Positions 1 to 64,000 of a stretch of DNA of 64,000 nucleotides are shown piece after piece. Under the pieces are notes generated by a model. The model was given only the letters and a program-made list of their open reading frames with translations. It was not told the origin of the DNA and ran no database searches. Positions within the stretch are counted from its first letter, which is position 1, and each line of letters opens with the position of its first letter. The stretch spans positions 1-64,000 of IMG/VR virus record IMGVR_UViG_3300030047_000014. The stretch is one strand, 5' to 3'. The position numbers and the translations under genes were made by a program. This DNA is from a virus.

Positions 1-30
1 ATTTGCAGCTAATAAAAGGATATTCCATAA

Positions 31-225
31 TTATTTACGTTCTATATAAATTACAGATGTATTATCTGTCCTTAGAGGACCATAACAGAATCCTGCTACA
101 TCTCCTAGTTTATGACATCTAGGAATAGAGGCTCCTTTATAAATACATCCTGAACAATCTTCACCAGGTACTACTACTAGATTTCTTCCATTATCAAGGA
201 AGGTTTCATTAACTTTCTTTTCCAT
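31..225 (-). CDS. Small cysteine-containing protein, unknown function
   Basis: A 64-residue protein that I do not recognise. It has five cysteines, two of them in a CSGC pair around residue 25, which hints at metal binding without forming a complete zinc ribbon. Its ATG shares one base with the stop of the upstream gene (TAATG), so the two are probably translationally coupled. It is the last complete gene of the leftward block in this window. The 30 bases to its left hold nothing I can name. Confidence 0.6.
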   Translation of the reverse strand: MEKKVNETFLDNGRNLVVVPGEDCSGCIYKGASIPRCHKLGDVAGFCYGPLRTDNTSVIYIERK

Positions 226-623
226 TATAAATTGTATTTGATTTTTAAGTATTCTCTGCGTTTATTAATCTCTGGATATCTATATATATCATTTCCTACA
301 TTAGTATGCTCATCAAGAGTAAGAAGAATGATATTCTCTTCATTAAGTTTAGCTTCTTCATGTTTTTCTTTCTCTAGAATGTGGTGAAAGAAGACTGTTA
401 AAGGTTCTCTTCCTAAATATGTACCTGAGATTTCTGATTCATGTTTTCTTTTATTCCAAATAGAAAGAAAAAAAGCTCTCATCTCAAGTACATCATCAAA
501 TATCTTAGACATTTCTTCCTTTGAAGGAACTTTAGAATAGATTCTCTTTCGTGGTATGTGATTTTTACACAGACCATTTGACCATATATTATTATTACAA
601 TTCTCTATTTTACATGTTTTCAT
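225..623 (-). CDS. Small protein with N-terminal Cys motif and HNH-like C-terminal half
   Basis: About 132 residues. I place the start at the ATG at 623, because the longer frame begins with TTG inside the upstream gene. The N-terminus has a C-x4-C ... C-x2-H pattern (CKIENC ... LCKNH) that could bind one zinc ion. The C-terminal half has FHHILEKEKH followed by NIILLTLDEH; this H-H ... N ... H spacing resembles HNH-type phage nucleases of the NinG kind. The similarity is by eye only and no second domain is visible. It could be a small nuclease or only a zinc protein. Confidence 0.45.
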   Translation of the reverse strand: MKTCKIENCNNNIWSNGLCKNHIPRKRIYSKVPSKEEMSKIFDDVLEMRAFFLSIWNKRKHESEISGTYLGREPLTVFFHHILEKEKHEEAKLNEENIILLTLDEHTNVGNDIYRYPEINKRREYLKIKYNL

Positions 624-864
624 ATTTCCATATATAACCTTTGTGTGATTTACGATGTTGTTTACATACATCAACTATTCCTCCTGAACTAAAACCCTCT
701 GCTGCAGCTTCAGTAATAGAATTCCATTGTTTTATTACTTCTCCTGATTTAGTAAGTTGGATTACTTTTCTTTTCTTTCCTCCCCATCCATTAGATTTTG
801 CTAATTTAGACATTTCATCTTTCCATTTTTTAGATTTAGGAAGCTTTCTCACAATTCTTTCCAC
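610..864 (-). pseudogene. NUMOD1 fragment of a homing endonuclease
   Basis: An 84-codon frame beginning with GTG five bases after the recA stop. Residues 33-82 form a NUMOD1 module (VIQLTKSGEVIKQWNSITEA, then GGIVDVCK, ending GYIWKY). This module normally sits at the C-terminus of HNH or GIY-YIG homing endonucleases. The preceding basic stretch rich in K, S and W resembles a worn NUMOD3 repeat. No catalytic domain precedes it, so I read it as the remaining tail of an endonuclease that once sat next to recA. It might still be translated as a small DNA-binding protein. It overlaps the start of the downstream gene. Confidence 0.6.
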
Positions 865-869
865 AAATT

Positions 870-2726
870 TTACACTTCATTTTTCTCTACTTCTATTTCT
901 ATAGGAATATCAGCTCCCATAATTTTTTCAATTATTTTGGTTCTAATTTCTTCTGTTAGTTCTGGATTATCATTAAGAAGATCAGCGACACCTTTAATTC
1001 CTTGTCCAATCTTTGTTTCACCATAACTAAACCAGGAACCTGCTTTTTGAATGATATTAAACTCTACACCAAGATCTACAATTTCTTTTACTTTATCAAT
1101 TCCTACTCCCCAGACTACATCAAATTGACTTACTCTATATGGAGGACACATCTTATTCTTAATAGCTTTAATCTTAGTAACATTACCATAATTTACATCT
1201 CCATCTTTAGCCATTGATTTACTAATTTCTAATCTACAATCAGAATAGAACTTTAAAGCATGACCTCCTTGCGTAGTTGCAGGGTTGCCAAACATTACAC
1301 CAATCTTTTCTCTAAATTGACTTACTACAATAACACAAGTCTTATTCTGAACTAATAGACTCTTTAATGAGGGATAAGCTCCATTATTTAAACGAGCTTT
1401 CTTACCTATAGAAGAATCTCCCATATCACCTTCTAATACTGATTTAGGTATTAAAGAGGAATCTGAATCAATTACTAGTAGATCAAGTTTTCCACTCATT
1501 ATCATTTCTTTAGCAACCTGGAATCCTTCTTCTCCTGAAGATGGTTGAGAAATTAAAAGTTTTGAGGTATCAACACCAAGAGCTGTGAAATAATTTTTAT
1601 CAATAGCATGTTCACCATCAATACACATTGCAACACCACCTGCTTTTTGACATTCAGCTATTGCATGACCACATACTGTTGATTTACCTGAATTATGGAC
1701 TACTATCCCTTGTGCAATAAAATTATTATAGGGAAACTCACACTTAATATCATAGGTTTCCATTTCTCCTACAGAAGTAATACTTTCAATTATATCGGGA
1801 GTAACCATAAATCTAAGGTTATTGTGATTTGCTAAAGCATGTAGTCTATCATGGACAGAGTTACTTAGAAGTTCCAAATTAGAAGGGTTATTATTTAACG
1901 TATTCTCATCAATATGATGAACATCATAGCCTTCAGGTATGGTCCAAAAATCTATTGGAAGATACTCTACAGTATTAAGCATTTTTTTGTAATTATAATA
2001 ACTCATATTATTTTGAGTTGCTTCAAATGTAAGTCTATGGACTGTTTCTCTAAAGTAAGGATAACCATTAATCATTCTTGGTTTACCTCTATAGTAAAAC
2101 TTCATTGTAGTCTCTGCATACTTATTTCTATGAGATATCTTTTCTTTTATATAAGGAGTATTATTATGAATAAATACAGTATCTCCTTTTGATAGATCAG
2201 ATAATGATACATAGTTAGTTCCTGTGTAGAATTTATGATCTTTAGTAGTTTTAATTCTAAATCCATCTTTAGTTATAAGTTCAAAGCATTCTTTAACCCC
2301 AGATTTTACTACATCTAATATTGGATTTCTGAATACCCGATCTTCTTCATTTATGGAAGTCACATTAAACTCTGATTCTTCTGTTATATGATTCCTATTA
2401 TGAAATCTATCATACAGATGTTTGATAGTAGACCCTTTACAGTCTTGAACAACTCCATTGGGTTTGACTGTTATAAATTTGATGTAGGTATCTTCTGCAA
2501 GACATCCTTCCCAACCTATTAGTTCATAAAGTTTACCTTTAGCCCAACCACCAATTCCTAATGTAATATAATCTATTCCTAGTGATCCAGAACTGATTAC
2601 ATCATACTTACCTTTTATTTTTCCATCCAAGGTTAAGACTGTTCCTATTCCGTATGCTTTGTTTAGATGCTCTAAAGCTTGTTGTAGTTTATCTACATGT
2701 ACTTCTACTTCTTTTGCCTTTGCCAT
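870..2726 (-). CDS. recA: RecA recombinase interrupted by an intein
   Basis: A 618-residue precursor. Removing residues 75-345 leaves a 347-residue RecA, the usual family length. The extein shows the RecA core: SLGIDYITLGIGG, the P-loop (rejoined as GWEGSGKST), CIDGEHAID, LLVIDSDSSLIP for Walker B, VVSQFREKIGVMFGNPATT and GGHALKFYSDCRLEI. It polymerises on single-stranded DNA and promotes ATP-driven strand exchange, probably for phage recombination and repair. Because the intein splits the P-loop, the enzyme should be inactive until protein splicing occurs. The start is the ATG at 2726, with a TAnnTTTG-like element about 20 bases upstream. Confidence 0.93.
   Translation of the reverse strand: MAKAKEVEVHVDKLQQALEHLNKAYGIGTVLTLDGKIKGKYDVISSGSLGIDYITLGIGGWAKGKLYELIGWEGCLAEDTYIKFITVKPNGVVQDCKGSTIKHLYDRFHNRNHITEESEFNVTSINEEDRVFRNPILDVVKSGVKECFELITKDGFRIKTTKDHKFYTGTNYVSLSDLSKGDTVFIHNNTPYIKEKISHRNKYAETTMKFYYRGKPRMINGYPYFRETVHRLTFEATQNNMSYYNYKKMLNTVEYLPIDFWTIPEGYDVHHIDENTLNNNPSNLELLSNSVHDRLHALANHNNLRFMVTPDIIESITSVGEMETYDIKCEFPYNNFIAQGIVVHNSGKSTVCGHAIAECQKAGGVAMCIDGEHAIDKNYFTALGVDTSKLLISQPSSGEEGFQVAKEMIMSGKLDLLVIDSDSSLIPKSVLEGDMGDSSIGKKARLNNGAYPSLKSLLVQNKTCVIVVSQFREKIGVMFGNPATTQGGHALKFYSDCRLEISKSMAKDGDVNYGNVTKIKAIKNKMCPPYRVSQFDVVWGVGIDKVKEIVDLGVEFNIIQKAGSWFSYGETKIGQGIKGVADLLNDNPELTEEIRTKIIEKIMGADIPIEIEVEKNEV
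1692..2504 (-). mobile_element. HNH-containing intein in the RecA P-loop
   Basis: This 271-residue in-frame insert begins with Cys (CLAEDTYI, block A), has a block B (KTTKDHKFYTG, with the usual T..H) and ends FIAQGIVVHN followed by Ser. These are the residues needed for autocatalytic splicing: Cys1, the penultimate His, the terminal Asn and a Ser+1 nucleophile. The middle carries an HNH endonuclease (YDVHHIDENTLNNNPSNLELL), so it may also spread by homing. It sits between Gly74 and the Ser of GSGKST. All splicing residues appear intact, so I expect it to be active. Confidence 0.92.
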
Positions 2727-2743
2727 TTGATTGATTTTAATAA

Positions 2744-2751
2744 CAAATTTA
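2744..2751 (-). promoter_or_regulatory. Possible Bacteroides-type -7 element upstream of recA
   Basis: On the minus strand this reads TAAATTTG, which fits TAnnTTTG. No clear TTTG lies 19-21 bases upstream, so the site is weak evidence. It is placed well for recA, about 18 bases before the ATG and downstream of a hairpin that would insulate it. Confidence 0.35.
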
Positions 2752-2764
2752 ATTAATATTTTTC

Positions 2765-2785
2765 AATAACTAAATAAATTAGAAA
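2765..2785 (+). repeat. Copy 1 of a dispersed 21-base repeat
   Basis: The 21 bases starting AATAACTAAAT recur at 52257-52277 with a single mismatch (T to C at the eleventh base). Both copies are intergenic and adjoin or sit within a hairpin. Function unknown. Confidence 0.55.
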
Positions 2786-2813
2786 GAAAAATCCTACACG
2801 TAAGCATAGGATT
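2784..2813 (-). terminator. Hairpin with flanking A/T runs between genes
   Basis: AATCCTA and TAGGATT form a 7-bp stem with a 10-base loop. Runs of A and T flank both sides, so it could end transcription from either strand. It separates the small gene at 2833-3006 from recA. Confidence 0.6.
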
Positions 2814-2832
2814 TTTTCTTCTAACATCAATA

Positions 2833-3006
2833 TTACTTTAAAGGAAGAGGATTAGATTCCAGCTTTACCAGAATTCGCTCTGAATGTCTTTGTACCACTT
2901 TAAAGTATTCACTTCTTATCACTGGATCATCTCCTTTAGGTCCTTCTACAATACATTGCAGAAGGTTGGCGATCTCAGAGAATTGTTCTTCAGGCATATT
3001 TTCCAT
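2833..3006 (-). CDS. Small acidic hypothetical protein
   Basis: A 57-residue frame, MENMPEEQFSEI to SNPLPLK, from the ATG at 3006 to TAA. It looks helical and I recognise no family. Terminators lie on both sides (3070-3118 and 2784-2813), so it may form its own short transcription unit. Confidence 0.5.
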   Translation of the reverse strand: MENMPEEQFSEIANLLQCIVEGPKGDDPVIRSEYFKVVQRHSERILVKLESNPLPLK

Positions 3007-3069
3007 ATCTATTAATGTTTAGAATTCGTCCTAATTGTAGGAAAGAGTAGTAAAACTAAGTCTTTCCTT

Positions 3070-3118
3070 TAAAAAAAGCAAGAGAACTGAAAAATTTTAC
3101 TTAACCAATTCTCTTACT
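3070..3118 (-). terminator. Rho-independent terminator
   Basis: On the minus strand AAGAGAATT pairs with AGTTCTCTT around an 18-base loop, and GC plus a run of seven T follow. It lies downstream of the small gene at 3137-3289. Confidence 0.75.
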
Positions 3119-3136
3119 TATTACTAACTGTTTTTA

Positions 3137-3289
3137 TTAGATTTTGAGGAGTTTACAGATATATCTAAAGGTATTAATATCTTTACATTCTCCTTGATAT
3201 AGATATGAAAGATTTGTTCTATCTATCCATTCCCACTCATACCTTACCCTCAATTCTTCTATATCAGGAATAAAATACTTATTTTCCAT
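3137..3289 (-). CDS. Small hypothetical protein
   Basis: A 50-residue frame (MENKYFIPDIEELRVRYEWE to CKLLKI) overlapping the last 11 bases of the upstream gene, which suggests translational coupling. It is followed by a good terminator. I do not recognise it. Confidence 0.5.
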   Translation of the reverse strand: MENKYFIPDIEELRVRYEWEWIDRTNLSYLYQGECKDINTFRYICKLLKI

Positions 3290-3833
3290 GCAATTTTATT
3301 TTATCAATATCTAAAATTTCATCTTCTTCTCGAAATCCATCCCATATCTCCTGTTTATTATCAAACTCTATTCCAAATTTATCCTCCCAATATTGAACAA
3401 GATCTTGAGTCTTATTAAATATTCTATACTGCAGAGATATTTCTTCTCTTGAGGAACCATTCTTTATAAGTGTAACCACCTTAGGAAATAAAGCTTGAAA
3501 AGGTAATGAGGTTTTAGAATACTTTCCTTCTTTTATTAGATCAAAATCCTTAATGAAAGAGGTATCTAATTTATATACCACTACTACAAAGCCATCTTCA
3601 TAGTTATAATCCTCTATTATTGTTTTGGTTCGTTCATACTCATCATCCAGGAATCTTCTAAACTTGTTAATGTTAATAGGCTTAAATAACAAATAGATAG
3701 AGTTAGGATATTGAAAATCCTTTCTAATATCTTTTATATAGCCATTAATAAAAGCATTGTTCTTCAATCCATCCTTAGGAATCTGAAGGGTTGGAACCAT
3801 AAAAATACTGGTAATTGTTTTCTTTACTTCCAT
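3279..3833 (-). CDS. Hypothetical protein
   Basis: 184 residues of mixed alpha/beta character with no motif I can name. The C-terminus is acidic (REEDEILDIDKIK). It directly abuts the PD-(D/E)XK nuclease gene (upstream stop at 3834, start at 3833) and could be a partner of that nuclease, though only the position suggests this. Confidence 0.65.
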   Translation of the reverse strand: MEVKKTITSIFMVPTLQIPKDGLKNNAFINGYIKDIRKDFQYPNSIYLLFKPININKFRRFLDDEYERTKTIIEDYNYEDGFVVVVYKLDTSFIKDFDLIKEGKYSKTSLPFQALFPKVVTLIKNGSSREEISLQYRIFNKTQDLVQYWEDKFGIEFDNKQEIWDGFREEDEILDIDKIKLHGK

Positions 3834-4886
3834 CTAATCTTTAATATTTAATCGTCCATTACTTAAATAATTCTTCATGGATATGTTCCATATTCCATTG
3901 TCAAGAGCCCATTTTAGATTCTCAACGACTTCTTTTACTCCTGGATAGTGTGTTCCTTTATACTCAAAACCATAAAGAGCTTCTAATAGATCTTCATTAT
4001 TCATCCCATAAATCAAAGGACTATAGTAATTAATTGAATCACACACAATAAACTTAGGAGGAAATACTATATATCCATAGAATTCGTGATTAACATCCTT
4101 AGTTAGAGATAACATAGCTCTCCAATATAAATAACCTTGTATATATGCTCTATGATATAGATAGTATTCTTTATAAAATCCTTCTACAGCCCATACACAT
4201 TTAAGATCATATATCTGAATAGTTCTTTCAAAATGGTCTACTATCACCTTGTCTAACATTGATTTAAATCTATGCCCTCCTACAATATAGTTTTCTATCT
4301 GAAATTGATTTAATATGGTATAATGATTACTGTTTACCAGATTTACAATGTCAGATGTTATAGCATTGGTTCTGAGAGCTGAAACAATATTTTCAGCATT
4401 AGTAACATCTTGAGTAGTTACTACATCCAAATGATTAGCTCTTACAGTTCTAATCTCATTATAATAGATTTCATCATCAGAACCTATAAACTTTTTAATA
4501 ATTGTATTATAGGTTAATTTGTATCCTGCATCTATATAAGCAAGCTTTGAGATATCTTCAAATGTCTTATTTACATTACCATTCTCATCAGTAGATCTTC
4601 TTGTATGTTCATATAATGCTTCTACAAACTTAAGCCCTAATCCTGTAGGAGCCAATGCAATACATGACATATAAAATCTAGAATCAAACAATTCTTTCTC
4701 CAAAAGAAGAGTTTCAACAATTCTCCCCATAAGACTTGCCTGGGTATCCTTGTCCTCAACCTCCTCATTCATTATATACTTCCTATAATACTTCTTTCTA
4801 TCAGAGGAGAAATCCTTTAATGAGCTAGAGCTATCGAGCATCTTAGCCCGATATGTTGCTTCTGTTCTTGATTGTCCTTGTATCAT
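3834..4886 (-). CDS. PD-(D/E)XK family exonuclease, RecB/Cas4-like fold
   Basis: 350 residues. The catalytic signature is in the second half: GGHRFKSMLDKVIVD supplies the first acidic residue, IQIYDLKCV supplies the D-x-K pair, and the helix with FYKEYYLYHRAYIQGYLYW supplies the Q/Y motif of RecB-type exonucleases. The N-terminal region (SSSLKDFSSDRKKYYRKYI ... LMGRIVETLL) matches the usual start of phage nucleases of this kind. The likely role is resecting DNA ends for recombination with RecA and the ssDNA-binding protein, or degrading host DNA. The start ATG at 4886 follows a compact gene junction. Confidence 0.75.
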   Translation of the reverse strand: MIQGQSRTEATYRAKMLDSSSSLKDFSSDRKKYYRKYIMNEEVEDKDTQASLMGRIVETLLLEKELFDSRFYMSCIALAPTGLGLKFVEALYEHTRRSTDENGNVNKTFEDISKLAYIDAGYKLTYNTIIKKFIGSDDEIYYNEIRTVRANHLDVVTTQDVTNAENIVSALRTNAITSDIVNLVNSNHYTILNQFQIENYIVGGHRFKSMLDKVIVDHFERTIQIYDLKCVWAVEGFYKEYYLYHRAYIQGYLYWRAMLSLTKDVNHEFYGYIVFPPKFIVCDSINYYSPLIYGMNNEDLLEALYGFEYKGTHYPGVKEVVENLKWALDNGIWNISMKNYLSNGRLNIKD

Positions 4887-5192
4887 TTAGTCTTTAATTT
4901 TAATTTTAGCTAACATCTCATTAATTAAAGTAATCTGAGATTCAAATCCTTCCTTGCCTTCTTTTGTAGAACAATCCCATTTTCCATTTATAGCCATTTT
5001 AGCATCTTTCCTAAGAGTCTTAAGTAAATCTTTTATTTCTTTTCTTAGTAATAGATCTTCCTTCAAATCAGGAACAATGTGGTCCATCTCTGCAGCTAAT
5101 GTATAACTATCAATTTCTTCAAATTTCTTATTAGGAAGCATATTTAGAAATCTTTGTACACATTCTAATATTGGTATTGTTATTACCTTCAT
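4887..5192 (-). CDS. Hypothetical protein
   Basis: 101 residues, largely helical and charged (DLLLRKEIKDLLKTLRKDAKMAI). Its ATG overlaps the stop of the zinc-ribbon gene (ATGA) and its stop abuts the nuclease start, so these genes are co-translated. No family recognised. Confidence 0.65.
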   Translation of the reverse strand: MKVITIPILECVQRFLNMLPNKKFEEIDSYTLAAEMDHIVPDLKEDLLLRKEIKDLLKTLRKDAKMAINGKWDCSTKEGKEGFESQITLINEMLAKIKIKD

Positions 5193-5461
5193 TTTTTATA
5201 ACGTTTTAGACATTTTAATAAATCTTCAGGAGTTTGACTTTCCTGAAGTTGCTCATCCACATAACCACTCTCCCATTCATATTCTTTGGAGAGTGTCATT
5301 ATCTCTAAACATGTTTTGCATGCATATGTAGTACAGAAATCACCCTCATAAATACAAACTTGATATCTCATTTCTGTATTAACAGGGAATTTTCTAAGAC
5401 ATGAGAAACATCTATGTACTTTCTTTGTTGTTACATTTAGATTCTTCAGTACTGTTGCCAT
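5189..5461 (-). CDS. Zinc-ribbon protein
   Basis: 90 residues with two CxxC pairs (CFSC near residue 18 and CKTC near residue 49), enough for one zinc ribbon. Such small phage proteins often bind nucleic acid or partner proteins; no specific role can be assigned. Its start codon lies inside the shifted reading frame of the endonuclease VII remnant upstream. Confidence 0.7.
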   Translation of the reverse strand: MATVLKNLNVTTKKVHRCFSCLRKFPVNTEMRYQVCIYEGDFCTTYACKTCLEIMTLSKEYEWESGYVDEQLQESQTPEDLLKCLKRYKK

Positions 5462-5920
5462 TTCTTTCCTCCTTAGTTTTTATATTGTGTCTTAAAATAT
5501 AATTAGCAGCTTTTATTAAGAGTTCAGGACTATCCTTAAGATAACCTATACCCTATTACATTCATTACAAAGAAGATCTCTTATAGTATCTGTTGTATGA
5601 TTGTGATCGACTGCAAAGACTTTCCATTTACCTGTAGGTGTATTTGTACCACAAATAGCACAACAACCATTTTGATTATCTAACATTTTATTATAATCTT
5701 CTTCTGTAATATTATAATTTTGTTTTAGACAATATTTTCTATGTCTTCTAGCATAGAGTTCTGGCTTCTTAGCAATAGATTCTTTATACATAGAATAATG
5801 TTTTTCTCTATTACGAACACTCCATCTACCTCCTTTACTTAAGTTTTCATAGGATTCTCTTGTATGTCCCTGCTTGATTAAGAAATCATCTGTAACTTCT
5901 AATTTAACTCTGCCTCTCAT
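5412..5920 (-). pseudogene. Recombination endonuclease VII, frameshifted
   Basis: From the ATG at 5920 the frame encodes an endonuclease VII domain: YNITEEDYNKML, CAICG, FAVDHNHTTDTIRDLLCNECN. This family cuts branched DNA and is also found in phage homing enzymes. The frame stops at NRV-TAG (5546). The conserved continuation, IGYLKDSPELLIKAANYIL, follows directly in the -1 frame and runs to a stop at 5412. One base has therefore been lost near 5549. No slippery heptamer is present, so mutation or an assembly error is likelier than programmed frameshifting. The His, Asp and Cys metal ligands precede the break, so a shortened product might keep some activity. Confidence 0.75.
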
Positions 5921-6296
5921 TTGCTGTTTTTTTAGTGTGGCAATTGTTGCACAATACTTGTAGATTATCAATTTCACAAAACAACCTTCTTACAAATCCA
6001 GGGAGATCATCATAACATCTTAACGTTCCAGCAGGTATAATATGATCTACTGCTATTTCTTTTTCTGGAAAGAGTTGTTTACAATGATTACATTGATAGG
6101 CTACTTTTCGTCTTTTATTATCACCAACATAGGTTCTCTTTGCTAATCTTTTAGCCTGAGCAATTGGTTTCCACCATCTGTTCTTCCCTCTTAATGCAGA
6201 ACGAATGAGTGACCAAAAGGCACTTTCTGTCATGGTTCCAGAGTTTCTTGTTCTGATAACTCTTGGATTCTTAACTACATGTTTTATTTTTCTCAT
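5904..6296 (-). CDS. Freestanding HNH endonuclease
   Basis: 130 residues. A basic N-terminus (MRKIKHVVKNPRVIRTRNS) is followed by a zinc-stabilised HNH domain: CNHC, EIAVDHIIPAG, then NLQVLCNNCHTKKT. The His of VDHI, the Asn and the terminal His are all present, so it should be catalytic. It lies in a gap between rIIB and the zinc-ribbon gene, next to the endonuclease VII remnant, as expected for a homing gene that settled between genes. It ends 17 bases inside the next frame. Confidence 0.8.
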   Translation of the reverse strand: MRKIKHVVKNPRVIRTRNSGTMTESAFWSLIRSALRGKNRWWKPIAQAKRLAKRTYVGDNKRRKVAYQCNHCKQLFPEKEIAVDHIIPAGTLRCYDDLPGFVRRLFCEIDNLQVLCNNCHTKKTANERQS

Positions 6297-6310
6297 ATAA
6301 AAAGTTAAAA

Positions 6311-6343
6311 ATGTATCCCAAATATAATAAATTTGGGATACAT
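6311..6343 (-). terminator. Terminator of the rIIA-rIIB unit
   Basis: A perfect 13-bp stem (ATGTATCCCAAAT with its complement) and 7-base loop, followed on the minus strand by TTTTTAAC. It lies 15 bases after the rIIB stop. Confidence 0.85.
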
Positions 6344-6357
6344 TATTTAATCTTAAC

Positions 6358-7710
6358 TTATTTAATTAGAGAAATTCTATTAGCTATTTCACTCTTCATA
6401 GTCTGTAGAGAATTCACAATATCATTTATCTCTATTGTAGAGATTGCAGGTAAACTGAATTCATGCTTACTTGTTTCAGCAACAAATCCTGCTTTAACTT
6501 TTGCTTCAAGACCTTCTAATTCATCAATAGCATATTTCTCATCCAGTTGAAGAAAATCAAAGTCTGAACTGCTCATAATTTGATTTGCTTCTTCAACTGT
6601 AGTTACCATAAATGGTAAGTATTCCCAACATCTGCCTTTTACCTCTCCAATACCAACTACTTTCATAGGATTATGAAGGGTAAATATTGTTGTATTTCCA
6701 CAAAGAACATAGGGAGCTGTATGACCTGCAAAATGTAAGCCTGCTTCACCACAATCTGCAGTAGACCAACTACACTCTTCAGGAGGCATATTTACCACAC
6801 GCCCAATACGAATATCAAAAGTATGGGTACGACCATCTGTATACCGATTCTCTTCCATAGTAGGAAGATCCAGATACAGATTTTTTAAATTACCTATTAC
6901 TTCATGTCCCATTGTTTTCTCTTCAGGAATATCAGTAATTTTAGTAAAATAAAGATTGCCTTCATTATTCTTATATACACAATAATCAGAAGGTTTCTTC
7001 TTCCATACAGTTTTGATCTTGTTATAAGTGTTGGTAATAAAATTTACCATACCATCCTCATCTGTATCCTTTATTTGAACAACATTACGAAGAGCCACAA
7101 AGAATCCCTGTTTAGTAATCTTAAAGTCATTCTTCATTAAGAAGTCATAAAGCTGATCAGCTACTTCTGCTCTTGGATTCAAACAACACCACATAAAGAA
7201 TCTTTTAAGAGCTTGGTACATTTCATTCTTCAATAAAAGATCTTCTGTCTGCTGTACTGTATATTCACTATAATCACTTAAGATTTCAGCAAATTTGTTT
7301 ATTAAAAGTTTTGGCAAACTTCTGTTGATTCCAGTAAGATAAACACTATTATCTTCTACTTTAAAGTCACCAAAATTCTTAAGTACTTCAAATCCTTTAT
7401 TGATAGTCTTAATTTGTTCAAGCTCAACTCTCTTATCCTCTTTATCATCTACTACGTCCCTATTAGCAATTACCTCTAGGATATCTGCAAGATTAGATGC
7501 AGCTTTAACTGCCTCAAAATCTGCAGCAGTACACCCTACCTTGTTTAAGATAGATCCATCATGCATAACTACCACCAGAGTATCACTTATTAGATTCAAT
7601 CTCTTATAAGGTTTCTCTGTTACTGAAATAATTCCTTCTTTTTCAGTTACTTTTTCAACTACTTCTTTTTCTTTGTTCTTTTTAAACCAATTTAAACTAA
7701 ATAAACTCAT
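6358..7710 (-). CDS. rIIB: rIIB-like protein
   Basis: 450 residues. The N-terminal third contains ISVTEKPYKRLNLISDTLVV and SILNKVGCTAADFEAV. The C-terminal part has TFDIRIGRVVNMPPEECSW, then GLHFAGHTAPYVLCG and VVGIGEVKGRCWEYLPFMV, the pattern of T4 rIIB and its relatives. T4 rIIB acts with rIIA in the membrane-associated response to superinfection or rex exclusion; the biochemical role is not settled. It follows the rIIA-like gene by 20 bases and is closed by a strong terminator, so the pair forms one unit. A short basic N-terminal stretch (NWFKKNKEKE) precedes the domain. Confidence 0.75.
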   Translation of the reverse strand: MSLFSLNWFKKNKEKEVVEKVTEKEGIISVTEKPYKRLNLISDTLVVVMHDGSILNKVGCTAADFEAVKAASNLADILEVIANRDVVDDKEDKRVELEQIKTINKGFEVLKNFGDFKVEDNSVYLTGINRSLPKLLINKFAEILSDYSEYTVQQTEDLLLKNEMYQALKRFFMWCCLNPRAEVADQLYDFLMKNDFKITKQGFFVALRNVVQIKDTDEDGMVNFITNTYNKIKTVWKKKPSDYCVYKNNEGNLYFTKITDIPEEKTMGHEVIGNLKNLYLDLPTMEENRYTDGRTHTFDIRIGRVVNMPPEECSWSTADCGEAGLHFAGHTAPYVLCGNTTIFTLHNPMKVVGIGEVKGRCWEYLPFMVTTVEEANQIMSSSDFDFLQLDEKYAIDELEGLEAKVKAGFVAETSKHEFSLPAISTIEINDIVNSLQTMKSEIANRISLIK

Positions 7711-7730
7711 AATACTTGATTTTTAATTGT

Positions 7731-10700
7731 TTACACTTCTTCTTCTTCAATCACTGATTCTACTTCAGAACCATCTTCCAATAGATTATCAACAGTTTCA
7801 TCTGTTAAGATTTCATCCATCCAGGTAGTATCATTTAATGTGATATTATAATTGGTATAATCTATTCTGATTTTGTAATACTTTAGCATATCACATAAAA
7901 TACTAATTAAAGCCTTATCCTCATTATTTTCTACATCTCTCTCATATCTATCCATACTACCTAAGAGAATATTTATAAAAGGTAATTTCTTTAGAAAGTC
8001 ATTGACATTTGTATAGATATGATAGATCTCCTGATCAAATAGACTATGTTCTTCTGCAACTGTAAGCATTGCATCATATAAAGTACTATCTGATCTCTTG
8101 TAATTAAGTGCTTCATAATTAGCTAATAATCTTATTTTCTCTATTAAATCTTTTGAAACAGTTTTAAGATGGAATGTCTTATTAAATACTGCAGGATATT
8201 CATCCATTAATTTCTTAATCTTATATGCTGTAACAAGTCTTTTAAATGGTTTATTATCTCCTTCCATAAATTTTTTATATGATATTAAATTATGAATTTT
8301 AAGTTTTTCTAAGTTACTTATTTCTCTTTCAGAGAATGTTATACATCTTATTTTACCCAGACTACCCACAATATTGTATAAATTATCTAACTTATCATTG
8401 TTGTCATGGGTATCATAGATAATAAGAGCACCAATATTATGAAGATTTTCATATTTAAGGGTTGTTGCTACAAATTTACAACTTCTCCCCTGTACATATC
8501 TCTCTAATGGTTGTGCTACTTTACAAGAAAATTCTCCCTGAAGTTTTACTCTTCTATTTCCTCCTTGAGATATAGATAATCTTTGTCTTTTCCTGGAATC
8601 TAACCACTCTTGGGATACTTCAATCTCATCAACATTAATAAATTTAGAGATGAGTAAAGATTGGACAAATTGATATTCTTTAATCATTGTTCTCCATTCC
8701 TCTCTAGGATACTTCTTAAGTTTAAGAATTTTCATATAATTCTCAACCTCAAAGTACTCAGCTCTAAGACCCAGATTATACTTACTTACCTTCTTTACTA
8801 AATAGACAGTATCATACCCATTAAGAGTACTTTTAAGATATTCTTTCTTAAGAAAACTCATAGGAATATTATACAAATAGTACTTCTTACTTGAATTGTT
8901 TAAATTTGATACAGTAACATCACTACTTTTTCTTTTATTAAGTTCTTTTATTCTATAAAAAGAAGCCTCAAATTTAATCTTATATTCTCCAAGAAGTTTA
9001 TCTTTATTATCTACAACTCTCTCCAGATCCAAGAGAGTTATTTCTTCAAGTTTTGGTTTAATCAAAGCTTTTGTAGAGAAAGGAAGAAATGTTCTAACAT
9101 CAAAATTCTTCCCAATATCATCACAAATACTTACATATTTCTCCTTGAAATTATAATACTTAAAGATATCATCTAAACTCTTTGTATCTGTAATAGACTC
9201 ATTATACTTATCAATAAAATATTCTGCTACAAGCTTTATCTTACTTAATATAGTAGCTTTAGCTTCTGAGGTATATCGTAGAGATTCTCTATTTGGTGTA
9301 GGAAATAATCCATCAGATAAAGAGAATCTTAATCCAATAGGAGCCTCAATTCTGGGAATATTCATTTTACCAAAATCAATTGGATAGTAAACATTATCCA
9401 GGCATATATGAAGACTATTATCTGAAGTATTTTCAGAATATTGGAACTCAGATCCACGATGTATCTTGAAATCATTAGACATACCAGTAAATATATCATA
9501 GTAGACATCTTCAAAATAAGCAAGTTGCTCTTTTATCTTATTAAGAAAATCATGCCTATCACTAAAACTAACAGGAACTATAACCTTTACACCATCTCCC
9601 TCATCAGTTTCAGTTTCATACAAAGGATCAATAGTATTACCATTTTCTCCTTCATACATCATGTATTTACGTTCTATTCCATCTTTCCTGGCTATGAAAT
9701 AAAATGCTGATGTATAAGCAAGTGGAGATTTAAAACCTAGCGGTTATGTAATCTCTAATTTCTTAGAGTGTCGGACTATATCATCATCCTCAAAAGAGGA
9801 GTTGGACGCTTTTTCATATGGTGACTAAACCATACTACTTCCTGTTATTAAGCAAATTTATTGCTCAGGTAGTCTCTAAACCTTCTGAAGATTTATCTTC
9901 AGCTTGGCTTTTGATTGTCTTATTAAATTCTTCAAGTTTATCATGTTTTCTCTTTAAAAAATAGATAGCATCTTTATATAAGTAGTTTAAACAATTTTGA
10001 ACATCTTCAGTATTTTCAATCCAGAGAACATATACTATTTGTGTTCTTTTTCTTTCAGCTATATAAGATTTTTTAGTTGGTAAGTATTCTACAATTTTTT
10101 CCAGAAATACTTTATCTGTAGAACAGAAAGCAATCTTTAGTTTATATTGTTGAACATGTGCGTTCTTCGTCACATAAGTAGCTTTTCTTTTATACTTATA
10201 ATTAAGTGGTTTAAGAATTATACTACCATCACCATCCATAAATCCTCTAATAAAATGAGGAATAAAATCTTTATCTAACTTAGGAAATGTCATTCCTACT
10301 CTACTTTTATTTATATTACAACCATAGTTAATAAGAGATTGACAAAGTTGTGTAGAATGAATATCAATAAGTGCTGTTTTTTTCCAATTCTTAACAACAT
10401 TTGAAGGATAATGTACAATAGATATTTGTTTACCTCCTGCTTCTAAAGCAAGTTTTTCAAGTATATATCCATCTTCTTCTTGTACATTCACTCTTAACTG
10501 TATTTGTCTGTTCTCTGATGATTGCCATACAGATCCATCTGCATATATAAAACCTAAAATATAGGCTTTATACTCATTATCTATCTTCTCAAAATATTCG
10601 TGATTCACAATAAATTTGTATCCCATAGTATGTACTTGTTAGGACACAAAGATATAAAATCTAACTTAGATTTCCAAAAATTCATCCAATATTTATAATA

Positions 10701-11103
10701 CAAAATTACTCTTGTACTGGGCCTAGTTTTGTTGACCCATCATTCCTAATGAATTAACTTCTGTTCTTGCTAGAGATTTACCATATTTACTTATGATATT
10801 CTTTACATCACTCTCATCTAAGCCTACACCAAAATCTTCAACAGCAAACTCAAGATTTCCTTCAGAGTTATACTTAAATGAAACTATAATAGGTTTATCT
10901 ATTACACCTGCACGCCTATGACTATCAAGGGCATTACTTGCTAATTCCCTTATAGTAGAACCTATCTCATCTGCATAGAGATTTTTACTCAACATCTGCA
11001 TAAGCATTTGAGTAGAATTCTCATCCAGGGACATTGCTATAGATCCTGTTTGCTCTTCTCCATCTGATAATATTATTGTGTCTTTCTGTTCTTGTAATAT
11101 CAT
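7731..11103 (-). CDS. rIIA: rIIA-like GHKL ATPase, split by a group I intron
   Basis: The gene is a join of exon 1 (11103 to 10735, 123 codons) and exon 2 (9740 to 7731, 669 codons plus stop), giving 792 residues; T4 rIIA has about 725. Exon 1 carries the N box (IRELASNALDSH) and G1 box (VEDFGVGLDESDV) of Hsp90/MutL-type ATPases. Joining the exons restores the G2 box as GMMG-LGFKSPLAY, which aligns with Hsp90 GQFGVGFYS. Without splicing, exon 1 runs into TAG at 10723 after two foreign codons (CAA, AAC). The C-terminus is acidic. The neighbouring rIIB-like gene supports the name. Confidence 0.8.
9865..10626 (-). CDS. Intron-encoded LAGLIDADG homing endonuclease
   Basis: 253 residues. Two LAGLIDADG-type helices are visible: ILGFIYADGSVW around residues 22-34 and FIRGFMDGDGSII around residues 128-140, each with its catalytic acidic residue, so one chain forms both half-sites. 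The enzyme would cut intronless rIIA alleles near the intron site and promote intron homing. It starts at the ATG at 10626, just downstream of a good Bacteroides-type promoter inside the intron. Its end overlaps the intron core. Confidence 0.9.
   Translation of the reverse strand: MGYKFIVNHEYFEKIDNEYKAYILGFIYADGSVWQSSENRQIQLRVNVQEEDGYILEKLALEAGGKQISIVHYPSNVVKNWKKTALIDIHSTQLCQSLINYGCNINKSRVGMTFPKLDKDFIPHFIRGFMDGDGSIILKPLNYKYKRKATYVTKNAHVQQYKLKIAFCSTDKVFLEKIVEYLPTKKSYIAERKRTQIVYVLWIENTEDVQNCLNYLYKDAIYFLKRKHDKLEEFNKTIKSQAEDKSSEGLETT
10647..10678 (-). promoter_or_regulatory. Promoter inside the intron for the homing endonuclease
   Basis: The minus strand reads TTTG, 20 bases, TATCTTTG. This matches the Bacteroides consensus TTTG-N19-21-TAnnTTTG exactly. 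The predicted start site lies about 14 bases before the endonuclease ATG. Confidence 0.75.
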
Positions 11104-11177
11104 TCCTTTACTATTATTAATAATTTAAGTGCTTCAATTGCGTGAACTAATTCGTAAACTTCTTCTTGGTATTTCAT
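11100..11177 (-). CDS. Very small coupled ORF
   Basis: 25 residues (MKYQEEVYELVHAIEALK to IIVKE). Its ATG overlaps the stop of the upstream gene (ATGA) and its TGA overlaps the rIIA ATG in the same way. This double overlap is the main argument that it is translated. Confidence 0.4.
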   Translation of the reverse strand: MKYQEEVYELVHAIEALKLLIIVKE

Positions 11178-11407
11178 TTTGCTGATTTATTAAATGAATT
11201 AATAGCCAATACTATATTATCATCTTCATCATATGACCAACATTTAGGGCAATAATGAAATCCTTTATGTTCTATCCATTCAGATTCTATTGCTTGCTCT
11301 TTGGCTGCTGATTCATCACTCCAACATGATCCAGAATCATTGTCACATCCGGCATCTTCTCCGCAATTATCACAAACCACTGTAAACATTTCAACTTTTT
11401 GTATCAT
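11174..11407 (-). CDS. Zinc-binding small protein
   Basis: 77 residues with CDNCG near residue 13 and CPKCW near residue 53, so two CxxC knuckles separated by an acidic stretch. Probably one zinc ribbon. Function unknown. Confidence 0.65.
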   Translation of the reverse strand: MIQKVEMFTVVCDNCGEDAGCDNDSGSCWSDESAAKEQAIESEWIEHKGFHYCPKCWSYDEDDNIVLAINSFNKSAK

Positions 11408-11446
11408 TTTCTCGTTTTTTTTAATTTGTTTTAAAGTTACTTAATT

Positions 11447-11545
11447 TCAATCAGTTATCAGATCTTTTTCTTTTTCAATTTGTCTTCTAACCATGATCTC
11501 TAGTTGTAATTGTAGTTCTTTTAAAATATTATCATCTTTATTCAT
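11447..11545 (-). CDS. Small helical ORF
   Basis: 32 residues (MNKDDNILKELQLQLEIMVR to KDLITD), a single predicted charged helix. The ATG overlaps the upstream stop as ATGA, which supports expression. No family recognised. Confidence 0.4.
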   Translation of the reverse strand: MNKDDNILKELQLQLEIMVRRQIEKEKDLITD

Positions 11546-11886
11546 AACTTTCTATTTAATAAAAATATATGACAATAATTAAGTTTAAAATATTGTTCAT
11601 GATTATGCTCTGTTGGATTAAATATAAACTTTACCCTTCTATGATGTCGTATAGTAGTATCCCAAAAATATGTAGTATCCCATTCTTTTATCTCAGCATT
11701 TGTACTACCCCAAATATTACCATACATTTGTTTTCCACTTCTATCTAACTTAAGGATTCTATTTTTGTCTTTATCCTTTACATATAATAGACGAGCAGGT
11801 CTAATTACTTTTATATGAATAAATTCACTCCCATGAGGGATAATTATTTCATCTCCTTTTTCTAATTGTTCCACTTTTACTAACAT
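11542..11886 (-). CDS. Hypothetical protein
   Basis: 114 residues, beta-rich, beginning MLVKVEQLEKGDEIIIPHGS. The opening resembles small SH3- or Hint-like folds that start with a KGDEI strand, but no splicing residues are present. It lies just downstream of the uracil-DNA glycosylase-like gene. Function unknown. Confidence 0.55.
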   Translation of the reverse strand: MLVKVEQLEKGDEIIIPHGSEFIHIKVIRPARLLYVKDKDKNRILKLDRSGKQMYGNIWGSTNAEIKEWDTTYFWDTTIRHHRRVKFIFNPTEHNHEQYFKLNYCHIFLLNRKL

Positions 11887-11896
11887 ATTTATTTAT

Positions 11897-12622
11897 TTAA
11901 AATGGTAAATTATCCTCTTCTTCATCTAACCAGGTAATACTTATATTATTTGTTTCTTTTAGTACCCTGTTAGTTAATGTAAATACTCCCTCTGAATTCC
12001 ATTGAGTCTTTCTATAAGAAGCACTTGCAGGGTGACTAACCTTAAATACCCAACTATAGGGATCTATAAACTCCTCAACTTCAGCAGCTTTTTCTCCCAT
12101 AAGAATTATTGGAGTGCCTCCTGTTGCTAAGTGAGAAAATAAATATTTCATAAAAGGTTTCCATAAACCCTGATGTGCTCCTGCTAATCCTATTTCAGTA
12201 GTAAGAGCAGCATTAAGCATCAATACTCCTTTATTAGCTAGATAACTAACATCAGGATTCTTAAAGTACCTAAGATTTAAGCCCTTATAAAGCTCATTTT
12301 CTATAGCTGTATAGAACTGTTCCAGGGAAGGTTGAGGATATCCTGTATTACTACATCCCATTAATAAACCATCTGCAATAGGCTTTCCGTCTTTTAAGGA
12401 ATGATAAGGACACATTCCTACTAATATTACTTTTAACTCATCTAAAGAAGTTTCTTTAAAACACCTAAATGTATTAGAAGAGAGAGGAGCAATCTTCTTG
12501 CCCCTCCCACTTTCTTCTTTAAGAAACTTATAGATCTTATCACATTCTTCACTTTCAATAAAAGGTTTCATCTTTTCCCACCAGGAATGGTGAAATAGAT
12601 CTTTAAAATTATCCCAAATCAT
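11897..12622 (-). CDS. ung: Uracil-DNA glycosylase family protein with altered active site
   Basis: 241 residues with the overall family 1 UDG layout: VILVGMCPYH, PSLEQFYTAIENEL, KGVLMLNAALTTEIGLAGAH, PIILMGEKA and KVSHPASASYR. Family 1 enzymes remove uracil from DNA. The first motif is normally GQDPYH, whose Asp activates the attacking water. Here the Gln is Met and the Asp is Cys (GGA ATG TGT CCT in the DNA). The last motif is HPASAS rather than HPSPLS. It may be a weak enzyme, or a protein that binds uracil or another DNA feature without cutting. It overlaps the upstream gene by four bases. Confidence 0.8.
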   Translation of the reverse strand: MIWDNFKDLFHHSWWEKMKPFIESEECDKIYKFLKEESGRGKKIAPLSSNTFRCFKETSLDELKVILVGMCPYHSLKDGKPIADGLLMGCSNTGYPQPSLEQFYTAIENELYKGLNLRYFKNPDVSYLANKGVLMLNAALTTEIGLAGAHQGLWKPFMKYLFSHLATGGTPIILMGEKAAEVEEFIDPYSWVFKVSHPASASYRKTQWNSEGVFTLTNRVLKETNNISITWLDEEEDNLPF

Positions 12623-12906
12623 TTTTTAGCATTTATAGTTATTTCTAATTTAGCAGTGAGCTCCTTTACTATAGTTTCAGTAATATCTGTTCGTAATTTA
12701 CCCCAGTTACTACTTCCATATTTATCTGTAGTAATAATGTTATTTAATATCGTTCTCACATTAAATGAATTAAATTCATTATTTACCATTTTAGTAGCCT
12801 CATCTCTTACAGCTTCATCAATCCATTCTCTAATATCTTCCTTAGTTATACCAAGCTCATTATGAAGATAGTTTTTAAATAGCAACCATTTATCATCACT
12901 TTTCAT
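12619..12906 (-). CDS. Hypothetical protein
   Basis: 95 residues, mostly helical and charged (LGITKEDIREWIDEAVRDEA). Its stop overlaps the glycosylase start as ATGA. No recognisable motif. Confidence 0.6.
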   Translation of the reverse strand: MKSDDKWLLFKNYLHNELGITKEDIREWIDEAVRDEATKMVNNEFNSFNVRTILNNIITTDKYGSSNWGKLRTDITETIVKELTAKLEITINAKK

Positions 12907-12909
12907 AGT

Positions 12910-13722
12910 TTAATATTGAGCAATTTTGTCGAACTCATTGTACAAACTTAATTGAGCTTTGTCTTCAAATACTACTTCAGGAACCTGGATAGGCTCTTGT
13001 TTAGGAAGAATTAAACCTGTCTGTCCTACAAAATATCTATGAACATCTATATGATCTTGTAACCATGTAGTAGGATGTAGTTCCTTCATAGAATAAGTTG
13101 TAAACTGATAAAGTTCCCATAAGCTATTAGCAGCACCATAATCAAACGTAGGAGAATCTAATTCCCTCTTAATGATATTTAGCTGTGTACTCTCAATAAG
13201 TCCTTCTTCAATATACATTCTGCCCAGGAGTTCAGCAGTAACCCTTTTGGTCATTTCAATATTCTTCATAGCATCTCTTTCCTGTTGCATAGTAATAAAG
13301 ACATCCCCTGCAGTCTTGATGTATTCTGCAATACTATGTGGAGTGAATGTCTGTACATCTCCCCAATGTTTCTTCTTGAATGCACCCATATCACCGGAGA
13401 TAGCACCATTACTGCAGATGAAAATATGAACACCCATAGCCCATTTCAAACTAATAGACTTATCCAGGCTATTCTGCCAACCAATCTGAATCTGCATTTC
13501 ACTATCAGCAACATCACTAATAGTATAGCGACCATTGGCTACATTACCTTTTCTGGCCATTGTATAGCTTTCTTTATCCAATTTAAAACCTGACTGAACT
13601 ATTCCTTCCAAGGTTAAATCAATAAGGGTTTCATGTGACATTGCTTTATAAGTACGTGTAGATTCTGGAGTAACAGTACTTAAGACATCTTGTTTTTTTA
13701 CACTATATGTTTTTAGATCCAT
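12910..13722 (-). CDS. DUF932-like protein
   Basis: 270 residues. The segment TMARKGNVANGRYTI ... NSLDKSISLKWAMGVHIFICSNGAISGD matches the core of DUF932 proteins common in phages and plasmids (N-S-x-D-K-S, then G-x-x-x-F-x-C-S-N-G). The family lies near DNA metabolism genes but has no settled activity. Start ATG at 13722. Codon use is somewhat richer in G and C than in its neighbours. Confidence 0.65.
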   Translation of the reverse strand: MDLKTYSVKKQDVLSTVTPESTRTYKAMSHETLIDLTLEGIVQSGFKLDKESYTMARKGNVANGRYTISDVADSEMQIQIGWQNSLDKSISLKWAMGVHIFICSNGAISGDMGAFKKKHWGDVQTFTPHSIAEYIKTAGDVFITMQQERDAMKNIEMTKRVTAELLGRMYIEEGLIESTQLNIIKRELDSPTFDYGAANSLWELYQFTTYSMKELHPTTWLQDHIDVHRYFVGQTGLILPKQEPIQVPEVVFEDKAQLSLYNEFDKIAQY

Positions 13723-13742
13723 TTTTATTGTTTATTAATTTA

Positions 13743-14006
13743 TTATTCTTCAAAATAACCTTCACCACAAATACTATTCTCATTCTGAAATTTCTCTGCT
13801 ATCTCACTAATTGTTTTATCACTTAGTAATCCAATAATATCTATCTCTCCTACAAGAACAGCATAGATATCAAAATCCCCTCCTTCTGCAGGATACCCGG
13901 GGTCTCCATTAGAAAGATACATTTTCTCAGGAATGTATTCAGACCATTCATATTCTATGTACAAATCAATTCCTCTGAACGTTATATTTCCAGCTCCTTT
14001 TTTCAT
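13743..14006 (-). CDS. Hypothetical acidic protein
   Basis: 87 residues with many Asp, Glu and Gly, ending SICGEGYFEE. It begins MKKGAGNITFRGIDLYIEYE. Its ATG overlaps the stop of the gene upstream by four bases. I recognise no family. Confidence 0.55.
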   Translation of the reverse strand: MKKGAGNITFRGIDLYIEYEWSEYIPEKMYLSNGDPGYPAEGGDFDIYAVLVGEIDIIGLLSDKTISEIAEKFQNENSICGEGYFEE

Positions 14007-14293
14007 TCTTGTGCTAATTTATAAAGTTCTTCTTCTACATCTGGATCATTTGTATCATCTCTGTATTCTCTATTTCTGATAGTCCAGATTAAATCGTATT
14101 TAGCGATAGTTATCTCTGATGTTGGATTTGTGAGAGGACTCATTGTTCCAATTCCAGTAAATCCACATATCTCCTTACGAAATTTATTCATTAATAGAGA
14201 TGAAAGTTGAATTGTAGCATTAGTATTATCCTCTCCCTTAGAAAGTCGGGAGAAGATAACATTACTAATTACATCTATCATTACTGTTTTCAT
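14003..14293 (-). CDS. Hypothetical protein
   Basis: 96 residues, MKTVMIDVISNVIFSRLSKG onward, with an acidic C-terminus. It sits between two coupled genes with one- and four-base overlaps. No known motif. Confidence 0.55.
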   Translation of the reverse strand: MKTVMIDVISNVIFSRLSKGEDNTNATIQLSSLLMNKFRKEICGFTGIGTMSPLTNPTSEITIAKYDLIWTIRNREYRDDTNDPDVEEELYKLAQE

Positions 14294-14655
14294 TAATCTC
14301 TTATATGTTCTACAACACCATTTTCATCCGGAGTTCCCCAAGTTCTACTCTTATTCTCTTCCAGTTTATTAAAGGCAACTGTAAGAAGTTGATCAGCATT
14401 AAGCCCATAATGACACGCAGCATCCATTAAAAGAATCAGAACATCTGCAAATTCTTTATTTGTATCTTCTATAAATTCCAATGTAGGCATACCACCACTA
14501 TAGAACTCTTTTAAAGCTTCTGTGAGTTCCTTAGCTTCCTTTTGAAGATGATACGAGATAGAAACACTTCTATTCCTTCTGAATCTTCCTTCATCAAAAG
14601 TTTTATCAGACCAAGCTGATGTTTCATTCATTAGATTCTGTAAACTCTCTGTCAT
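14293..14655 (-). CDS. MazG-like nucleotide pyrophosphohydrolase
   Basis: 120 residues with the MazG/all-alpha NTP-PPase pattern: a first helix with KEAKELTEAL, a second with EDTNKEFADVLILLMDAA (the E-x-x-D-V metal motif) and a third ending FNKLEENKSRTWG. Enzymes of this fold hydrolyse NTPs or dNTPs to the monophosphate and PPi. A phage copy could shape the dNTP pool or blunt the host alarmone response. The substrate cannot be told from sequence. It overlaps the upstream gene by about 30 bases. Confidence 0.75.
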   Translation of the reverse strand: MTESLQNLMNETSAWSDKTFDEGRFRRNRSVSISYHLQKEAKELTEALKEFYSGGMPTLEFIEDTNKEFADVLILLMDAACHYGLNADQLLTVAFNKLEENKSRTWGTPDENGVVEHIRD

Positions 14656-15100
14656 ACATTTTTGGTGTAAATTGAAAACTTTTTACTATTGAATTATTTT
14701 TACTAAGCCCTACTTTAGCATATTTTCTTCTATCTAGTGATAACAAAGAGGAATTAAAATTATAGAGCTTTACTTCATCAAGTAATTTAAGATAGGTAGG
14801 ATCTTTAACAAACACTACTGTATCCGTTCCATAGATATCGAGTAGTGTTGTACAAAAATCTCTAGTTTTCCCTTTTAAGAATGAGTAAGGACAATCTTTC
14901 TCTATTACTTTTTCTTTTTTTGTTAGTGAAACTGTCGTATTTAGAAGTTTATTACTATATTCTTTATTAAGAAGTGCTAATGACTTATTAAGAGAGATTA
15001 CTACTTCTACTTCTTCTTCTAATTCTTCTATTCTTTTTACTAATTCATCAATTATTGATTTTGCCATTTCAGCATTAAGACCTAATTCTACATCTTTCAT
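14624..15100 (-). CDS. Hypothetical coiled-coil protein
   Basis: About 158 residues from the ATG at 15100; a longer frame would begin with TTG at 15148 behind an AAGGAG. The N-terminal part is a likely coiled coil (IIDELVKRIEELEEEVEVVI). A C-terminal domain has GTDTVVFVKDPTYLKLLDEV and ends SFQFTPKMYD. Function unknown. Confidence 0.6.
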   Translation of the reverse strand: MKDVELGLNAEMAKSIIDELVKRIEELEEEVEVVISLNKSLALLNKEYSNKLLNTTVSLTKKEKVIEKDCPYSFLKGKTRDFCTTLLDIYGTDTVVFVKDPTYLKLLDEVKLYNFNSSLLSLDRRKYAKVGLSKNNSIVKSFQFTPKMYDREFTESNE

Positions 15101-15180
15101 AATCCTTTTGTTTTTAAATGATTTTATTTCCTTTATTAATATTTCCAATATATGTGACTCCTTCTACTGTGTAAGAAAAA

Positions 15181-16197
15181 TTAACCATATAATCCTTTTT
15201 TTATGAAATGATTTTCTAATTCTTTTAAACCTCTATCTTTGCCCCACCCTGCCCAATCTTTTACAGAAGGAAGTAAATTATCTGGAGGATTTATGTGTTT
15301 AAATCCAAATGCACTAGTAATAGCATAACTTGCTTGTTTACCAGGAGCATCAGAATCTCCTCCATAAAATACTTCTTTAGAATTCTCTTTTATATATGCT
15401 ATATTTTCATGTGAAAAGGCAGCAAGACTTTCATTTTGAGAGTGAGCTACATATTCATAAATTTTTCTACAAACCATATAATCTTTAAGAGAATCTAATA
15501 TAAGACTATTATATTCTTTATTTAAATTGTCTAGTCCTCTCATCATATTTAATGGCACATTATTTGGAACCCATTTTGATCTCTTATCAGCAAATGGTCT
15601 ATAAATTTTCCAGTATCCATCATATAAATACCCAAATCTAAGTTCATTATCATTCAAAGGAAATCTCTTCTTATTCAGATAAAGTTCCTTAATAGAATAA
15701 ATATGATTTGCTCTTAGATCCTCTATATCTTGATAATACAGATTCCAATAAGCTAACTCATTATGTGTAAATTGTCTGGTAGATACCTGAACTAATGAAT
15801 AACGTTTACCTAAATCTTCAGGTTGCTGATATTGACCTACTATCTTTTTATAGTTCCCTACTTGTCCTGTAGATATACCTAATCCAAAATCTCTATCAAT
15901 AGTTTTTAATACTTCATCCAGGGTAGGAATGTGTAATAGGAGTTTAACAAATGTAAAGCAATCACCTCTAAGACTTGTATCAGTGAAATCTATAAATGAA
16001 AGATTACCATGTTTATTTCCTATTACAAAGGAAGGATTATTCTCTATTCTTCCGTCTGATCTTGGAAATGGTGATATAGTAGCATCATTAGGTTTCCATT
16101 GTGTATTAGGCATATAGTAGCGAAATATATCATATTCTGATATTCTTCTAAGAATAGCCTCTGTAGTAAGTGTTACTTTCTTTACTCCTGTTATCAT
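15181..16197 (-). CDS. dnaG: DnaG-type primase
   Basis: 338 residues. The N-terminal region follows the CHC2 primase layout (SPFPRSDGRIENNPSFVIGN ... GDCFTFVKLLL), but the zinc-binding cysteines are missing. The C-terminal region has a TOPRIM core: NSLILDSLKDY for the first acidic motif area and VFYGGDSDAPGKQAS for the DxDxxG motif. It would make RNA primers for the phage replisome together with the DnaB-like helicase at 20.9-21.9 kb. The C-terminal helicase-binding domain of bacterial DnaG is absent. Confidence 0.82.
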   Translation of the reverse strand: MITGVKKVTLTTEAILRRISEYDIFRYYMPNTQWKPNDATISPFPRSDGRIENNPSFVIGNKHGNLSFIDFTDTSLRGDCFTFVKLLLHIPTLDEVLKTIDRDFGLGISTGQVGNYKKIVGQYQQPEDLGKRYSLVQVSTRQFTHNELAYWNLYYQDIEDLRANHIYSIKELYLNKKRFPLNDNELRFGYLYDGYWKIYRPFADKRSKWVPNNVPLNMMRGLDNLNKEYNSLILDSLKDYMVCRKIYEYVAHSQNESLAAFSHENIAYIKENSKEVFYGGDSDAPGKQASYAITSAFGFKHINPPDNLLPSVKDWAGWGKDRGLKELENHFIKKGLYG

Positions 16198-16418
16198 TCT
16201 TTATTTTTTAAATCCTTTATGAACTTTAACCAAGGTCTTTTTTCTAGGAACTCTATTTTTTCATCTAGAGTATTATTAAGTTGTTCTTCCTCCCAACCAG
16301 CAGCTATAAGAATCTCATTATATTCTGGATAATATCCTTGTATTCTATCGTGAACTGCTGCTACATTAATCTTTCCTCCAAGAGCTATAAGCTTTGATAT
16401 CTTTTCCTCTATAGTCAT
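16194..16418 (-). CDS. Small hypothetical protein
   Basis: 74 residues, MTIEEKISKLIALGGKINVA onward, helical and amphipathic. It overlaps the primase start (ATGA), so it is translated with it, and might be a primase accessory protein. Only position supports that. Confidence 0.55.
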   Translation of the reverse strand: MTIEEKISKLIALGGKINVAAVHDRIQGYYPEYNEILIAAGWEEEQLNNTLDEKIEFLEKRPWLKFIKDLKNKE

Positions 16419-16423
16419 AATTA

Positions 16424-16458
16424 AAAAATAAAAACTCCCCCTATTTTTAGAGGGAGTT
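16424..16458 (-). terminator. Rho-independent terminator after the ssDNA-binding gene
   Basis: On the minus strand AACTCCCTCTA pairs with TAGGGGGAGTT (11 bp, 4-base loop), followed by TTTATTTTTT. It lies just upstream of the ATG at 16418, so it likely reduces read-through into the primase genes rather than ending the operon. Confidence 0.85.
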
Positions 16459-16471
16459 TATTAATACCTAA

Positions 16472-17338
16472 TTAATACTCAGGTCCCTCTGAACTAACTG
16501 CAGGAGCATTGGTACTTACAGGATTTTCCTCTGGTACATATTCCTTAATGTCTTTCAGAATAAAGAAATCTTTACAACCATACTCTGGATCTGTAACATT
16601 AAGTACAAATTTTTCATATGGTTTAAGTTTCTCTTTATTCTTAAGACTTTCGATAACAGTAGAATCCATATAGTCTACTAATCTGAAATTCTTCAAACAA
16701 TATGGAGGAAGAAATGCTTTGTTATAAATACCCTGGAATTCTTTTACTTTTGTAGGATCTTCTTTATCCTCTTTTACAATAACAGTAGCCAAAGCTATAA
16801 TATCAGTACACCATTCTCCATCAATAAGATCAGTAAGATCTTTTACATTACCATTCATCAACTTTTTCCATTCAAGTTGTAAAGTAGTTTCTGCAGAACG
16901 ATAGTCAAGCTGACCTAACCATGTCCTTAAGAAATTATAAAGATCTTCTTCTCCTACATATGCTACTCTATAATCTCTTGCAGTAAACCAAGCAGGTAAA
17001 TTATTAGGATCATCTGCCCAACTACAATTACCTACTGCATTAATATACTGTTTCTTAGTAAAATCTTTATTCTCTCTCTCCCTGTTCTCAAGGAAAAAAG
17101 TAGCTTTGAATCTCTCCTGGTTCTTAATAGCTTCAAGCCAGACATCAATTCTTAAAGTATCATTACCTTCTCTTTCACCAAGATATTCTGTTGCCTTGCT
17201 ATCTTCTTTTAACTCAATGTTGAAATGCTCTTTGTATTCTTCTACTGAAGGATTAATTGCTACAACTTTACATTCCACTAAACCTACTTTTTTAGAGAAA
17301 TCCTGATTTGCTCTACGTGTTCCACCAATGTTACTCAT
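16472..17338 (-). CDS. ssb: Phage single-stranded DNA-binding protein
   Basis: 288 residues. The N-terminus, MSNIGGTRRANQDFSKKVGL, followed by a beta-rich domain with LRIDVWLEAIKN and FKATFFLENRER, fits the SSB family found in crAss-like phages. The C-terminus is a flexible, mildly acidic tail (STNAPAVSSEGPEY), as in many SSBs where it recruits partner proteins. It is flanked by a recombination-type ATPase and the primase. A terminator right behind it would allow high expression relative to the genes downstream. The family call rests on pattern and context. Confidence 0.65.
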   Translation of the reverse strand: MSNIGGTRRANQDFSKKVGLVECKVVAINPSVEEYKEHFNIELKEDSKATEYLGEREGNDTLRIDVWLEAIKNQERFKATFFLENRERENKDFTKKQYINAVGNCSWADDPNNLPAWFTARDYRVAYVGEEDLYNFLRTWLGQLDYRSAETTLQLEWKKLMNGNVKDLTDLIDGEWCTDIIALATVIVKEDKEDPTKVKEFQGIYNKAFLPPYCLKNFRLVDYMDSTVIESLKNKEKLKPYEKFVLNVTDPEYGCKDFFILKDIKEYVPEENPVSTNAPAVSSEGPEY

Positions 17339-17354
17339 TTTTCTAATTTTAAAT

Positions 17355-17648
17355 TTATACTATTCTTCTAAATGCTTCATTATTTACATCAATTCTCACA
17401 ATTATTCTTTCTAATTTATTTAATAGAGAAGACATTTGTTCTATTATTGATTCCTGTTCTGGTTTCGGAACTGGATTTTTTATATTAACATCTTCTTCTG
17501 GTTTATAACTACTAATATCTAATTTCTTAATCTGATCACTAAAAATAGCAGCTTGATCATCCAAGTAATTAGTTAAATTACTTAATCTGCCAAGTGCTAT
17601 ATTCATAGTAGTTTGATCTGTTGCAACACCTTTTGCTATATTATCCAT
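17355..17648 (-). CDS. Hypothetical helical protein
   Basis: 97 residues, mostly helical, with a proline-rich hinge (NIKNPVPKPEQ). It lies between the ATPase and SSB genes with spacing of only 6 and 16 bases. It might be an accessory of either; no domain is recognisable. Confidence 0.55.
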   Translation of the reverse strand: MDNIAKGVATDQTTMNIALGRLSNLTNYLDDQAAIFSDQIKKLDISSYKPEEDVNIKNPVPKPEQESIIEQMSSLLNKLERIIVRIDVNNEAFRRIV

Positions 17649-17654
17649 ATCTAA

Positions 17655-18494
17655 TTATTTATAAATTTTTTCCCAAAATGTTTCAATACTACCATCTGTA
17701 CCTTTTCTAGAAATAAGCATTTTACCCTCAAGAAAAGGAGCACGACTACCTGCAACAATACTGTCATTCTGAACATCAAAGTTTAACCATCTCTCCGAGC
17801 CTTCTACAACTAATTTAGCCATAGTAGTTACCTTTGATGCAAATATACGCTTCAACTGTCCTGTAAGTGCTAATTCACTTCCTATTACCTGTTCCTTGCC
17901 ATTATCCTTTATGTATTTATCTGCAAGATGTGCAGCCCATAGTCTATAAGGAGCAATTTGTTTGATTAATTCTACCTGTTGCATGAACCATGTTCTTGTA
18001 TGTTGATAACCATACCCTTCAGGAAGAGTTAATACAGACTGGAATCTAGGATCACTAAATTCAAATTGTTCTCCATAAGCACCACTGGCTAACTTAGGAC
18101 GATTGAAATTCTTACCAATAACACTATTCATATAAGCATATGTTCCTCCAATCTCTGACAAATCATCAAGATCTGAGAGACCATCAACAATTAGATACTC
18201 ATATTTACCTTTATTCTCCAATAGCATCTTTCTATACTTCACATAGTTCTGAAAACTTTCCCACCTGGTAGTTTCCTGTCCTGTATATGTAGAGATTTTT
18301 CTGGCAGATATATAATCATATCCACCTTTCTCAAGATCTAATACAAGAGCATTATACTGCTCTGAGAATTTTCCAAGAATTGTTCCTTTGCCTGCTTTTG
18401 GAATAGAGATTATGACTAAATCTCTGGGGGGTAATAATGTTGCTTCTGTAATCTCTGTTGGTAATTTAAATTCTTCTTTTTCTTTTTCTACCAT
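17655..18494 (-). CDS. RecA-fold ATPase (AAA_24 / Sak4-like)
   Basis: 279 residues. RDLVIISIPKAGKGTIL is a phage-type P-loop (P-K-x-G-K-x-T). LVLDLEKGGYDYI and YEYLIVDGLSDLDDL follow as the acidic and Walker B motifs. Single-domain ATPases of this shape, encoded beside an SSB, are often single-strand annealing or recombination proteins (Sak4 group). Sequence alone cannot exclude a replication role. The C-terminal third (FASKVTTMAKLVVEG) is typical of these AAA_24 proteins. Confidence 0.65.
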   Translation of the reverse strand: MVEKEKEEFKLPTEITEATLLPPRDLVIISIPKAGKGTILGKFSEQYNALVLDLEKGGYDYISARKISTYTGQETTRWESFQNYVKYRKMLLENKGKYEYLIVDGLSDLDDLSEIGGTYAYMNSVIGKNFNRPKLASGAYGEQFEFSDPRFQSVLTLPEGYGYQHTRTWFMQQVELIKQIAPYRLWAAHLADKYIKDNGKEQVIGSELALTGQLKRIFASKVTTMAKLVVEGSERWLNFDVQNDSIVAGSRAPFLEGKMLISRKGTDGSIETFWEKIYK

Positions 18495-18539
18495 TTCTCA
18501 CTTTTTTAATTATTGTTTTTAACTTATTTGATTATAAAT

Positions 18540-18806
18540 TTACGAATTATCTTTCTCATTTCCAAATATTTCTGAGATATTTATGTCTGTGTAATCACAA
18601 ATTTCTTGCATTAAAAAGCACATATACCCCTCTTTCATATGGCATAGCACGCCTTCTTCATCAAGTATGTTAGGACCTAGTAGAGTGATCCATTCTGTGA
18701 GTAGATCAAAAGGAATAAATAAAATTACATCTATTTCCTTAAGATTCACCCAATGCCATTCAAGCTTATTCTTTGTTACAAACTTATATAAATCTAATGC
18801 TGTCAT
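18540..18806 (-). CDS. Hypothetical protein
   Basis: 88 residues with a hydrophobic middle (VILFIPFDLLTEWITLLG) that is too broken for a clear membrane span. Function unknown. Confidence 0.5.
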   Translation of the reverse strand: MTALDLYKFVTKNKLEWHWVNLKEIDVILFIPFDLLTEWITLLGPNILDEEGVLCHMKEGYMCFLMQEICDYTDINISEIFGNEKDNS

Positions 18807-18818
18807 AAATATGTAATT

Positions 18819-19106
18819 TTACCAGTATTTTTTTGATCTCTTACTATCTATCTCGACTGTCCATTCTCCTCTACAGTAAATGAGTCCTTGAGAAGGACCG
18901 CAGAAAAGAGTTATACCTCTTTCATCTGGATATGTACAGAAGTATTCTGCTCTATGTTCAGCTACTTCTTCTTGAGTTATAATCTGACCATTCAAAAGAA
19001 TATTTTTTCTAATATAGAATGTTCCTTTTTTAAACCCTCTTTTGTCAGCCTCTTTAATTAATTCTCTAATTTTTTTCTGTTCTTCTTTAGTTCCTATATT
19101 TTTCAT
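18819..19106 (-). CDS. Hypothetical protein
   Basis: 95 residues, basic N-terminus (EEQKKIRELIKEADKRGFKK) then a short beta-rich domain (GITLFCGPSQGLIYCRGEW). The start overlaps the helicase stop as ATGA. Not recognised. Confidence 0.55.
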   Translation of the reverse strand: MKNIGTKEEQKKIRELIKEADKRGFKKGTFYIRKNILLNGQIITQEEVAEHRAEYFCTYPDERGITLFCGPSQGLIYCRGEWTVEIDSKRSKKYW

Positions 19107-20230
19107 AGATATATAATTTTTTCTTTGTCAAAAAATTCTAAAGCTTTATCTAACCAAGCAGCTTCAATAGCTTCATCAGTACTTATGATATAGATTTTAG
19201 CTTTCTTATCTGGATTGTTATATTCCAAACCCATACACCTGTTAATACGTTGTGTTAAATCTTCTGGAGATGATGAAAAATAATTTATTATCACCTTATC
19301 CAGAGGTTTATATGTAACACCTGTATTACCAATCTTAACAACAGCTAATTGATTTCCAATACCATCAGCAAAATCCTTAAAGATTTGTTTGTTCTTTGAT
19401 TTGCTGTGATAAGAAGAAATTCCTAAGCTGTCTGCAGTAGCAGTGGTTCCACAAAATACTAATATTCTCTCATTAGAATATTTAGCTAAAAGTTCTTTGG
19501 TCTTATTTAGCTTACTTACACTTTTTTGAATTATTCTCATTCGTGCAAGTCGCATAAACATAGAACTCTTCTTTTTCTCTTCCAGAGCTCCAATTACCCA
19601 AGTAAGATTGTTAAATCTTGTTTTCTCTGAGATAAACTTATTCTTAACCCAAGTTCTCTGATAAAGATCTAAAGGAACCTGAATAACAGAAATATTGTAA
19701 TCAACTACTATTCCCTCCTCAACAGCTTTCTCTATTTTGTATTCTGCTATTACAGGAAGGTTTAGTTTATTATAAAATATCTGCTCATTCTCATCACTAA
19801 GAGTACCAGTAAGACCAAGTATTCTTTTATTATTTTTAAAGAGTAATTTACATACTATTATTTCAGCCTTACTAAGTTTATGTAACTCATCAATAATAAT
19901 GAAATCATACAAGTATCTTTGATATTTATGAAGAGAAATATGAGTAGAGAATGTAATATTAGGATTTGAATATTCTTTACTTACAAAATCTTCTTCCCAG
20001 GAAGCTTTAATCTTGTTATCAGGAATACCAATAAGAATCTTACTATCAGAAGGTAATCTCTGCATAATATCTATTCCTACATAACACTTACCAAACCTGG
20101 GGGCTAAAAGAAGAATGCCTCTCTGATCACTATTCCAGAATATATTAGCAAATTCCTTCTGTCTTTGATCTCTCAAAGGTAAAGAAGTGTCTATAGGATC
20201 GTCTAAATCTAATTTAGTCTCTATAATCAT
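19103..20230 (-). CDS. SF2 DNA helicase
   Basis: 375 residues with the superfamily 2 motifs in order: Q-like RDQRQKEFA, motif I LLLAPRFGKCYVG, motif II FIIIDELHK (DEAD-box variant DELH), motif III LGLTGTLSDE, motif V VKIGNTGVTY and motif VI LTQRINRCMG. Motif I lacks the usual Gly-x-Gly-Lys-Thr and reads R-F-G-K-C. It is short for the family, with few additions beyond the two RecA-like domains. It probably remodels replication or recombination intermediates. Confidence 0.8.
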   Translation of the reverse strand: MIIETKLDLDDPIDTSLPLRDQRQKEFANIFWNSDQRGILLLAPRFGKCYVGIDIMQRLPSDSKILIGIPDNKIKASWEEDFVSKEYSNPNITFSTHISLHKYQRYLYDFIIIDELHKLSKAEIIVCKLLFKNNKRILGLTGTLSDENEQIFYNKLNLPVIAEYKIEKAVEEGIVVDYNISVIQVPLDLYQRTWVKNKFISEKTRFNNLTWVIGALEEKKKSSMFMRLARMRIIQKSVSKLNKTKELLAKYSNERILVFCGTTATADSLGISSYHSKSKNKQIFKDFADGIGNQLAVVKIGNTGVTYKPLDKVIINYFSSSPEDLTQRINRCMGLEYNNPDKKAKIYIISTDEAIEAAWLDKALEFFDKEKIIYL

Positions 20231-20400
20231 TTCTGATAAGTTTCTATTGTAATTGGTTCAATTCTTTCAGATAATCTAAGAGTTCCTGTCTCTGTAGTCA
20301 TAAGATCAATACAAAGATCTTTTATTATCTGGGAGCACAACACCTGATGGACTGATCCATCCTCTAATTCTACCAATACTAAAATAGTCTTAAGCTTCAT
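20227..20400 (-). CDS. Small hypothetical protein
   Basis: 57 residues (MKLKTILVLVELEDGSVHQV to ITIETYQK), a compact alpha/beta pattern. Its stop overlaps the helicase start and its start overlaps the gene upstream, both as ATGA-type junctions. Not recognised. Confidence 0.5.
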   Translation of the reverse strand: MKLKTILVLVELEDGSVHQVLCSQIIKDLCIDLMTTETGTLRLSERIEPITIETYQK

Positions 20401-20669
20401 TTTGTTTGTTTATTAATAAACCCACATTGTTCCAAGAAACTTTGTCCTACAGGAGAACCAAGCCATTGAATAAGATTTAAACAAATATCTTCTTCATCAT
20501 CTGTTAAGAATCTATTAGGAATTTTCTGATCAAAGCCTCTCCATCCAAATATTATTGCAGAAAGTATTTTATTTGCTATTCCAGTGCTTTTAAACATCTC
20601 TATGAATTTATCATGAAGCTTTTTTTCTTTAGGATTATCCTTAAATCTATATTCTTTATTACTTTTCAT
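20397..20669 (-). CDS. Hypothetical protein
   Basis: 90 residues, basic and helical (KKLHDKFIEMFKSTGIANKI), ending WLGSPVGQSFLEQCGFINKQ. It is part of the run of overlapping genes around the replicative helicase. Function unknown. Confidence 0.55.
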   Translation of the reverse strand: MKSNKEYRFKDNPKEKKLHDKFIEMFKSTGIANKILSAIIFGWRGFDQKIPNRFLTDDEEDICLNLIQWLGSPVGQSFLEQCGFINKQTK

Positions 20670-20869
20670 TTTATTGATAATTTAGGTAAACCATTTTTAA
20701 TCTTACTCTCAAGTAATACTATATAATCTGCTACTCTTGTTTGTACCAAATAGGATTCAATATTACTCTGAATACTACCTTTCTCGGATTTAACTGGTAT
20801 TACAATCCATGCTTTCTCCATTTTTAAATTTGGTACTCTTTTACCATTTTGTTTAAAATATCTAGGCAT
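20666..20869 (-). CDS. Small basic protein
   Basis: 67 residues, MPRYFKQNGKRVPNLKMEKA onward, strongly basic at the start. It directly follows the DnaB-like helicase gene (adjacent bases 20869/20870) and could be a helicase accessory, but only proximity suggests it. Confidence 0.5.
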   Translation of the reverse strand: MPRYFKQNGKRVPNLKMEKAWIVIPVKSEKGSIQSNIESYLVQTRVADYIVLLESKIKNGLPKLSIK

Positions 20870-21940
20870 TTATTTATTAGTTAGAAAGTACGAACCATTA
20901 AATAATTCATTATAATCAAAACTAGTCATTAAAGACTTCTTTGGTAACTCGGAAAATATCCCCGTAGAACCCTGAAATGCCATTCCTGAGCCAACTAAAT
21001 CTTCCCCATATGAATTCTTAAGGATTTTTACTCGTCTGAAATAATTAGCTCCAGTTTCAGAATCTATAAATTTATCTACATTATATGTAGGATCTGTTGT
21101 CTTATATCTGATAGGATCAAATAAGCTAATGACAACATCTGAATCTTCTCCAGGTCTTCCTGTCTCTTTGACATCATCAATGTTTGGCTCGAAGCTTTCC
21201 ATTTTCTGATAAACAGGATTACTTAGAGATCTATTAAGCATACTAACAGCTACAGGAGAATATCCAAATAAATCTCTAAACATTTGATTGTATTCACTTA
21301 CCTTATCAATTGCTGCTTTTTTAGTAGTATAGTCCTTTTCAGTTTTAGTTAAACCTAAGTGGTCTTCAGCTACAATTACTATTTCATTAGGATGATTAGG
21401 CTCATAAACTTTATTAAACTTATCAATCTGATGTATCACACCATTTTTCAATGCATATTCATTTACAGGAACAAAAACTCCTCTTGGATTTTGTGGACCT
21501 TCTATGATATCAACAACTTCCAGAAGTTCACCAAGATAGTCTCTTTGAGCTAAGAATAAATCATGTTCGTCCTTAGTCATTTTAACATCCCACCATCCTA
21601 ACATCTTCTGAATAGGAATAAGAATTCCATAATCAATAAAAATTCTTCTACTAATCCACTTAGCTAGGATATATACTTTACTTCTTTCCATAGAGAATAG
21701 GATTACTTTAAACTTAATGTCTGTTTTATCCTTATTCTTTATATACCAATCAAATGGATTTAGGATGTAAGCAGAGTGAATAAAGGCAGTCTTACCTGAA
21801 CCTGTGGATCCAAACACTAATGTAAGGATTCTTCTACGAATCCCTACATAGTGATTTAATCTGTCAAAGCCCATAGGAATACCATTATTCTTCCCTGCTA
21901 ATCCATCATTTACTTCTTGTTCAACTATATCAAAACTCAT
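20870..21940 (-). CDS. dnaB: DnaB-like replicative helicase
   Basis: 356 residues forming a single RecA-type motor. PMGFDRLNHYVGIRRRILTL and VFGSTGSGKTAFIHSAYI are the DnaB entry and P-loop; FSMERSKVYILAKWISRRI is the H1a-like region; IVIVAEDHLGLTKTEKDYT is Walker B; DVKETGRPGEDSDVVISLFD is the arginine-finger region. The N-terminal DnaG-binding domain of bacterial DnaB is missing, as in many phage helicases. It would unwind DNA ahead of the family A polymerase. Start at 21940 overlaps the upstream stop by four bases. Confidence 0.8.
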   Translation of the reverse strand: MSFDIVEQEVNDGLAGKNNGIPMGFDRLNHYVGIRRRILTLVFGSTGSGKTAFIHSAYILNPFDWYIKNKDKTDIKFKVILFSMERSKVYILAKWISRRIFIDYGILIPIQKMLGWWDVKMTKDEHDLFLAQRDYLGELLEVVDIIEGPQNPRGVFVPVNEYALKNGVIHQIDKFNKVYEPNHPNEIVIVAEDHLGLTKTEKDYTTKKAAIDKVSEYNQMFRDLFGYSPVAVSMLNRSLSNPVYQKMESFEPNIDDVKETGRPGEDSDVVISLFDPIRYKTTDPTYNVDKFIDSETGANYFRRVKILKNSYGEDLVGSGMAFQGSTGIFSELPKKSLMTSFDYNELFNGSYFLTNK

Positions 21941-22194
21941 TTCTTGATTATTAGATGATCTTCTGCTAACTTTTTAGATATTACTCTACCATCTTCGAGT
22001 ACAAAGTTACTCTGAAGTAGAGAATAATCAATGATCATTAAGGTATCTTTCCCTAAAACTACATGTTGACCTATTTTATTTGTAAAAGACTTCTCTGCTT
22101 TTTCAAAATCCTTTTCTATCATTTGGACTAATACTGCTAATACAATAATTAGGAATCCTAATATTACTACTCCTACACTTTTTATTGTTCTCAT
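21937..22194 (-). CDS. Small membrane protein
   Basis: 85 residues with one N-terminal transmembrane helix (VGVVILGFLIIVLAVLVQMI) and a soluble C-terminal part. It is most likely anchored in the inner membrane with the C-terminus outside the bilayer; orientation is uncertain. Not recognised. Confidence 0.55.
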   Translation of the reverse strand: MRTIKSVGVVILGFLIIVLAVLVQMIEKDFEKAEKSFTNKIGQHVVLGKDTLMIIDYSLLQSNFVLEDGRVISKKLAEDHLIIKK

Positions 22195-22496
22195 GGTTTT
22201 ATTGAATTTAAGTATGTAACTGCTTCACTAAATAAAATCATACCATTCTGTACAAGAGAGATAAGATCATGATTTCCTGCATATCTATCTAAGATACTAA
22301 CTACCCTAGCACATATAAGACAATCATCCATTTCTTCTTTACTTATTAATTTATCTTCTACAGAATAATCTTCCATAGTAGGGACATTATCTCCTGTTGC
22401 TATATTATCACGATCAAGAACGATATACTCTATAGATTCTGTAGAGAAAATTGATTGAATATTTCCTCCTTCAACAATTATTAATATTTTTGTCAT
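22191..22496 (-). CDS. Conserved small phage protein
   Basis: 101 residues starting MTKILIIVEGGNIQSIFSTE with YIVLDRDNIATGD shortly after. I recognise this opening as recurrent in phages and plasmids, with no known function. Coupled to both neighbours. Confidence 0.55.
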   Translation of the reverse strand: MTKILIIVEGGNIQSIFSTESIEYIVLDRDNIATGDNVPTMEDYSVEDKLISKEEMDDCLICARVVSILDRYAGNHDLISLVQNGMILFSEAVTYLNSIKP

Positions 22497-22786
22497 TGTA
22501 AAAATTGGTTAACAGATGCTTCTAAACTATCTTCTTCATCTACAGTATTACCATCTTCATCTTCTTCTTCTCCTAATTCAAATAAAGCAGCTCCTATAAA
22601 TCCAGAACAGTCTTCTAATACTGTCATAAAATCACCAAGAGGAACTATAATACCATTCTGACAATATTCTTCTTTAGCTATTTTAGCTTCTGCTAATGTA
22701 TCGAGTATCAAATAATCACCTGATTCATCATCTTTACATACTATGTTTATAGTATCATTAAATAAATCTATAAGTATATATTTCAT
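22493..22786 (-). CDS. Acidic hypothetical protein
   Basis: 97 residues with a very acidic C-terminal half (FELGEEEDEDGNTVDEEDSL). It could be a nucleic acid mimic or a charge-driven inhibitor, but nothing specific supports that. Confidence 0.5.
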   Translation of the reverse strand: MKYILIDLFNDTINIVCKDDESGDYLILDTLAEAKIAKEEYCQNGIIVPLGDFMTVLEDCSGFIGAALFELGEEEDEDGNTVDEEDSLEASVNQFLQ

Positions 22787-23124
22787 TTTATTTGCTCTTT
22801 AGTTTTTAAAATAGATTCTTTATCAATAACTGCCCACCAAGTAGGAGGAGGTCCATATGTAAGTCTTTCTCCTTCCATTTTGATTTGAGCATTTTCAGCA
22901 CATAGATCAACAGCTTGGTTACAAGCCTCTTTCATAGCTTTTACTATAACTGCACTTAAGCATATTCCAAGAAACCATCCCTGATCTTCTCCTAGTTCTT
23001 TCTGTAGTATCTCTTTAAGATTTACTCCTTTAAAACATTGATCAGGTCTAAGAGGATATTCTGCAAATTGCTTCTTAAACTCTGCTATCTTATTTCTTTC
23101 ATCTAAAATCTCTTCTGGTGTCAT
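22783..23124 (-). CDS. Hypothetical protein
   Basis: 113 residues. The central helix KAMKEACNQAVDLCAENAQI and the motif YGPPPTWWAVIDKESIL are distinctive, but I know no function. Four-base overlaps on both sides. Confidence 0.55.
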   Translation of the reverse strand: MTPEEILDERNKIAEFKKQFAEYPLRPDQCFKGVNLKEILQKELGEDQGWFLGICLSAVIVKAMKEACNQAVDLCAENAQIKMEGERLTYGPPPTWWAVIDKESILKTKEQIK

Positions 23125-23477
23125 AATGGATAATTATTTACTCTTCTTATTACTTCACCTTCTATAAGTGCTTCCTGAGCATATCTTAATCTAAACTTAA
23201 GAATTCTAATTTGTTTAGCTTTTCTTGCTTTAAAATTCTTAAGAGCTTCCATTTCAGTAGGATATGCAAATCTTTTTCTTGCTCTATTACTTACCCATCT
23301 TCTTCCAAGCTTACTAAAAGGATACAATATCCAAACCCCACACGAAGTTTCTTTCACAATAGGAAATTTAGATAATTCTACTTTCACTTCTATATCTCCA
23401 TAGTCTCCATAGTTCATATCACTATATCTATACAAACCAGGACCAGGATTCTTAGGACTAAATTGATCTATTATCAT
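23121..23477 (-). CDS. Basic hypothetical protein
   Basis: 118 residues, rich in Arg and Lys towards the C-terminus (KNFKARKAKQIRILKFRLRY), which suggests nucleic-acid binding. Not recognised. Confidence 0.5.
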   Translation of the reverse strand: MIIDQFSPKNPGPGLYRYSDMNYGDYGDIEVKVELSKFPIVKETSCGVWILYPFSKLGRRWVSNRARKRFAYPTEMEALKNFKARKAKQIRILKFRLRYAQEALIEGEVIRRVNNYPL

Positions 23478-24100
23478 ATTTCTGTATATCCTTTAGATGC
23501 TTCGGGTGATTCTATAATTACAGCTCCTGCTCTTACAAGTTCAATAAAACCTTCAAAGCTTCTCTGATTCAAATATGTCAAGCTGTTCTGCATATAAGAA
23601 AGTTTATTATTTCCTGTCTTAAAGGAAACTTCCTTCTTCTGATGAATATCAAATTCTAATGCAGAGATCATATCTTCTAATTTATATTCTCCTTCTAATA
23701 GGATCTTATCAAACTTAGAACGACATTCTTCTTTATTTGCTCTTAAACTTCTAGCACCCTGAAATGTTTTACCATTATAAACAAAGGTATCTGTTCCGGG
23801 ATAAACTTGCCACCATGCTTCAAATTCAGAACTATCAACAGTATTCTTTTTCAGCCTTCTGGATATTTTACTATCCATAAAAGCTAATAGTTCCTGTCCC
23901 ATAAGAGTAAGTTTACCATCTTCTGATAAAAGTTCTTTTCTTACAAGTGTTTCATAAAGCATATCTATTTTAAGATTATTCGCTTTAAGCTCAGTTATGT
24001 CTGTTTGCTCATGAATAAGTCTTAATAGGAAGATGATGTCCAGAGAATAACCTCTCTGGATAAGTTCTTCAAAATGAAAAGGTGTTAATTTTAGTATCAT
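23474..24100 (-). CDS. Hypothetical protein, possibly replication-related
   Basis: 208 residues. The segment FEAWWQVYPGTDTFVYNG, followed by SLRANKEECRSKFDKIL and YMQNSLTYLNQRSFEGFIEL, resembles the C-terminal region of phage replisome-organiser proteins (F-x-x-W-W-x-x-Y-P then basic helices). The N-terminal half looks like a winged-helix region (TELKANNLKIDMLYETLVRK). I infer a DNA-binding or helicase-loading role with low certainty. Confidence 0.45.
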   Translation of the reverse strand: MILKLTPFHFEELIQRGYSLDIIFLLRLIHEQTDITELKANNLKIDMLYETLVRKELLSEDGKLTLMGQELLAFMDSKISRRLKKNTVDSSEFEAWWQVYPGTDTFVYNGKTFQGARSLRANKEECRSKFDKILLEGEYKLEDMISALEFDIHQKKEVSFKTGNNKLSYMQNSLTYLNQRSFEGFIELVRAGAVIIESPEASKGYTEI

Positions 24101-24675
24101 TCTTCTATAATATTATTTGCAGGTAAAATCTTTCCATAAAGCTTTGTAGTAAATTTGAATTCACTAGTGCCAGGAGTAAAATCTTCTAACTCTATGTCAT
24201 AAACATCTAATCCTGTACTGTATTTACTCTTTATATGAGCCTTAATTTCATCTTGTATTGTATCTTTAAGAACAGTGTATTCATTTAGTTTCTCTCTAAA
24301 TTCTTTAAGATGATTCTTAGTATCAAGAGGTAGATAGCTTTTACTTATTTCTCCAGAAAATCTGTCAAAAGAAGAACCTGTTCCTTCTTTTAGCTTTCTA
24401 ATTTCTTGTTTAAGACTTTCTATTTCTTTCTCTTTAGGACTGCTATAAGAATAATCATAAGGAACTATTTTAGGAATCTCATCCTGTACAACTTCTGTTA
24501 CTTCTACTGTTCTTACATAGAATCCTTTATATTTAGAAGAATAGAAATTATTGACACTATTATAATCCTTATCTGATTTACAAATAAAGGAATGACTAAT
24601 ATTAAGATTTCCTGCTCTTGTAAGTTGACCTATCTCTATATTATAAAAGTTTGGTACTTTGATCTCTTTGCTCAT
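24097..24675 (-). CDS. Hypothetical protein with central coiled coil
   Basis: 192 residues. A beta-rich N-terminal part, a short coiled coil (KEIESLKQEIRKLKEGTG) and a C-terminal part ending FKFTTKLYGKILPA. It overlaps the gene before it by 35 bases. Function unknown. Confidence 0.55.
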   Translation of the reverse strand: MSKEIKVPNFYNIEIGQLTRAGNLNISHSFICKSDKDYNSVNNFYSSKYKGFYVRTVEVTEVVQDEIPKIVPYDYSYSSPKEKEIESLKQEIRKLKEGTGSSFDRFSGEISKSYLPLDTKNHLKEFREKLNEYTVLKDTIQDEIKAHIKSKYSTGLDVYDIELEDFTPGTSEFKFTTKLYGKILPANNIIEE

Positions 24676-24835
24676 GTTTCTTTGTTTTAAATGGTTTTAA
24701 TACTACAATCTTAGCAGGAGAAGGATGTTCTTCTTCCCATTTCTGCCACTCTTCTTCTATCTCTTTTTGATATTCCTCAAGATACATCTGATCTTTTAGA
24801 TGTGCTCTCTCGAAGTCTTCTTCTTCAAATCTCAT
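24641..24835 (-). CDS. Small charged protein
   Basis: 64 residues, dominated by Glu and Lys (EEYQKEIEEEWQKWEEEHPS). Probably one long helix. Its start overlaps the stop of the ORF at 24832-25005. Confidence 0.45.
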   Translation of the reverse strand: MRFEEEDFERAHLKDQMYLEEYQKEIEEEWQKWEEEHPSPAKIVVLKPFKTKKHEQRDQSTKLL

Positions 24836-25005
24836 AGTTTTTCAATTAATTGTCTAATATCCTCTATGCAAAGTTCAATTTCATGCTCAGAAGATTCTCC
24901 CTGGGAGATTTCATCATTACAAAGTTCCACAAGACTTATTATATCCCTCTTTAACCCAGGATGATCTTTTATTACACTATTTGCATATTCTAATAATTCT
25001 TTCAT
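24832..25005 (-). CDS. Small acidic protein
   Basis: 57 residues (MKELLEYANSVIKDHPGLKR to IEDIRQLIEKL), helical. Coupled to the next gene by an ATGA overlap and starting two bases after the gene upstream ends. Not recognised. Confidence 0.5.
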   Translation of the reverse strand: MKELLEYANSVIKDHPGLKRDIISLVELCNDEISQGESSEHEIELCIEDIRQLIEKL

Positions 25006-25007
25006 AT

Positions 25008-25280
25008 TTAATCATTTTCTTCTTTTATATAATTCTCCCACAAATCTTCAGCATTATATAATCCTCTCTCAAAAATAAGAGTGTTATAAAAATCAAACTG
25101 AAATTGGTTTTTATTAATCCATTTACCTTTTCCATTTAATCTAAACCAAGTACTAAATGCATTAAGGTTAAAATTAGCTGCTTTAGGATTATTAGGATTA
25201 CTTCCTGAATCACCTGTCCATTTATCTATAAATCCTATCTTACATGGAATTCTTTGAAATTCTACCCATCCTTCTTTCAT
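25008..25280 (-). CDS. Hypothetical protein
   Basis: 90 residues with several Trp and Asn (WTGDSGSNPNNPKAANFNLN). Looks like a small globular domain. Function unknown. Confidence 0.5.
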   Translation of the reverse strand: MKEGWVEFQRIPCKIGFIDKWTGDSGSNPNNPKAANFNLNAFSTWFRLNGKGKWINKNQFQFDFYNTLIFERGLYNAEDLWENYIKEEND

Positions 25281-25419
25281 GATGTTTAACTTTTGAGTGT
25301 TTTTTAAAATCAGCTTCTCCCATTGTATCCAACCAAATAACTTTTGTAGACTTTTTTATATCCTCTTTAGCTTCTAAATACAAGTCTTTCTTATCTACAT
25401 CTTCTGTTTTATACCACAT
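25240..25419 (-). CDS. Small basic ORF
   Basis: 59 residues, MWYKTEDVDKKDLYLEAKED to ISKNSM, overlapping the next gene by 41 bases. The overlap is longer than usual here, so the call is tentative. Confidence 0.4.
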   Translation of the reverse strand: MWYKTEDVDKKDLYLEAKEDIKKSTKVIWLDTMGEADFKKHSKVKHHERRMGRISKNSM

Positions 25420-25420
25420 T

Positions 25421-25789
25421 TTAATCTTCTTTGTCTATTTGATAAGCATAGTGTTTTTTAATATATTCTTTGGCTTCTTTATCCTTAGATATCCCATTCT
25501 CAACCTCTATAAGAGAATCATCCATATAGATACTAAGTCTATCATTTACTATATCAAAAGTGATGATACAAGGTTTTACCATCTCAAACTCTTTTCTCTC
25601 AACTAAATTCTGTGCCAGGTGATGATACCAATAACCTTTTTGTTCAAAGATATCATTAGTCCAGTGTTGTGTGTTAGAAAAGAAGAATTCAGGCTCATCT
25701 GCTTTTTGTATAAGCCAGAAAACAAAATCTGCTGAATTATCCAGGACAAGATTTACCTTGTCTCCTTTTTGTGCTCTCATTGCAATCAT
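25421..25789 (-). CDS. Hypothetical protein
   Basis: 122 residues, mixed alpha/beta, MIAMRAQKGDKVNLVLDNSA onward. Start ATG at 25789 overlaps the stop of the small membrane ORF upstream (TAATG). No family recognised. Confidence 0.55.
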   Translation of the reverse strand: MIAMRAQKGDKVNLVLDNSADFVFWLIQKADEPEFFFSNTQHWTNDIFEQKGYWYHHLAQNLVERKEFEMVKPCIITFDIVNDRLSIYMDDSLIEVENGISKDKEAKEYIKKHYAYQIDKED

Positions 25790-25911
25790 TATTTATGAAA
25801 ATATATGTGATCTAAATGTAATGCTGTAATCACCAAAATAACTATAGAACCATTTACAATTATAAATGATGAGATAGCAAAGAATAGTTCTGATTTAAAT
25901 AGCTTTTTCAT
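25789..25911 (-). CDS. Tiny membrane protein
   Basis: 40 residues with one clear transmembrane helix (FFAISSFIIVNGSIVILVIT) and short charged ends. Tiny membrane proteins of this kind are common in phage early regions. Function unknown. Confidence 0.45.
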   Translation of the reverse strand: MKKLFKSELFFAISSFIIVNGSIVILVITALHLDHIYFHK

Positions 25912-25914
25912 TTC

Positions 25915-26172
25915 CTAATTTTTTAATCTTAAGCCAAAATTACTCCAGTACCATTCAAATGTATTAAGAGCTTTTGTCCTATTACATTTGAATGTCTTCT
26001 TTATCAGAGAAATAGCATCTGATCTAAAAGCTGAAAACTCATTACGAGTAAGAGTATTATTAAATCTCCAGTTATCATCATCAACTAGTGTAGTAAGATC
26101 TTTTCCTACCATTTTAAGTTCATCTGTAAGTAGAAATTTAAAGATGTTAAAACGATTTACTGTTGTCTCCAT
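25915..26172 (-). CDS. Hypothetical protein
   Basis: 85 residues, helical, METTVNRFNIFKFLLTDELK onward; a basic stretch (IKKTFKCNRTKALNTF) sits near the end. Overlaps the upstream gene by 26 bases. Not recognised. Confidence 0.5.
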   Translation of the reverse strand: METTVNRFNIFKFLLTDELKMVGKDLTTLVDDDNWRFNNTLTRNEFSAFRSDAISLIKKTFKCNRTKALNTFEWYWSNFGLRLKN

Positions 26173-26530
26173 TGTAATTTTCTATAAAATTAATCACTGC
26201 TAAATAAGTAGCTTTCAATAATGTATTAGCCAGAACTAATTGAAATCCCTCTAGTCTTACCATTATTCCTCCTGATTCTTTATCAAGCATTCCGAATGTT
26301 CTAGGATAAGCATACTCTACAAAGATTTTACCATCACCAATTTTAAGCCTACAGATCTTTTCAAGAACAGGCATTAACCAATCCCATTTTTTGTGATATT
26401 TGAGATCAGTTTCCTTATACTCTTTATTGCCTAATGTCATTACCATAGTAGAGGTGAATATTATTCTTCCCTTACCTCCCATGAAATTTCCTATTAAGAC
26501 ATTATTCTTCCTTATCTCCTTGAGTGTCAT
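26147..26530 (-). CDS. Conserved phage protein of unknown function
   Basis: 127 residues. The frame NNVLIGNFMGG ... YHKKWDWLMPVLEKICRL ... AVINFIENYN is a recurring pattern in phages of gut Bacteroidetes, without a known activity. Confidence 0.6.
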   Translation of the reverse strand: MTLKEIRKNNVLIGNFMGGKGRIIFTSTMVMTLGNKEYKETDLKYHKKWDWLMPVLEKICRLKIGDGKIFVEYAYPRTFGMLDKESGGIMVRLEGFQLVLANTLLKATYLAVINFIENYNGDNSKSF

Positions 26531-26972
26531 CTTTTATTTCTTTTAAGAATTCTTCTTTCTGATAATCATATACGTGTCCTACATTCCTAAGACGATATTC
26601 CCATGTCTGTTCTATACCATCCCACCTAATATTTAAAATCTCAGGATTTACATGTCCCCAAGCATTAAACTTTGTTTCATTATTAAACTTAGGGAAAGAC
26701 TTTGGTTTGGGATACTCTACTATAGTTAGACATTTTTTATAGTCTTCTTCAGAAAGATCTGTCCAATTTTTAGTCATAAAACCATGACCAGATTTTAAAT
26801 ATTTCCACACTCTTTCTATAGCTTCTTCATCAGTTTCAGCTCCATTACGTCCAACATAACCTTGTCTAAAACCTATTTTAGTTTGAAAAGGTAATCCAGT
26901 AAATTTGAATTTTATAGTAGGATGAACTAATTGAACCTCTTTGTTGATAAATTCAAATGTCATTGGTGTCAT
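26502..26972 (-). CDS. Hypothetical protein
   Basis: About 156 residues if it starts at the ATG at 26972, inside the last codons of the upstream gene; a TTG lies three codons earlier. It has many Trp and Lys (FMTKNWTDLSEEDYKK, YPKPKSFPKFNN). Function unknown. Confidence 0.5.
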   Translation of the reverse strand: MTPMTFEFINKEVQLVHPTIKFKFTGLPFQTKIGFRQGYVGRNGAETDEEAIERVWKYLKSGHGFMTKNWTDLSEEDYKKCLTIVEYPKPKSFPKFNNETKFNAWGHVNPEILNIRWDGIEQTWEYRLRNVGHVYDYQKEEFLKEIKDDTQGDKEE

Positions 26973-27192
26973 TTTCGTCAAGATTAAATACTAATTTATC
27001 TCCTAATCTCATATCATCTGCTGCATAATCTTGGAGAGCATCAAGAAATTCAATAATACCCTCTATATGATCATATCTTTTGGGAGTAGTTTGCAAAGTT
27101 TCTTGAATTCTCAAAAGAGTTTGTTTTTGCTCTCTTAATAACTTCCAATCTATTTTCTGTATGAATTCAGGAATCTTTTCATGATTTTCCAT
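26953..27192 (-). CDS. Hypothetical protein
   Basis: 79 residues, acidic and helical, with the opening MENHEKIPEFIQKIDWKLLR. Overlaps neighbours on both sides. Not recognised. Confidence 0.5.
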   Translation of the reverse strand: MENHEKIPEFIQKIDWKLLREQKQTLLRIQETLQTTPKRYDHIEGIIEFLDALQDYAADDMRLGDKLVFNLDENDTNDI

Positions 27193-27664
27193 TTTGTAAA
27201 CTATTTATATAGAATGATATACTTGATAATTCTTCATTAGTAAACTGTTCTATTTTTAAATGAAGCTCTTGAATCAATTCTTCCTTAGTAATGGTTATAA
27301 TATCTTCATTCTTATATTCATAAAACAGATCTTCTTGTTCTTTATTAGGAGGAGCAATTCTTACAAATATCATTCCTTCTCTGGGATGATAAGTAATACC
27401 TATTCCAAATCTCTTATAGAATAAATCAAGAAGACAAAAGAATCTATTCTCAATTGCATCCTTACAAGATTTACCAAGTTCTCTCATTATCGTATAAGGT
27501 TTATAAGCTTCTACTCCTAAATGAAATCCTACAGATTTTCCTTCAAGATATGCTTTTCTTTGAATCCTTAATCTTCCATAGTTATTCCATAGGGAAGTAG
27601 GAATATAAGATTTATCACATCTATTACTTTCTAAAAGTGCTAATTCCTCAACATAATTACTCAT
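27179..27664 (-). CDS. Hypothetical protein
   Basis: 161 residues. The middle (AYLEGKSVGFHLGVEAYKPY) and the C-terminal helix (ITKEELIQELHLKIEQF) are regular, but no family is evident. Confidence 0.55.
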   Translation of the reverse strand: MSNYVEELALLESNRCDKSYIPTSLWNNYGRLRIQRKAYLEGKSVGFHLGVEAYKPYTIMRELGKSCKDAIENRFFCLLDLFYKRFGIGITYHPREGMIFVRIAPPNKEQEDLFYEYKNEDIITITKEELIQELHLKIEQFTNEELSSISFYINSLQNGKS

Positions 27665-27682
27665 TTCATAATAGGAATAAAT

Positions 27683-27714
27683 ATTCCTGTCTGTATATTA
27701 CAACAGACAGGAAT
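27683..27714 (-). terminator. Rho-independent terminator
   Basis: ATTCCTGTCTGT with a perfect 12-bp complement and 8-base loop. On the minus strand ATTTATT follows. It lies between the genes at 27728-28108 and 27179-27664, so it probably ends the unit that begins upstream. Confidence 0.8.
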
Positions 27715-27727
27715 AATAAATAAGAAA

Positions 27728-28108
27728 TTAAATAGAATTTAATTCAGCCTGAAGTTCCTCAATACTCTTAGCAGAAAGGTTCTCATCCTGTTTCTGAGCA
27801 ATTAACTCCATAAGCTTAGCTTTCTTAGCTTTTCTTTCAATATCAAGTTTAGATACTTCTTGTTCTGTGAGTTTTGTTACAACAACATACTTGATTAAAT
27901 CTACTCTTAAAGCTAATTCTGTATCTGCTTTAGTTTTTGTACCTAATAAAGATTCTTCACCCGCCTCTTTAAGCTGTTTGTTCAATCCCTTAAATAATGT
28001 ATCCAGGGAGGTTAAGGATAAATCCCAAAGGTCTTCTGTACTTAATACTCCTTTGTTTGTAGAAAACCGTAATTTGATCCTTGATGCTTTTTCAAATAAT
28101 TCACTCAT
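27728..28108 (-). CDS. Hypothetical helical protein
   Basis: 126 residues, almost all helix, ending with a likely coiled coil (KAKKAKLMELIAQKQDENLS). It follows the large 682-residue gene by 12 bases and is closed by a terminator, so the two are probably one unit. Confidence 0.6.
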   Translation of the reverse strand: MSELFEKASRIKLRFSTNKGVLSTEDLWDLSLTSLDTLFKGLNKQLKEAGEESLLGTKTKADTELALRVDLIKYVVVTKLTEQEVSKLDIERKAKKAKLMELIAQKQDENLSAKSIEELQAELNSI

Positions 28109-28120
28109 AATACTTAATTT

Positions 28121-30169
28121 TTAAAAATTGATTTTAATTGTTCTTGCAAAACTTCCTTCTACTTTAGCTATTACACTGTTCCTTTGTGTACTGCTGAAAC
28201 CTAAACCACTTAATTGGTTATCAGAACTTTCTACTCTCATCTTATCCCCAAGTGCTTCAAATACTCTTTTTTGTTCCATGAGATCCTGTTTAAGAAACTC
28301 ATTATAGAAACCTCTTGGAGTAGAAGGATTCTTACATCCCTCAAGAATAAAGAAATAGTGTTTGTTACCTATTCCTTGTTGTTGATCCCAATAATTAGGA
28401 CTGGACATTATCATAGATACTTTCTGGAAATTATTTGTTTTAACTCCCCAGATCTCTTTTGTAAATGCAGAAGAAGGCAATGATTTAATAATCTTGAAGT
28501 CTTTACCATCAAATTCTACTGAAGCTACATCAATAGACTCACCATTTCTTACATGTTTATTATAATTAAACTGGAAGATTTGTCCATTAAATTCAATTTC
28601 AGCAATAAAACCTTTCTGTTTTCCTCTAAGAGCAAAATTATTAACTGAGAATCTATAGATCCCTTTTTGCATTTTAGATATATTAGACCATGTGATGTTC
28701 TCAACTACATTTTTATTTCCCTGATTATTAGGAAAACGAACATCTACATCAAGATGTCCTGTGGTTGTAGGATGAACCATATCTCCAAAATAGATATGAT
28801 GTCCTAAAGGTTCTGTACAATGAGCATCAAGATCACTATTATCAGAGGGTTGATTCTCCCCCCACATAACAGAAAATCTTAATACACCTGTAACATTACC
28901 TCCCCTGGCTTTAACAGCTTCTTTAATAGAATCAGCTACTTCTCCATTATAAGACCAACTAAAATTGTTTGCCCATTTAAACATTGAAGGAGCTTCTTTA
29001 TCTTGTGGAGCTATCAGACTCATTAGGGAACTAGTATGTACATTTTCAGGAATAATTTTTATGCTACTTGCTTTTGGTACAATATTATTGATGAAGTCTT
29101 CAATGGTAACTTCCTCAACTTTATTAAGAGTCTTTGGACTAACAGTTACTTCTTCTTTCAAATCATCAAATACAGAAGCATTCATTTTCTTCTTTGCATC
29201 CCTATCAGCAAAAATCACATTATTTACTGTAATGTCTTCAACAGTTGCAAATCTTCTTCCTAGGCTATTACCTAATCCAAGTTCTTCAATTTTCTTCTGA
29301 GCCTGTTCTATTATTGTTTTGGTAAGAACTGCTGTAGGACGCTTGTAGTTAGCAGGAGCCATGATCTTTTCAAATGCTGTCACTGCATAATCCAGATCTC
29401 TACCTTCAGAAATATCTGTTAAGAGAGTTCCTATTGCTGAATTTCTAATTTTACTGATAGCTTGTCCTGCTTTAATAAAAGTTGCCCAGCAGTAATTATC
29501 TCTTTCATTCAAAGGAACCTTTAAATACTCTTGTTGATATTTTGAGAATGTTTCAAGAATACCTTTTGATTCTTCTCCCCTGTATAAAGAGTTTTGAGCT
29601 ATAAGCTCTAAAGCTGTTTTAACAGCATCAATGGAGATTTCCTTTAAGGAACGCTGAAATACATTTCTACTATCTCTTAGAGTACCTTGTTTTGCTTCAA
29701 CAGAATCTGCAGAAGTATCAACAAATTGTTTAGGGAGTTTATAATGAAAATGTTCCCAGGTAGTAATACTTCCGTCTTTCTCTTCAGCATGGTTATGATC
29801 TGTACCACAATTAGCAAACTTTGTAATAAATACTTCCTTAATTGGTTGTAATGTAACTAAATTAGTTAGTCTTTGAGCTACTACATTATAAGGATAAGGT
29901 ACTTGCTCTGCTACATCCCAGATAGATACTAATTTATTATTTACAATAGCTACAACATTCCCAAAAGGTCTTAGGAATTGTTTACAGGTGTTGCAATCGT
30001 GCTCTCCTCTTTCTTTATAAATATTGTTTGTACCTGCAGGATAACTATTCAAATACGTTTCCCAGATAACATCTTTCTCAACATCTGTAAGGAATAACAC
30101 AGTGTTGCTTGCTACTAATTCATCAAACTTTTTCTGTACTGCTAATTTAAAACTTCTAAATTCTGACAT
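28121..30169 (-). CDS. Large conserved phage protein with YfaP-like domain
   Basis: 682 residues. The N-terminal part has a possible zinc site (ERGEHDCNTCKQFLRPFGN ... NCGTDHNH). The region LRFSVMWGENQPSDNSDLDAHC, followed by HIYFGD and LDVDVRFP, matches the core of YfaP/DUF2135-type domains (S-D-L-D-L-H then a YxG strand). C-terminal to this lies NKHYFFILEGCKNPSTPRGF. I do not know the function. Its place between replication genes suggests a DNA-related or early cytoplasmic role rather than a virion one. Confidence 0.6.
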   Translation of the reverse strand: MSEFRSFKLAVQKKFDELVASNTVLFLTDVEKDVIWETYLNSYPAGTNNIYKERGEHDCNTCKQFLRPFGNVVAIVNNKLVSIWDVAEQVPYPYNVVAQRLTNLVTLQPIKEVFITKFANCGTDHNHAEEKDGSITTWEHFHYKLPKQFVDTSADSVEAKQGTLRDSRNVFQRSLKEISIDAVKTALELIAQNSLYRGEESKGILETFSKYQQEYLKVPLNERDNYCWATFIKAGQAISKIRNSAIGTLLTDISEGRDLDYAVTAFEKIMAPANYKRPTAVLTKTIIEQAQKKIEELGLGNSLGRRFATVEDITVNNVIFADRDAKKKMNASVFDDLKEEVTVSPKTLNKVEEVTIEDFINNIVPKASSIKIIPENVHTSSLMSLIAPQDKEAPSMFKWANNFSWSYNGEVADSIKEAVKARGGNVTGVLRFSVMWGENQPSDNSDLDAHCTEPLGHHIYFGDMVHPTTTGHLDVDVRFPNNQGNKNVVENITWSNISKMQKGIYRFSVNNFALRGKQKGFIAEIEFNGQIFQFNYNKHVRNGESIDVASVEFDGKDFKIIKSLPSSAFTKEIWGVKTNNFQKVSMIMSSPNYWDQQQGIGNKHYFFILEGCKNPSTPRGFYNEFLKQDLMEQKRVFEALGDKMRVESSDNQLSGLGFSSTQRNSVIAKVEGSFARTIKINF

Positions 30170-30197
30170 ACTCTTTTTTATTACTTGTTTTTACTTA

Positions 30198-30365
30198 TTA
30201 TTCAAATAAAACTGTAGAGAGTATTAACTCCCTACAGTTCTTTACTTTATTTTTGATAATACAATACTCTTTATGAACATCAAATAAATATCTAGCAACT
30301 GTATCTCTAAACAGTTGACTTCCATCACATTTCACACACCAATATTCAGGCAACTTGTTCTTCAT
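30198..30365 (-). CDS. Small CxxC ORF overlapping a terminator
   Basis: 55 residues (MKNKLPEYWCVKCDGSQLFR to STVLFE) from an ATG inside the last codons of the polymerase gene. It has one CVKC pair. Its C-terminal codons form the hairpin at 30211-30238, so it is either a gene whose 3' end doubles as a terminator or a chance frame. Confidence 0.35.
   Translation of the reverse strand: MKNKLPEYWCVKCDGSQLFRDTVARYLFDVHKEYCIIKNKVKNCRELILSTVLFE
30203..30238 (-). terminator. Terminator after the DNA polymerase unit
   Basis: ACTGTAGGGAG pairs with CTCTCTACAGT (11 bp, 6-base loop), followed by TTTTATTT on the minus strand. Confidence 0.8.
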
Positions 30366-32433
30366 CATCTTCTTCTTTTTTAATTTTTTTTGGTTTCTTC
30401 GCTTCTCCCCATGAAGGACCTATATGAGCATCTGCAGGACATTTAAGTTCTGACAAATAATAATTAGCTCCTTCAATCATACATCTCTCAAGATTATCTC
30501 TAACAGGTTCTGCAAGATATTCTCTGCATTCTGTTACAAGTTCATCATAAATAGAATTACAGATTTTTACTTTCCATATAAAATTATTCTCTAATATCCA
30601 GTCAAATAATAGACATGCTGCTAATTTAATCTGATGAGCACCTGCAGTTTGAATAGGACTATTAAGGCAGAGCCTACTATATTCAGATTTTTGTCTATAG
30701 AATTTTGATAGAATAGGTTTATACTTAATGTAGAATTCATAAGATATCTTGTCTGCAACAATATACTTCTCATTCTTCAACTTAGCTTCCTTTATTCTAT
30801 TAGCCTGTCTCTTTCCATCCTTATATAAAGACCACTTATATTCATCAAATGAATCAACAACTTTTTTATTTTCCTTGAAATCATCGAACTTGGGTAGCTT
30901 TAGTTTCCAACCATCAACAGACTCAATATAACCTGTTCTCATTGATTGTCTTAAAACCTTCTCTCCCCATTCATAGATACCAGAATGTAATTCCTTATAC
31001 TTCTTCTCAATTTCTACAGCTTCATCATAAGGAATATTACCATTCTGATGAATAGTATAAGCATTTCCTCCATAAGCAAAAGCAAATCGTATTGGTTTAG
31101 AATCCTGTCTTTCTTTAGAGTGATTATTCATTATCTCTTCATCAGACATATCAGCCATATAAGGATGTAATACTCTGGTCAACATACAATGCAAATCTCT
31201 TCCTTCTAATACAGCAGATGTCATTGCTTTATCCTTGGTAAAGTCTGCAGATAATACATTCTCCTGTCCTCCAAGATCACATACAACCATCTTATTTCCT
31301 TCATTAGCTCTAAAACAATCTCTTGTTTCACTATCTCTGGGAAAATTTAGAAAGTTAATATTACCTTTTCGTACTGAGAGCCTGGCAGTATCCACCATAG
31401 GATTAAAATTAGTATAGATTCTATTATTTTCTATTTGCTGATACACTTTATCTCCAAAGGTAGTTACCCTATGATTGGCTTCCTGAAAATTAAGCCACAT
31501 ATCAACAAATTCATGCTTAGTCTTAATAAGGATATCTTCTTTGATACTATCATTACCATCCTTATCTTTTGTAGGAATCTTGAATTCAGCAAATATATCT
31601 AACATCTGTTGAGGAGATGAAATAGAAAGAGTAATTCTCTCATTAGAATCCCATAAGCTCAACTGAGTTTCTCTATACTTAGGAATGTGCTCATAAATAT
31701 AAGCTTCAATCTTAGTCTTCCAGGTATTAGTATTAATAATATCCTGTTCCATTTTCTTCTTCCACATTTCAGGATCTATAGGAAGACCACACTGTTCTAT
31801 ATAAGCCAACACTCTAATATATCTGCAATGAAGAGCATAGGTATTGATAAAATCACCATCTACAATCTTCCTATACAATACATCATGTAATTCTATAAGC
31901 CTGTCTACATCATTAAAGGAGTATTCAATTGTACTGGGCATACTAAGCTTAACTTCACTGATATTCTTCTGTTCAGTCTTGTTATACTTAATATCTAATT
32001 CTCTCTCCATAACAGCTCCAAAATCTTGTTTGAGAGGGATAAAAGACTCTTTACCAGCTTTCATTATCCATACACCTTCTCCATTGTAAATAATCTTACT
32101 GGCAAGCATTGTATCTCTAACTTCTTCAGGAAAAAAGTTATAATTATACAGAAATCCTAAATCAAATAAAATATTGTGTCCAATAAGTATCTTTCTTACC
32201 AAATAAGGAATTACTTCTTCAAATGTATAATTTTTGTTATAAAGAACAATTAGATAATTATTTGATCCAGTTCCTATCTGGCAACAAAATAAATCATGAA
32301 TTCTTGCTTTAAGTCCTGTAGTTTCTGTATCAAATGCTATTACTTTAGGAAGAATCATCTCTTCAAGAGTACAATAATTGTAATGTCCTAATTTTTCAAA
32401 AGGTTCTCTTTCTTTAGCCACTATGTAATTCAT
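30346..32433 (-). CDS. polA: Family A DNA polymerase with 3'-5' exonuclease
   Basis: 695 residues. Exonuclease motifs: FDTETTG (Exo I), GHNILFDLGFL (Exo II) and YSFNDVD (Exo III), all with their catalytic acids. Polymerase motifs: TDTARLSVR-like VDTARLSVRKGNINFLNFP, motif A VVCDLGGQENVLSADF (catalytic Asp present, but GGQEN instead of the usual YSQIE), motif B RFAFAYGGNAY and motif C SIYDELV. It is the replicative polymerase of this phage. A basic tail (KKPKKIKKEEDDEE) ends the protein. It overlaps the zinc-ribbon gene upstream by 20 bases. Confidence 0.92.
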   Translation of the reverse strand: MNYIVAKEREPFEKLGHYNYCTLEEMILPKVIAFDTETTGLKARIHDLFCCQIGTGSNNYLIVLYNKNYTFEEVIPYLVRKILIGHNILFDLGFLYNYNFFPEEVRDTMLASKIIYNGEGVWIMKAGKESFIPLKQDFGAVMERELDIKYNKTEQKNISEVKLSMPSTIEYSFNDVDRLIELHDVLYRKIVDGDFINTYALHCRYIRVLAYIEQCGLPIDPEMWKKKMEQDIINTNTWKTKIEAYIYEHIPKYRETQLSLWDSNERITLSISSPQQMLDIFAEFKIPTKDKDGNDSIKEDILIKTKHEFVDMWLNFQEANHRVTTFGDKVYQQIENNRIYTNFNPMVDTARLSVRKGNINFLNFPRDSETRDCFRANEGNKMVVCDLGGQENVLSADFTKDKAMTSAVLEGRDLHCMLTRVLHPYMADMSDEEIMNNHSKERQDSKPIRFAFAYGGNAYTIHQNGNIPYDEAVEIEKKYKELHSGIYEWGEKVLRQSMRTGYIESVDGWKLKLPKFDDFKENKKVVDSFDEYKWSLYKDGKRQANRIKEAKLKNEKYIVADKISYEFYIKYKPILSKFYRQKSEYSRLCLNSPIQTAGAHQIKLAACLLFDWILENNFIWKVKICNSIYDELVTECREYLAEPVRDNLERCMIEGANYYLSELKCPADAHIGPSWGEAKKPKKIKKEEDDEEQVA

Positions 32434-32647
32434 CTTTTAAGATTTTATAGTTATTAATTTTTTCTTGCCAATCAGGAAATTTCATGAATTCTAGTACCAA
32501 CTTATTTAATTCAATATCACATTGAGTACATAAAGGTCTGAACACATTACCATCAGAACAAATCTGCCACTGATATTCTGCCTTGGCATTACATCTAAAA
32601 CATTTTAATCTCTTTATTCCAATTGCTGTATATGGTTTCCTTCTCAT
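32414..32647 (-). CDS. Zinc-ribbon protein
   Basis: 77 residues with CFRCNAK and CTQCDIE pairs forming one zinc ribbon. It lies between the DnaA-like and polymerase genes and overlaps the latter by 20 bases, so a replication accessory role is plausible but unproven. Confidence 0.65.
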   Translation of the reverse strand: MRRKPYTAIGIKRLKCFRCNAKAEYQWQICSDGNVFRPLCTQCDIELNKLVLEFMKFPDWQEKINNYKILKDELHSG

Positions 32648-32651
32648 TGTC

Positions 32652-33047
32652 TTACAATCCTAGTTTTGTTCTAATCTCCTTGTAAAATAATTGTTTCTCT
32701 CTTACAGAATCTACTCCTTTTTGATAATATACTATCATATCTCCAGGAAGATTTATATAACTTCCTATAACTTCAAGTGTTTCATTAGGAAATAGTTCTT
32801 TAGCAAGAACAGAAAATGTTTGACGAGCATAAACAAACTTTCTTCTACGAATACCTGATTTAGCTTGTTCTACAGATATATTTGATGCATTACATACTTC
32901 TCTAAGAAGATCCTCCAAATTATTTAATACAGGAGAATAACTTACAAGCAAAGCCTCTTCAAGTTTACTTATAAGAGATTTCGTAGCAGAAGAAGGTAAT
33001 TCAGCAAGTTCTGCTGCTTTTAATATTACTTTTAAAGAATATGTCAT
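32652..33047 (-). CDS. DnaA domain IV-like DNA-binding protein
   Basis: About 131 residues from the ATG at 33047; an ATG at 33071 is possible but lies in the terminator hairpin. The C-terminal half has SVEQAKSGIRRRKFVYARQT and LAKELFPNETLEVIGSYI, the layout of the DnaA helix-turn-helix domain that reads DnaA boxes (R-R-x-x-x-x-A-R-Q, then SLxxIG). The AAA+ part of DnaA is absent. It could bind the phage origin or compete with host DnaA. A leader peptide and terminator precede it. Confidence 0.6.
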   Translation of the reverse strand: MTYSLKVILKAAELAELPSSATKSLISKLEEALLVSYSPVLNNLEDLLREVCNASNISVEQAKSGIRRRKFVYARQTFSVLAKELFPNETLEVIGSYINLPGDMIVYYQKGVDSVREKQLFYKEIRTKLGL

Positions 33048-33051
33048 AATT

Positions 33052-33092
33052 ATAAAATATAAAATCCCCATCCTTCACTAAGAAGGACAGGG
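33052..33092 (-). terminator. Attenuator-like terminator ahead of the DnaA-like gene
   Basis: On the minus strand CCCTGTCCTTC pairs with GAAGGATGGGG (11 bp), with loop TTAGT, followed by ATTTTATATTTTAT. The 5' arm consists of codons of the leader ORF at 33078-33125, and the leader stop codon TAG lies in the loop. The T tract is interrupted, so termination may be partial. Confidence 0.65.
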
Positions 33093-33125
33093 ACAAGTAG
33101 TAGTATATGTTGTTGTAGATAGCAT
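33078..33125 (-). CDS. Thr-rich leader peptide
   Basis: A 15-codon frame, MLSTTTYTTTCPCPS, with six threonines in two runs (ACA ACA ACA and ACT ACT ACT). It begins a few bases after a predicted transcription start and ends inside the terminator loop. Its shape recalls amino-acid operon leaders such as thrL. Translation to the stop codon would block the 5' arm of the terminator. No ribosome binding site is obvious, which is normal for Bacteroidetes. It could still be chance. Confidence 0.4.
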   Translation of the reverse strand: MLSTTTYTTTCPCPS

Positions 33126-33138
33126 ATGTAATTAAAGC

Positions 33139-33351
33139 TCAAATATATTTAAACCTTTTTACTTTTGCAACATGTTCCAGGTATTCTTCTGAAGGAGTAT
33201 AATAAAACTTTCCATCCTTCTTTATCACTCTATCTACTTTTTTGATCATTAATTGTGTAATGAGCTTATTGGTAACAGAGTCTGTTGGAGATTCATAAAC
33301 TGAAGGTTCCAACGTACATTGATTTGATCTATAAACTAATTGTGCTTCCAT
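33139..33351 (-). CDS. Small hypothetical protein
   Basis: 70 residues. The N-terminal part (SNQCTLEPSVYESPTDSVTN) looks extended and the C-terminus is basic (VAKVKRFKYI). Its start overlaps the upstream stop by one base. Not recognised. Confidence 0.5.
   Translation of the reverse strand: MEAQLVYRSNQCTLEPSVYESPTDSVTNKLITQLMIKKVDRVIKKDGKFYYTPSEEYLEHVAKVKRFKYI
33140..33170 (-). promoter_or_regulatory. Bacteroides-type promoter for the DnaA-like/polA unit
   Basis: The minus strand reads TTG, 20 bases, TATATTTG, matching TAnnTTTG with a correctly spaced upstream TTG. It overlaps the 3' end of the gene upstream and predicts a start near 33133. Confidence 0.6.
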
Positions 33352-33815
33352 TATTTCTCAAATATTCTATCAAAAGTTTTTGTAAGTTTCGAAAAAACCT
33401 TGTACAGTATCTCCTTATAGTTATCAGGAGATTCATTTAGAGGTGCTTCAGCTATAATACTATCGTATATTCCTTCAAATTCCTTAGGAAAACCAAATTG
33501 AAATGTAGCAAATGTATTATCAAAATCATCATCATAATCCTTAATGTATGTAGGCGTTGCTCTTAATTCAGCTATTTCTGCTTTATAATCTTCTCTGTTA
33601 TTTCCTCCTACTCTTGTATAAACACTAATAACTTTTTTAGTTATGTCATATACTTTAAGAGGAATACCAAATTGATCAGTTCCATCTTTACTATTTGATA
33701 ATTCTCCTAAGAAACAATCCCTAAATCTTGGATACTCATCTGAATGTTTTCCTAATACAGGAAGAATAAAAAATGTAGCAGGATTTACTCCATTTATCAT
33801 GTTATATAAACTCAT
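33351..33815 (-). CDS. Conserved gut-phage protein, unknown function
   Basis: 154 residues. The opening MSLYNMINGVNPATFFILPV with YPRFRDCFLGELSN, and the later VYTRVGGNNREDY and TYIKDYDDDFDNTFATF, are a well-conserved pattern in phages from gut metagenomes. No activity is known to me. Confidence 0.65.
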   Translation of the reverse strand: MSLYNMINGVNPATFFILPVLGKHSDEYPRFRDCFLGELSNSKDGTDQFGIPLKVYDITKKVISVYTRVGGNNREDYKAEIAELRATPTYIKDYDDDFDNTFATFQFGFPKEFEGIYDSIIAEAPLNESPDNYKEILYKVFSKLTKTFDRIFEK

Positions 33816-34024
33816 ACGTGTTTTTCTTTATTACTTTTTATAGTTCTTTTACATTGATTAATAGCCATATCAATACTATCTGAATTCATTTGATTAATGG
33901 CTTGATCAATATTATAATTTAAATGCTCATGACAAAACATTTTTTTAAACATCATCTGTTGAGCATGTGTACATTCCAAGAGTAATTCTTTAAGAGTTAC
34001 CTTAGCAGAGTCTTTCTCTTTCAT
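33812..34024 (-). CDS. Conserved small phage protein
   Basis: 70 residues; LLLECTHAQQMMFKKMFCHE followed by INQMNSDSIDMAINQCKRTI is a pattern I recognise as common in phages and of unknown role. Coupled to both neighbours by ATGA overlaps. Confidence 0.55.
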   Translation of the reverse strand: MKEKDSAKVTLKELLLECTHAQQMMFKKMFCHEHLNYNIDQAINQMNSDSIDMAINQCKRTIKSNKEKHV

Positions 34025-34137
34025 TTGTATCTGTTTTTAGCTCGTCCTTCATGATGATCATTATCTGGAGATGTATAAGCCCATATCCATAACACCAGAA
34101 TAATAACAATAATGACAATAATAATACAGATTTTCAT
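34021..34137 (-). CDS. Tiny membrane protein
   Basis: 38 residues: an N-terminal transmembrane helix (CIIIVIIVIILVLWIWAY) and a short charged tail (SPDNDHHEGRAKNRYK). Start and stop overlap both neighbours as ATGA. Confidence 0.45.
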   Translation of the reverse strand: MKICIIIVIIVIILVLWIWAYTSPDNDHHEGRAKNRYK

Positions 34138-34360
34138 ATGAAATAGTCTTGTTTAGAGTAATCAAACCATCCTTCCTCTACACATTCTATCCTAGTAAGC
34201 TGTCCTGTATAGTTCATATAATTATCCCAGTCTTCAGCACAATGAAATACTATGAAAGGATTTAAAGTCTGATTACTGAATGACTTTATTATTCCATTCT
34301 GAATTTTATATTCATCACAATTCTTCCGGGAGTATAATGTACTTTGTCTCCTATTTTCAT
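34134..34360 (-). pseudogene. Small conserved phage gene with a -1 frameshift
   Basis: The frame starts at the ATG at 34360 (MKIGDKVHYTPGRI), overlapping the upstream stop as ATGA. At about 34319 it must shift -1 to continue as CDEYKIQNGIIKSF, then FIVFHCAEDWDNYMNYTGQL, then EEGWFDYSKQ, ending with an ATGA overlap to the next gene. The joined protein matches a small phage family I recognise (NGIVKS ... YHC..DWDNY..YT). Both overlaps fit only the joined reading. A lost T in a TTT run explains it; an assembly error is possible. In its own frame the product stops after 23 residues. Confidence 0.6.
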
Positions 34361-34635
34361 GGTAATTGAATTAAAAATCCATCATCATCTGTTGTTACTT
34401 TAATAGCAGGAGAGAAATAAAGATCAGTAATCTTTCCTTCTTTCTGTGCTTTTCTTAGTATTTTTTGGGTATTAATTATTGGTTGAGGGGTTTCATATCC
34501 ACCTTGCTGTGCAGAATTATTATCATGGATAATATACAACCCTATCTTATATACCTGGGAAGTCATTGAATGCTCTTTACCATCCTGTTTAAAAGAATGA
34601 AAGGCACTATATTCCCATACTTTTTTCTTTTTCAT
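34357..34635 (-). CDS. Hypothetical protein
   Basis: 92 residues, basic start (MKKKKVWEYSAFHSFKQDGK), then QVYKIGLYIIHDNNSAQQGG. Mixed alpha/beta. Not recognised. Confidence 0.5.
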   Translation of the reverse strand: MKKKKVWEYSAFHSFKQDGKEHSMTSQVYKIGLYIIHDNNSAQQGGYETPQPIINTQKILRKAQKEGKITDLYFSPAIKVTTDDDGFLIQLP

Positions 34636-35045
34636 TCTATGAATTCTTTAAAGATGATTGTCTCACTTACAATACAACCTGCACTATTCTTAAAATAGTT
34701 TGAACCTTTTGGAATAATGAATTTTCCAAATGTAGCATAAACTCTACTTCCTTTGTTAAAACGCTTCTTATCAAGTGTTGTAAGAGCATGAAAGCCTGAT
34801 CTAACCATAGCATAACTGTTTGTTAGCTTCCATTTATATTTAGTTTCTTTATTATCAAATGCTACATCACTATTATTATAATCAAAATTTACATTATATG
34901 TCTTACCAAGTTCATACTTAAAGGACTGAAAAGGGGATACAAATTGATTCCCCTCTAAACTATCTAAGCCTGCTTTATACACTACAATATCTTCTTTTGC
35001 TATAGAAGGCTTATTCATTTTTCTTAATGGTATTACTGTACACAT
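34632..35045 (-). CDS. MCTVIP-family protein, copy 2
   Basis: 137 residues from the ATG at 35045; the frame upstream opens with TTG. It begins MCTVIPLRKMNKPSIAKEDI and shares SGFHALTTLDKKR and FIIPKGSNYFKNSAGCIVSE with the next gene upstream, so the two are tandem paralogues. It looks beta-rich and may be a small mostly-beta domain. Function unknown. Confidence 0.6.
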   Translation of the reverse strand: MCTVIPLRKMNKPSIAKEDIVVYKAGLDSLEGNQFVSPFQSFKYELGKTYNVNFDYNNSDVAFDNKETKYKWKLTNSYAMVRSGFHALTTLDKKRFNKGSRVYATFGKFIIPKGSNYFKNSAGCIVSETIIFKEFIE

Positions 35046-35046
35046 A

Positions 35047-35505
35047 TTATTGATATTCAATTAGTTTGTTAAAAATAATTTGATCACTTACAATACAATC
35101 AGCTTTATTTTTATAATAAAAAGCTCCTGCAGGAATAATAAAGCTTAAATAAGCTATTTTTTTACTAATACCGATCCATCCTCTTGATAAATGAAGTCTT
35201 TCTTTATTATAGGTAGTTAATGCATGAAAACCTGTTGCTACATAAACAGGGTTTTCTAAGCTATTTTTATAATCTGCTTCAATATTATCAAAGTAACTAG
35301 TGGTTCTAGTAGTGGAGAAATTTGTTTTAACGACTACTCCTTTGATATATTTAAAACCTTTTATAAATGCAGCTTCACATTCCTGTGGATCTTTCTCATT
35401 ATAGAGATATTGCTCATTATTAATATATCCTATCTTAAAAACCTCAATATCCTTTTCTGCAATATGAGGTTTACCATTTTCACTCATTGGAATAACTGTA
35501 CACAT
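35047..35505 (-). CDS. MCTVIP-family protein, copy 1
   Basis: 152 residues, MCTVIPMSENGKPHIAEKDI, with TGFHALTTYNKERLH and FIIPAGAFYYKNKADCIVSD. Paralogue of the gene directly downstream, with a one-base gap between them. Divergence is high, so the duplication is not recent. Confidence 0.6.
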   Translation of the reverse strand: MCTVIPMSENGKPHIAEKDIEVFKIGYINNEQYLYNEKDPQECEAAFIKGFKYIKGVVVKTNFSTTRTTSYFDNIEADYKNSLENPVYVATGFHALTTYNKERLHLSRGWIGISKKIAYLSFIIPAGAFYYKNKADCIVSDQIIFNKLIEYQ

Positions 35506-35509
35506 GTTT

Positions 35510-35800
35510 TTATTTTCTATAAAGATTTAAAACTTCTTCAGAACATTCTACACATTTTAGAATATTCTCTTTATACAATACTTTATCTCCCTGTTGTTCT
35601 ACAAAATCAAGTCCTTTTTCTTGCCAATGACAATATATACACCAATCATGTCCATATCCTTTCTTAGCAAGCCATAATAGATTCTTATTCTGTAATCTTG
35701 GGGCTGATTCCATATCTAATCCCTCAGGACTATTAGGAAGAATACCTGATGCGAATATCTTTCCATCAGGTATTTTGTTGAATTCTTTTAATGTTAACAT
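35510..35800 (-). CDS. Hypothetical protein with Cys residues
   Basis: 96 residues. CIYCHWQEKG and a later CVECSEE give two CxxC pairs, so a zinc site is likely. Start overlaps the stop of the tiny acidic ORF upstream. Confidence 0.5.
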   Translation of the reverse strand: MLTLKEFNKIPDGKIFASGILPNSPEGLDMESAPRLQNKNLLWLAKKGYGHDWCIYCHWQEKGLDFVEQQGDKVLYKENILKCVECSEEVLNLYRK

Positions 35801-35874
35801 GATTCCTCTGTTTCTATTATAGGAAAATCTTCATCTTCCTGATCCTCATCTTCATCATACAATAGATTTGCCAT
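35794..35874 (-). CDS. Tiny acidic ORF
   Basis: 26 residues, 13 of them acidic (MANLLYDEDEDQEDEDFPII and onward). Overlaps the next gene by seven bases. Possibly a real small gene; confidence is low. Confidence 0.35.
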   Translation of the reverse strand: MANLLYDEDEDQEDEDFPIIETEESC

Positions 35875-35878
35875 AACT

Positions 35879-36241
35879 TTAAAGTATTAATTTACCAAAT
35901 TTAACTTTCCAATCTTCAATTTCATATATTCTTACTCCATGAATTTCTTCAAGCTTCATACCAAAGAATCTACTCCAGGTTATTCTATAACAAGGAATGT
36001 TATGCTTTAAAGCATATTTAAGCTCTTCATAAACTCCTCTACCAATATATCCTTTGTATGAATGAGCAATAACAGCTTCACAACTCTTTATAGCTTGCAA
36101 ATAAGGCTTCATTGAACCAAGCTCTCCCATCATAGTATTAGGATCAAGAACATCTATTCCTGCATCCCGCATAGCCTTCATAAGAGCTCTTTCTAAAGGC
36201 TTACCATAAATCATTTTACTGTGTGCAAAGTATGTTTTCAT
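35879..36241 (-). CDS. Nucleoside deoxyribosyltransferase-like / SLOG-fold protein
   Basis: 120 residues. MKTYFAHSKMIYGKPLERAL, then CEAVIAHSYKGYIGRGVYEE and HNIPCYRI, follow the pattern of small nucleoside 2-deoxyribosyltransferase-like proteins (a first strand ending in A-H, an acidic residue near G-x-G-x-x-E-E). Such enzymes cleave or exchange the base of deoxynucleosides, or bind nucleotides. A role in nucleotide recycling is plausible. The catalytic Glu could be in VYEELKYA. Confidence 0.5.
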   Translation of the reverse strand: MKTYFAHSKMIYGKPLERALMKAMRDAGIDVLDPNTMMGELGSMKPYLQAIKSCEAVIAHSYKGYIGRGVYEELKYALKHNIPCYRITWSRFFGMKLEEIHGVRIYEIEDWKVKFGKLIL

Positions 36242-36243
36242 GT

Positions 36244-36426
36244 CTAAATTAGTTTTAGTGCTTCTTCAATAGCTAAAGTATATCCTTCATAAAGTTTATT
36301 AGTATCATGCCATTCATTATAGAAGATTAGGTCTCCCTGACCATCAAAACCAAGCTTCTTTGCTCTTACTTCTCTTGCTTTCTTATTATACCGTCTGAAA
36401 GCTGATAATAACTCTTTATTTGTCAT
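36244..36426 (-). CDS. Small basic protein
   Basis: 60 residues, helical, with RRYNKKAREVRAKKLGFDGQ near the start. It sits two bases upstream of the deoxyribosyltransferase-like gene. Not recognised. Confidence 0.5.
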   Translation of the reverse strand: MTNKELLSAFRRYNKKAREVRAKKLGFDGQGDLIFYNEWHDTNKLYEGYTLAIEEALKLI

Positions 36427-36449
36427 ATATATAAAAATTAATGATTACG

Positions 36450-36486
36450 AAAAAAAAAGAGTGAGGACATAATCCCCACCCTCTTA
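36450..36486 (-). terminator. Rho-independent terminator
   Basis: On the minus strand AAGAGGGTGGGGA pairs with TCCTCACTCTT through one bulged G, followed by an unbroken T run of nine. It closes the unit ending with the gene at 36516-36848. Confidence 0.8.
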
Positions 36487-36515
36487 AACAAATGTAAACA
36501 TGGAAAAACAATCTT

Positions 36516-36848
36516 CTATGGCTTTACAGCCTCCTGATTAACAGCTTTAACACTATTCACCTGAGAAGGTAAATAATGCTTAATTGGTTTGAGCCAATGT
36601 TTCACTACTTTACCTTTTTTGTCAGTAATCTTGCACTTAATCCACTGTACAACTCTTACATATTTGGAATCTTTGAGCACTGTAAGATGAGGACCAGGAG
36701 AATTACCTTTAAACCTGGGCTCATTTTTATATGCCCTGCGAGATCTTCTGTTTTCATCATAACTGATGTAATCATGCTCAATAGCATTGATACATATACC
36801 ATTCTTGTTAAATTTTTTCTTGTACGGAACATTTGTTGCTGGATCCAT
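36516..36848 (-). CDS. Basic hypothetical protein
   Basis: 110 residues with many Lys and Arg (DENRRSRRAYKNEPRFKG, KITDKKGKVVKHWLKP). Nucleic-acid or ribosome binding is possible. It stands alone between two longer spacers and has its own terminator. Confidence 0.55.
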   Translation of the reverse strand: MDPATNVPYKKKFNKNGICINAIEHDYISYDENRRSRRAYKNEPRFKGNSPGPHLTVLKDSKYVRVVQWIKCKITDKKGKVVKHWLKPIKHYLPSQVNSVKAVNQEAVKP

Positions 36849-36913
36849 TTTTTAAATTTTAAAGTGATTAATTAATTACAATTATAAGAAAGTTTTAAAC
36901 ACTATTTGATTAC

Positions 36914-37174
36914 TTACCATTTTTCTTCTATTTTAACAAGTTTATAACCAAAATCTTTAGCACCATCATTAAACATGTCAATACTAATTTGTCCCACAGC
37001 ATAGAAAGGTGTTATAGGTGCAAATTCAATGATAATAGCTATTATAGGTCTTTCACCTATTGCACCATTTTCTTTAAAATGTATTTGTGTAGGTTTACCT
37101 TCAAAAAGATGTTTTCCATTGTCTTCTAATTCTATGGCTTCTTTACCCCAGTTAAATCCTTGAAATGGTTTCAT
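36914..37174 (-). CDS. Hypothetical protein
   Basis: 86 residues, MKPFQGFNWGKEAIELEDNG, then IIAIIIEFAPITPFYAVGQI. Beta-rich. Overlaps the gene upstream by 23 bases. Not recognised. Confidence 0.5.
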   Translation of the reverse strand: MKPFQGFNWGKEAIELEDNGKHLFEGKPTQIHFKENGAIGERPIIAIIIEFAPITPFYAVGQISIDMFNDGAKDFGYKLVKIEEKW

Positions 37175-37403
37175 TTTGTTTATTTTTTAAAATTTCTTTT
37201 TTCCTTAAATTATGCTTTGTAGTTATCTCAATGAGATCAGATATATTTGTCCAAAACAACTTATTAGTTGTTCTTGTGCCTAGCAGAGCTCTAGAACCAT
37301 CAATTTGTTTTAATACAAATCTCATAGTTTTATTGCTCTGCCATTTTACATGATAATTACATCCTACTACATATTCTTTTTCCAGAACATTAATCTTTTC
37401 CAT
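37152..37403 (-). CDS. Conserved small phage protein
   Basis: 83 residues. VVGCNYHVKWQSNKTMRFVL, LLGTRTTNKLFWTN and SDLIEITTKHN form a pattern seen in many phages of gut bacteria. Probably a small beta-barrel. Function unknown. Confidence 0.55.
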   Translation of the reverse strand: MEKINVLEKEYVVGCNYHVKWQSNKTMRFVLKQIDGSRALLGTRTTNKLFWTNISDLIEITTKHNLRKKEILKNKQNETISRI

Positions 37404-37424
37404 AGTGATGATGTAGATTAAGTT

Positions 37425-37619
37425 TCATAATAATGGTATTAAGAATAAAATAGAACCATTCATGGCAAACCCCAGAAAGAATAAAGCAAGTCCAAAACAT
37501 TCTAATTGCTTATTCCCTTTTTCAGAACCATACAGGCATAAACATGCTCCTATCATTACCAAATAATTGCCTGCTGTTAACAAGCAATTATAGGTTTTGT
37601 CTTTTAATGTTATCTTCAT
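37425..37619 (-). CDS. Two-span membrane protein
   Basis: 64 residues with two hydrophobic spans (LLTAGNYLVMIGACLCLY and CFGLALFFLGFAMNGSILFL) linked by a short basic loop. No lysis motif is visible. Coupled to the gene upstream by an ATGA overlap. Confidence 0.5.
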   Translation of the reverse strand: MKITLKDKTYNCLLTAGNYLVMIGACLCLYGSEKGNKQLECFGLALFFLGFAMNGSILFLIPLL

Positions 37620-37771
37620 ATTGAAGCATTCAATAATAAAGATAAATCAACTGTAGATATTAACTGTGAAATAGCTAATATCTTTTTTTGTTGATGTAAT
37701 ACGTTTACATTAACACTACTTTTCTTCATGTCCATGATTGCTTGTTTCCTTGGGGATGTTTTAGTTTTCAT
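37616..37771 (-). CDS. Small hypothetical protein
   Basis: 51 residues, basic N-terminus (MKTKTSPRKQAIMDMKKSSV) and a helical C-terminus (LAISQLISTVDLSLLLNA). Overlaps both neighbours by four bases. Confidence 0.45.
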   Translation of the reverse strand: MKTKTSPRKQAIMDMKKSSVNVNVLHQQKKILAISQLISTVDLSLLLNASI

Positions 37772-38124
37772 TTTTGTGCCTCCCTTTTCTCCTGAGCTGA
37801 TAAGTACTGATAGTTACGCTTTGGTTTTACAAACTTTGGTTTATGCTGAGTTAATTTGATTACCATTAATTGGCTCTCCATTAATATAGCGTTATCTTTT
37901 GGTGTTCTTACTTCAACCAATAGATCTACTGTTACATACTTAGGATGTACAGTTGCCACTCTTACTATCCAAGAAGATCCAGGAGCTACAAATTCTTTTG
38001 AGGATCTTTCGATAAATCCTACCATGTTATTAACACGACAGACTGGTCTGCCACCATTTTGATTCTTAACAAAATCAACAGTGATCTCATCTCCTTCTTC
38101 AGGAGCAATTTTAAAATTTCTCAT
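37768..38124 (-). CDS. Conserved phage protein, OB-like pattern
   Basis: 118 residues. GDEITVDFVKNQNGGRPVCR, NNMVGFIERSSKEFVAPGSS and VTVDLLVEVRTPKDN suggest a small beta-barrel such as an OB or TRAM-like fold, with a basic tail (QHKPKFVKPKRNYQY). A nucleic-acid-binding role is a reasonable guess. Confidence 0.5.
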   Translation of the reverse strand: MRNFKIAPEEGDEITVDFVKNQNGGRPVCRVNNMVGFIERSSKEFVAPGSSWIVRVATVHPKYVTVDLLVEVRTPKDNAILMESQLMVIKLTQHKPKFVKPKRNYQYLSAQEKREAQK

Positions 38125-38146
38125 TTTTTTTTACTTTTTTAAATTA

Positions 38147-38362
38147 TTAATCTCTACCATGAAAATCGTCAGCAAGCTGCTTGTAATAAAATTCATTTCT
38201 TTCCAGATACTGTTCTCCACCATTAGAGGAGTTAATAATATCTGATTGTAGCATCATTGCATCTCTTATTTCAAGCAATTTAATATGATCGGATGATCTG
38301 CATGCTTGCTTATTAATAAGCTCTTGAATGAGCTGTATTGGTAATTGAAGTTTATTCTGCAT
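38147..38362 (-). CDS. Small helical protein
   Basis: About 71 residues starting at MQNKLQLPIQLIQELINKQA. The longer frame upstream only extends into the previous gene. Helical, with EYLERNEFYYKQ-like polar end. Not recognised. Confidence 0.5.
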   Translation of the reverse strand: MQNKLQLPIQLIQELINKQACRSSDHIKLLEIRDAMMLQSDIINSSNGGEQYLERNEFYYKQLADDFHGRD

Positions 38363-38561
38363 CTTCTCTGATATTATAAACATTTTCATTCCAATCTTCT
38401 TCAGAGGATTTGATTTCTCTTTGAATATGATCTTCAGGATCAAATTTCAAATCAACTCTGGCTTTATAAATACGTGTAGCAATATGCTTAGACAAAGCAT
38501 ATTTTATAGTGATAAGCTCATCTAATGAGCAATCTTCTAATTGTTGAAGAATAGTATTCAT
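38352..38561 (-). CDS. Small acidic protein
   Basis: 69 residues (MNTILQQLEDCSLDELITIK to NVYNIREDAE). Helical. Its stop overlaps the next start by 11 bases and its ATG overlaps the gene upstream. Confidence 0.5.
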   Translation of the reverse strand: MNTILQQLEDCSLDELITIKYALSKHIATRIYKARVDLKFDPEDHIQREIKSSEEDWNENVYNIREDAE

Positions 38562-38818
38562 AATCCTGCTTTTATTTGTTCAAGCATAGCATTTGTAAGC
38601 TTTTTGTCATAAGCTTTTGTTGCATATGACATAGATGTCACATATTCACCCTCAGGAGTATCTTCAGATTCTCTTCCAATGTATTCAACAGAATTCTCAT
38701 TCATTCCAAAGAATTGTAGATTCCTCATAGAACCAAGAGTCAATTTGTCTTCAGTAGTTTCAGCTTCAACCTTCCAACCTACTGTTTTTCCTTCATCCTC
38801 AATTAATATTACTTTCAT
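38558..38818 (-). CDS. Hypothetical protein
   Basis: 86 residues, KVILIEDEGKTVGWKVEAET onward, a small alpha/beta protein ending KKLTNAMLEQIKAGL. Conserved-looking but not named. Confidence 0.5.
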   Translation of the reverse strand: MKVILIEDEGKTVGWKVEAETTEDKLTLGSMRNLQFFGMNENSVEYIGRESEDTPEGEYVTSMSYATKAYDKKLTNAMLEQIKAGL

Positions 38819-38819
38819 A

Positions 38820-39029
38820 TCACCAGTATTTACGAAATGATTTTAATTTCTTTTGAGTAGGCTTACTCATAGCAATAACAAATAAGCCCATAATTCCTCC
38901 AAATATTAATGAGAGGATAATATCACCTGGAAGTAATCTTCCATAATTGTAGCATCTAATATCATATATGGAGCTACTTACTCCTATGATATACCATATG
39001 AAACCAAGAACAATTAGAATTGTTTCCAT
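38820..39029 (-). CDS. Two-span membrane protein
   Basis: About 69 residues from the ATG at 39029; the frame upstream overlaps another ORF. Spans: ILIVLGFIWYIIGVSSSI and DIILSLIFGGIMGLFVIAM, with a basic cytoplasmic tail (KPTQKKLKSFRKYW). Function unknown. Confidence 0.5.
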   Translation of the reverse strand: METILIVLGFIWYIIGVSSSIYDIRCYNYGRLLPGDIILSLIFGGIMGLFVIAMSKPTQKKLKSFRKYW

Positions 39030-39040
39030 AATAATATAGA

Positions 39041-39154
39041 TTAAACTGCTCCTAATTTCATACATGAAAACACTGCTATTATCAGTATAACAGCAATAAT
39101 AAGCATCCACCAATCAGCAGATAGTGGATAATCAAGCCAGGATTTCTTTTTCAT
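39041..39154 (-). CDS. Tiny membrane protein
   Basis: 37 residues: MKKKSWLDYPLSADWW then a transmembrane helix (LIIAVILIIAVFSCM). It sits between the two-span protein and a larger soluble gene. Confidence 0.45.
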   Translation of the reverse strand: MKKKSWLDYPLSADWWMLIIAVILIIAVFSCMKLGAV

Positions 39155-39157
39155 AAT

Positions 39158-39880
39158 TTAAAGATTTTCGTTTATCCATTTCTCTAATCCATCACCTCCA
39201 GGAAAGAAAGTATTTCTTTTATATGATTGAACAACATGAATAGCTGTTCTCATCATTAATCTTTTAACTTCTTCTCTTGTCCAAGAATCTTTAATAGATT
39301 TGATATTGATAGTATTATCAGTAAGTTTTAATACTAATTTCTCTGATGGATTTCCTAACATGAAATTAGAAATATCATCTGAATGAATCTCTTCATATTC
39401 TACCATTACTTTCATAATAGGAGTATGATTGTTATAAGCCTCAATAAAGCTTTTAACAAAGGGATAAGTCATTTCAGCAAGATGAAGATTTGTATCAGTA
39501 GAAGCAATTATCTTTTTAGACCAATCAGGATTATATCCTACAAAGTCATTATTTTCAATACCAATCCATTTATTAAAAATGGAAGTACATTTATATAATG
39601 AATATACAGGAATACCATTATTCTGATCTTTTCTATCTCTATCATCAGTTACAAACCAATCACCTTCTTTAATCTCTTCATCAGAAGTAATATAAAGATG
39701 TTGAAAAGGAATTGCTGAAACAAAATCACCAAATTGTTGATGAAAAACATACATATCAACTAATTCTTTATCTACTAATTGAAGTTTATTGTTGTCACTT
39801 CTTGTAGAGATCATTCCAATTTGAGGTGCTTTTTCACTTATAGGAAGCAGTACACATCTACATTCTTTAAATATTGACAT
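39158..39880 (-). CDS. Conserved gut-phage protein
   Basis: 240 residues. KECRCVLLPISEKAPQIGMI, KEGDWFVTDD, WSKKIIASTDTNLHLAEMTY and VKSFIEAYNNHTPIMKVMVE are a pattern widespread in phages of gut Bacteroidetes. It looks like an all-beta N-terminal part with a helical end. No function is known to me. Confidence 0.6.
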   Translation of the reverse strand: MSIFKECRCVLLPISEKAPQIGMISTRSDNNKLQLVDKELVDMYVFHQQFGDFVSAIPFQHLYITSDEEIKEGDWFVTDDRDRKDQNNGIPVYSLYKCTSIFNKWIGIENNDFVGYNPDWSKKIIASTDTNLHLAEMTYPFVKSFIEAYNNHTPIMKVMVEYEEIHSDDISNFMLGNPSEKLVLKLTDNTINIKSIKDSWTREEVKRLMMRTAIHVVQSYKRNTFFPGGDGLEKWINENL

Positions 39881-39891
39881 AGTCTTTATTT

Positions 39892-40368
39892 TTAAAGTTT
39901 ATTTAATTCATTTATATATGCTTGAGCAGCATCTTCTTCTTTATTAAATCTTCCTAAGAATTTATTCTTACCATCAATTCTTATTTCACTCCTCCATTTT
40001 TTACAAGAAGATTCCCAAGAAACTCCTGTAAATGTAGAAGTACTTATACTATCTTTAGAGTTATTAACTCTTTGAGTAACTATTTGAAGATTCTTATAGT
40101 AGTTATTTAACTTATTATTATCTCTATGATCAACTACTAAATATCTACCATCTCTCTTTTGATCAAGAAAATAATCAGCAACTAGCAGATGTATAAGTAA
40201 GTGAAACTTCTTACCATTTTTTGATAAATGTGCTTGCAAATAACCATCTCCAACAATACTAGGTTTAAGAAGTTTTCCTCTTTTGTTTTTAATTCCTCCA
40301 TAATTAGAGATTTGATAAAATCCTTCATAACCTAGTATATCTTTCCATTCTTCGTAATCTTTATACAT
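39892..40368 (-). CDS. Freestanding HNH endonuclease (NUMOD4-HNH-AP2)
   Basis: 158 residues with three modules: NUMOD4 (EEWKDILGYEGFYQISNYGG), HNH (LIHLLVADYFL, LVVDHRDNNKLNNYYKNLQI) and a C-terminal AP2 DNA-binding domain (TFTGVSWESSCKKWRSEIRI ... FLGRFNKEEDAAQAYI). This is a typical phage homing endonuclease. It is inserted between two conserved genes and overlaps the upstream one by eight bases. All three HNH ligands appear present. Confidence 0.9.
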   Translation of the reverse strand: MYKDYEEWKDILGYEGFYQISNYGGIKNKRGKLLKPSIVGDGYLQAHLSKNGKKFHLLIHLLVADYFLDQKRDGRYLVVDHRDNNKLNNYYKNLQIVTQRVNNSKDSISTSTFTGVSWESSCKKWRSEIRIDGKNKFLGRFNKEEDAAQAYINELNKL

Positions 40369-40960
40369 TATCTTGTAGATTTAAATAGTTCTGTTGTACC
40401 ATCTTTCTTATTAATCTTAGAATTCCACGTTTGGAACGATCATTCACAAGATTATTATCTAGAAATAGAAATTCATCTGAACTGAAGGATTTAGAAGAAT
40501 AATCAGAGTAGCATTCTCCTGTTTCAATATTGTAATATTTACTATTAAGAGAATAAATACATCCTCCTTGTAAATAAGGGGAGGCAAACTGTTCAAAGAT
40601 TACCTTCTCATCACCATTTTTATTAATAATGACAAAATGACCTGCTAAATGAGGTTTATCCTTCTTTATCTTAGTAATACTATCTTCATAATAGGATTCA
40701 ACATGTTTTAATAACATGAAATAATCAGCTTTCATATCAACACTATATCCTCCTATACGATAGAGAGTATTTCTTAGTTTACGCTCACCTAAATACAAAT
40801 GACAATAATCATCAAAAGAATGAACATTCCATCTCTTACGATATCTATCATCTAATTGAACATGTCTTAGATGTAAACCAGTAGTATCCTCAGGTTTAGT
40901 CTCTGTTAATATAGTAGCAAATAAACCTAATGCTGTAAAAAATCCATGTGTATTTCTCAT
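40361..40960 (-). CDS. Hypothetical protein
   Basis: 199 residues starting MRNTHGFFTALGLFATILTE at 40960; the longer frame begins with TTG. It contains HSFDDYCHLYLGERKLRNTL and HFVIINKNGDEKVIF. It is the first gene downstream of the tmRNA terminator. Function unknown. Confidence 0.55.
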   Translation of the reverse strand: MRNTHGFFTALGLFATILTETKPEDTTGLHLRHVQLDDRYRKRWNVHSFDDYCHLYLGERKLRNTLYRIGGYSVDMKADYFMLLKHVESYYEDSITKIKKDKPHLAGHFVIINKNGDEKVIFEQFASPYLQGGCIYSLNSKYYNIETGECYSDYSSKSFSSDEFLFLDNNLVNDRSKRGILRLIRKMVQQNYLNLQDNV

Positions 40961-40997
40961 GATAATATAGAATCTAATTAATAATGTTAATATCAAA

Positions 40998-41033
40998 TAA
41001 AAAAGGTGCTCCTCTTATATAGAGAGAAACACC
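40998..41033 (-). terminator. Terminator of the tmRNA transcript
   Basis: On the minus strand GGTGTTTCTC pairs with GAGGAGCACC (10 bp with G-U pairs), followed by six T. It lies just after the tmRNA coding piece. Confidence 0.85.
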
Positions 41034-41190
41034 TTAGTAAAAATGTACAACTCTAAGCTGCCATCTTCATTTCACTATTTTCGCCATTTACATGACAATA
41101 CCCATTTTATCAGTTAGTTATCTAAAATGATCTTTAGACTTCTATGATTAGAAACTACCATTTATCTGCTGTCAAAACCAGTCAGCCCCT
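41034..41190 (-). ncRNA. tmRNA coding piece
   Basis: It starts GGGGCTGACTGGTTTTGACA, very close to the conserved tmRNA 5' end (GGGGCUG..CUGGAUUCGAC). GGTAGTTTC (41159-41151) pairs with GAAACTG plus flanking bases in the acceptor piece to form P2. The tag frame follows, then the terminator. The pseudoknot-rich region of standard tmRNAs is largely absent, as in other two-piece forms. Confidence 0.82.
41053..41085 (-). other. tmRNA tag reading frame
   Basis: GGC GAA AAT AGT GAA ATG AAG ATG GCA GCT TAG encodes GENSEMKMAA. Bacteroidetes tags begin GEN or GET and end in LAA or similar, so the start and the final AA fit. The middle and the Met-Ala-Ala end are divergent. The resume codon is inferred to be GGC by comparison with Bacteroides tags; upstream in-frame codons (CAT GTA AAT) could extend it. 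Confidence 0.7.
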
Positions 41191-41453
41191 AATAAATTTA
41201 AAAGTATGAAAGATAACATCTCTGTCTCCTTATTCAGTAATTGTGGTTATCTTAATGGTTGTCCTCTTGTGCACAGTTATCTCTAAGTTGAGCCTTTAGC
41301 TTACAATATTACTGATATACTTTCTATACTTTTTACTAATTGGCGATTAGTATGTGGAGTAGAAGTTTACTATATCTTGGCACTGGAGTTATCATGAATA
41401 ACCAGATATTAAAGAATACAATATTTGTCTTGCGAACAAATGAGCTTCTACTT
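41191..41453 (-). other. Spacer between the two tmRNA pieces
   Basis: About 263 bases that should be removed during processing. It contains AGTAGAAG just after the acceptor 3' end and CTTCTACT about 95 bases later, able to form an 8-bp stem, and a small hairpin (GTTAT-TCATG-ATAAC). No ORF is supported on the minus strand. The plus-strand frames here are artefacts of the RNA gene. Confidence 0.6.
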
Positions 41454-41516
41454 TGTGGAGCTGAGGAGAATCGAACTCCTGTCCAAACAGTTTCCTTTAA
41501 TTTCAATGAATATTAT
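41454..41516 (-). ncRNA. tmRNA acceptor piece
   Basis: It contains TTTGGAC, the T arm AGGAG-TTCGATT-CTCCT and the acceptor strand CAGCTCC followed by A, the layout of Bacteroides tmRNA 3' ends. CCA is not fully encoded (ACAAAG follows), so it would have to be added after trimming. The 5' end is placed just after a TAnnTTTG element. Confidence 0.82.
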
Positions 41517-41523
41517 ATTTTTA

Positions 41524-41533
41524 CAAAGATATA
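41524..41533 (-). promoter_or_regulatory. Possible -7 element for the tmRNA precursor
   Basis: The minus strand reads TATATCTTTG, containing TATCTTTG (TAnnTTTG). No clear TTTG lies at the expected distance upstream. The predicted start, near 41516, matches the expected 5' end of the acceptor piece. Confidence 0.45.
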
Positions 41534-41769
41534 ACAAATTATTAGGACACCGCCTTCCCACGTCCAACCTTTTTGTAATATTAAAATGGTTGCAAAACTT
41601 ACTCCCTAAGTATTAAATTTGTGTCCAGGGCAATTATATCATTGACTGTTACTATTGCGTAGTAATTCAATAGATATTAAATATGTTTTTACAGGCTTTT
41701 TAAGCTCTCACATTCATAGTCGTCTCATAGCAGTTCTTTTTATTTAATATGACTATATAGTCATTGTTA

Positions 41770-41898
41770 TTAATCATCCATTTCATCCTCACTCTCATCC
41801 AGATATTCAGGGTCATAATCAGGACACCCATCATCTTCCCAATTTAACAAATCCATCTCAGTATCCTCAGATAGATAAAGCTTTCGAGATTTAATCAT
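41770..41898 (-). CDS. Small acidic protein
   Basis: 42 residues, about half acidic (MIKSRKLYLSEDTEMDLLNW to ESEDEMDD). Such acidic small phage proteins sometimes mimic DNA or inhibit host enzymes; nothing here proves it. ATGA overlap with the upstream gene. About 235 bases of non-coding DNA with a GGACAC/GTGTCC pairing follow before the tmRNA. Confidence 0.45.
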   Translation of the reverse strand: MIKSRKLYLSEDTEMDLLNWEDDGCPDYDPEYLDESEDEMDD

Positions 41899-41996
41899 AC
41901 TACTAACAGTTTTTCAATACATACCAGGAAAATAACAGCCACTACCAATGATATGGTAATGGCTGCAAAATAACTCTTAACTACATTTGTTTTCAT
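41895..41996 (-). CDS. Tiny membrane protein
   Basis: 33 residues with a single transmembrane helix (AAITISLVVAVIFLVCI). Starts two bases after the end of the 373-residue gene upstream, so co-expressed with it. Confidence 0.45.
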   Translation of the reverse strand: MKTNVVKSYFAAITISLVVAVIFLVCIEKLLVV

Positions 41997-41998
41997 AG

Positions 41999-43120
41999 CT
42001 AATCCTCCAACAAATAATCAGTATTAATGATAAGAGACAAATCTTCATTATATATCTGTAATTGTACAGGTATAAGCTTATCAATAAGCTCTTTGTCATT
42101 AAATGTGGTAAGCTTATGAGTGACACTATTTCCATTTATTTTGAGATAACCCTTTGATCGCCAAGCAGGTATATGTGTTCTTGCCTGAGACAATGGTAAT
42201 GTACGATAGTACACATAATGATCTGCATATCCTTTAGGTGCACCCTTAAAGGGAGCTAAGAATACTAACTGAAGGTTCTTAGTCCAATAGGACTGTTTAC
42301 CTGTCATTTGTAGTTTAGCTCTAGCCCAAGCACCTCCAAAATAAATAGAAAGTCTTTTCAAATAATCTTCCTTATTAAGATTAGGATACAGTTTCTCATA
42401 TGAAGAGAGATAATGATCTCTTTGTTCTAAAGGTATAATACCCTTCCAACCACTACTCATAAGTACTTTATAAGAATTCAACATCTCTACCATATCAGGA
42501 GCATACTTGATCATATTTTCAGATTCAATCAGGTATTCATAAATAAGAGCTGCAAGCTCATGATTAACCTTCTTAAATCTATCTGCATTCTCCATCTCAC
42601 TCTCAAGTATTACTCTAACAGAGCCATCAGGACATAGTATTTGAACAAGATTCTTGAAGTCATTTGAATAAGAATCAATATTTGCACTAATCATTGATTG
42701 ATTACCCTCAAGTGAGAATAATTCATAACCAGATGTATCTTCCACACGAATAACAATCTCCACACCATTAGGATAATATCTCTTTACTGCTTCAGATAAA
42801 CAAACCAGTCTTTGAATAGCAGATAGTTCTGCTATATCAATAGTAGCACTGAAATCACTCTTAATAGAGCCCCAGGGAACCATGATTGGTATTGCTGTAT
42901 TGTTGTTGATTGCCTCTCTTATTACATCTCTGATTACAACCAAGGATTCAGGTGTAGGCAAACAGCCATACCTTACCTCTTTTGTTCCTATTATCAGATT
43001 AGAGAGGATTTCAACTAAATCTGAGGAACTAAATGTAGCCACATTTGGAAATTGCTCATTAATGTGTAAGCATATCAAATCTCCATATGGCTCTTCAACT
43101 CCAATTATTCTTGTTTTCAT
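41999..43120 (-). CDS. Unknown protein with PvcA/Dit1-like pattern
   Basis: 373 residues. The stretch AIPIMVPWGSIKSD, then TIDIAELSAIQRLVCLSEAV, then YYPNGVEIVIRVEDTSG and DSYSNDFKNLVQIL, follows the order seen in isonitrile synthases of the PvcA/Dit1 family (P-I-x-x-x-P-x-K ... D-x-A-E ... Y-x-P-G-x-x-I-x-I). I recognise no closer relative, and the C-terminal half (FGGAWARAKLQMTGKQSYWT, GYADHYVYYRTLPLSQA) has its own conserved look. If the match is real, the phage may encode a small-molecule enzyme or a repurposed fold. Confidence in the function is low. Confidence 0.35.
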   Translation of the reverse strand: MKTRIIGVEEPYGDLICLHINEQFPNVATFSSSDLVEILSNLIIGTKEVRYGCLPTPESLVVIRDVIREAINNNTAIPIMVPWGSIKSDFSATIDIAELSAIQRLVCLSEAVKRYYPNGVEIVIRVEDTSGYELFSLEGNQSMISANIDSYSNDFKNLVQILCPDGSVRVILESEMENADRFKKVNHELAALIYEYLIESENMIKYAPDMVEMLNSYKVLMSSGWKGIIPLEQRDHYLSSYEKLYPNLNKEDYLKRLSIYFGGAWARAKLQMTGKQSYWTKNLQLVFLAPFKGAPKGYADHYVYYRTLPLSQARTHIPAWRSKGYLKINGNSVTHKLTTFNDKELIDKLIPVQLQIYNEDLSLIINTDYLLED

Positions 43121-43172
43121 GTTATAGTTATTCTTTAATTAATACTATTGCTATATTATTCTTTGTTTATTC

Positions 43173-43421
43173 TTACCAATCATCACCTGCACCTGCTCCA
43201 CCAAATGAACCACCACCAAATTCAATATCATTAGAAGAACTAGAGATATCAACATCACCACCAATACTTCCAAAGATAACAGCAGCAATTCCCACATTGA
43301 GAATATCATCCACCAATGATTCCTCATGGTAATAATCATACTCTTCTTGTTCTAAATAGGACAAGGATTCATAGGTGACATCATTAATGACATCACCTGT
43401 TAATTTGTGTTTGTATTTCAT
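43173..43421 (-). CDS. Small protein with Gly-rich C-terminus
   Basis: 82 residues: a helical acidic N-terminal part, a hydrophobic segment (DILNVGIAAVIFGSIGG) and a Gly/Ser-rich tail ending FGGGSFGGAGAGDDW. Tails like this occur on many small bacterial and phage proteins. Function unknown. Confidence 0.5.
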   Translation of the reverse strand: MKYKHKLTGDVINDVTYESLSYLEQEEYDYYHEESLVDDILNVGIAAVIFGSIGGDVDISSSSNDIEFGGGSFGGAGAGDDW

Positions 43422-43435
43422 GTTCTAGTTCTCCT

Positions 43436-43609
43436 CTATTTAAAGTAAACAATCATGTCCTTAATGAATAAGAATTTTTCATCCTTAAGTATTGCAATCA
43501 TATTAGATCTCTCTAAGAGACCATGAGTAACTTTGAAGCATGTCCTACCATTATTATATGGATCAGTACATACTTCAAACCTATCACAAGCAGCTATACA
43601 ATGTTCCAT
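43436..43609 (-). CDS. Small hypothetical protein
   Basis: 57 residues (MEHCIAACDRFEVCTDPYNN to MIVYFK), four Cys in the first 27 residues. Starts two bases after the ORF upstream ends. Not recognised. Confidence 0.5.
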   Translation of the reverse strand: MEHCIAACDRFEVCTDPYNNGRTCFKVTHGLLERSNMIAILKDEKFLFIKDMIVYFK

Positions 43610-43611
43610 GA

Positions 43612-43773
43612 CTAAATAGCTTTAAATGAAGACATTAACCATGATGATCTGTAATCACCAACTCTCCACATTGATTGACCTGCTTCAATCACCTCACCTG
43701 TATTATAAGAGTCAAATCTTACAATAAGCCCTTTATTACCAATACCAACCCAAGGATATACAATAGTCTTCAT
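43612..43773 (-). CDS. Small hypothetical protein
   Basis: 53 residues (MKTIVYPWVGIGNKGLIVRF to MSSFKAI), a compact beta-rich frame with good spacing to the next gene. Not recognised. Confidence 0.5.
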   Translation of the reverse strand: MKTIVYPWVGIGNKGLIVRFDSYNTGEVIEAGQSMWRVGDYRSSWLMSSFKAI

Positions 43774-44167
43774 AACTCTAAATATTAATATTTTTCTGTT
43801 TCGATGCTCAATTACATCATCATCAGTATGAACAATAGTCCATAGACAGAGAGAGAAGGTAATGAAATCCCTTCCCTCTTAAATGTGTCCCTTCATCATC
43901 TCATTAAAGAGTATGTATATACCTGAGTATACTAAGACTGGGACAAGGCTGTTCTTTATTACATGTTAATGCTATTTATATTCTATTGTAAAATGATATT
44001 CTTTGTTATTAGTTTGAGATGTTAATAGTGGATATAGGTAGTCAGCTAATCATTTCCTCACATAATTATTCACTCAAATGATAAGATAATCAAATAGTTA
44101 TAAATATCTATGTTTGAATTGTACACAAATATATATACAACTATTCAATACTCTATATTATATCTAT

Positions 44168-44183
44168 TGATTAGATAGTATCA
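44168..44183. repeat. 16-base direct repeat, copy 1
   Basis: TGATTAGATAGTATCA; the second copy at 44265-44280 differs by one base (TGATCAGATAGTATCA). Each contains the palindrome GATAGTATC, and a TGCT follows both copies at similar spacing. Confidence 0.6.
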
Positions 44184-44264
44184 ATGCTATTATGATTAGT
44201 AATAACAAATATACGGGGTTTATACAAACAAACATGATATAAGTCATATTTGTATTGTTTTAAC

Positions 44265-44280
44265 TGATCAGATAGTATCA
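44265..44280. repeat. 16-base direct repeat, copy 2
   Basis: TGATCAGATAGTATCA, 97 bases from copy 1. Pairs like this often mark a protein-binding site. Confidence 0.6.
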
Positions 44281-44395
44281 CATGCTGAGAATTGAATATT
44301 TCTGACCAACTTCATCCTAATATCATACAGAGGAATGTTGAATAGATATATAGGATGAATAAAGAGCAACACTGAGAGGATATAGTTTTAACATT

Positions 44396-44424
44396 CCCCA
44401 CCCTCGTGAAGCCTTCACCCACCC
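44396..44424 (-). other. G-quadruplex motif with a hairpin loop
   Basis: The minus strand has four G runs (GGG T GGG, a 14-base loop, GGG T GGGG). The long loop includes GTGAAGGCTTCAC, a self-complementary sequence. It lies in the transcript downstream of the gene at 44448-44852 and stands out in this AT-rich DNA. Confidence 0.5.
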
Positions 44425-44433
44425 TATATATAA

Positions 44434-44465
44434 AAAACTAAAAGCCCTTAAAGAGCAATTAGTTC
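44434..44465 (-). terminator. Terminator overlapping the end of the first leftward gene
   Basis: AGCCTTGAAGA pairs imperfectly with TCTTTAAGGGCT, followed by TTTTAGTTTTTT on the minus strand. The stem spans the last codons and stop of the gene. Confidence 0.6.
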
Positions 44466-44852
44466 TTCAAGGCTAATAGCCTCAACTTCATCAACTGCGA
44501 AGTCAGTGACTTTCATATTGTCAACTGCAAAATGAGTCAAAGTTGTGCCTTCCCTGCTTGGCATTACGGCAACATTCATAGTCTCACCATTACCCAAGTC
44601 CTGCTCAATGACAGTAAGCCCAATAACCTGGCTAAGTTTGATCTCTTTAGATCTGAACAGTTTGCTGACTGCTGTGCTTAGAGTAACAGTAGCACTCTCA
44701 CCATTCTTCTTAGTAAGCACTAGTGCAACACGCTTGCTCAAATCTTTGAGATTCTTTGCAATTGGAGCAACAGTTCCACCCTTACCAACTAACTCAAGAA
44801 TAGTACCAAGCTCCTTACGCTCAGTCCTGGCATACAATTTAAATTCTAACAT
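44448..44852 (-). CDS. First gene of the leftward block, unknown function
   Basis: 134 residues from the ATG at 44852. MLEFKLYARTERKELGTILE, then GTVAPIAKNLKDLSKRVALV and SQVIGLTVIEQDLGNGETMN; beta-rich with a helical end. Codon use is clearly richer in G and C than its neighbours, as in strongly expressed phage genes. It is promoter-proximal and has its own terminator, which suggests an abundant early product. Not recognised. Confidence 0.6.
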   Translation of the reverse strand: MLEFKLYARTERKELGTILELVGKGGTVAPIAKNLKDLSKRVALVLTKKNGESATVTLSTAVSKLFRSKEIKLSQVIGLTVIEQDLGNGETMNVAVMPSREGTTLTHFAVDNMKVTDFAVDEVEAISLEELIAL

Positions 44853-44984
44853 GATATTTGTTTTTTTATTAATTAATACTACGGGGGTATCCCCAACCAA
44901 TCAAATTATGATGGGGGTTGCTATTGGAGGTACTCCATCATTCCTTTCACACAATAGATTCCAAAATAAAAAAAAATATAAAAA

Positions 44985-45016
44985 TTTGTAATTCTAATTA
45001 TCTTTTTCTAATTTTG
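44985..45016 (+). promoter_or_regulatory. Rightward promoter of the virion block
   Basis: TTTG (44985-44988), 20 bases, TAATTTTG (45009-45016), an exact match to the Bacteroides sigma consensus. The predicted start lies about 22 bases before the first rightward gene. Confidence 0.75.
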
Positions 45017-45045
45017 TCAGCATAATTATAAAAATATATATAAAA

Positions 45046-45381
45046 ATGGAAAAACAAGAGTATAAAGTAAAGATGGTTTATCCTGATGATCCTTCAGACA
45101 TCACTAGGATATACACACAGACTATTCAAGGTTTTCTTTATTTTGCAAGAGAGTTAAAGATTAGTCCTAAGAGTAATGCTAGTTGGAATAAGAAAGGATT
45201 CAAAGTGGAATTCTTTGTTGACACTGTTAGTGTATCCATAGGAATAGGTAAAGATCATACTGCTGATCTTATTATGACTAAAGATGCATGGGATGCTTTC
45301 GTTGAGGGAGCTGAGATTTCTATTGATACTGTAAAAGAGTTTGAAGGAAAGTATATTAAAAGGAGAAAGAAGAATAAATGA
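45046..45381 (+). CDS. Hypothetical protein
   Basis: 111 residues, mixed alpha/beta, with a basic tail (KRRKKNK). First gene of the rightward block, directly behind a strong promoter, and overlapping the acetyltransferase gene by four bases. Not recognised. Confidence 0.6.
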   Translation: MEKQEYKVKMVYPDDPSDITRIYTQTIQGFLYFARELKISPKSNASWNKKGFKVEFFVDTVSVSIGIGKDHTADLIMTKDAWDAFVEGAEISIDTVKEFEGKYIKRRKKNK

Positions 45382-45740
45382 AATTCATAAAACATATCTC
45401 TTCTAGTAATAACTGGGGAGTCTCTATATTAATAATGGAGAGCAGAGGAAAAGCATTTGCCAGGATATATTGGTTTAATGATAAGGAAGAAGATGATGAG
45501 GAAGATACAGTCTATCTTGATATGCTTAGTGTAAATGAAGAAGAAAGAAGGAAAGGTATTGGTACTAAACTACAGGATATAAGAGAGAAGATTGGTAAAA
45601 GAGGAGGTGCTACATATTCTTGTCTTTGGGTATATAAGAATACATGGATGTATGAATGGTACAAGAGAAGAGGATATAAAGAGATAGGAAAGAATGAGAG
45701 TGAAAAGAATGCTGTTTGGATGAGAAAGAAATTAATTTAA
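45378..45740 (+). CDS. GNAT-family acetyltransferase
   Basis: 120 residues. LDMLSVNEEERRKGIGTKLQ is motif A, with the R-x-x-G-I-G acetyl-CoA loop, and MYEWYKRRGYKEIG is motif B, so a small but complete GNAT fold. It would transfer an acetyl group to a protein or small-molecule amine; the target is unknown. Phage GNATs sometimes modify host proteins early in infection. A terminator follows. Confidence 0.8.
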   Translation: MKFIKHISSSNNWGVSILIMESRGKAFARIYWFNDKEEDDEEDTVYLDMLSVNEEERRKGIGTKLQDIREKIGKRGGATYSCLWVYKNTWMYEWYKRRGYKEIGKNESEKNAVWMRKKLI

Positions 45741-45755
45741 AGATAGAAAAATTAA

Positions 45756-45783
45756 AGCAATCTCAATAGATTGCTTTTTTTTT
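45756..45783 (+). terminator. Rho-independent terminator
   Basis: AGCAATCT with its perfect 8-bp complement and a CAAT loop, followed by a run of nine T. Confidence 0.9.
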
Positions 45784-45790
45784 AAAACAA

Positions 45791-45821
45791 TTTGTTTCTA
45801 ATTAAAAAAAGTATAATTTTG
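45791..45821 (+). promoter_or_regulatory. Promoter of the packaging and capsid genes
   Basis: TTTG (45791-45794), 19 bases, TAATTTTG (45814-45821), the same -7 sequence as the promoter at 44985. The first gene starts 44 bases downstream. Confidence 0.75.
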
Positions 45822-45865
45822 GTTCATCAATTAGAAATAATTGAAAATGTTATTATAAACTAAAT

Positions 45866-46255
45866 ATGGAAACCAACAAGTTATCAGTTCAAGCATTACA
45901 GAAGAAAGTTCCAGATGATTTAGGACTGGCAGAGAAGTATTATGGTATTCTGTCAGTTATAAATAATCTAAGACTTACACAAAGAGAGATTCAGTTGATT
46001 GCCTTTACAGCTATAAATGGGAATATGTCTTATGCTAATATCAGAGAGGATTTCTGTAAAAGATATGATACCACTCCTCCTACTATTAATAATATTATTT
46101 CTAAGTTGAAGAAGGTCAAGGTGTTAGTAAAAGATAGGGGAAAGATAAAAGTTAATCCTGTTATTCTATTAAAGTTTGATTCAGATGTTACACTAACAAT
46201 TAGATTAATAAATGATAAACTCACTAAAAGCATTAAAGAGACCAAAGATGTATAG
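45866..46255 (+). CDS. Helix-turn-helix protein
   Basis: 129 residues with a winged-helix-like segment (LTQREIQLIAFTAINGNMSY, then RYDTTPPTINNIISKLKKVK). It could be the small terminase subunit or a late-gene regulator; the position at the head of the packaging operon fits both. No ATPase or nuclease motif. Confidence 0.55.
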   Translation: METNKLSVQALQKKVPDDLGLAEKYYGILSVINNLRLTQREIQLIAFTAINGNMSYANIREDFCKRYDTTPPTINNIISKLKKVKVLVKDRGKIKVNPVILLKFDSDVTLTIRLINDKLTKSIKETKDV

Positions 46256-46475
46256 GTATATTGTTCCTCCAAAGGTTGAGTCAAATAGGTTTGATAAAAT
46301 TTTTGAGAAGATATCTATACCTGAACAAAGAGAATATGTATATCTATATACACAGGGTTTACATGATTATCAGAATAATACTATAATGATGGGTTCAGAA
46401 CAGTTTGATAGCATAGATGAGTTTAAGAATAAGATGATAGAGAAATATGGAGAAGCCAACAACATTATCACTTAA
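46248..46475 (+). CDS. Hypothetical protein
   Basis: 75 residues from the ATG at 46248, overlapping the upstream stop by eight bases; an ATG at 46212 is possible. Contains SIPEQREYVYLYTQGLHDYQ. Not recognised. Confidence 0.5.
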   Translation: MYRYIVPPKVESNRFDKIFEKISIPEQREYVYLYTQGLHDYQNNTIMMGSEQFDSIDEFKNKMIEKYGEANNIIT

Positions 46476-46812
46476 AAATTTCTTAATTAGGAAACTGTCT
46501 GTTAACTTAGTAATATCTGAAACTATAATTGAAGCAGTGATTAATCATCAGTATTCATCAGTTATTAAAGCTACATCTGAAAGTAAGAGTGTTGAAGTTT
46601 CAGGTTTTGGTAAGTTTATCTTTAATGATAAGAAGGCAGTAAAGAAGATGGAGAAATATGAAAGTCAAAAACGACTTTATGAATCATACCTGGAGGATGA
46701 ATCTTTAACAAAGATTAAACGAAGAAATATTTTACTAAGATTAGATACGACTATCAAAAATATTAATGATCTAAAACCAAGATTAAACAATGAATGTAAA
46801 TCAGATATATGA
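46447..46812 (+). CDS. IHF/HU-like DNA-bending protein
   Basis: 121 residues. The first two thirds follow the HU/IHF layout: helices at LKNFLIRKLSVNLVISETII, then SKSVEVSGFGKFIFNDKKAV, where the strand-turn FGKF is typical. The arm that inserts into DNA is short or altered. crAss-like phages regularly encode such a protein beside the terminase. It may compact DNA or assist packaging. Confidence 0.7.
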   Translation: MEKPTTLSLKNFLIRKLSVNLVISETIIEAVINHQYSSVIKATSESKSVEVSGFGKFIFNDKKAVKKMEKYESQKRLYESYLEDESLTKIKRRNILLRLDTTIKNINDLKPRLNNECKSDI

Positions 46813-47092
46813 GGGATGGAGAAATCATTTATTTCCTCCTGATAAACTAAAACAGTTGATTCTGGATGTTTCAGAAGAAAGAATGTCTGTATGTGATGTC
46901 TGTAAGTATAATTCAGCTAATGCAAAAAGAAAAAGTATTAGACCAGATGTTCATTGTTTACAATGTGGATGCACCTTGTCAGCTAAGACTAAATGCTTAT
47001 CTTGTGAGTGTCCAAAAAAGTTCTGGTTAGCTGTTCTTACAGAAGAAGAAGAGCGTGAAATTATTAATACAAAAGGATATGAAAAAGACTAA
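46790..47092 (+). CDS. Zinc-ribbon protein upstream of terminase
   Basis: 100 residues with CDVCKYN, HCLQCGCTLSAKTKCLSCEC: two or three CxxC knuckles. The family is conserved beside terminase genes in gut phages. The role is unknown; packaging or transcription assistance has been suggested by position only. Confidence 0.65.
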   Translation: MNVNQIYEGWRNHLFPPDKLKQLILDVSEERMSVCDVCKYNSANAKRKSIRPDVHCLQCGCTLSAKTKCLSCECPKKFWLAVLTEEEEREIINTKGYEKD

Positions 47093-47297
47093 CTTTGTCA
47101 TTGAAAAAGTACCCTTGAAAGCCTTTATTGATATTCTCATTGAAGCCTTTAACTCAGGTGCTAATTTTATTGATATTCTGTCTGTGGAAGATAACACTGT
47201 TGGACTCCTTTGTAAAGAGAGTTATTATAGTGCAGAAGAAGAAGGTTCTTTAGAATCTATCACCTTTAATGAAGATGATGTAGATCAATTAATTTAA
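47079..47297 (+). CDS. Small acidic protein
   Basis: 72 residues from the ATG at 47079 (MKKTNFVIEKVPLKAFIDIL). Acidic C-terminus. Overlaps the upstream gene by 14 bases. Not recognised. Confidence 0.5.
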   Translation: MKKTNFVIEKVPLKAFIDILIEAFNSGANFIDILSVEDNTVGLLCKESYYSAEEEGSLESITFNEDDVDQLI

Positions 47298-47303
47298 TTA
47301 CAT

Positions 47304-47609
47304 ATGGCAGTTTCAAAAAATACTTATACATCTACAGAACTTAATTGGGCTGAAGAACAATTGATATCCTGGAAGACCTACATTGATGAACATCCTTTAC
47401 ACACAATGGTAGATAGAATTGAATGGAGACAAACAAAAACAGGAGCAATGCCTATGGTAGTTGCTTCAATAGAAGCTCAAGGAAAGTTCATTCAGGAAAC
47501 TATGAAGAATTACCTGGCTTTGCTTGAGGTAGTGGAAAGATTAAGAGAGAAAGATGATATAAAGAAAGTAGCAAGAGGTAATGATGAAGTACCACCAAGA
47601 ATGCAATAA
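47304..47609 (+). CDS. Hypothetical protein, possible small terminase
   Basis: 101 residues. TSTELNWAEEQLISWKTYID and later helices (NYLALLEVVERLREKDDIKK) give a mostly helical protein directly before the large terminase (two bases apart). Position and size fit a small terminase subunit, but no helix-turn-helix is obvious. Confidence 0.5.
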   Translation: MAVSKNTYTSTELNWAEEQLISWKTYIDEHPLHTMVDRIEWRQTKTGAMPMVVASIEAQGKFIQETMKNYLALLEVVERLREKDDIKKVARGNDEVPPRMQ

Positions 47610-47611
47610 TA

Positions 47612-49645
47612 ATGGAAGTTAAATCTACAGAGTTTTTTAGGAATATAAAGAAACTTCCTCCTCCAGGGACTGAAGAGTTTAAACAACTTATAGATTGGGA
47701 GATTGAGAAGTGTACAGGAGGTGTTACTGTAAATGGTGTCTATTTTTCTAATTGGCTCTATTGGCATCTTAATCATTGGTGGATAAGAATTGATGATGTT
47801 GATAATTATGGCAATGATATACGAATACAATCACTACCAGAACTACGTGATAATGAATGGATTCGTGCAGAGAAACTAGAAGATTGTAGAATACGTAGAG
47901 AAGGTTATATAGAAGTAGGAGGCAGACAGGGAGGTAAATCTGAAATGGAAGCTTCCTACTTTGGTATGAATGCTACATTGTTTAAAAATACCCAGAATGT
48001 TATCATATGTGGAAATGATAATGACTTATCCTTATTAAAGGACAAAGTTGACTTTGGTCTAAAGAAGTTATGGAATGGTATTGCTATTGGTAGATTAGAT
48101 AAAACATGGAGATTAAACCAGATTAGACTTGGTTATAAAAAACCAAATGGTGAAGAAGAGATATGGTGTTATATTGTTATTCGTAATGCCAAGGATGGGA
48201 ACAATACAGAAGTTGCTGCAGGAACTACAGCCAAGACTGCAATTATGGATGAGATTGGTAAATATCCATTTGCTTCTACATTCAAGGCTATGGAACCTGC
48301 TATTAAAGGTAAGAATGGTTGGAGGGCTGTTCCAATTCTTGTAGGAACAGGGGGAAGTTTTGATGCAGGAAAAGATGCTGAAAACTTTTTTTATAATCCT
48401 GCTTCAAATAACTTCCTGGAGATTATAGATCCAGTTTCTGGAAAGAAATCAGGATTATTCTTATCTGGTTTATATAGACATGATTGCAAACATCTTGTAA
48501 ATCTGGCAGATTGGTTAAGAGAAGAAAGAGGTTTAATTCTTGAGGATGATAGTGAATTACGTAATTTCTTAATCAATGTTGCTGATAAAGAAAAAGCTCT
48601 TGCCAAGATAAATGAAGAAAGAGCAAAGGCTAGAGCTAATCCAGATAGAGAATTATCTTTAAAACAGATAATGTATTATCCTATAACTGTTGATGAATGT
48701 TTTCTATCAAGTAGTGAAAATATATTTGATATCGAAGGTGCTAAACGACAGAAGAATAGATTAATAACTAATGAGCATACTGGAACTCCTGTTGTATTAT
48801 ATTCTAATGAAGAAGGGGTAGTTACACATGAGTTTACTGATAAGCAACCTATAACTAATTATCCATTACAAACAGGTGATAGCAAGGAAGCTCCTGTAGT
48901 AATATATGAATTTCCAATAGCTAATCCTCCATATGGATTATATGTAGCAGGTGTTGACCCATATAGACAAGGACAAGCTAAATACAGTCAATCTCTTGGA
49001 TCTGTTTATATTTATAAGAGAATGCATGAACTTACGGGTGAGAAGTATCAGGATATGTTTGTAGCTTCTTATTGTGCCAGACCTGCTAAAAAAGAAACTT
49101 GGGAAGAACAAGCAAGACTTCTAATTAAATACTATAATGCCAGAACTCTTTGTGAGAATGATGATATCTCTTTTATAGAATATATGAAGGCTAAAGGAGA
49201 TGCTCATTATCTTGAGAAACAACCTGACTGGCTAATGGAGATAGTTCCTAACTCTACAGTTAAAAGAGATTATGGTGTACATAGGAGTGCACAAAAGATT
49301 ATTGATTACCTTCACAATTGTTTGAAGAGATATATGGAAGAAACTATATATAAAGAAACAGATGAGAATGGTGATACTGTCAAAGAGATATTAGGTGTTC
49401 ATAAAATATTTGATCCTGTATTACTAGAGGAGATTATTAAATACAATGATAAAGATAACTTTGATAGGATTGTTGCTGCAGAATTAGCTATTGCTCAAGC
49501 TATGAAGATGGATCCTATTATGGGTAAGGTATCTAGTTCAGATGATTCAAGAATTAGATCTCTCTACAAGACAAGAAAGAACAATGTTTTATTTACAGAA
49601 TCCAGAGGACTATTTGTTAAACATAAAAATAAACTTTTCACATAA
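47612..49645 (+). CDS. terL: Terminase large subunit
   Basis: 677 residues. ATPase: YIEVGGRQGGKSEMEASYFG is the P-loop (residues about 101-120), KTAIMDEIGKYPF the Walker B with catalytic Glu, and VLVGTGGSFDAGKDAENF the coupling region. Nuclease (RNase H fold): LYVAGVDPYRQGQAKYSQSL carries the first Asp, TLCENDDISFIEYMKAKGD the second acidic site, and NDKDNFDRIVAAELAIA the last. It pumps and cuts DNA at the portal. It is uninterrupted by introns or inteins, unlike recA and rIIA. Its stop shares one base with the portal ATG. Confidence 0.93.
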   Translation: MEVKSTEFFRNIKKLPPPGTEEFKQLIDWEIEKCTGGVTVNGVYFSNWLYWHLNHWWIRIDDVDNYGNDIRIQSLPELRDNEWIRAEKLEDCRIRREGYIEVGGRQGGKSEMEASYFGMNATLFKNTQNVIICGNDNDLSLLKDKVDFGLKKLWNGIAIGRLDKTWRLNQIRLGYKKPNGEEEIWCYIVIRNAKDGNNTEVAAGTTAKTAIMDEIGKYPFASTFKAMEPAIKGKNGWRAVPILVGTGGSFDAGKDAENFFYNPASNNFLEIIDPVSGKKSGLFLSGLYRHDCKHLVNLADWLREERGLILEDDSELRNFLINVADKEKALAKINEERAKARANPDRELSLKQIMYYPITVDECFLSSSENIFDIEGAKRQKNRLITNEHTGTPVVLYSNEEGVVTHEFTDKQPITNYPLQTGDSKEAPVVIYEFPIANPPYGLYVAGVDPYRQGQAKYSQSLGSVYIYKRMHELTGEKYQDMFVASYCARPAKKETWEEQARLLIKYYNARTLCENDDISFIEYMKAKGDAHYLEKQPDWLMEIVPNSTVKRDYGVHRSAQKIIDYLHNCLKRYMEETIYKETDENGDTVKEILGVHKIFDPVLLEEIIKYNDKDNFDRIVAAELAIAQAMKMDPIMGKVSSSDDSRIRSLYKTRKNNVLFTESRGLFVKHKNKLFT

Positions 49646-52233
49646 TGGCAATTATTAGGTACACCAAGGATGCTACAATAAGGTATGCATACTTAAACAT
49701 CTTCCCTGATCAGTTTAAGACTGATAAAGAAAAACAAGAGGAAGGTTGGATAAAGAATACTATGGATTACTTTGCCAATAAAGCTTATGCAGAGTATATC
49801 AAGAACAGAGAAACTTTCGTTAGAAATTATGATTTAATGAAAGGTATTCTTAGACCAGAAGATTTCTACCAGGTTCCTGAAGTTAAGAGCTTTGCTGAAA
49901 TGCTTACAGCAGATGTGGAACTTCCTGCCTATGTAAAACACTATCCTATTATAACTACACCAGTAAATGAGTTAGTGGGAGAAATTACTAAACGTCCTGA
50001 TACTTATAGAATTAAAGCCTTTGATGATGATAGTCAGGCAGAAGAACTACAATTTAAAACAGATCTTCTTCAGGAGTATGTAATTAATCAAGCCAAGAAA
50101 GAAATATATGAGAAGGCTGAAATGGAAGGAACTGAAATATCTGATAAAGATATTCAGGATCTTACTATGGAGAAGGTTAAAGAACAATTGGATAGTTACA
50201 CATCTGTTGCTGAGAGGTGGGGTAATCATGTTCTTACCTGTCAGAAAGCTGATTTTAATATAAAAGAAAAGAGTGAAGATACCTTCAGAGATATATGTAT
50301 AAGTGCCAGGGAATTCTATCATGTCTATGAAGATAATTCTAAAGTAGGATATAATGTAGAAGTAGCTAATCCTAAGAATACTTGGTTTCTAACAACCCCT
50401 GATAGAAAATGGATATCTGATCCAACAGGTAGAGCACAAGGAGCTTATGCTGCAGGAACAGTTCAGGTAATGGAACTATCAGAGATTATAGAGAATGTTC
50501 CTGATTTGACTAAGGAGGAAATAGATCACTTACGAAGTTCATTACAGGATTATGGATTAATAAATGTTAGAGAATCTAATCTGGGTAATCCTAATGCTAT
50601 TCCAGGAACAGATTCAGTAATGTATGATACCTATGATCCTCTTGTTCTTCAAACAAGAATGATTATAGAGAGTGAGATGAAAGAAAATAGTGATAGTCTT
50701 AAAGACTTTCTGGGTCTTACTTCTAATGTATCTTCCTTTGGATATAAGTATGTGATTGTTAAGTCTTACTGGATATCCAAGAAACAAATAGCTAAAATAA
50801 CTTATACAGATGAAGTTGGTAATCTACAATCTTTACTTGTGGATGAGAATTATAAATCAGGTACTATCCCTACACAAATTTCTTTAGAGAAAGGATGGAT
50901 TAATCAATGGTATCAAGGTACTAAGATTGGTCCAGATATCTATCATGTCAAACCTTTTAATCTTCTAAATTATTGTCCTATTATAGGAACTACATTTGAA
51001 ATAAAGAATACAGAGGCTAAGAGTCTTGTAGATATGATGAAACCTTTCCAGGTAATATATAATATCTGCATGAACCAGTTATATAGACTTCTTGAGAAAG
51101 AAATTGGTAATGTAGCCTCTGTAAATATTCGTAGAGTTCCTAAATTAAAAGATGGAGATGATCAGGATGCTATTGATATATGGGAAATGGAAGCCAAGGA
51201 AAGAGGTATTATATTTGATGATGATAGTCCTGAAAATACCAAAGGAGGTGTTAGTAATCAAACAGTTGCTAAACAAATAGATCTTACTCGTACAAATGAA
51301 ATTCAAAGTAGATATAACCTGGCTGTTCAAATGAAGAATGAATGTTGGGAACTGGTTGGTATGTCTAAACAAAGAATGGGATCTGTATCTCCAAGTGAAT
51401 CTGCAACAGGAACTAATGCTGCTATTCAGCAGTCTTATTCTCAGACAGAACCTTTATTTGTTGCTCATGAATATGTAATGGGACAATTATATCAAGCTAT
51501 TATAGATGCTGCATTATATATTGCCAGTAACAAACCAGAATCTACACTATCCTATATTACATCAGAAGGAGAAGCTGCTTTCGTAAAAGTGAATGGTTCT
51601 GATTTAAAATTCAGGGATTTAAAAGTATTTGCTACTAATCGTCCTGAAGATACTCAGATGTTTAATGAACTTAGAGCATTGTCTCAGGCTGTCTTACAGA
51701 ATGGTGGTACACTATATGATATAGTAGAACTTTATTCTACTAAGAGTATGAGACAACTTAAGAGAATCTTTAAGGAAATGAGAGATAAACAGCAAGCAAT
51801 GCTAGATCAGAAGATGCAACAGGATCAGCAGAAACTTGATCAAGAACAGAAAATAGCTCAAGCTCAGTTAGAACAGGCTCAAGCTCAACATGATCAGGAT
51901 GTAGCTAATGAAAACTATCAAAATGATTTGGATAGACTTAATAAAAAAGAGATAGCTCTTATAGGTGCTGAATCTAAAGGTAGTCTAACAGATAATGATA
52001 GTAACGGAATTCCTGATGTATTAGAGATTAGCAAGTTAGATCATGAGAGAAATAAAGCTATGAAAGACTATAATGTAAAAATGGCAGAGATTCAAAGTAA
52101 GAGAGCAGATAGTCTACAGAAACTTCAGATAGAAAGAGAGAAATTACAAGTAGATAGAGAGAATCAGAAAAATGATCTTGCTATTGCTAAGGAAAATGCT
52201 AAAAACAGAGCAACAAAATCAAAATCTAAATGA
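49645..52233 (+). CDS. Portal protein
   Basis: 862 residues, the usual size for crAss-like portals. It shows the wing-stem pattern (PAYVKHYPIITTPVNELVGE, NPKNTWFLTTPDRKWISDPT, FQVIYNICMNQLYRLLEKEI) and a long C-terminal coiled coil rich in Gln and Lys (KMQQDQQKLDQEQKIAQAQL), about 150 residues, with DLAIAKENAKNRA at the end. It forms the dodecameric DNA channel at the capsid vertex. The late position after terL fixes the call. Confidence 0.88.
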   Translation: MAIIRYTKDATIRYAYLNIFPDQFKTDKEKQEEGWIKNTMDYFANKAYAEYIKNRETFVRNYDLMKGILRPEDFYQVPEVKSFAEMLTADVELPAYVKHYPIITTPVNELVGEITKRPDTYRIKAFDDDSQAEELQFKTDLLQEYVINQAKKEIYEKAEMEGTEISDKDIQDLTMEKVKEQLDSYTSVAERWGNHVLTCQKADFNIKEKSEDTFRDICISAREFYHVYEDNSKVGYNVEVANPKNTWFLTTPDRKWISDPTGRAQGAYAAGTVQVMELSEIIENVPDLTKEEIDHLRSSLQDYGLINVRESNLGNPNAIPGTDSVMYDTYDPLVLQTRMIIESEMKENSDSLKDFLGLTSNVSSFGYKYVIVKSYWISKKQIAKITYTDEVGNLQSLLVDENYKSGTIPTQISLEKGWINQWYQGTKIGPDIYHVKPFNLLNYCPIIGTTFEIKNTEAKSLVDMMKPFQVIYNICMNQLYRLLEKEIGNVASVNIRRVPKLKDGDDQDAIDIWEMEAKERGIIFDDDSPENTKGGVSNQTVAKQIDLTRTNEIQSRYNLAVQMKNECWELVGMSKQRMGSVSPSESATGTNAAIQQSYSQTEPLFVAHEYVMGQLYQAIIDAALYIASNKPESTLSYITSEGEAAFVKVNGSDLKFRDLKVFATNRPEDTQMFNELRALSQAVLQNGGTLYDIVELYSTKSMRQLKRIFKEMRDKQQAMLDQKMQQDQQKLDQEQKIAQAQLEQAQAQHDQDVANENYQNDLDRLNKKEIALIGAESKGSLTDNDSNGIPDVLEISKLDHERNKAMKDYNVKMAEIQSKRADSLQKLQIEREKLQVDRENQKNDLAIAKENAKNRATKSKSK

Positions 52234-52240
52234 TAATGTA

Positions 52241-52294
52241 AGCATTAACTTCTGTTAATAACTAAACAAATTAGAAAAATCAGAAGTTAATGCT
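52241..52294 (+). repeat. Long intergenic hairpin containing repeat copy 2
   Basis: AGCATTAACTTCTG (52241-52254) and its exact complement (52281-52294) make a 14-bp stem with a 26-base loop. The loop holds the 21-base repeat also found at 2765-2785. No T run follows, so this is probably not a simple terminator; RNase processing or regulation is possible. Confidence 0.7.
52257..52277 (+). repeat. Copy 2 of a dispersed 21-base repeat
   Basis: Differs from the copy at 2765-2785 by one base and lies in the loop of the hairpin at 52241-52294. Confidence 0.55.
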
Positions 52295-52399
52295 ATATTA
52301 TATATAAAAATTGCATAGATTAGATGCTATTTTATTATTGCTAAGTATTTTTATTTTACTTTTACCTATTATAAAACCAAAACAAAAAATAAACTAAAT

Positions 52400-53629
52400 A
52401 TGAGTACTATCAAGGAAGATACCCTGGATGATAATTTTGGTATTATCAGTTCAACAGAATATGGTACAGGAAGCCCTGAGTTGTTAGAAGGTCTATTTGC
52501 TTCTGAAACTTCTACAGAAGATCCAGATAAGATTGTACCAATTGTAAAAGAGGTTGAGGATGTTAAGGATAAAGTACCTGAAGTAAAAAGAGGTAAAGAG
52601 ATTGTCCCGAAACCTGATGGTGAGGAACTTACAAATCAAGATTTATTAACTAATTTCCTGGCAGAGGAAGAAAGTGATAATGATGATGGTGAAGAAACCC
52701 ATACAGATCCTATTGTAAAGGATAAAGAAACTACTACAGAAACTGATGATAATCCATTCACTACACTTCATAAAGAACTTCTGGAACTAAATGTTTTTAC
52801 GAAGGATGATGAAGATGGTGAAGAAGAACTGGTAAAAACCCCTGAAGAATTTCTTGCCAGATTTAATTTGGAGAAGAAAAAAGGAGCCAGTGAAATAATG
52901 GATAGATTCATCTCTCAGTTTGGAGAAGATTACCAGAATGCATTTCAAGCCATCTATGTAAAAGGTGTAGATCCTAAAGAATATTTTAGTACTTATAATA
53001 CAATTACAGATTTTGCAACTTTAGATATTACGAAGGAAGAAAACCAGATTGCAATAATGAGACAATCATTAACGGATGAAGGACTTGAACCTGATGATAT
53101 AAAAGATGAGATTGAGAAATTACAGAATTACGGTGATCTGGAATCTGCAGCAACTAAGAGACATAAAATTTTAATAAGAAAAAGTGCTCTGAAGTTACAG
53201 GAACTAGAACAAAAGTCTGAACAGGAACTAAAACAAAAAGCTGAAATTAAGAATCAGTTTATAAACAATGTTCGTAAGACTATTGATGAGAAATTAAAAA
53301 CAAAGGAATATGATGGTATTCCTTTAAATCCAAAATTAGCACAAGAACTACATGACTTCCTCCTAGTAGATGGATGGGTTACACCATCAGGAGAAAAGCT
53401 TACAGGTTTTGATAAAGCTATTTTAGATTTAAAGAGACCTGAGAACCATGCACTAAAAGTGAAAGTTGCTCTTCTTCTAAAGATTATGGAAAAAGATCCT
53501 AATCTATCAACCATCCAGAAAGCAGGAGTTACAAAGAAGTCAGAAGAATTATTTAAACAAACTGTTGGATCAGTTAAAAAAGTAAAAACTTCTTCCACTG
53601 AACCACAGTCTAGATCATGGTCTTTTTAA
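52400..53629 (+). CDS. Acidic capsid assembly (scaffold-like) protein
   Basis: 409 residues between portal and capsid genes. The first 130 residues are strongly acidic and low-complexity (FLAEEESDNDDGEETHTDPI), followed by helical, coiled segments (LKLQELEQKSEQELKQKAEI) and a basic, serine-rich end (TSSTEPQSRSWSF). Charge distribution and position match phage scaffolds, which guide shell assembly and then leave. Alternatively it is an inner capsid or cargo protein. Confidence 0.6.
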   Translation: MSTIKEDTLDDNFGIISSTEYGTGSPELLEGLFASETSTEDPDKIVPIVKEVEDVKDKVPEVKRGKEIVPKPDGEELTNQDLLTNFLAEEESDNDDGEETHTDPIVKDKETTTETDDNPFTTLHKELLELNVFTKDDEDGEEELVKTPEEFLARFNLEKKKGASEIMDRFISQFGEDYQNAFQAIYVKGVDPKEYFSTYNTITDFATLDITKEENQIAIMRQSLTDEGLEPDDIKDEIEKLQNYGDLESAATKRHKILIRKSALKLQELEQKSEQELKQKAEIKNQFINNVRKTIDEKLKTKEYDGIPLNPKLAQELHDFLLVDGWVTPSGEKLTGFDKAILDLKRPENHALKVKVALLLKIMEKDPNLSTIQKAGVTKKSEELFKQTVGSVKKVKTSSTEPQSRSWSF

Positions 53630-53664
53630 AATATTCATATTTCTAACATAAAAATAATAATAAA

Positions 53665-55221
53665 ATGGCACAACTTCAAACACTCCCAGGAGCTTCTGGG
53701 TTTATGTATGCTAGAGTAGCTTCTATGGACAAACGTGCTGTAGGGAAGCTAACTGACTCGAATCACTTAGAATCATTCCATTCTAGTGAACCTGCAGACT
53801 ATGATAAAAAAATCATAAGTCTCTATACTCAAAGTTCATTGTACAGTAATGACTTTCTGGACATGATCAATAAGAGTACTCCTTACTATATTGATAATAA
53901 TAGTGATTCTTGGAAATGGGAAATTTCTGTTCCTTACAAGTTCCCTAAGATTATTGATATTCCTACAACGACTTCTAACTTAAGTAAGCCTGGTATTGAT
54001 GGACAGGAATTTCAACTTATTTTGGATACTAATGAATTCTCCAAGAACTCTATTGTATCTGTTGGTTCTCGTCAGTATGGTCCTCGCTTTTATGTTATTA
54101 AAGATCCACAGCCTTGGAGTGTAGGCTATCTTTATAGCTTCACACTTGTTACTGATAATCCTATCATAGATTTCGTTAGTTCTACCTTCCTTAAAGTTGG
54201 TTTGGAACTTGAATTGATTGATGGTGCTATTGGTGAATTTGATCAGGATTTGTTAGGTCTTCCTCGTTTGGGTGAAAAGATCCAGATGTTTGAAAGTCTT
54301 GGTTCTGGTTATGGATTTGAACACAAAATTACAGAATGGGCTGATCAGCGAATGATGGTTGATGCTGCAGGTCGTCCTCTGGATATTTTGGTATATGCTC
54401 CTCAGAAACGTAATACATCACCTCTTACTCGTAATGATGTTAAGTGGGAACCATTTATTGAATTCTGGATGCGTAAATCAATGTTGGAACTAAAGGTTAA
54501 CAAGATGATCTGGGGTAAACCAGGAACAGTTAAGACCAATGGTTCTAGACAAGAAGTAAAACGTACCTCTGCAGGTGTTTATCATCGTATGAGAAACAAT
54601 GGTAATCTTGTTCAATACAATCGTGGTGAATTCTCTGCAAATCTTATTCGTTCGGTATTTGGAGATCTTTTCTACAGGCGTGTAGATGTGGCTGACCGTC
54701 ATGTCAAAATGTATACCAATGAATCAGGGTTTGATGTATTCCAACAGGCTCTTAAGAATGATGCTCTTAATTCAGGTTTGACCTTTATGGCAGATTCTGG
54801 TAATCGCTTCATGCAGGGTGAAGGTCAGCATATCACATATAACTTTGCATTTGATGCAATGGTTACACGTGAAACAGGTAGGGTGGAATTGATTCATCTT
54901 AAGGAACTTGATCTTCCTCAGTCTAATCTTGAGTTTGGACAGAATAAAAAATCTACTCCTGTCTTTATGGTATTTGATGTTAGTCCAATGAGTGATGGTT
55001 CTATGGTTAACAACATGCGTGAGGTCAGAATGAAAGGTGCTCCTTCTATGACTTGGGGTTATATTGATGGTACTGCTCACCACTTAGGTTTTGCTAAATC
55101 TCAGGGTATGAGTTCTGCTAACAAGTTCCCAGGTTATGAAATCTGGATGAAAGACCGTTGTGATTTGTTCATTGAAGATTTGTCTCGTACAGTCTTAATT
55201 GAAGAGATTCCTCAGTTCTAG
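53665..55221 (+). CDS. Major capsid protein (HK97 fold)
   Basis: 518 residues, close to crAss-like capsid proteins. LPGASGFMYARVASMDKRAV, PYKFPKIIDIPTTTSNLSKP and the C-terminal half (TGRVELIHLKELDLPQSNLE, VFDVSPMSDGSMVNNM) fit that family. Codon use is the most C/G-rich of the window (many CGT, GGT, CTT), as expected for the most abundant product. It is followed by a perfect hairpin terminator. It builds the icosahedral shell by HK97-type assembly. Confidence 0.88.
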   Translation: MAQLQTLPGASGFMYARVASMDKRAVGKLTDSNHLESFHSSEPADYDKKIISLYTQSSLYSNDFLDMINKSTPYYIDNNSDSWKWEISVPYKFPKIIDIPTTTSNLSKPGIDGQEFQLILDTNEFSKNSIVSVGSRQYGPRFYVIKDPQPWSVGYLYSFTLVTDNPIIDFVSSTFLKVGLELELIDGAIGEFDQDLLGLPRLGEKIQMFESLGSGYGFEHKITEWADQRMMVDAAGRPLDILVYAPQKRNTSPLTRNDVKWEPFIEFWMRKSMLELKVNKMIWGKPGTVKTNGSRQEVKRTSAGVYHRMRNNGNLVQYNRGEFSANLIRSVFGDLFYRRVDVADRHVKMYTNESGFDVFQQALKNDALNSGLTFMADSGNRFMQGEGQHITYNFAFDAMVTRETGRVELIHLKELDLPQSNLEFGQNKKSTPVFMVFDVSPMSDGSMVNNMREVRMKGAPSMTWGYIDGTAHHLGFAKSQGMSSANKFPGYEIWMKDRCDLFIEDLSRTVLIEEIPQF

Positions 55222-55233
55222 AATATAAATTTA

Positions 55234-55265
55234 AAGAATACTCCTCAGATGTGGGGAGTATTCTT
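55234..55265 (+). terminator. Terminator after the major capsid gene
   Basis: AAGAATACTCC with its perfect 11-bp complement, a 10-base loop, then TATAG. The T run is short, so it may also act as an mRNA 3'-end stabiliser. Confidence 0.7.
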
Positions 55266-55358
55266 ATAGATTAAGAATAGGAATTAGTAAAGTTTATTAA
55301 TTGCCAGAGTTTCGATACTCATATTCTACAATAGTAAACCAATATAAATAACTACATT

Positions 55359-56327
55359 ATGGGTAACATTGGAAAGATTGCAGTAATTAAAAGAGATTAT
55401 AGTGATTCTCAAATACAGACTATGCAAAGTGGTCTTGCACAAAGAGGTTTATCAAGGATTCCAGGAACAGGAGTATTTAAGTTCCCTTATAAGGAATTAG
55501 ATGGAAAATATAGGACAGGTCTTGATATAGAAGCAGCTTATATTAAAAGAATTCAGGATCCTCTTGAAAAAGAATTAGAGATTAAACGAATTACAGAATT
55601 GAAAGAAAGAATTCAAGCAGGTTTAGGTGATATTGATCTTAGTCCTCGTTCTCCTTTCTGGAATTATGCTTTATCAACATCTCAGGATGATCAAAGACAT
55701 GTCCAACCTGCTAAGTTATTTGATGGAGATAACACATTTGATCTGTCAGTACCATTTCAGGAATTAACTTTTTCTTGGCTTAGAGTTCATCCAACAATTG
55801 CTTCTAGTTATCAAGCATGGGAACATGGAGATTATCCTGCAGATACACAGTTTTATGTAGCAGATAGTGAGATTGAGAATGCTATTATTTTTAAGAAGAA
55901 ACAATTAATGAATAAGGCTATTTCTAAATTTGATGATATGACTCCTGATAGGAAACGTAAAGTTGCAAGACTATTAGGTTTACCTGTCACAGAAGATACT
56001 AAAGAAGAATTAGTTTATAATTTAGTTGATGATGTTCTTAAGGAAACTTCTTTTAAGACTGGAACATTCCAAGGTCTTTCAACTATTGATATTTTCAATA
56101 GATTTGCAGATATGAAAGAAAGCTTACTCCATATTAGGGATTTAATAAAACAAGCAATTACACACTCCATTTATAGAGTTAAACCAAATGGTAGAATCTA
56201 TGAAGGTGAGTATGAACTAGCAGTCGATGAGGATTCATTAGTAAGATTCCTCGCAGATGATGATCATCAGGAAGATTTGTTAACTTTAGAGGGAAAATTG
56301 AAATCTAAAAAACTAGCAGCAGTATGA
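55359..56327 (+). CDS. Conserved virion protein downstream of the capsid gene
   Basis: 322 residues. Contains a proline-poor helical middle (DDMTPDRKRKVARLLGLPVT, resembling a small SAP-like helix pair) and an acidic end. Its place next to the capsid gene in crAss-like genomes suggests a virion or head-completion protein; I cannot name it further. Overlaps the next gene by four bases. Confidence 0.55.
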   Translation: MGNIGKIAVIKRDYSDSQIQTMQSGLAQRGLSRIPGTGVFKFPYKELDGKYRTGLDIEAAYIKRIQDPLEKELEIKRITELKERIQAGLGDIDLSPRSPFWNYALSTSQDDQRHVQPAKLFDGDNTFDLSVPFQELTFSWLRVHPTIASSYQAWEHGDYPADTQFYVADSEIENAIIFKKKQLMNKAISKFDDMTPDRKRKVARLLGLPVTEDTKEELVYNLVDDVLKETSFKTGTFQGLSTIDIFNRFADMKESLLHIRDLIKQAITHSIYRVKPNGRIYEGEYELAVDEDSLVRFLADDDHQEDLLTLEGKLKSKKLAAV

Positions 56328-57046
56328 TACCAGTAGATAGCTTATTATATAAAATAGACCAGAAGCTTAATAAGCTATCTACTAATTCACATCAGCAGAT
56401 ACAGCTTGAAGATAAGATTCTCGCTTTGAATGAAGCTCAAATTAAATTAATAAAACAGAAGATGGATGGAATATCCACTTCTGGTTTGGATTCTTCTAAG
56501 AAGAGATATGAGGATCTACAGAGATTAATAGAGAGTCATGAAGATCATAAGTTAGAATTAAAGGAGACTAATAAGGAACTAAATAAATGGACAGCTTCCA
56601 TAGAAGGAATAACTCCTACATATATGTTTTATGTAGATAGTTATATCCTGGCTGACAAAGGTAGATGTAAGAATAGAAAGATATGGATTAATAAAGATCT
56701 TACAGCACATGGAGATATTCAGATCCTGCTAAATAATGATCATTATAAACCTTCTTTTGAATATCAGGAGACTTTTAATTATATTTCTTCAGATGAAATA
56801 TCTATCTTTACAGATGGAACATTTACACCACTAAATTTATATTTATCCTATATAAGATATCCTAAGTATATTGATAAAGAGGGTTATATAAAATTAAATG
56901 GTGTTGCTTCTCTTAATCAGGATTGTGAACTAAAGAATTATTTGGAAGATGAATTAGTTGATCTTGCTGTTCAGAATATAGCAATGTATACTGAAAATTC
57001 TTCTGCAGTTCAAAATGCTAGATTAAGAATACTAACGAATGAATAA
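56324..57046 (+). CDS. Virion-associated protein with coiled coil
   Basis: 240 residues. A long N-terminal coiled coil (KILALNEAQIKLIKQKMDGI ... EDHKLELKETNKELNKW) followed by a beta-rich domain that starts TPTYMFYVDSYILAD. Probably a structural or neck protein in this late operon. Confidence 0.5.
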   Translation: MIPVDSLLYKIDQKLNKLSTNSHQQIQLEDKILALNEAQIKLIKQKMDGISTSGLDSSKKRYEDLQRLIESHEDHKLELKETNKELNKWTASIEGITPTYMFYVDSYILADKGRCKNRKIWINKDLTAHGDIQILLNNDHYKPSFEYQETFNYISSDEISIFTDGTFTPLNLYLSYIRYPKYIDKEGYIKLNGVASLNQDCELKNYLEDELVDLAVQNIAMYTENSSAVQNARLRILTNE

Positions 57047-57077
57047 TTTTTATATATAAATTTAATAAATAAACAAA

Positions 57078-58217
57078 ATGGCTGATTACTCGTTGACTAC
57101 GCTATTTGTAGTTCCAGTAGGGCAAACCGCACTCCCTAGCTCTGGTTCTACACAAGATTTGGCTGCAGGCAATGTAGGTCTTTTTAGAAATGACTACAGT
57201 GTCGCTACTTCAGCAAATATTGCTGCTGCACCTTATTTCTATGTTGCTCAGGGAAGAGCTAATACTTACCTTCAAGGTAGTAAAAAATCTGACAAAATTA
57301 AGAGCACGAATGTTATTGATTGGTACAAAGTAAATGGTTGTGCTACTTCTCGTAACCAAATTATGGAAATAAGTGGTTGGAATGTAAAATGTGGTGAGGA
57401 TGTAACTTTAACTTTACGTGCTCATTCTAGTTACATTGGAACTCTTTATTACAATGGTTTAACTCGTTCTGTAACTGTAAAGGCTCCTTGTTGCGATTGT
57501 GCAGGTGATCCTTGTGTTAATGTTGATGTTCCTGCATTAATTGATGCTTTCATTGTTAAGCTTACTACTCAGGCTCCTGGTGCTAATCCAGATAATATCT
57601 TCCTGACTAAGTTCTTTAATTTTGAACGTATTGGTACTGGTACTACAGCTATTCTTCGTATTCATGGTAAGGCTTTAACATCTTATGGTGTTCCTTGTGA
57701 TGTCTCTGCATTCCCATACGAATATGATAGAATGTGGTTCAATACATTCGTATATTCAGGTCCTCCTACTACTGTTGACTTCATTGTAAATGATTCTTGC
57801 AATATTGTAGCAAGTTCTGCCACTACACAGACTTCTACCTATCCTGTAGGAACTTCTGCAGAAGTAAAACAGTTGGAGAAAAACTTCCACAGCTATCAAG
57901 CTGCTTATCTTAAACATCTGTATAAGTTAGCAGGTTACAATGGTAACTTTGAAAGCCAGGTAACTGATGGTACAGTGTATGACCTGTATTATATCAAATT
58001 TCTTGAATATGATAGGTCTGCTCATAATTGGGGAGATTATGTACCTATTGATAGTACTGTTGTTATTGCCGCCACTACTGGAGGTGCATATGCATCAGCT
58101 CTTGAAACTGCTTTAGTTGCTGCTCTTGGTGCAGTTGTTAGTAACAATACTTGTATTACTACTACGACAACCACTACTGTTGCTCCTACAACTACCACTA
58201 CTACTTCACACGCATAG
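57078..58217 (+). CDS. Probable capsid-associated structural protein with Thr-rich tail
   Basis: 379 residues. Codon use is as rich in C and G as the capsid gene, which implies high abundance. The N-terminus (MADYSLTTLFVVPVGQTALP) begins without signal peptide. A central Cys cluster (APCCDCAGDPCVNVDV) and aromatic beta-strands follow, then a low-complexity end (ITTTTTTTVAPTTTTTTSHA). I infer an abundant virion surface or auxiliary capsid protein; the evidence is codon use and position. Confidence 0.55.
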   Translation: MADYSLTTLFVVPVGQTALPSSGSTQDLAAGNVGLFRNDYSVATSANIAAAPYFYVAQGRANTYLQGSKKSDKIKSTNVIDWYKVNGCATSRNQIMEISGWNVKCGEDVTLTLRAHSSYIGTLYYNGLTRSVTVKAPCCDCAGDPCVNVDVPALIDAFIVKLTTQAPGANPDNIFLTKFFNFERIGTGTTAILRIHGKALTSYGVPCDVSAFPYEYDRMWFNTFVYSGPPTTVDFIVNDSCNIVASSATTQTSTYPVGTSAEVKQLEKNFHSYQAAYLKHLYKLAGYNGNFESQVTDGTVYDLYYIKFLEYDRSAHNWGDYVPIDSTVVIAATTGGAYASALETALVAALGAVVSNNTCITTTTTTTVAPTTTTTTSHA

Positions 58218-58241
58218 TAGTAGGCATTGTAATATAAACCT

Positions 58242-58280
58242 ATGCCAGAGGTGAGAGGATCATCCTCTGGCATATTTATT
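58242..58280 (+). terminator. Terminator
   Basis: ATGCCAGAGG with a perfect 10-bp complement and 13-base loop, then ATTTATTT. Follows the Thr-rich virion gene. Confidence 0.8.
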
Positions 58281-58288
58281 TAAAATAT

Positions 58289-58870
58289 ATGACAGATCTA
58301 AAATTAGATATATTAGTAGTTCCTACATATAATACTAAGACTATGGGTATTGCAGATGCTTCTCGTTACCCTAATGATATGTCAGGTATTATGTCTCCGA
58401 CTATTGAAATAACAATTCCTGGTTTTGGTAGAAAGATATTTCCTTTTAGTATTGATAACTTCACTATCTATTCATCTAGTACACTAGAACTTACAGAAGT
58501 AGGTGATGAAGATGTACCATTACCTGATGGTGTTTACTTCTTAAAATATTCAATTGCTCCTGCTTACATTAACTATGTAGAGAAATCTATAATGAGAGTA
58601 GATGTACTTCAGGAGAAGTTTGATGAAGCTTTTATGCATTTAGATTTTATGGATAGTAATCGTTCTATCAAGATGCAAACTAAAGTAGATCTAGACACTG
58701 TATATTACTTTATCCAGGGAGCTATTGCTGCAGCAAATAATGGTGCAGTAGATGAAGCTAGTAAGCTTTATACACAAGCAGATAAGATGCTTACTAGTAT
58801 TATAGGTAACAATTGTGGATATTCTGAGAATAATTATATAACAAATTTTGGTATAAATGGCAACATGTGA
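58289..58870 (+). CDS. Probable neck or tail structural protein
   Basis: 193 residues, beta-rich first half (MSPTIEITIPGFGRKIFPFS, PLPDGVYFLKYSIAPAYINY) and a helical second half (AIAAANNGAVDEASKLYTQA). The pattern matches a conserved crAss-like late protein near the ring proteins. Function inferred from location. Confidence 0.55.
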   Translation: MTDLKLDILVVPTYNTKTMGIADASRYPNDMSGIMSPTIEITIPGFGRKIFPFSIDNFTIYSSSTLELTEVGDEDVPLPDGVYFLKYSIAPAYINYVEKSIMRVDVLQEKFDEAFMHLDFMDSNRSIKMQTKVDLDTVYYFIQGAIAAANNGAVDEASKLYTQADKMLTSIIGNNCGYSENNYITNFGINGNM

Positions 58871-58944
58871 TGCAGGAATTTATAGAATAGTTAATATCAA
58901 GCTCACACTAAAAATTATCATTTTAAATTTAAAGAAAAATAAAT

Positions 58945-59043
58945 ATGAGTGCAACATGTAAAAAATGTGGAGCTAATGTTGGATGTGGCTGTCAATTAGT
59001 TAATGGTCTATGTCCTGCATGTGCTGCTTTAGAAAAGAAATAG
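58945..59043 (+). CDS. Tiny zinc-knuckle protein
   Basis: 32 residues, MSATCKKCGANVGCGCQLVN, with six Cys in CxxC and CxC groups, enough for one zinc knuckle. I recognise similar small proteins in other gut phages. No function known. Confidence 0.6.
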   Translation: MSATCKKCGANVGCGCQLVNGLCPACAALEKK

Positions 59044-59060
59044 ATTTAAACTAAAAAGTC

Positions 59061-59327
59061 ATGATAACTCCAAGACTTATAAATGGTTCAGAACATATTG
59101 AGATTATAGATTTATTGAATGATATTGATTGTAAAATTGCTATATTAGCAAAAGATTTCTACAATAATATTATATTCGCTTTGAATAGACCTGTATCACG
59201 TAATACTATGCGTGATCTTCTTCATTATAAAAGGATTTTAATATACAAATCATGTAATCGTCATTATGCTAGTCACTATACAGTGAAAATGATTGCAAGT
59301 AAAGTTAAACTTTTAAAATTTAGATAA
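59061..59327 (+). CDS. Hypothetical protein
   Basis: 88 residues, basic and helical, MITPRLINGSEHIEIIDLLN onward. It sits between the zinc-knuckle ORF and the tail collar gene (two bases before it). Not recognised. Confidence 0.5.
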   Translation: MITPRLINGSEHIEIIDLLNDIDCKIAILAKDFYNNIIFALNRPVSRNTMRDLLHYKRILIYKSCNRHYASHYTVKMIASKVKLLKFR

Positions 59328-59329
59328 TA

Positions 59330-60451
59330 ATGTCAGACTGCAATAATTGCTATAATGGATGTCCTGATATAAAATCAGATCAGTGTATTAGATACACAGG
59401 AATTGACATTCCTATTCTAGGGATAGAATCTGGTGACTCTCTCTCATATGTTGAGCAAACACTAATTCAGTATCTGCTGTCTACATTAGATGGAACAGGT
59501 ATAAAACCAGATATTGATCCTGCACAACTTGGAACATTAGTAACAAGTTTTTTACTTGAGTGTAAAGATGTGTCAATTGTAGATTTATCTATAGCATTAG
59601 CAAAAGCTATAGTAAGTCTTGAAACTGATATTGATGGTCTTACATCAACTGTAAATAGTATAAATGCTTCCTTTACTGTTTCATGCCTTTCAGATGTAAC
59701 TGCAGAGTCTCATATTCATGAGGTTGTACAGTCAATAATTAATTCTCTTTGTACACTTAAAACTAATTTAGAGAACCTGGCTCATGATGTTGATGTTAAC
59801 TACGTCAAACTTGATGAACTTAGCTCATTAATAGATGAACATATAGGCACTGGATCAACATTAATTAAGGATAAGATGGTTCCCTATGTTGCAGTAGAAT
59901 ACTATGGTCCACTTTCTAATTTTGATATATCAGGCGCAGGAACAGGAAATTGGATAGATATTTATCTATGTAATGGAAATCATAATACACCTGATAAAAG
60001 AGGAAGAATTCCAGTTGGTGCTACAACAGGTATGGGAGGTGGAACATTTGATACCACAACAGATCCTGCAGTAGCTGGAAACCCCACCTATGTTCTTCTA
60101 TCCAAAGGAGGAAGTAATAATATTACTCTTTCTGGCTCTCAATTACCTAGTCATACTCATTTAGCATCAGTAAAAGTAACTGAGGATGGTCACTACCATT
60201 ATAGTTTTAATACAAGTACATTAAATGGAACTAATCTTAGTGCTTCTAATTTCCCTTTAAAAGGTTTTTCAACTGGTGGTAATATGGGTTATGAAATAGT
60301 AGCAGATAATGCTACTCCTACTATTGGTAAAACTAATTCTACAGTTACAGGAGTTAAAGTAGCTGTAGACAATTCTACTGTAGGAGAGAATAAATCACAT
60401 TCAAATATTCCTCCTGTATTAGCTTGTTATTATATAATTTACATCCCTTAA
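59330..60451 (+). CDS. Tail-collar domain fibre protein
   Basis: 373 residues. The C-terminal part has the collar signature: DKRGRIPVGATTGMGGG, GGSNNITLSGSQLPSHTHLA, a second HYHY site and the classical end (NIPPVLACYYIIYIP). The N-terminal half is helical with Cys (CNNCYNGCPDIKSDQCIRYT). Collar domains trimerise in receptor-binding fibres. This is probably a short fibre or fibre-base protein. Confidence 0.78.
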   Translation: MSDCNNCYNGCPDIKSDQCIRYTGIDIPILGIESGDSLSYVEQTLIQYLLSTLDGTGIKPDIDPAQLGTLVTSFLLECKDVSIVDLSIALAKAIVSLETDIDGLTSTVNSINASFTVSCLSDVTAESHIHEVVQSIINSLCTLKTNLENLAHDVDVNYVKLDELSSLIDEHIGTGSTLIKDKMVPYVAVEYYGPLSNFDISGAGTGNWIDIYLCNGNHNTPDKRGRIPVGATTGMGGGTFDTTTDPAVAGNPTYVLLSKGGSNNITLSGSQLPSHTHLASVKVTEDGHYHYSFNTSTLNGTNLSASNFPLKGFSTGGNMGYEIVADNATPTIGKTNSTVTGVKVAVDNSTVGENKSHSNIPPVLACYYIIYIP

Positions 60452-60462
60452 AAATCATTGTT

Positions 60463-60714
60463 ATGTCTGGATGCAATAGTGGAAGAAGTTATCAGAAAGT
60501 ACTAGGTTCTGCCATAAGTAAAAGAGGTGGATGTGGTTGTAATGAGGATCCATGTAAAGATACTTACCAGGGACCAAATCTACCCTGTACAGGCATAGAA
60601 ACTTACACTTCTATGGAGGTAGTTATTCAGATGATTGATCAGAAGATATGTGAATTAACTGAATTGTTAAACACAATAACAACTACATCAACAACAACAA
60701 CATTACCATTATGA
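60463..60714 (+). CDS. Small virion protein with Thr-rich C-terminus
   Basis: 83 residues from the ATG at 60463. Cys-rich N-terminal half (RGGCGCNEDPCKDTYQGPNL), a helix, then ITTTSTTTTLPL. Its last codons overlap the next gene. The C-terminal threonines match the linkers in neighbouring genes. Confidence 0.55.
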   Translation: MSGCNSGRSYQKVLGSAISKRGGCGCNEDPCKDTYQGPNLPCTGIETYTSMEVVIQMIDQKICELTELLNTITTTSTTTTLPL

Positions 60715-61196
60715 GTGTTAAAATAACTCTTACAAATGTAGGTTCAAATATAAGTCCTACTTTAGATATTTACTCTAATGCAACAGGTACTTGGGTATTC
60801 TTTAAAAATGTATCTGTTACAGATTTACTTGGAGGATATGTATTTACTCCTCCTTTGAATGCAACTGGGTATCAAGTTAGAGATACAGGTGCGTGTGGAA
60901 CTATTCTTGAATTATATTGTGAATATATTACAACCACTACCACTTATAATCCTTCTTATACCACAACTACTACAACTACAGCAGCTCCTGTTTATTGGTA
61001 TATTCTTAGTAAATGTATTCCTAATGGAACTGATTATTATGCAGGACCATTTTATACTAACATGTACTCTATGGGGGATAGAGTAGAAGGTGCTACATCA
61101 ACCTATTATGTTGTAATTGGTTCTTATACAACAGAGCCTGTTAATAGGGAGAAATTATCTGGAATTACTGGAACAGGCTATAGAGGCTGTCCATAA
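60711..61196 (+). CDS. Two-domain virion protein with Thr linker
   Basis: 161 residues: a beta-rich domain (MSVKITLTNVGSNISPTLDI), a Thr/Pro linker (YITTTTTYNPSYTTTTTTTA) and a second beta domain ending TGTGYRGCP. The linker is probably extended and could be glycosylated. The two domains look like small binding modules of a fibre. Confidence 0.55.
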   Translation: MSVKITLTNVGSNISPTLDIYSNATGTWVFFKNVSVTDLLGGYVFTPPLNATGYQVRDTGACGTILELYCEYITTTTTYNPSYTTTTTTTAAPVYWYILSKCIPNGTDYYAGPFYTNMYSMGDRVEGATSTYYVVIGSYTTEPVNREKLSGITGTGYRGCP

Positions 61197-61240
61197 CTAA
61201 AATAATCTTGGTAATTTTGTTGGTTTTATTATCAGGATGA

Positions 61241-61273
61241 GGCTCTCAGTATTTATTACTGGGAGCTTTTTTT
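61241..61273 (+). terminator. Rho-independent terminator
   Basis: GCTCTCAGT pairs with ACTGGGAGC around a 7-base loop, followed by TTTTTTT. Confidence 0.85.
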
Positions 61274-61323
61274 AAATTATAACTTATTTAGTTATAGTAT
61301 ATAATCTAGATAATTAAAAAAGT

Positions 61324-61354
61324 TTTGAAAATATAAAAAGATGGTATATCTTTA
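61324..61354 (+). promoter_or_regulatory. Candidate promoter of the tail/ring gene group
   Basis: TTTG (61324-61327), 19 bases, TATCTTTA (61347-61354), one mismatch to TAnnTTTG. The next gene starts 25 bases downstream. Placed right after a terminator. Confidence 0.55.
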
Positions 61355-61378
61355 CCTGTAATTTAATTCTTCTTATTA

Positions 61379-62143
61379 ATGGCAACTCTCAGATATTTAG
61401 TTTCTTCTGTAAGATCAATGCATAAACTCTTATCCACAGATGCTACAATAACGGATAGAGTAATAGCTGCTGAAATTAAAAGTAATGCTCGTTTACTTAT
61501 AAAGAGAGATACAAATCTTAGGAAACTTTGGGCTACAGATACTATATTTACAACAATCCCTTGTTTAGAAATGGAAGAAGTTCCTATTACAGAATGTTGT
61601 GATTATATAGATACTTGTACAATAGCTAGGACTAAGTATAAACTCCCACGTATTTCTGAAGGTAATTATCAGTACATTATCCAAGGTGTCTATAGTATTA
61701 ATGCTATGGGTGGTAAAGGAAAGAAGATAAAAGAGATATCTATTAATAGGTATCTGAATCTTCTAAAACTTCCTATTATAAAGAAGGAAGCATACTTTTG
61801 GATATCTAATGATTACCTTTACGTAACTAATTCATCTATCCAGGCAATAAGAGTAGCAGCTCTATTTGAAGAGGATATTCCTAATTTTATAATGTATTCT
61901 CCATGTGCATGTAAGACTACCAAGGTTACAGATGAGGATTGGTGTAGGAATCCATTAGATAAGGAATTTGCTTTGCCAGGATACCTAGAGAAACAAGTAC
62001 TGGAATTGGCTTCACAAAAATTACTTAGTACCTATTTTAAAATTAAATCTGATAATACACAGAATAGTGTGGATGATCAGTCTGCTATCCAACCTTCCAG
62101 ATATTCACAACCTCAATCTTCAGGTAATGAGAGTCAAAGTTGA
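61379..62143 (+). CDS. Probable neck/ring protein
   Basis: 254 residues. MATLRYLVSSVRSMHKLLST and ITECCDYIDTCTIARTKYKL, then DEDWCRNPLDKEFALPGYLE, fit a conserved crAss-like late protein that I associate with the portal-tail ring stack. The C-terminal tail is Ser/Gln-rich. Role inferred. Confidence 0.6.
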   Translation: MATLRYLVSSVRSMHKLLSTDATITDRVIAAEIKSNARLLIKRDTNLRKLWATDTIFTTIPCLEMEEVPITECCDYIDTCTIARTKYKLPRISEGNYQYIIQGVYSINAMGGKGKKIKEISINRYLNLLKLPIIKKEAYFWISNDYLYVTNSSIQAIRVAALFEEDIPNFIMYSPCACKTTKVTDEDWCRNPLDKEFALPGYLEKQVLELASQKLLSTYFKIKSDNTQNSVDDQSAIQPSRYSQPQSSGNESQS

Positions 62144-62609
62144 TTGGAGAAGTGCTAGTAAAGAAAACTACAAAGATTTCTGCCATAGATATAGTAGTAT
62201 AAATATATCCTTTGACACATGGCAAAACATACTATACTCTTATAATGATCAGTTTAAGGAGTATATTCTTGAAACAGGAGAAAAAGCAAAACTTCCATTA
62301 GGACTTGGAGAGTTTTCAATTAATAAGAAGAAGAGAAAAAGAATAAAGGTAGATGTCAGACACAACAGAGAATTTATTAATCTACCAATTGATTGGCAAA
62401 AAACTAAAGCAAAAGGAAAAATAATCTATAATTTTAATTTCCATACAGAAGGTTTCTCTTTTAACTGGATTTGGTTTAAATCAAGTGCAATGTTTAAGCA
62501 ATCTGATTTATGGAGATTTAAAGCAAGTAGAGTTACTTCCAGATTATTAACTCATTATCTTAAGTCTGATAATAAATATCAGCATCTATATAGAGAATGG
62601 CAACACTAA
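62127..62609 (+). CDS. Conserved crAss-like late protein
   Basis: 160 residues from the ATG at 62127, overlapping the upstream gene by 17 bases. KLPLGLGEFSINKKKRKRIK, FINLPIDWQKTKAKGK and YNFNFHTEGFSFNWIWFKSS recall a protein always found between ring proteins in this group. Function unknown. Confidence 0.6.
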   Translation: MRVKVDWRSASKENYKDFCHRYSSINISFDTWQNILYSYNDQFKEYILETGEKAKLPLGLGEFSINKKKRKRIKVDVRHNREFINLPIDWQKTKAKGKIIYNFNFHTEGFSFNWIWFKSSAMFKQSDLWRFKASRVTSRLLTHYLKSDNKYQHLYREWQH

Positions 62610-62627
62610 TTATATAAATTAATTGAG

Positions 62628-63572
62628 ATGTCTTACTATTACAAATATAATTTTACCAGTCCAGAACTGGTATACTCTGTAGTTAAGGAGGAACTTAAGA
62701 GTTACTTTGATACAGGTGCTGTAGATGATTTACTATTTCCTACCTATGTTGATAAATGTCTTCGTAAGTTAGGGAGATCTTCCTATGTAATTAGTGAAGA
62801 GATGATGACAATAGAAGATTTTGAATCAAGATTACCTGATAACTTCTATGCTGTTAGAGAAGCTTGGTTATGCTCTGAAGTAAAAGGACCTATTACACAA
62901 GTACCTAGTGCTTATTATTCCCAATCTGATACTCAGGATACAACATTAATTGGTCCAATAACTACGGACGAAGTTGAGGATGAACATTGTTGCCACCATC
63001 ATGATGATGAGGAATTACTTACCTACAAAACTAATTATCAGGAGTCAAAATCATACAAAAGACAATATCTTCTTAAACCAGGGAATATTTCTGCTAATAA
63101 GAATTGTGATGTGAATTACTCTAATGAATGGTCTTTCTTCTCTGAAAATCCTTCTGGTTATGCTCCTGGCAATGCTGATTATGATTCATTTGATATTAGA
63201 GATAATAAATTCATTACCAATTTTAGAACTGCAGTAGTTTATTTAGTATTCTATGCTACAGCATATGATGAATCAGAAAATCAATTAATACCTGATAATT
63301 ACCGTATTAGGGAATATATTGAGAGTTTTATAAAATATAAAGTATTTGAGACTTTGTATAATCAGGTTAATGATGAAACATATAATCAGATAGAAAAAAA
63401 GATGATGCTTTATAAACAAGCTTCAGATGAAGCATTTATACTTGCAGATATAGAGGTAAAGAAACAAACAGTATATCAGAAACAAAGAAGTATAAAGAAT
63501 AATCTGAATAGGTTTCAGATGTATGAGTTACCCACACGAATCAGTAGAAATAGTTTAAGCAGAAATAGATAA
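62628..63572 (+). CDS. Probable ring/tail protein
   Basis: 314 residues. KCLRKLGRSSYVISEEMMTI, PDNFYAVREAWLC and NEWSFFSENPSG, FITNFRTAVVYLVFYATAYD fit the next conserved late gene. A His/Asp-rich stretch (HCCHHHDDEE) could bind metal. Role inferred from gene order. Confidence 0.6.
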   Translation: MSYYYKYNFTSPELVYSVVKEELKSYFDTGAVDDLLFPTYVDKCLRKLGRSSYVISEEMMTIEDFESRLPDNFYAVREAWLCSEVKGPITQVPSAYYSQSDTQDTTLIGPITTDEVEDEHCCHHHDDEELLTYKTNYQESKSYKRQYLLKPGNISANKNCDVNYSNEWSFFSENPSGYAPGNADYDSFDIRDNKFITNFRTAVVYLVFYATAYDESENQLIPDNYRIREYIESFIKYKVFETLYNQVNDETYNQIEKKMMLYKQASDEAFILADIEVKKQTVYQKQRSIKNNLNRFQMYELPTRISRNSLSRNR

Positions 63573-63574
63573 TT

Positions 63575-64000
63575 ATGGCTACTTCAGAACAAGATAGTAA
63601 TATCAAACAAGAGTTTAATACAGCTTCAGTTGGGTTAAACCAAGACCAATCTGCTAATCAGGTTAAAAAAGGTGCATTAACTTACGCCTTGAATGCTACT
63701 ATTGAGAACTTTGATGCTAATTCTGTGTCTTATCAGAATGAGGGAGGTAATGAATTCTGCCTTAATTTCCCTGCTGATTTTGTTCTTATAGGCAAACATT
63801 TCATTCCTGAGAGAAATAAACATATATTCATGTTAGTTAATCCTGAAACAGAAGAGAGTCAGATAGGATATATGGATAATACTGATTGTGTATATAGAAC
63901 TTATGCAACTGGTGGGTGTTTGAATTTTAATGTAAACTATCCTATTCACAAGATAGTTCATAAGATAACTAATTGCTCTACAGAGATTTACTGGGCAGAC
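63575..64000 (+). CDS. Large tail protein, 5' part only
   Basis: 142 codons to the window end, without stop. It starts MATSEQDSNIKQEFNTASVG at 63575, with YALNATIENFDANSVSYQNE and HKIVHKITNCSTEIYWAD following. The pattern matches the N-terminal part of a large crAss-like tail (muzzle or stabilisation) protein. The gene continues beyond the window. Confidence 0.65.
   Translation, partial: MATSEQDSNIKQEFNTASVGLNQDQSANQVKKGALTYALNATIENFDANSVSYQNEGGNEFCLNFPADFVLIGKHFIPERNKHIFMLVNPETEESQIGYMDNTDCVYRTYATGGCLNFNVNYPIHKIVHKITNCSTEIYWAD

Follow-up and report, generated by a model that had tools for sequence, protein, structure and literature searches.

A circularly permuted tmRNA gene of Bacteroidota sequence type in a crAss-like phage

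The locus described here raises the question of whether a crAss-like phage encodes a tmRNA in two pieces of permuted order and, if so, to which lineage of ssrA genes it belongs. The window, a 64-kb stretch of a phage record of 120,747 bp, contains a complete circularly permuted ssrA (tmRNA) gene at 41510-41000 on the minus strand. The gene is ordered as acceptor piece, 266-base intervening segment, coding piece, and terminator. A preliminary description had proposed a two-piece permuted order on this strand with a gap of about 260 bases, and all of the elements it gave for that order are present. It also likened the order to that of known permuted ssrA genes, and the acceptor part is indeed encoded upstream of the coding part on one strand. 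Read along the minus strand, the gene runs ...TTCATTGAAATTAAAGGAAACTG-TTTGGAC-AGGAG-TTCGATT-CTCCT-CAGCTCC-A-CAA, the intervening segment, GGGGCTG-ACTGGTTTTGAC-AGCAG..., the tag frame, and a strong terminator. At the level of sequence, the analysis confirms the locus as a genuine permuted tmRNA gene, carried by a crAss-like phage. Its features are as follows.

41457-41510, minus strand: acceptor piece (tmRNA 3′ half), its 5′ end drawn from the TTCATTGA element; the RF04321 match begins at 41496
41498-41504, minus strand: possible distal P2 strand GAAAUUA, seven pairs with 41151-41157 including one G-U, by eye
41486-41490, minus strand: P2 strand CUGUU of the acceptor piece, from P2 covariation in 31 distinct permuted genes
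41464-41480, minus strand: T arm AGGAG-TTCGATT-CTCCT, 5/5 pairs, from sequence and RF04321 alignment
41457-41463, minus strand: acceptor 3′ strand CAGCTCC, then A (41456) and CAA; CCA is not encoded
41190-41455, minus strand: intervening segment of 266 bases counted from after the discriminator A, presumed removed
41183-41189, minus strand: acceptor 5′ strand GGGGCTG, 7/7 pairs with 41457-41463 including G3-U70
41171-41182, minus strand: D-like loop ACTGGTTTTGAC with Bacteroidota-type TTTTGAC, from sequence comparison
41166-41170, minus strand: P2 strand AGCAG of the coding piece, from P2 covariation
41053-41085, minus strand: tag reading frame GENSEMKMAA-stop, with resume codon GGC at 41085 after TAAAT and stop codon TAG
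40997-41035, minus strand: intrinsic terminator AAGGTGTTTCTCTC...GAGGAGCACCTTTTTT, fold z -3.7

The 5′ piece GGGGCTGACTGGTTTTGAC occupies 41189-41171 and the TTTGGAC of the 3′ piece occupies 41487-41481, both on the minus strand. The motif of each piece has a single occurrence in the 64 kb and is absent from all 100 dinucleotide shuffles. The acceptor strands pair at all seven positions, as first reported, and include a G3-U70 wobble that is also found in 31/31 distinct relatives. This wobble is a mark of alanine acceptors, namely tRNA-Ala and tmRNA. Both a T arm with a TTCGA loop and a reduced D arm ending in GAC are present. The tag frame ends in Ala-Ala-stop (GENSEMKMAA-stop), again as first reported.

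The P2 helix that joins the pieces is probably formed by AGCAG (41170-41166) and CUGUU (41490-41486), which make five pairs directly after GAC and follow the pattern AGCnn with nnGUU. This helix takes the place of the P2-like pairing of GGTAGTTTC with GAAACTG in the preliminary description, which is not conserved across the 31 distinct permuted genes. P2 is perhaps extended by UAGUUUC (41157-41151) with GAAAUUA (41504-41498), a pairing drawn by eye. An element of the TTCATTGA type, TTCRTTGA (41503-41510 in the window), precedes GGAC by 26-29 bases in roughly half of the distinct permuted genes and is absent from the corresponding position in one-piece genes; it may be an internal loop that separates proximal from distal P2.

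Immediately past the tmRNA 3′ end, at 41358-41455, the intervening segment has a 7-bp helix, GTAGAAG/CTTCTAC, with TCCA after it. The fold of this part has a z-score of -2.0, and that of the whole segment -0.8. The helix and TCCA suggested a decayed tRNA at 41358-41455, which was rejected when no clover leaf was found; an intron or a known RNA was likewise rejected, with no Rfam match to the segment up to an E-value of 10. Among the relatives, intervening segments range from 17 to 267 bases and have no conserved sequence. The region upstream, 41555-41690, was also rejected as a structured RNA (z -0.6 to -1.2).

The Rfam model RF04321 (tmRNA_permuted), a merger of RF01849, RF01850, and RF01851, aligns across both pieces in permuted order, with an E-value of 1.2e-5 when 2.5 kb is searched and 1.4e-7 over the whole 120,747-bp record. 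The model check proposed at the outset yields a match of the expected layout, at a score of 38.6 bits, short of the 47 bits that the family's curated cut-off requires. Part of the score may be lost to the long intervening insert; relatives score 49-82 bits. The companion check with ARAGORN did not bear out the proposal: the program does not report the gene at 41510-41000 in the window. ARAGORN does call permuted genes with intervening segments of up to about 200 bases (L085), and it misses both the window gene and a second locus (L060), each with a segment of about 265 bases. Members with long intervening segments escape both ARAGORN and the RF04321 cut-off, and counts of phage tmRNA genes are therefore too low.

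A motif search of IMG/VR, together with a script and RF04321, identified 40 loci of this permuted layout, and 31 of these are distinct in their paired segments. The tally includes the window, one locus in a Bacteroidota genome, and a few GenBank phages. The script required paired acceptor and T stems, so pairing there is perfect by construction, and P2 pairs were not a criterion. P2 pairs hold in 103/124 cells across the 31 distinct genes, compared with a mean of 78 and a maximum of 96 in 5000 shuffles, and acceptor pair 5 is seen as C-G, G-C, A-T, and T-A. Acceptor pieces are predicted to form more stable duplexes with the coding piece of their own gene than with that of another, with a mean of -16.4 kcal/mol for true partners; the lowest of 5000 shuffles reaches -13.4. 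The inter-piece helix of the window gene is among the weakest of the set at -8.1 kcal/mol, ranking 29/35 in one direction and 4/35 in the other. IMG/VR yielded no close relative of the window locus, and an exact-match query with the 5′ piece of the gene found nothing there.

At least eight other crAss-like phages have a permuted tmRNA: three IMG/VR genomes of 123-131 kb that contain both a crAss-type portal and the permuted gene, and five crAss-like gut phages in RefSeq (cr10_1, cr7_1, cr114_1, cr124_1, and cr125_1). These five are annotated with SsrA, and ARAGORN calls all of them permuted. The same is true of Maribacter phage Panino and Chryseobacterium phage MA9V-3. The intervening segment of cr114_1 encloses a tRNA-His gene (L284, 1255-1327), an arrangement in which tRNA processing would free the tmRNA ends too. 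The Aurodevirus genomes cr114_1 and cr125_1 also have a RAGATH-9 RNA (154 bits) that lies close upstream of the permuted gene or extends into its start (L284, 731-898; L285, 999-1167). Four further intervening segments (L009, L108, L110, and L115) have in common CTAACCCGTCGCGTTAGTACGG, an element with the potential to fold into an H-type pseudoknot of CUAAC/GUUAG with CCGU/ACGG.

Three other readings of the locus were weighed. A decayed or non-coding copy is improbable. Its tRNA-like domain, if still active, would bind SmpB and inhibit host trans-translation, as proposed for mycobacteriophage DS6A, whose gene with only the tmRNA domain is a precedent (PMC4131195, PMC11915505). The weak P2, the RF04321 score under the cut-off, and the long intervening segment are all consistent with decay; however, the tag frame is intact from its resume codon of Bacteroidota type to Ala-Ala-stop, pairing is complete in the acceptor and T stems and includes G3-U70, and a terminator lies directly downstream. 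Less probable still is that the pieces are remnants of integration, with the 3′ part as an attachment-site copy of a host ssrA and the 5′ part as carried-over host DNA. ssrA is a frequent integration target of phages and islands, and the 3′ piece resembles Bacteroidota host genes, but attachment fragments would not retain a paired 5′ half, a tag, and P2, and the coding piece has its own terminator; the attachment-site remnant was rejected on the recurrence of the permuted order with covarying P2 in about 40 loci. An ordinary one-piece tmRNA with its 5′ half upstream has a negligible chance and is refuted by the sequence itself, as the RF00023 match (25.7 bits, 41559-41453) includes neither a 5′ tRNA-like strand (GGGG..GAC) nor a tag, and the real 5′ strand lies 266 bases downstream and pairs 7/7.

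With the permuted tmRNA gene as the preferred reading, its lineage can be addressed through its signature of TTTTGAC, TTTGGAC, a GGC resume codon, and a GEN tag, which is that of one-piece Bacteroidota genes. The D loop ends in TTTGAC in 40/40 permuted genes, TTT precedes GGAC in 38/40, and GACAGC is present in 36/40; TTTGGAC was part of the search pattern, whereas TTTGAC and GACAGC were not. One-piece genes that share the 3′ motif in bacterial genomes belong, judged by record title, almost entirely to Bacteroidota, and TTTGAC and GACAGC are common to 94/95 of those scored. The resume context of the window gene, TAAATGGC, matches one-piece Bacteroidota genes, which in the fetched examples place GGC in the contexts TAAATGGC and TAACTGGC and encode tags such as GENNYALAA. 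The resume codon lies 104 bases from the 5′ end in the window gene and about 95-100 bases in the one-piece Bacteroidota genes read, compared with 60-72 bases in most other permuted phage genes scored.

The window gene lacks the UUUCGAC/CCGGAC signature of the alpha, beta, and cyano permuted lineages. These two motifs form the RF04321 consensus, in contrast to TTTTGAC and TTTGGAC in the window gene, and alpha, beta, and cyano permuted genes in phages (L289-L292) have UUCGA(C). The signature is not absolute, as MA9V-3 has TTTCGAC. The kinship with these three lineages that had been implied is not supported, given a tRNA-like domain of Bacteroidota type. A pairwise-score test of nearest groups did not separate permuted from one-piece relatives, the domain being too short for a tree.

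The earlier statement that Bacteroidota ssrA is a one-piece gene agrees with the same-signature genes that could be scored, 95 of which are one-piece and none permuted. The Bacteroidota-type permuted pattern with a short intervening segment occurs in 0/84,980 species genomes, compared with 14 viral contigs, and RF04321 gives one match above its cut-off over 395 Bacteroidota genomes (G285). This match was considered as a Bacteroidota host with a permuted gene and rejected: it lies in a region that encodes a polymerase, helicase, and exonuclease of phage type, and a normal one-piece gene is present elsewhere in the genome, so the permuted gene there is phage-borne. As far as searched, the permuted form in the Bacteroidota sequence type is confined to phages. 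It is plausible but unproved, and in our judgment a little short of an even prospect, that these genes form a fourth permuted lineage, derived from the one-piece gene of the hosts and restricted to Bacteroidota phages. If true, a gene architecture was altered within viruses without ever becoming fixed in the host phylum.

By its predicted proteins, the genome is crAss-like (Crassvirales). The record encodes a crAss-type portal (phrog_6547, E 1.7e-97), a large terminase (phrog_6681), and a major head protein (phrog_11589), and the portal matches mostly crAss-like phage records. The lowest E-value of the portal (49645-52233, plus strand) is to Leptolyngbya phage Lbo-JY46, at 29% identity. Lbo-JY46 is a cyanobacterial phage with a crAss-like layout, and the host phylum is thus not certain from the portal. 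The Bacteroidota type of the predicted tmRNA argues for a Bacteroidota host. No gene for SmpB turned up in the record, in line with a supply of this protein by the host.

No tRNA gene was found in the 120.7-kb record by ARAGORN or by Rfam at its cut-offs, compared with 17-25 tRNAs in relatives such as Lbo-JY46 and phi-crAss001. A UvsX-like recombinase reading frame (window 870-2726, minus strand) contains an in-frame HNH endonuclease stretch at residues ~227-303, which suggests an intein or homing insertion. A 682-residue protein of unknown function (window 28121-30169, minus strand) matches phrog_1735 over its full length (886 bits), a conservation far above that of the structural genes.

The gene is very probably a phage-encoded circularly permuted ssrA of Bacteroidota sequence type that gives a two-piece, host-assisted rescue tmRNA. 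The order, pairings, signature, tag frame, and relatives come directly from the sequences, as does the failure to find an SmpB gene; how the RNA may be transcribed, cut, charged, and used for tagging, and how the phage may benefit, is inferred. One precursor transcript would contain the acceptor piece, intervening segment, coding piece, and terminator. RNase P would cut ahead of GGGG at 41189, and trimming would set the 3′ end at the discriminator A (41456). CCA is not encoded and would thus be added by the host. The resulting two-piece tmRNA would be joined by the acceptor stem and P2, charged by host alanyl-tRNA synthetase via G3-U70, and used with host SmpB. During infection, it would rescue stalled ribosomes and add the GENSEMKMAA tag. 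The phage may benefit by maintaining ribosome rescue while host transcripts decay, or by marking host and phage fragments for proteolysis.

Within the searches made, Bacteroidota-type permuted genes are found in phages and not in hosts, a wider pattern that deserves a proper survey. The phages of one phylum retain a rescue-RNA gene in an architecture that their hosts seem not to use. Why phages favor permutation is a testable question, with processing among tRNA clusters, escape from host nucleases, and immunity to ssrA-targeted integration as candidate answers; what a phage gains from its own tag is another.

Phage-borne two-piece tmRNA is already known and published, mostly from marine phages. 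The implied novelty in a crAss-like phage does not stand, as permuted SsrA genes are already in the RefSeq records of the five gut phages named above. A search of open-access full text listed no paper whose entry points to permuted tmRNA in crAss-like phages, although Table S1 of PMC9004378 may list some. Like the window gene, the five RefSeq genes belong to Crassvirales and have acceptor-first order and a TTTGAC-type D loop; RF04321 scores 49.6-66.4 bits in the four listed at its cut-off. They differ in their shorter intervening segments, in tags such as GNNFVTDYTQLAVA, and in being detected by ARAGORN. Panino (PP540027) has the same order, shares GACAGCAGA and AACTGTTTGGAC with the window gene, and has a Bacteroidota host, but it is a 77-kb podovirus with 20 tRNAs and a 40-base intervening segment. 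The paper on Panino reports an SsrA gene and does not mention permutation (PMC11590407).

Pelagiphages, cyanophages, and the OM43 phage Melnitz likewise carry circularly permuted ssrA, and PMC9004378 tallies 53 two-piece structures in phage genomes, of which 50 are marine or aquatic. These tmRNAs are of alpha or cyano type with UUCGAC, with tags that start with Ala in the examples read, and their hosts are marine proteobacteria and cyanobacteria (PMC9004378). In bacteria, permuted ssrA is described in Alphaproteobacteria, Betaproteobacteria, and Cyanobacteria (PMC11915505). The corresponding models (RF01849, RF01850, and RF01851) share the order and tRNA-like domain architecture of the window gene but have UUUCGAC/CCGGAC in place of TTTTGAC/TTTGGAC and include no Bacteroidota member. 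One-piece Bacteroidota ssrA shares with the window gene TTTTGAC, TTTGGAC, GACAGC, a resume codon, GGC, at a distance of about 100 bases from the 5′ end, and a GEN tag, and differs from it in that the window gene is permuted.
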